Assembly (NCBI GenBank): GCA_021822995.1 | Contig: JAKAPN010000091.1 | Location: 1-5,222, forward strand | Source: an archaeon | Lineage (GTDB): Archaea > Thermoproteota > Nitrososphaeria > Nitrososphaerales > Gagatemarchaeaceae | Direction of reading: 5' to 3' | DNA length: 5,222 bases | Part shown: piece after piece, positions 1 through 5,222 of the stretch | Position numbering within the stretch: position 1 is the stretch's first letter | Layout: each line of letters opens with the position of its first letter | Translations under genes and position numbers: made by a program | Notes under the pieces: model-generated | Database searches by the model: none | Seen by the model: only the letters and a program-made list of their open reading frames with translations | Told to the model about the DNA's origin: nothing

Positions 1-4
1 GACT

Positions 5-10
5 CTTTAT
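5..10 (+). promoter_or_regulatory. TATA-like box of the tRNA-Leu gene
   Basis: The hexamer ctttat is centred about 28 nt before the first base of the tRNA. This is the expected spacing for an archaeal TATA box when transcription starts at or just before the mature 5' end. The window starts only 4 nt upstream, so the BRE element cannot be judged. Confidence 0.5.
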
Positions 11-35
11 CGGAACCCAGCGATGCGTCGCCGGC

Positions 36-144
36 GCGGGGGTAACGAAGCCTGGTCAACCGTGCGGGACTCAAGATCCGGCCTAGCTTCGGATGGGGCA
101 TCCCGTCCCTTAGGGGTTCGTGGGTTCAAATCCCACCCCCCGCA
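36..144 (+). tRNA. tRNA-Leu(CAA) with a 24-nt intron
   Basis: This gene encodes the leucine tRNA that reads UUG codons. The acceptor stem pairs 36-42 with 137-143 in seven Watson-Crick pairs, with discriminator A144 as expected for leucine. The D stem is ACG 45-47 with CGT 61-63, and the D loop contains GG. The anticodon stem is 65-69 with 101-105. After intron removal the loop reads CTCAAGA, with CAA at 72-74. A long class II variable arm (106-119, CCC/GGG stem) confirms Leu rather than a class I tRNA. The T stem pairs 120-124 with 132-136 around TTCAAAT. CCA is not encoded, so it would be added after transcription. The last 21 bases lie in a direct repeat shared with 1985-2005, which suggests the gene serves as an integration site. 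Confidence 0.96.
76..99 (+). other. tRNA-Leu intron with bulge-helix-bulge splice motif
   Basis: The intron sits between positions 37 and 38 of the tRNA, the commonest archaeal site. A strict bulge-helix-bulge can be drawn. The central 4-bp helix is 70-73 (CTCA) with 94-97 (TGGG, one G-T pair). The 3-nt bulges are 74-76 and 98-100. The outer helix is 77-80 with 90-93, closing a 9-nt loop. Cutting after the second base of each bulge gives exactly 75/76 and 99/100 and restores a normal seven-base anticodon loop. This is the substrate of the archaeal splicing endonuclease. Confidence 0.92.
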
Positions 145-145
145 T
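124..145 (+). repeat. 22-bp direct repeat, copy 1 (tRNA-Leu 3' end, putative att)
   Basis: These 22 bp cover the last T-stem base before the loop, the T loop, the 3' strands of the T and acceptor stems, A144 and one further base. They are identical to 1985-2006, with a copy-to-copy distance of 1861 bp. Tyrosine recombinases often use this part of a tRNA gene as attachment site. Identity stops sharply after base 145 and falls to a diverged similarity. Confidence 0.85.
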
Positions 146-275
146 GTTGATTCCCAGGCTGATTTGGGGGTCTCCAGGGGGAAAGGAGCCAGGAAATCAC
201 CCCGTTTGATTACCCGGTAATCGATGGGGTAGGAGGATTTTCCCTATGGTGGACCCCCTAGAATGTTGGGGATGC
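124..275 (+). repeat. Long repeat copy A: tRNA 3' end plus about 130 bp structured left end
   Basis: Aligns with 1985-2134. After the identical 22 bp the next ~70 bp align with about 2 nt of gaps. The following 58 bp (218-275 against 2077-2134) align without gaps at 46 of 58 positions. Several foldbacks can be drawn. TGATTT 160-165 pairs with AAATCA 194-199, enclosing a bulged inner stem. GATTAC 208-213 pairs with GTAATC 217-222, flanked by ACCCC 199-203 and GGGGT 226-230. CCCC 255-258 pairs with GGGG 268-271 around a 9-nt loop. An AGGAGG at 231-236 lies 9 nt before an ATG at 246, which opens only a 14-residue frame (MVDPLECWGC...). Confidence 0.75.
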
Positions 276-342
276 TCTCTTGGTCTCTGAACTGCTTCTG
301 GAATCCACCTCATCTTCGCAAAATCTAGCCTCCTGGGACCCA

Positions 343-374
343 GAAGTCCCGTTCGTCTTTATGAACGGGATTTC
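343..374. repeat. Near-perfect 14-bp inverted repeat (strong hairpin)
   Basis: GAAGTCCCGTTCGT at 343-356 pairs with the complementary arm 361-374 around the tetraloop CTTT. There are two G-T pairs and no bulges. It lies in the gene-free stretch between repeat A and the 69-residue membrane protein gene. It could end transcripts reading from either side, but neither flank has a convincing T-tract. It could also be a structured RNA, a protein-binding site or a recombination structure. Confidence 0.6.
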
Positions 375-389
375 GATTGATTCATTCCA

Positions 390-403
390 GAATCGTGCGA
401 TTC
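390..403. promoter_or_regulatory. Palindrome GAATCG-TG-CGATTC, possible operator
   Basis: Two 6-bp half sites are perfectly inverted about a 2-bp centre, the form of a site for a small dimeric DNA-binding protein. It starts 16 bp after the 14-bp hairpin. A shorter inverted match, CGAT-CA-ATCG, lies at 455-464. No adjacent start codon or TATA box ties it to a gene, so a regulatory role is only suggested by symmetry. Confidence 0.25.
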
Positions 404-630
404 GCCTTGAAGGAACGGTTTGAACCTGAGCTGAGAGGTAGGAAAGGGACCGTCCGATCAATCGACGCCAGCGCCTCTCCGAAGATAAACAACCTCGCAA
501 AGTTCCTGAAAACCCGCCAGAATGACTAATGGTGCCCTTCACTTGGTCTAGTGCGGCAGTCCCTGGAGAGACCAATCGCGCCCCTCTTATCCGCCTCTGT
601 GGGCCCTACTGGGCAAAATCTTCGGAATCC

Positions 631-840
631 CTAACGCTCTCGTCTCTTCGTGGACGCCACGAGACGCATCAAAGCCGCTGAGACGGCCACAATCCCCGCG
701 ACAAGCGCCAGCGTCGCGCCCTCGTTAGCTGCCGCCTGGGCGCCTGGGTTATCTATGGCGAAGTCGAGTCGCCAAATTACGACACCTATGGCCGTAAACA
801 AGCCTCCGAGAATCACAATGAACGTTCTGTTGTCAGTCAT
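631..840 (-). CDS. Small two-helix membrane protein, 69 aa, unknown function
   Basis: I do not recognise the family. The protein has two hydrophobic segments, about residues 6-24 and 41-60. They are joined by a short polar loop with acidic residues and several alanines. The C-terminus, KRRER, should lie in the cytoplasm by the positive-inside rule, which puts both termini inside. The ATG at 840 is the only good start in frame. A GGAGG (857-861 on the complement) lies 16 nt upstream, longer than usual. A TATA-like box at 891-896 would give a leader of about 25-30 nt. The gene follows the secreted-protein gene 931-1797 on the same strand, separated by 90 bp that contain a hairpin. This suggests separate transcription with partial read-through. 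It is the last gene before the structured left end of the putative cassette. Confidence 0.7.
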   Translation of the reverse strand: MTDNRTFIVILGGLFTAIGVVIWRLDFAIDNPGAQAAANEGATLALVAGIVAVSAALMRLVASTKRRER

Positions 841-890
841 GCATGGTCCCCTAGTTCCTCCGTGGGCGACTGCATGTTGAATCTTGTCGA

Positions 891-896
891 ATAAAA
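891..896 (-). promoter_or_regulatory. TATA-like box for the 69-aa membrane protein gene
   Basis: Read on the minus strand this is TTTTAT, about 50 nt before the ATG at 840. Transcription would start near 867, leaving a short leader that carries GGAGG. The same T-rich stretch follows the hairpin 904-929 and may double as the T-tract of that terminator. Confidence 0.4.
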
Positions 897-903
897 GGGG
901 ATT

Positions 904-929
904 CGGGGAGAGTCGAAGTCGTCTCCCCG
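904..929 (-). terminator. Hairpin terminator after the secreted-protein gene
   Basis: CGGGGAGA 904-911 pairs with TCTCCCCG 922-929, giving eight perfect base pairs around a 10-nt loop. It starts 1 nt past the stop codon of the minus-strand gene at 931. In the direction of transcription it is followed within 7 nt by TTTTATT. Archaeal termination depends mainly on T-tracts, so the short tract makes this a likely partial terminator. Confidence 0.5.
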
Positions 930-930
930 G

Positions 931-1797
931 TCAAGGCGCTGGAAAGCTCCATGAGACGCCAGTGCACTGGCACGCAAAGGCGACCCACGAGTTGTAAGGA
1001 TTGGTGGCGTAGCTGAGTTGCCCGCTAATTGAGTTGAATTGGACCTCAGGGTACATCTCCACAGCCGTCGTGAAAGGGCAGAGTGGAGCTGCTGCCCCCG
1101 CGTCCTGCTGGACGTAGCTGATTGTCACACCAGTCGGACCGACAATCGTTTGGTGGATGCAGACGGCCCAACTGTTCCAAACCCATTGACCAGAGCCGGT
1201 CGGGCCGACCCCGGTGATGTAGTATGGAGAAGTCGATTGGTAGTTGAATGTCCCATAAGCTTCGGTCTCGAATAGTATGCTACCTCCGCCCACCCTGTAA
1301 GTGATGATCTGGTAACCCGAGATTGTTGGGTCATTATAACCGCCAGGGAGTGGAACTTCAATTCCGATCGCGCCGTTCTTGATAGTCCAATTGCCCTGAT
1401 TGATGATGTTCAAGTATCGCCCCACAACATGGGAAGAGGAGAACTTGACGGGCTGATCCGTCTGGCCGTTGAAGAGGTAAGCATTGGTAGAATTGCCATT
1501 CCAAACGACTGAAACGTATCTTTCACCCCACGCTTTTGGCAACTCGTAAGTGGCCAACGTCCCAGGGAACCTACTCAGATTAGCAGTCTGGTATGGAATA
1601 TTGGTTTTGACGAACCATCCAGAGACGTTGACGCCAGGCACGACAGGTTGAGGCCCAGTATAGTTCACTGGTCCGCACTGGCTAGGTGAGCTCGATTCCG
1701 ACGTTGGGGCCGCTGCAAGTCCTACAGATGGAAGGCTCAGAGTTATTGCCAGGAATAGTAGCGTTGGAACTAGGAACAAATTGATTCGTTCGGTCAT
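931..1797 (-). CDS. Secreted, probably N-glycosylated surface protein, 288 aa
   Basis: I do not recognise a family. Residues 1-30 form a Sec-type signal peptide: short charged start MTER, hydrophobic core to about residue 26, then an alanine-rich cleavage region. The mature part is rich in Gly, Ser, Thr, Asn, Tyr and Trp in the alternating manner of beta-sheet extracellular proteins. It has five N-X-S/T sequons (N45, N57, N73, N102, N136) and five cysteines (41, 213, 240, 276, 278), the last two as CQC near the end. No C-terminal membrane anchor is visible, so it is probably released or held by other envelope proteins. The frame continues upstream to 1929. The ATG at 1797 is preferred because it begins the signal peptide and lies about 30 nt after a TATA-like box. 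This is the largest gene of the putative cassette; a role in the cell surface or in contact with other cells or viruses is inference. Confidence 0.8.
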   Translation of the reverse strand: MTERINLFLVPTLLFLAITLSLPSVGLAAAPTSESSSPSQCGPVNYTGPQPVVPGVNVSGWFVKTNIPYQTANLSRFPGTLATYELPKAWGERYVSVVWNGNSTNAYLFNGQTDQPVKFSSSHVVGRYLNIINQGNWTIKNGAIGIEVPLPGGYNDPTISGYQIITYRVGGGSILFETEAYGTFNYQSTSPYYITGVGPTGSGQWVWNSWAVCIHQTIVGPTGVTISYVQQDAGAAAPLCPFTTAVEMYPEVQFNSISGQLSYATNPYNSWVAFACQCTGVSWSFPAP

Positions 1798-1824
1798 TTT
1801 CGCGTAACGACCAGAATTACTTTG

Positions 1825-1830
1825 GTTTAA
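1825..1830 (-). promoter_or_regulatory. TATA-like box for the secreted-protein gene
   Basis: Read on the minus strand this is TTAAAC, centred about 30 nt before the ATG at 1797. Transcription would start about 4-5 nt upstream of the start codon. No Shine-Dalgarno sequence is present in between, so the mRNA is essentially leaderless. Confidence 0.5.
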
Positions 1831-1904
1831 GTCAAGGAGACGCTTCCCAGAATTGAGAATTACATGGACAAAAGTCTGATTAATCATTGGTTGACTGAAA
1901 CCAG

Positions 1905-1922
1905 GGGCGGTATTTCCCGCCC
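1905..1922. repeat. GGGCGG/CCGCCC inverted repeat at the right edge of cassette 1
   Basis: A perfect 6-bp stem, 1905-1910 with 1917-1922, around a 6-nt loop. It lies upstream of the secreted-protein promoter and about 60 bp before the second 22-bp repeat, in otherwise featureless DNA (about 1831-1984). It may mark the element end or simply be a local G+C-rich foldback. Confidence 0.35.
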
Positions 1923-1984
1923 GGGGCAATCAGTCTTCCCGTCGGCAATCCCCATCAATCATGTCCACTGTCGGGGGTCTGCTT

Positions 1985-2006
1985 GTTCAAATCCCACCCC
2001 CCGCAT
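1985..2006 (+). repeat. 22-bp direct repeat, copy 2 (displaced tRNA-Leu 3' end)
   Basis: Identical to 124-145. No tRNA body precedes it. The bases that should form the 5' strand of the T stem (GCTTG at 1981-1985) no longer pair with the 3' strand, and no GCGGGGG acceptor strand is nearby. It is therefore a tRNA fragment and not a second tRNA gene. Weak similarity to the tRNA variable arm continues a few bases upstream (GGGGGTCTG against GGGGTTCGT). Confidence 0.85.
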
Positions 2007-2134
2007 CCTGGTTTCCAGCCCGATTTGGGGTGTTTCGGAGGGAAAAAGCCCAGAAATCACCCCATTGATTACCCGGTTATCGACCGGGTCGGAGGATTTT
2101 GTGTATGGCGGACCCCCTATCTTGTTGGGGGTGC
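1985..2134 (+). repeat. Long repeat copy B: tRNA 3' fragment plus structured left end
   Basis: Diverged copy of 124-275. The foldbacks recur, although not all as the same pairs. GATTT 2022-2026 faces AAATC 2054-2058. ACCCGG 2071-2076 pairs perfectly with CCGGGT 2084-2089. ACCCCC 2112-2117 pairs perfectly with GGGGGT 2127-2132 around a 9-nt loop. GGAGG (2091-2095) again lies 9 nt before an ATG (2105), and the frame begins MADPLSCWGC, matching eight of the first ten codons of copy A at the amino-acid level. The frame then runs open to 2347, but it is antisense to the 2205-2435 gene and loses any protein-like pattern. Confidence 0.75.
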
Positions 2135-2204
2135 GTTCATAGCGGTTCATACGAAATGAGCATGAAGTTGAGACCCGCAAGACGGCCCCAAGGGGAGTTC
2201 CGGT

Positions 2205-2435
2205 TCAGTTCTTCGTTTTTTCTTTCCAGTTTTTCGGAGCATGATACAACTGCGCTAATCGCACAAGAAGGAAAACCGGAACCGTGTCGACGAAAGCCAA
2301 GGGGACGAGAACCAATGACGGTAGCACCGGGCCTACCAAGGCACTGACAATCCAGACTGCCAAGCAGACCATGAAGGTCAATCTCTTGTGCTTCCAGACC
2401 CAAGATGCTCGCAATTCCTCCGATGTCAGTGTCAA
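2205..2435 (-). CDS. Small two-helix membrane protein, 76 aa, unknown function
   Basis: I do not recognise the family. A basic, aromatic N-terminus (WVWKHKR) leads into two hydrophobic segments, about residues 20-36 and 38-60, which form a tight hairpin. A lysine-rich tail follows (KNWKEKTKN), so both ends are probably cytoplasmic. The only candidate starts are a TTG at 2435 and an internal ATG at 2372. The TATA-like box at 2491-2497 points instead to an ATG at 2470 in another frame. That frame encodes 12 residues and ends in TGA at 2432-2434, overlapping the TTG start as TTGA. Either a short leader peptide is coupled to this gene, or a frameshift has split one longer N-terminus. It lies 53 bp after the 2489-2782 gene on the same strand, close to repeat copy B, a position equivalent to that of the 69-aa protein beside copy A. 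Confidence 0.6.
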   Translation of the reverse strand: MTLTSEELRASWVWKHKRLTFMVCLAVWIVSALVGPVLPSLVLVPLAFVDTVPVFLLVRLAQLYHAPKNWKEKTKN

Positions 2436-2470
2436 GCTCTGTCTACTCTTCCCTTGTTTGAAAGTGGCAT
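2432..2470 (-). CDS. 12-codon leader peptide or frameshifted start of the next gene
   Basis: ATG at 2470 lies about 24 nt after the centre of the TATA-like box, the right distance for a leaderless start. It opens MPLSNKGRVDRA and stops at 2432-2434. The stop overlaps the TTG start of the 76-aa membrane protein. It may be a real coupled mini-frame, or the true N-terminus of the membrane protein broken by a one-base change. It is too short to be called with confidence. Confidence 0.3.
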   Translation of the reverse strand: MPLSNKGRVDRA

Positions 2471-2488
2471 TTGATTTCTACTCCGGGC

Positions 2489-2782
2489 CTAGATATGCTT
2501 GCTGCGTCTCCGAATTGACCGAGTCGAGGCAATTTTTCCCAATGGTGGACCCCCTAGAAAATAGATTCGCCAAGACCTGTCTTCGGTTCCAAGTTCTTGT
2601 GGAGGTAAATTGAGTCGGTGAAAAAATAAGGTCAGGGCACCCTGGGGAGAGTGTCCCGCCACCCTTGCGGCCTTGCGTTTTCGATAGAGTCTCTCCAGTA
2701 GGTAGCCGACCGTGAATAGCACGACCAGCTCGCCCGCCAAATAGACTAAGTTGGGAATGTTTAGGACGAACAGTTCGCTCAT
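2489..2782 (-). CDS. Single-pass membrane protein with basic cytoplasmic tail, 97 aa
   Basis: I do not recognise the family. One hydrophobic segment (about residues 10-29) is followed directly by RLYRKRKAAR, so the N-terminus should be outside and the tail in the cytoplasm. The frame can be opened from a GTG at 2803. The ATG at 2782 is preferred because a TATA-like box lies about 30 nt upstream, giving a nearly leaderless start. Residues from about 75 onward (FLGGPPLGKIASTRS) are the reverse reading of repeat copy C. The C-terminus may therefore have been replaced when the repeat arrived, and the original protein may have been longer or different. It follows the 2834-3454 gene by 51 bp and precedes the 76-aa membrane protein gene on the same strand. 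Confidence 0.55.
   Translation of the reverse strand: MSELFVLNIPNLVYLAGELVVLFTVGYLLERLYRKRKAARVAGHSPQGALTLFFHRLNLPPQELGTEDRSWRIYFLGGPPLGKIASTRSIRRRSKHI
2491..2497 (-). promoter_or_regulatory. TATA-like box for the 76-aa membrane protein transcript
   Basis: Read on the minus strand this is CATATCT. It overlaps the stop codon of the upstream gene (2489-2491), and its centre is about 24 nt before the ATG at 2470. Confidence 0.35.
2510..2562 (+). repeat. Truncated third copy (C) of the element-end repeat
   Basis: Positions 2534-2559 match 238-263 of copy A at 25 of 26 bases, including the ATGGTGGACCCCCTAGAA core. The bases just upstream (GACCGAGTCGAGG) resemble copy B (GACCGGGTCGGAGG). The tRNA fragment and the first half of the repeat are absent. 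It is in the same orientation as copies A and B and lies inside the 3' end of the minus-strand gene 2489-2782. Confidence 0.65.
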
Positions 2783-2809
2783 GGTTGTTACGTAAGACTG
2801 CACGCTGCG

Positions 2810-2815
2810 CTATAT
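2810..2815 (-). promoter_or_regulatory. TATA-like box for the single-pass membrane protein gene
   Basis: Read on the minus strand this is CATATAG (about 2809-2815), centred about 30 nt before the ATG at 2782, so transcription would start 3-4 nt upstream of it. This is the main reason for preferring 2782 over the GTG at 2803, which would leave only about 9 nt between box centre and start. Confidence 0.45.
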
Positions 2816-2833
2816 GTTGTTAGGAGTCTCGCT

Positions 2834-3454
2834 TTAACTGGATGTAGAATTGCCGAGGTAGACTAGATTGAATGTGGTTTGTCCCTTGTATGTGTTTCCC
2901 ACAAAGGGAATGCCGGAAGCTGATGTGAGAACCAGCTGAACCAGAACAACGGTGCTTCCTATGCCTGCTGGGAGTTCGGCGTTCTTGTAGGCCAAGCCAA
3001 TGCCGTAAAGAGTAGTGGGGTTTTGCGAAGGGAACCCGGACAAGGTCACGACCGCGCCAGAAGCGCCTGTCGGTCCACCGCTGTAATTTTCGTTTTCAAA
3101 GTCAAGAGGAACGTGACCGGCAGAGTCGTAATTGAACCCGGTCACCCATACATCGGCAGGGTAGGGCCCAATGCCGAAAGTGAGGTTGACCAGTTTGATG
3201 TTGAGCCCTTGGGCATGCCAGAGCTGTAAGCCGAAGCTGACTGCGCCTGTGGTGTTTCCCTCGAATGTTGCTGATGTGATGTTGATCTCGGCCAGTGTTT
3301 CGCCTGACGATCCAAGGGAGAGAACATTCCATTTAGCGGCCGGTGTCGGAGAGAGTTTGTACTGGCGCTGGTATACCTGCAGGCCCGAGACGTAGAGTAC
3401 ACTAACCGCGATTATCGCCATGGCGATGACCGCGTAGACCTCGTTCCTTTGCAC
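2834..3454 (-). CDS. Signal-anchored, probably N-glycosylated surface protein, 206 aa
   Basis: I do not recognise a specific family. The N-terminus is short and polar (MQRNE), followed by one hydrophobic segment (about residues 6-25) and then QVYQRQYK, typical of a signal anchor with the rest outside. The remaining ~175 residues are beta-rich, free of cysteine, and carry five sequons (N58, N67, N90, N123, N202). The layout recalls archaeal pilin-like proteins, but the usual Gly or Ala cleavage residue before the helix and the Glu inside it are not in the right place. I therefore do not call it a type IV pilin. The start is a GTG at 3454, supported by a TATA-like box at about 3478-3483, the distance expected for a leaderless mRNA. 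It heads a minus-strand series of three envelope genes that ends at repeat copy B. Confidence 0.75.
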   Translation of the reverse strand: MQRNEVYAVIAMAIIAVSVLYVSGLQVYQRQYKLSPTPAAKWNVLSLGSSGETLAEINITSATFEGNTTGAVSFGLQLWHAQGLNIKLVNLTFGIGPYPADVWVTGFNYDSAGHVPLDFENENYSGGPTGASGAVVTLSGFPSQNPTTLYGIGLAYKNAELPAGIGSTVVLVQLVLTSASGIPFVGNTYKGQTTFNLVYLGNSTSS

Positions 3455-3477
3455 GTTAGAGAATCCAGGGCTTGGTA

Positions 3478-3483
3478 GATATA
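3478..3483 (-). promoter_or_regulatory. TATA-like box for the 206-aa surface protein gene
   Basis: Read on the minus strand this is GTATATC (3477-3483 region), centred about 26 nt before the GTG at 3454. The predicted transcript begins at the start codon. This spacing supports the unusual GTG start. Confidence 0.55.
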
Positions 3484-3762
3484 CGTCTATGAACTAGAAC
3501 GGCCTAACACTCTGTCAGGGGCAGCCAGCGTCCAGCAAACAGGTCCAACATCCGAGGAAGATGCGTTCGACTTCCAGCCCCACAACTGTTCGCTTGTCTC
3601 GTGGAAGCTGTTTCGCCTTCAAACGTGCCGTCCTGAGCTTGGAGACTGGTGCTTGCAGCGGACCCCTGTTTGTTAGAGGCACGTTCGGATGAGAGTCGGC
3701 TTAATCCGGACTTTCGTCAGGCCAGGGTCGATGCTGCTAACCCCGTACGCGTCAGCCTCGCC

Positions 3763-3768
3763 TTTAGA
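3763..3768 (+). promoter_or_regulatory. TATA-like box for the radical SAM gene
   Basis: TTTAGA lies about 28 nt before the ATG at 3794, so transcription would start 1-3 nt before the start codon. This favours the first ATG over later ones. Confidence 0.45.
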
Positions 3769-3793
3769 AGGGCGGCCAGGGTAGGTAGCATAG

Positions 3794-4948
3794 ATGGAAT
3801 CTGACGGCGTGCGGCTGCCGGGTCCTCACGAAGCTGGCCGAACCTTCAGTGACAGGCCCGTCCTGGTGTTTTGGGAGATGACTCGGGCGTGCCCCCTCAG
3901 TTGCATCCATTGCAGGGCGTCCGCCATCAGCGACCCCCTACCGGGAGAGCTTACCACGGATGAAGGCCACCGGTTGATCGACGAAGTCGTGAGGTTCGGG
4001 AAGCCGTACCCCACCGTCATCTTTACTGGAGGAGACCCTCTCAAGAGGGAGGACCTCTTCGACATCCTGCGCTATGCTTCGGCCCGGGGAGTGGGATCCG
4101 CAGCGTCACCTGCCGTGTCGGACGCGCTGACCACAGACGCGCTCGGACGTCTGAAGGCGTCCGGGACAGCTTCAATCTCGATCAGCCTCGATGGCGCCGG
4201 CGCCTTGACACACGACGCGATCAGGAGGAAGGCCGGCACGTTCGAGAAGACGCTTTGGTCCATCCAGAAGGCTGTTGAGATAGGCCTGCACGTCCAGGTC
4301 AACACTGTGGTGATGGAAAAGAACGTCAGGGAGCTTCCGGCAATATTCCACCTCATCAAGGGGCTCGGGGCGAAGACGTGGGAGGTGTTCTTCCTCGTGA
4401 AGGTGGGGAGAGGAAGCGGAGTCGAGGACCTCCGTCCTGAAGAGTATGAGGACGCGTGCAACTTCCTATACGACGCTTCGAAGTATGGGATCACAATCAG
4501 GACGGTGGAGGCTCCGTTCATCAGAAGGGTTGCGGCGGAGAGGGCGCGCGGAGGTGCGAAATGGGGGGGCGAAGGGTACCTTCGGATGTCGTCGGAACTC
4601 GTCTCGTTCGAAGGGAGCCCAACCGCCAGCACATCGAGCATCAGGCCTCGTGGGACGCTGGATGGTGACGGGATCATCTTCGTCTCCTATGACGGCGTGA
4701 TTCACCCTGGCGGCTTGCTTCCGACCAAGTTGGGAGAGGTAAGGACCGACGGCCTCGTCAACGTGTACAGGGAGCACGAACTGTTGAAGCGGATACGAGA
4801 CAGAGATTTTCGTGGCAGCTGTGGGACGTGTGGGTATCGTTCAATCTGCGGGGGGAGCAGGGCGAGGGCCAACGCGTACAGCGGAGACCCATTGGAGACA
4901 GATCCCGCGTGTTTGCTGGCGGCACGCCTCATGAAGCCCGCCAGCTAG
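3794..4948 (+). CDS. Radical SAM/SPASM protein, TIGR04053-like, 384 aa
   Basis: This is a radical SAM enzyme with a C-terminal SPASM domain. The family cluster CxxxCxxC is C33, C37 and C40 in WEMTRACPLSCIHC and would bind the [4Fe-4S] cluster that cleaves S-adenosylmethionine. TGGDPL at 78-83 is the usual GGE-type SAM-binding motif, and SISLDG lies further on in the barrel. The SPASM part has C343, C346, C352 and C373 within CGTCGYRSICGGSRARA and the following GD...DPAC, for auxiliary Fe-S clusters. The fixed wording of these motifs (FWEMTRAC, TGGDPLKR, CGGSRARA) and the full length match my memory of TIGR04053, a group related to the haem-pathway enzymes AhbD/NirJ and to peptide-modifying SPASM enzymes. 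Its substrate is not established, and no partner peptide or haem gene is next to it. Codons favour G or C in third position more than in the cassette genes. It probably belongs to the stable chromosome. Confidence 0.93.
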   Translation: MESDGVRLPGPHEAGRTFSDRPVLVFWEMTRACPLSCIHCRASAISDPLPGELTTDEGHRLIDEVVRFGKPYPTVIFTGGDPLKREDLFDILRYASARGVGSAASPAVSDALTTDALGRLKASGTASISISLDGAGALTHDAIRRKAGTFEKTLWSIQKAVEIGLHVQVNTVVMEKNVRELPAIFHLIKGLGAKTWEVFFLVKVGRGSGVEDLRPEEYEDACNFLYDASKYGITIRTVEAPFIRRVAAERARGGAKWGGEGYLRMSSELVSFEGSPTASTSSIRPRGTLDGDGIIFVSYDGVIHPGGLLPTKLGEVRTDGLVNVYREHELLKRIRDRDFRGSCGTCGYRSICGGSRARANAYSGDPLETDPACLLAARLMKPAS

Positions 4949-5047
4949 AAGCGCATACGCAACGTGGGCTCGAGGAGCGAGGCGGCTGCACCTCCTTCTT
5001 GGGCGAGAACCGCGCAGCGCGCGTTGGTGTACCAGCTAAAATCGTTG

Positions 5048-5056
5048 TATTATATA
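5048..5056 (+). promoter_or_regulatory. Strong TATA box for the zinc-finger gene
   Basis: TATTATATA is the best TATA match in the window. Its centre is about 26 nt before the ATG at 5079, so the transcript should be leaderless. Confidence 0.65.
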
Positions 5057-5078
5057 CGGGAGAAACCCGCATCGAGAC

Positions 5079-5198
5079 ATGAAACTATGGGGAAAGAAGG
5101 AATATGCCTGCGCGACGTGCGGGGCGAAGTTCGACGCCCAAGCCAAGCTCGACGAGCACGGCAAGGCGCATGTGGCCCCGGAGACGGTAACCAAGTAG
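5079..5198 (+). CDS. Mini C2H2 zinc-finger protein, 39 aa
   Basis: A complete 39-residue frame made almost entirely of one classical zinc finger. The pattern is Y9-x-C11-x2-C14-x3-F18-x5-L24-x2-H27-x3-H31, which matches the consensus at every defining position, including the two hydrophobic core residues. Zinc would be held by C11, C14, H27 and H31. The N-terminus (MKLWGKK) is basic and the tail is a short polar extension. Single-finger proteins of this size are common in archaea, and most have no known target; DNA, RNA or protein binding are all possible. A strong TATA box at the exact leaderless distance supports the start. It lies 130 bp after the radical SAM gene on the same strand but has its own promoter. 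That spacer has no clear terminator. Confidence 0.85.
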   Translation: MKLWGKKEYACATCGAKFDAQAKLDEHGKAHVAPETVTK

Positions 5199-5222
5199 CC
5201 AGCCGACTTCAGCAAAGTTTAC

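Follow-up and report, generated by a model that had tools for sequence, protein, structure and literature searches.

Known tandem insertions behind RNA genes

The closest known system to the array described here is that of the tandem ssrA islands of Dehalococcoides. As described in PMC3146451, these are serial islands behind an RNA gene, with repeats of about 20 bp of its 3' end and, before each repeat, a conserved motif that is missing from the RNA gene; insertion is in the T-loop, and 15 of 31 islands are without an integration module. Serial order, repeats and motif are also found at the archaeal locus studied here, where insertion would likewise occur in the T-loop. The features shared with ssrA islands are tip repeats as boundaries, a right-end motif (R) that precedes the distal repeat and is absent from the tRNA gene, and a variable locus in a conserved frame. 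The Dehalococcoides islands, in contrast, are bacterial, lie at a tmRNA gene, involve serine recombinases, are generally larger and are rich in rdhA, whereas the present array consists of short cassettes behind an archaeal tRNA-Leu gene, with no recombinase seen. If its cassettes were inserted in trans, such arrays would be an archaeal counterpart of the stacked islands of tRNA type known in bacteria.

Other systems share some of these properties. In the additive flexible islands of Methylophilaceae (330 bp to 42 kb), the terminal 20 nt of tRNA-Lys are repeated in varying number, as the tRNA tip is here, but these islands are bacterial, and a conserved right-end motif is not mentioned in the available text (PMC10872708). 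Tycheposons are tRNA-anchored elements with their own tyrosine recombinase (PMC10872708), for which no equivalent was found in the six main open reading frames (ORFs) of our locus or among the families listed for 28 array ORFs. Cis-mobilizable elements are att-bounded and without recombination genes, and move by accretion with a neighbour (PMC3146451; see also PMC5704250). Cassette 1 is similarly flanked by core copies, with no recombinase family listed, but no autonomous neighbour sharing its ends was found. Archaeal integrons and CALINs also form arrays of small cassettes with a shared closing site and an often missing integrase; they have an attI anchor and folded attC sites (PMC9668308), unlike our array, which is anchored at a tRNA tip and whose R-core in the window folds no better than shuffled sequences. 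Integrated elements of Thaumarchaeota and archaeal tyrosine recombinases target tRNA 3' regions, including those of intron-bearing tRNAs, and tandem insertion is known, but the accessible text of the reports describes larger elements and does not mention arrays of short cassettes with shared ends (PMC6563490; PMC8371274). This array was not found described in the literature searched on tycheposons, cis-mobilizable accretion, Thaumarchaeota and Nitrososphaerales islands, additive islands, archaeal integrons and tandem archaeal cassettes, which lay largely outside subscription papers and was in part available as partial text.

Two cassettes follow a tRNA-Leu(CAA) gene

The window, i.e. the whole analyzed stretch of 5,222 nucleotides (GCA_021822995.1, contig JAKAPN010000091.1, Gagatemarchaeaceae), contains a tRNA-Leu(CAA) gene with an intron at 36..144, which anchors the array (Rfam RF00005, 42.7 bits, E 8.3e-7; features are on the plus strand unless stated). 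The gene is absent from the ARAGORN output for the window, and anticodon and intron were read by eye from the sequence. As the original prediction had stated, the terminal 22 bp of the tRNA, from the T-arm to the 3' end (core copy 1, 124..145), are repeated exactly at 1985..2006 (core copy 2), which is both the end of cassette 1 and the start of cassette 2. The core-to-core distance of 1861 bp agrees with the size of about 1.86 kb given there for the first element. Further core copies are present in the related genomes G016, G023, G041 and G045.

The expected diverged repeat of about 130 bp beyond the core was also recovered. The left ends of cassette 1 (L1, 146..275) and cassette 2 (L2, 2007..2134; BLAST E 4.7e-32) match in two ungapped pieces of 73% and 81% identity, and are 77.1% identical in the left-end alignment. 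A third copy of the left-end tail, 26 bp at 2534..2559, is 96% identical to 238..263. Both cassettes begin with a tip copy and then L, and cassette 1 ends in R (R1, 1943..1984, no mismatch to the R pattern), placed directly before core copy 2, the second tip. A decayed right end plus core at 3528..3585, which we regard as the far boundary of cassette 2, has 19 mismatches, versus 21 for the best of 3000 shuffles and 23 for the best of 53 overlapping chromosomal windows. R1, the third tail copy, this decayed right end and the frame gene at 5079 are additions to the original prediction. On the basis of these R and L sites, we divide the window into cassette 1 (1861 bp), cassette 2 (about 1580 bp) and a radical-SAM gene, with the conserved frame resuming near 5079.

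Left ends and the locus in related genomes

A variable island of 0.65-7 kb, framed by conserved genes, lies directly behind the same tRNA in nine genomes of the genus, and in a tenth genome the island measures about 16 kb. In G023, a 10.7-kb stretch behind the tRNA is closed by an exact 25-bp tip copy. This variable locus and the distribution of left ends in relatives support the idea of two related successive insertions, each with a similar left end.

Left-end sequence was detected at E < 1e-27 in 3 of 41 genomes, namely the window's own, G013 and G016, and always behind the tRNA-Leu tip or a core copy. L1 is 73.3% identical to the G016 and 71.8% to the G013 sequence; L2 is 79.2% identical to the copy after the second core of G016 and 74.6% to the G013 sequence. 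In G041, diverged L-type sequence lies behind five sites, one match spanning just 30-37 bp, and some of these copies follow R-core sites far from the tRNA. Alignments of window-type with G041-type left ends scored above shuffles in six of six pairs (z 2.6 to 7.3; for one pair, 3 of 300 shuffles scored as high). Judged from the sequences, the two types likely share a common origin, which falls short of proof because their identity is only 40-46%.

The left end could also be an ordinary flank of the tRNA gene, a possibility that the original prediction had named as one that would count against it. This reading was rejected because a different sequence follows the same tRNA in other relatives. 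An inherited chromosomal flank was rejected mainly on account of the L-type sequence at five G041 sites. Between G013 and G016, left ends are 76.7% identical, compared with 90.5% for PhoU and 97.5% for the tRNA region; this divergence alone does not decide the matter, since one intergenic stretch is at 82.6% and the stretch behind the 97-aa gene at 68.1%.

Contig edges fall within tRNA-Leu or at most about 12 bp away from it in 7 of 20 genomes, which was counted toward the cassette reading; in G044 and G008, the edge is at the very last base of the gene.

A conserved motif at the right end

The R motif carries 39.6 bits over 42 positions (22 sites). Clear copies, with at most three mismatches, were found at 17 sites in 5 of 31 genomes, compared with none in a reversed control, and weaker copies bring the number to 22; the two weak sites of G045, with 11 mismatches, are no better than the tRNA gene itself. 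The R pattern also occurs in G016, G017 and G041, and with one mismatch in G045. It is combined with several left-end types; in four related genomes it forms the end of stretches whose left ends and cargo differ. All ten sites on tRNA-bearing contigs are oriented as the tRNA. The other 12 of the 22 are on contigs without a visible tRNA-Leu, which was counted against the cassette reading. R-core sites were not found in the viral contigs searched.

By our own reading of the sites, the right half of the core is retained at 15 of the 22 sites, with at most three differences or one single-base indel. At the other seven, R and GTTCG are retained before the sequences diverge, which is compatible with a crossover in the T-loop. 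We considered whether the right halves of two G017 sites are tips of other tRNAs, but they match no tRNA tip of the genus, and each pattern occurs in 1 of 31 genomes, at its own site only. A folded, attC-like nature of R-core was unsupported, as its folding in the window was no better than that of shuffles (z -0.9 on one strand and -1.2 on the other).

Search for a recombinase

No recombinase was found in the six main ORFs of the window, and no recombinase family is among those listed for 28 array ORFs (25 of 36 Pfam families shown, and all 9 from PHROGs). The view that the first element is without a recombinase holds to the extent that no such family is listed for the cassette ORFs. R-ended stretches were likewise devoid of recombinases among the ORFs examined, and no match to PF00589 at E up to 1e-3 was obtained in either of two genomes with R sites, G016 (100% complete) and G017 (97%). 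In G023 and G043, ORFs similar to PF00589 immediately follow the same tRNA-Leu, one above and one below the Pfam cut-off, in elements whose right ends differ from R. A candidate helper recombinase on C3 of the window's own genome has relatives in six other genomes but none in G016, G017 or G045 at E up to 1e-3. No autonomous element with matching att sites was found. Movement by an enzyme from elsewhere, as originally suggested, is consistent with the lack of a listed recombinase family, but no helper was found to support it and we infer it only.

Probable origin of the array

Together, these observations make it likely that tandem cassettes with similar left ends were inserted successively at the tRNA tip by a recombinase supplied in trans, probably a tyrosine recombinase. 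On a free circle, R-core-L would be the attachment site, and insertion would take place by crossover within GTTCRAAT, a segment of the tRNA's T-loop, keeping the tRNA intact and leaving R-core on the far side. A second insertion would push the earlier cassette outward, and the enzyme would come from outside both cassettes. The decay of its right end is the reason for regarding cassette 2 as the older of the two.

Short R-to-R stretches are found repeatedly in several genomes (on contig C30 of G017, they measure about 0.75 to 2.8 kb), and a PIN cassette is kept at nearly full length in both G041 and G017, with 726 of 754 positions aligned. Such recurrent, length-conserved stretches speak against tandem insertion of larger integrase-bearing elements that then lost their integrase, with no movement in trans, since remnants are expected to be ragged; the lack of recombinases in the R-ended stretches examined points in the same direction. 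This explanation is unlikely in our view, even though G023 and G043 have integrase-type ORFs immediately after this tRNA, the R-core at 3528..3585 is decayed, and integrase loss following insertion is known for archaeal elements (PMC8371274, in the text available). Recent transfer of the PIN cassette is not demonstrated, because its similarity (82.0%) about equals that of PhoU (81.5%). No circle, and no pair of empty and filled sites within one species, was seen in the genomes compared.

If the tRNA tip and its flank had simply been duplicated as one segment, with insertions arriving between the copies afterwards and no site-specific recombinase involved, a single step would account for both the 22 bp and the 130 bp. 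Such a duplication leaves unexplained the R before the second core, identical in G016, G017 and G041, as well as the five G041 left ends at different sites, and is very improbable. Equally slight is the chance that the left end has a function as a 3' element of the tRNA (an RNA gene, terminator or processing signal) instead of being an element end. Folding of L2 does exceed 198 of 200 shuffles (z -2.9), and 6 of 20 predicted pairs show changes on both sides in the aligned left ends, but folding of L1 is unremarkable (z -1.6), 146..275 has no Rfam match, other sequences follow the same tRNA in other relatives, and G041 has such sequence after R-core sites at a distance from the tRNA.

Successive insertion in trans remains our preferred reading. 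More speculatively, the arrays may belong to an integron-like archaeal system, distinct from integrons, of short tRNA-anchored cassettes with a shared right end, for whose movement the recombinase is encoded elsewhere. Such a system would, equally tentatively, combine differing left ends and cargo with stacking in one direction at tRNA-Leu(CAA), and some of its cassettes might hold operons, possibly whole ones for amino-acid biosynthesis. At this defined site, small sets of genes are acquired and lost by an uncultured genus of archaea; because the sequences of the element ends are given, a direct search for circles, empty sites and helper enzymes is possible. If a trans-acting recombinase is indeed responsible, tRNA-based cassette capture in archaea would stand beside integrons and the bacterial tandem tmRNA islands.

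Cassette contents and island border

The cargo of cassette 1 comprises a 69-aa membrane-type ORF (631..840, minus strand) and a 288-aa secreted-type ORF (931..1797, minus strand), the former and the near-identical frame 931..1800 of the latter being without Pfam match. The 288-aa ORF has two matches among 5.8 billion proteins, one a 160-aa piece at 99% identity and the other at 59% over 285 aa. Cassette 2 contains a 76-aa membrane-type ORF (2205..2435) and a 206-aa ORF with a pilin-like N-terminus by eye (2834..3454), both on the minus strand and without Pfam match.

The radical-SAM gene behind the cassettes (3794..4948; PF04055, E 7.2e-19) has relatives in 11 other genomes (45-67%), none of them within the 24 stretches from around these loci that were compared, and may be cassette cargo or older island cargo, between which we do not decide. 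A 39-aa zinc-finger-type gene (5079..5198) is the first frame gene past the island; its neighbour is an isocitrate-lyase-like gene both on contig C22 of the window's own genome and in G016.

Repeats at the tRNA-Leu gene

The window is contig C62 of an archaeal genome (G000; 305 contigs, 70% complete). Rfam places a tRNA gene at 36-144, which we read as tRNA-Leu(CAA) with an intron; ARAGORN reported no tRNA in the window. According to the original prediction, the last 22 bp of this gene (the core, 124-145) recur exactly and the next 130 bp recur in diverged form. Both repeats were confirmed: the second core lies at 1985-2006, and the left ends behind the two cores (146-275 and 2007-2134) share 77% identity. 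A 26-bp third copy of the left-end tail is found at 2534-2559, inside cassette 2 (96% identical to 238-263).

One right end pairs with several left ends

The second core is directly preceded by a 42-bp motif, R (1943-1984), which is absent from the tRNA gene. Among the 31 genomes of the genus, R plus core was found at 7 sites in 4 genomes (at most 3 mismatches) and R alone at 17 sites in 5 genomes (2 in G000, 1 in G016, 5 in G017, 8 in G041 and 1 in G045), while the reversed R pattern, used as a control for this search, had no sites. With five weaker sites from the fetched loci the count rises to 22, of which G017 has 7 and G045 has 4. A scan of 22 oriented loci found nothing with the reversed sequence, but the tRNA gene itself matches with 9 to 11 mismatches. 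Two weak sites in G045 are doubtful, because their 11 mismatches fall within the range of the tRNA gene. When 3 mismatches were allowed, R-core was found in 4 of 400 genomes from 66 genera of the order, each of the 4 belonging to this genus; the exact pattern was absent from the viral contigs searched.

Contigs bearing the tRNA hold 10 of the 22 R sites (G000 1, G016 1, G041 C73 4, G045 4), all in the orientation of the tRNA. The other 12 are on contigs in which no tRNA-Leu was seen (G041 C70 4; G017 C30 5, C9 1 and C14 1; G000 C150 1). The C150 site, the second R-core of the window's genome, lies behind an apparent PIN-type toxin pair (L112 1-720).

The information content of the 22 sites is 39.6 bits for R (42 positions) and 25.5 bits for the core (21 positions). 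By our own reading of the sites, the right half of the core is kept at 15 of them (no more than 3 differences, or a single-base indel), and at 7 sites R and GTTCG are kept, with divergence beyond. In places R is present twice at a spacing of about 30 bp, with GTAGGCATACAAC before the second copy (L133 about 2802-2858 and L088 about 2985-3040, both reverse complement); these could be extra recombinase binding sites.

To compare left ends, the 150 bp behind 42 hand-picked cores or core-like sites were grouped with an E threshold of 0.01. Left ends of the window type were found twice in the window and in G013 and G016; a G041 type at five sites spread over three contigs, with one site matching only across 30-37 bp; a third type in G000 C150, G017 and G023; and the type of the PIN cassettes in G041 and G045. 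G003 and G043 share a 20-bp match, and the remaining sites had no match at this threshold. As this grouping shows, R pairs with several left ends. In G016, the window type stands behind the second core, and the first stretch starts with a different left end. By eye, the type common to G023, G000 C150 and G017 includes a stretch resembling the T-arm and 3' end of some other tRNA (L085 about 16460-16590, L112 about 720-840, L114 about 915-985).

Candidate recombinase and known systems

The likeliest agent of insertion would be a tyrosine recombinase, because the core is a tRNA tip, because conservation of the junction is best up to a point in the T-loop, and because this tRNA is directly followed by ORFs similar to PF00589 in two relatives: a 399-aa ORF in G023, over the cut-off, and a 372-aa ORF in G043, under it. 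The right ends of these two integrase-type elements differ from R, and PF00589 at E up to 1e-3 had no match in G016 or G017. The G023 element (10.7 kb, L085 1173-11911) also encodes a TIR-like protein (below cut-off), and at its far end the tRNA tip is repeated exactly over 25 bp.

The nearest published case is that of the Dehalococcoides islands, which lie in tandem at ssrA (PMC3146451). There, a 15-bp motif precedes each repeat, insertion is in the T-loop, 15 of 31 islands are without an integration module, and the module has serine recombinases. Other reports describe tip repeats in an additive island of Methylophilaceae (PMC10872708) and tandem insertion in archaea (PMC6563490, PMC8371274). 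The present case adds an archaeal array in which short cassettes share a single right end and have several left ends, and in which no recombinase was seen.

Chromosomal frame in relatives

The tRNA is flanked upstream by a PhoU-like gene and downstream by isocitrate-lyase-like (ICL), CNNM-like, kinase and eRF1 genes (names are our own labels from sequence). PhoU relatives with at least 50% identity occur in 20 of the 31 genomes, one match being partial. Nine genomes show the frame both before and after the tRNA (G000, G002, G003, G005, G010, G011, G013, G016 and G043); in G003 a gap of 3.4 kb separates the PhoU gene from the tRNA. The frame of the window's genome spans contigs C39 and C22, each overlapping the window by exactly 127 bases. 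Measured from the tRNA tip, the distance to the ICL match is about 0.65 kb in G013, 3.0 kb in G003, 3.6 kb in G005, 3.7 kb in G011, 3.95 kb in G016, 4.25 kb in G010 and 5.05 kb in the window; to CNNM it is 3.5 kb in G002 and 7.1 kb in G043. A frame-type zinc finger is about 16 kb away in G023, and the fetched stretch ends short of the frame in G009, G012, G020, G041 and G045.

Contig edges lie inside this tRNA or within about 12 bp of it in 7 of the 20 genomes with a match (19 long matches, plus a shorter match next to PhoU in G004), namely G000, G007, G008, G017, G041 (one of two contigs), G044 and G045, and contigs of G044 and G008 stop at its last base. This indirectly suggests several versions within populations.

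Cargo

The cargo of cassette 1 (1861 bp, from the tRNA tip to the second core) is a membrane-type ORF of 69 aa and a secreted-type ORF of 288 aa (931-1797); the latter has only two database matches, one a 99% identical piece. Cassette 2 (about 1580 bp, behind the second core) has small ORFs of membrane type, together with one whose start looks pilin-like by eye. None of the five ORFs matched Pfam. Elsewhere, PIN, alpha/beta-hydrolase, methyltransferase, metallo-beta-lactamase-superfamily, M29-type and zinc-ribbon proteins are found between R sites. No recombinase was among the matches listed for 28 ORFs hand-picked from or next to arrays (Pfam, 25 of 36 matched families; PHROGs, 9 of 9).

The best plus-strand R-core match between 2140 and 5079 is 3528-3585, with 19 mismatches, against 21 for the best of 3000 shuffles and 23 for the best among 53 overlapping chromosomal windows. 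We take this stretch as the putative far end of cassette 2, now decayed. Relatives of the radical-SAM gene that follows it occur in 11 further genomes (45-67%), and none lies on the stretches compared around these tRNA loci.

In G041, R-core with a G041-type left end stands directly before runs resembling trp/aro and threonine/aspartate-pathway operons, named by eye from translations (sites from about 2296 in L132 and about 2832 in L133, reverse complement). The cassettes could carry entire biosynthesis operons, or the arrays could be neighbours of these operons. On contig C70 of this genome, more R sites follow about 18 kb further on.
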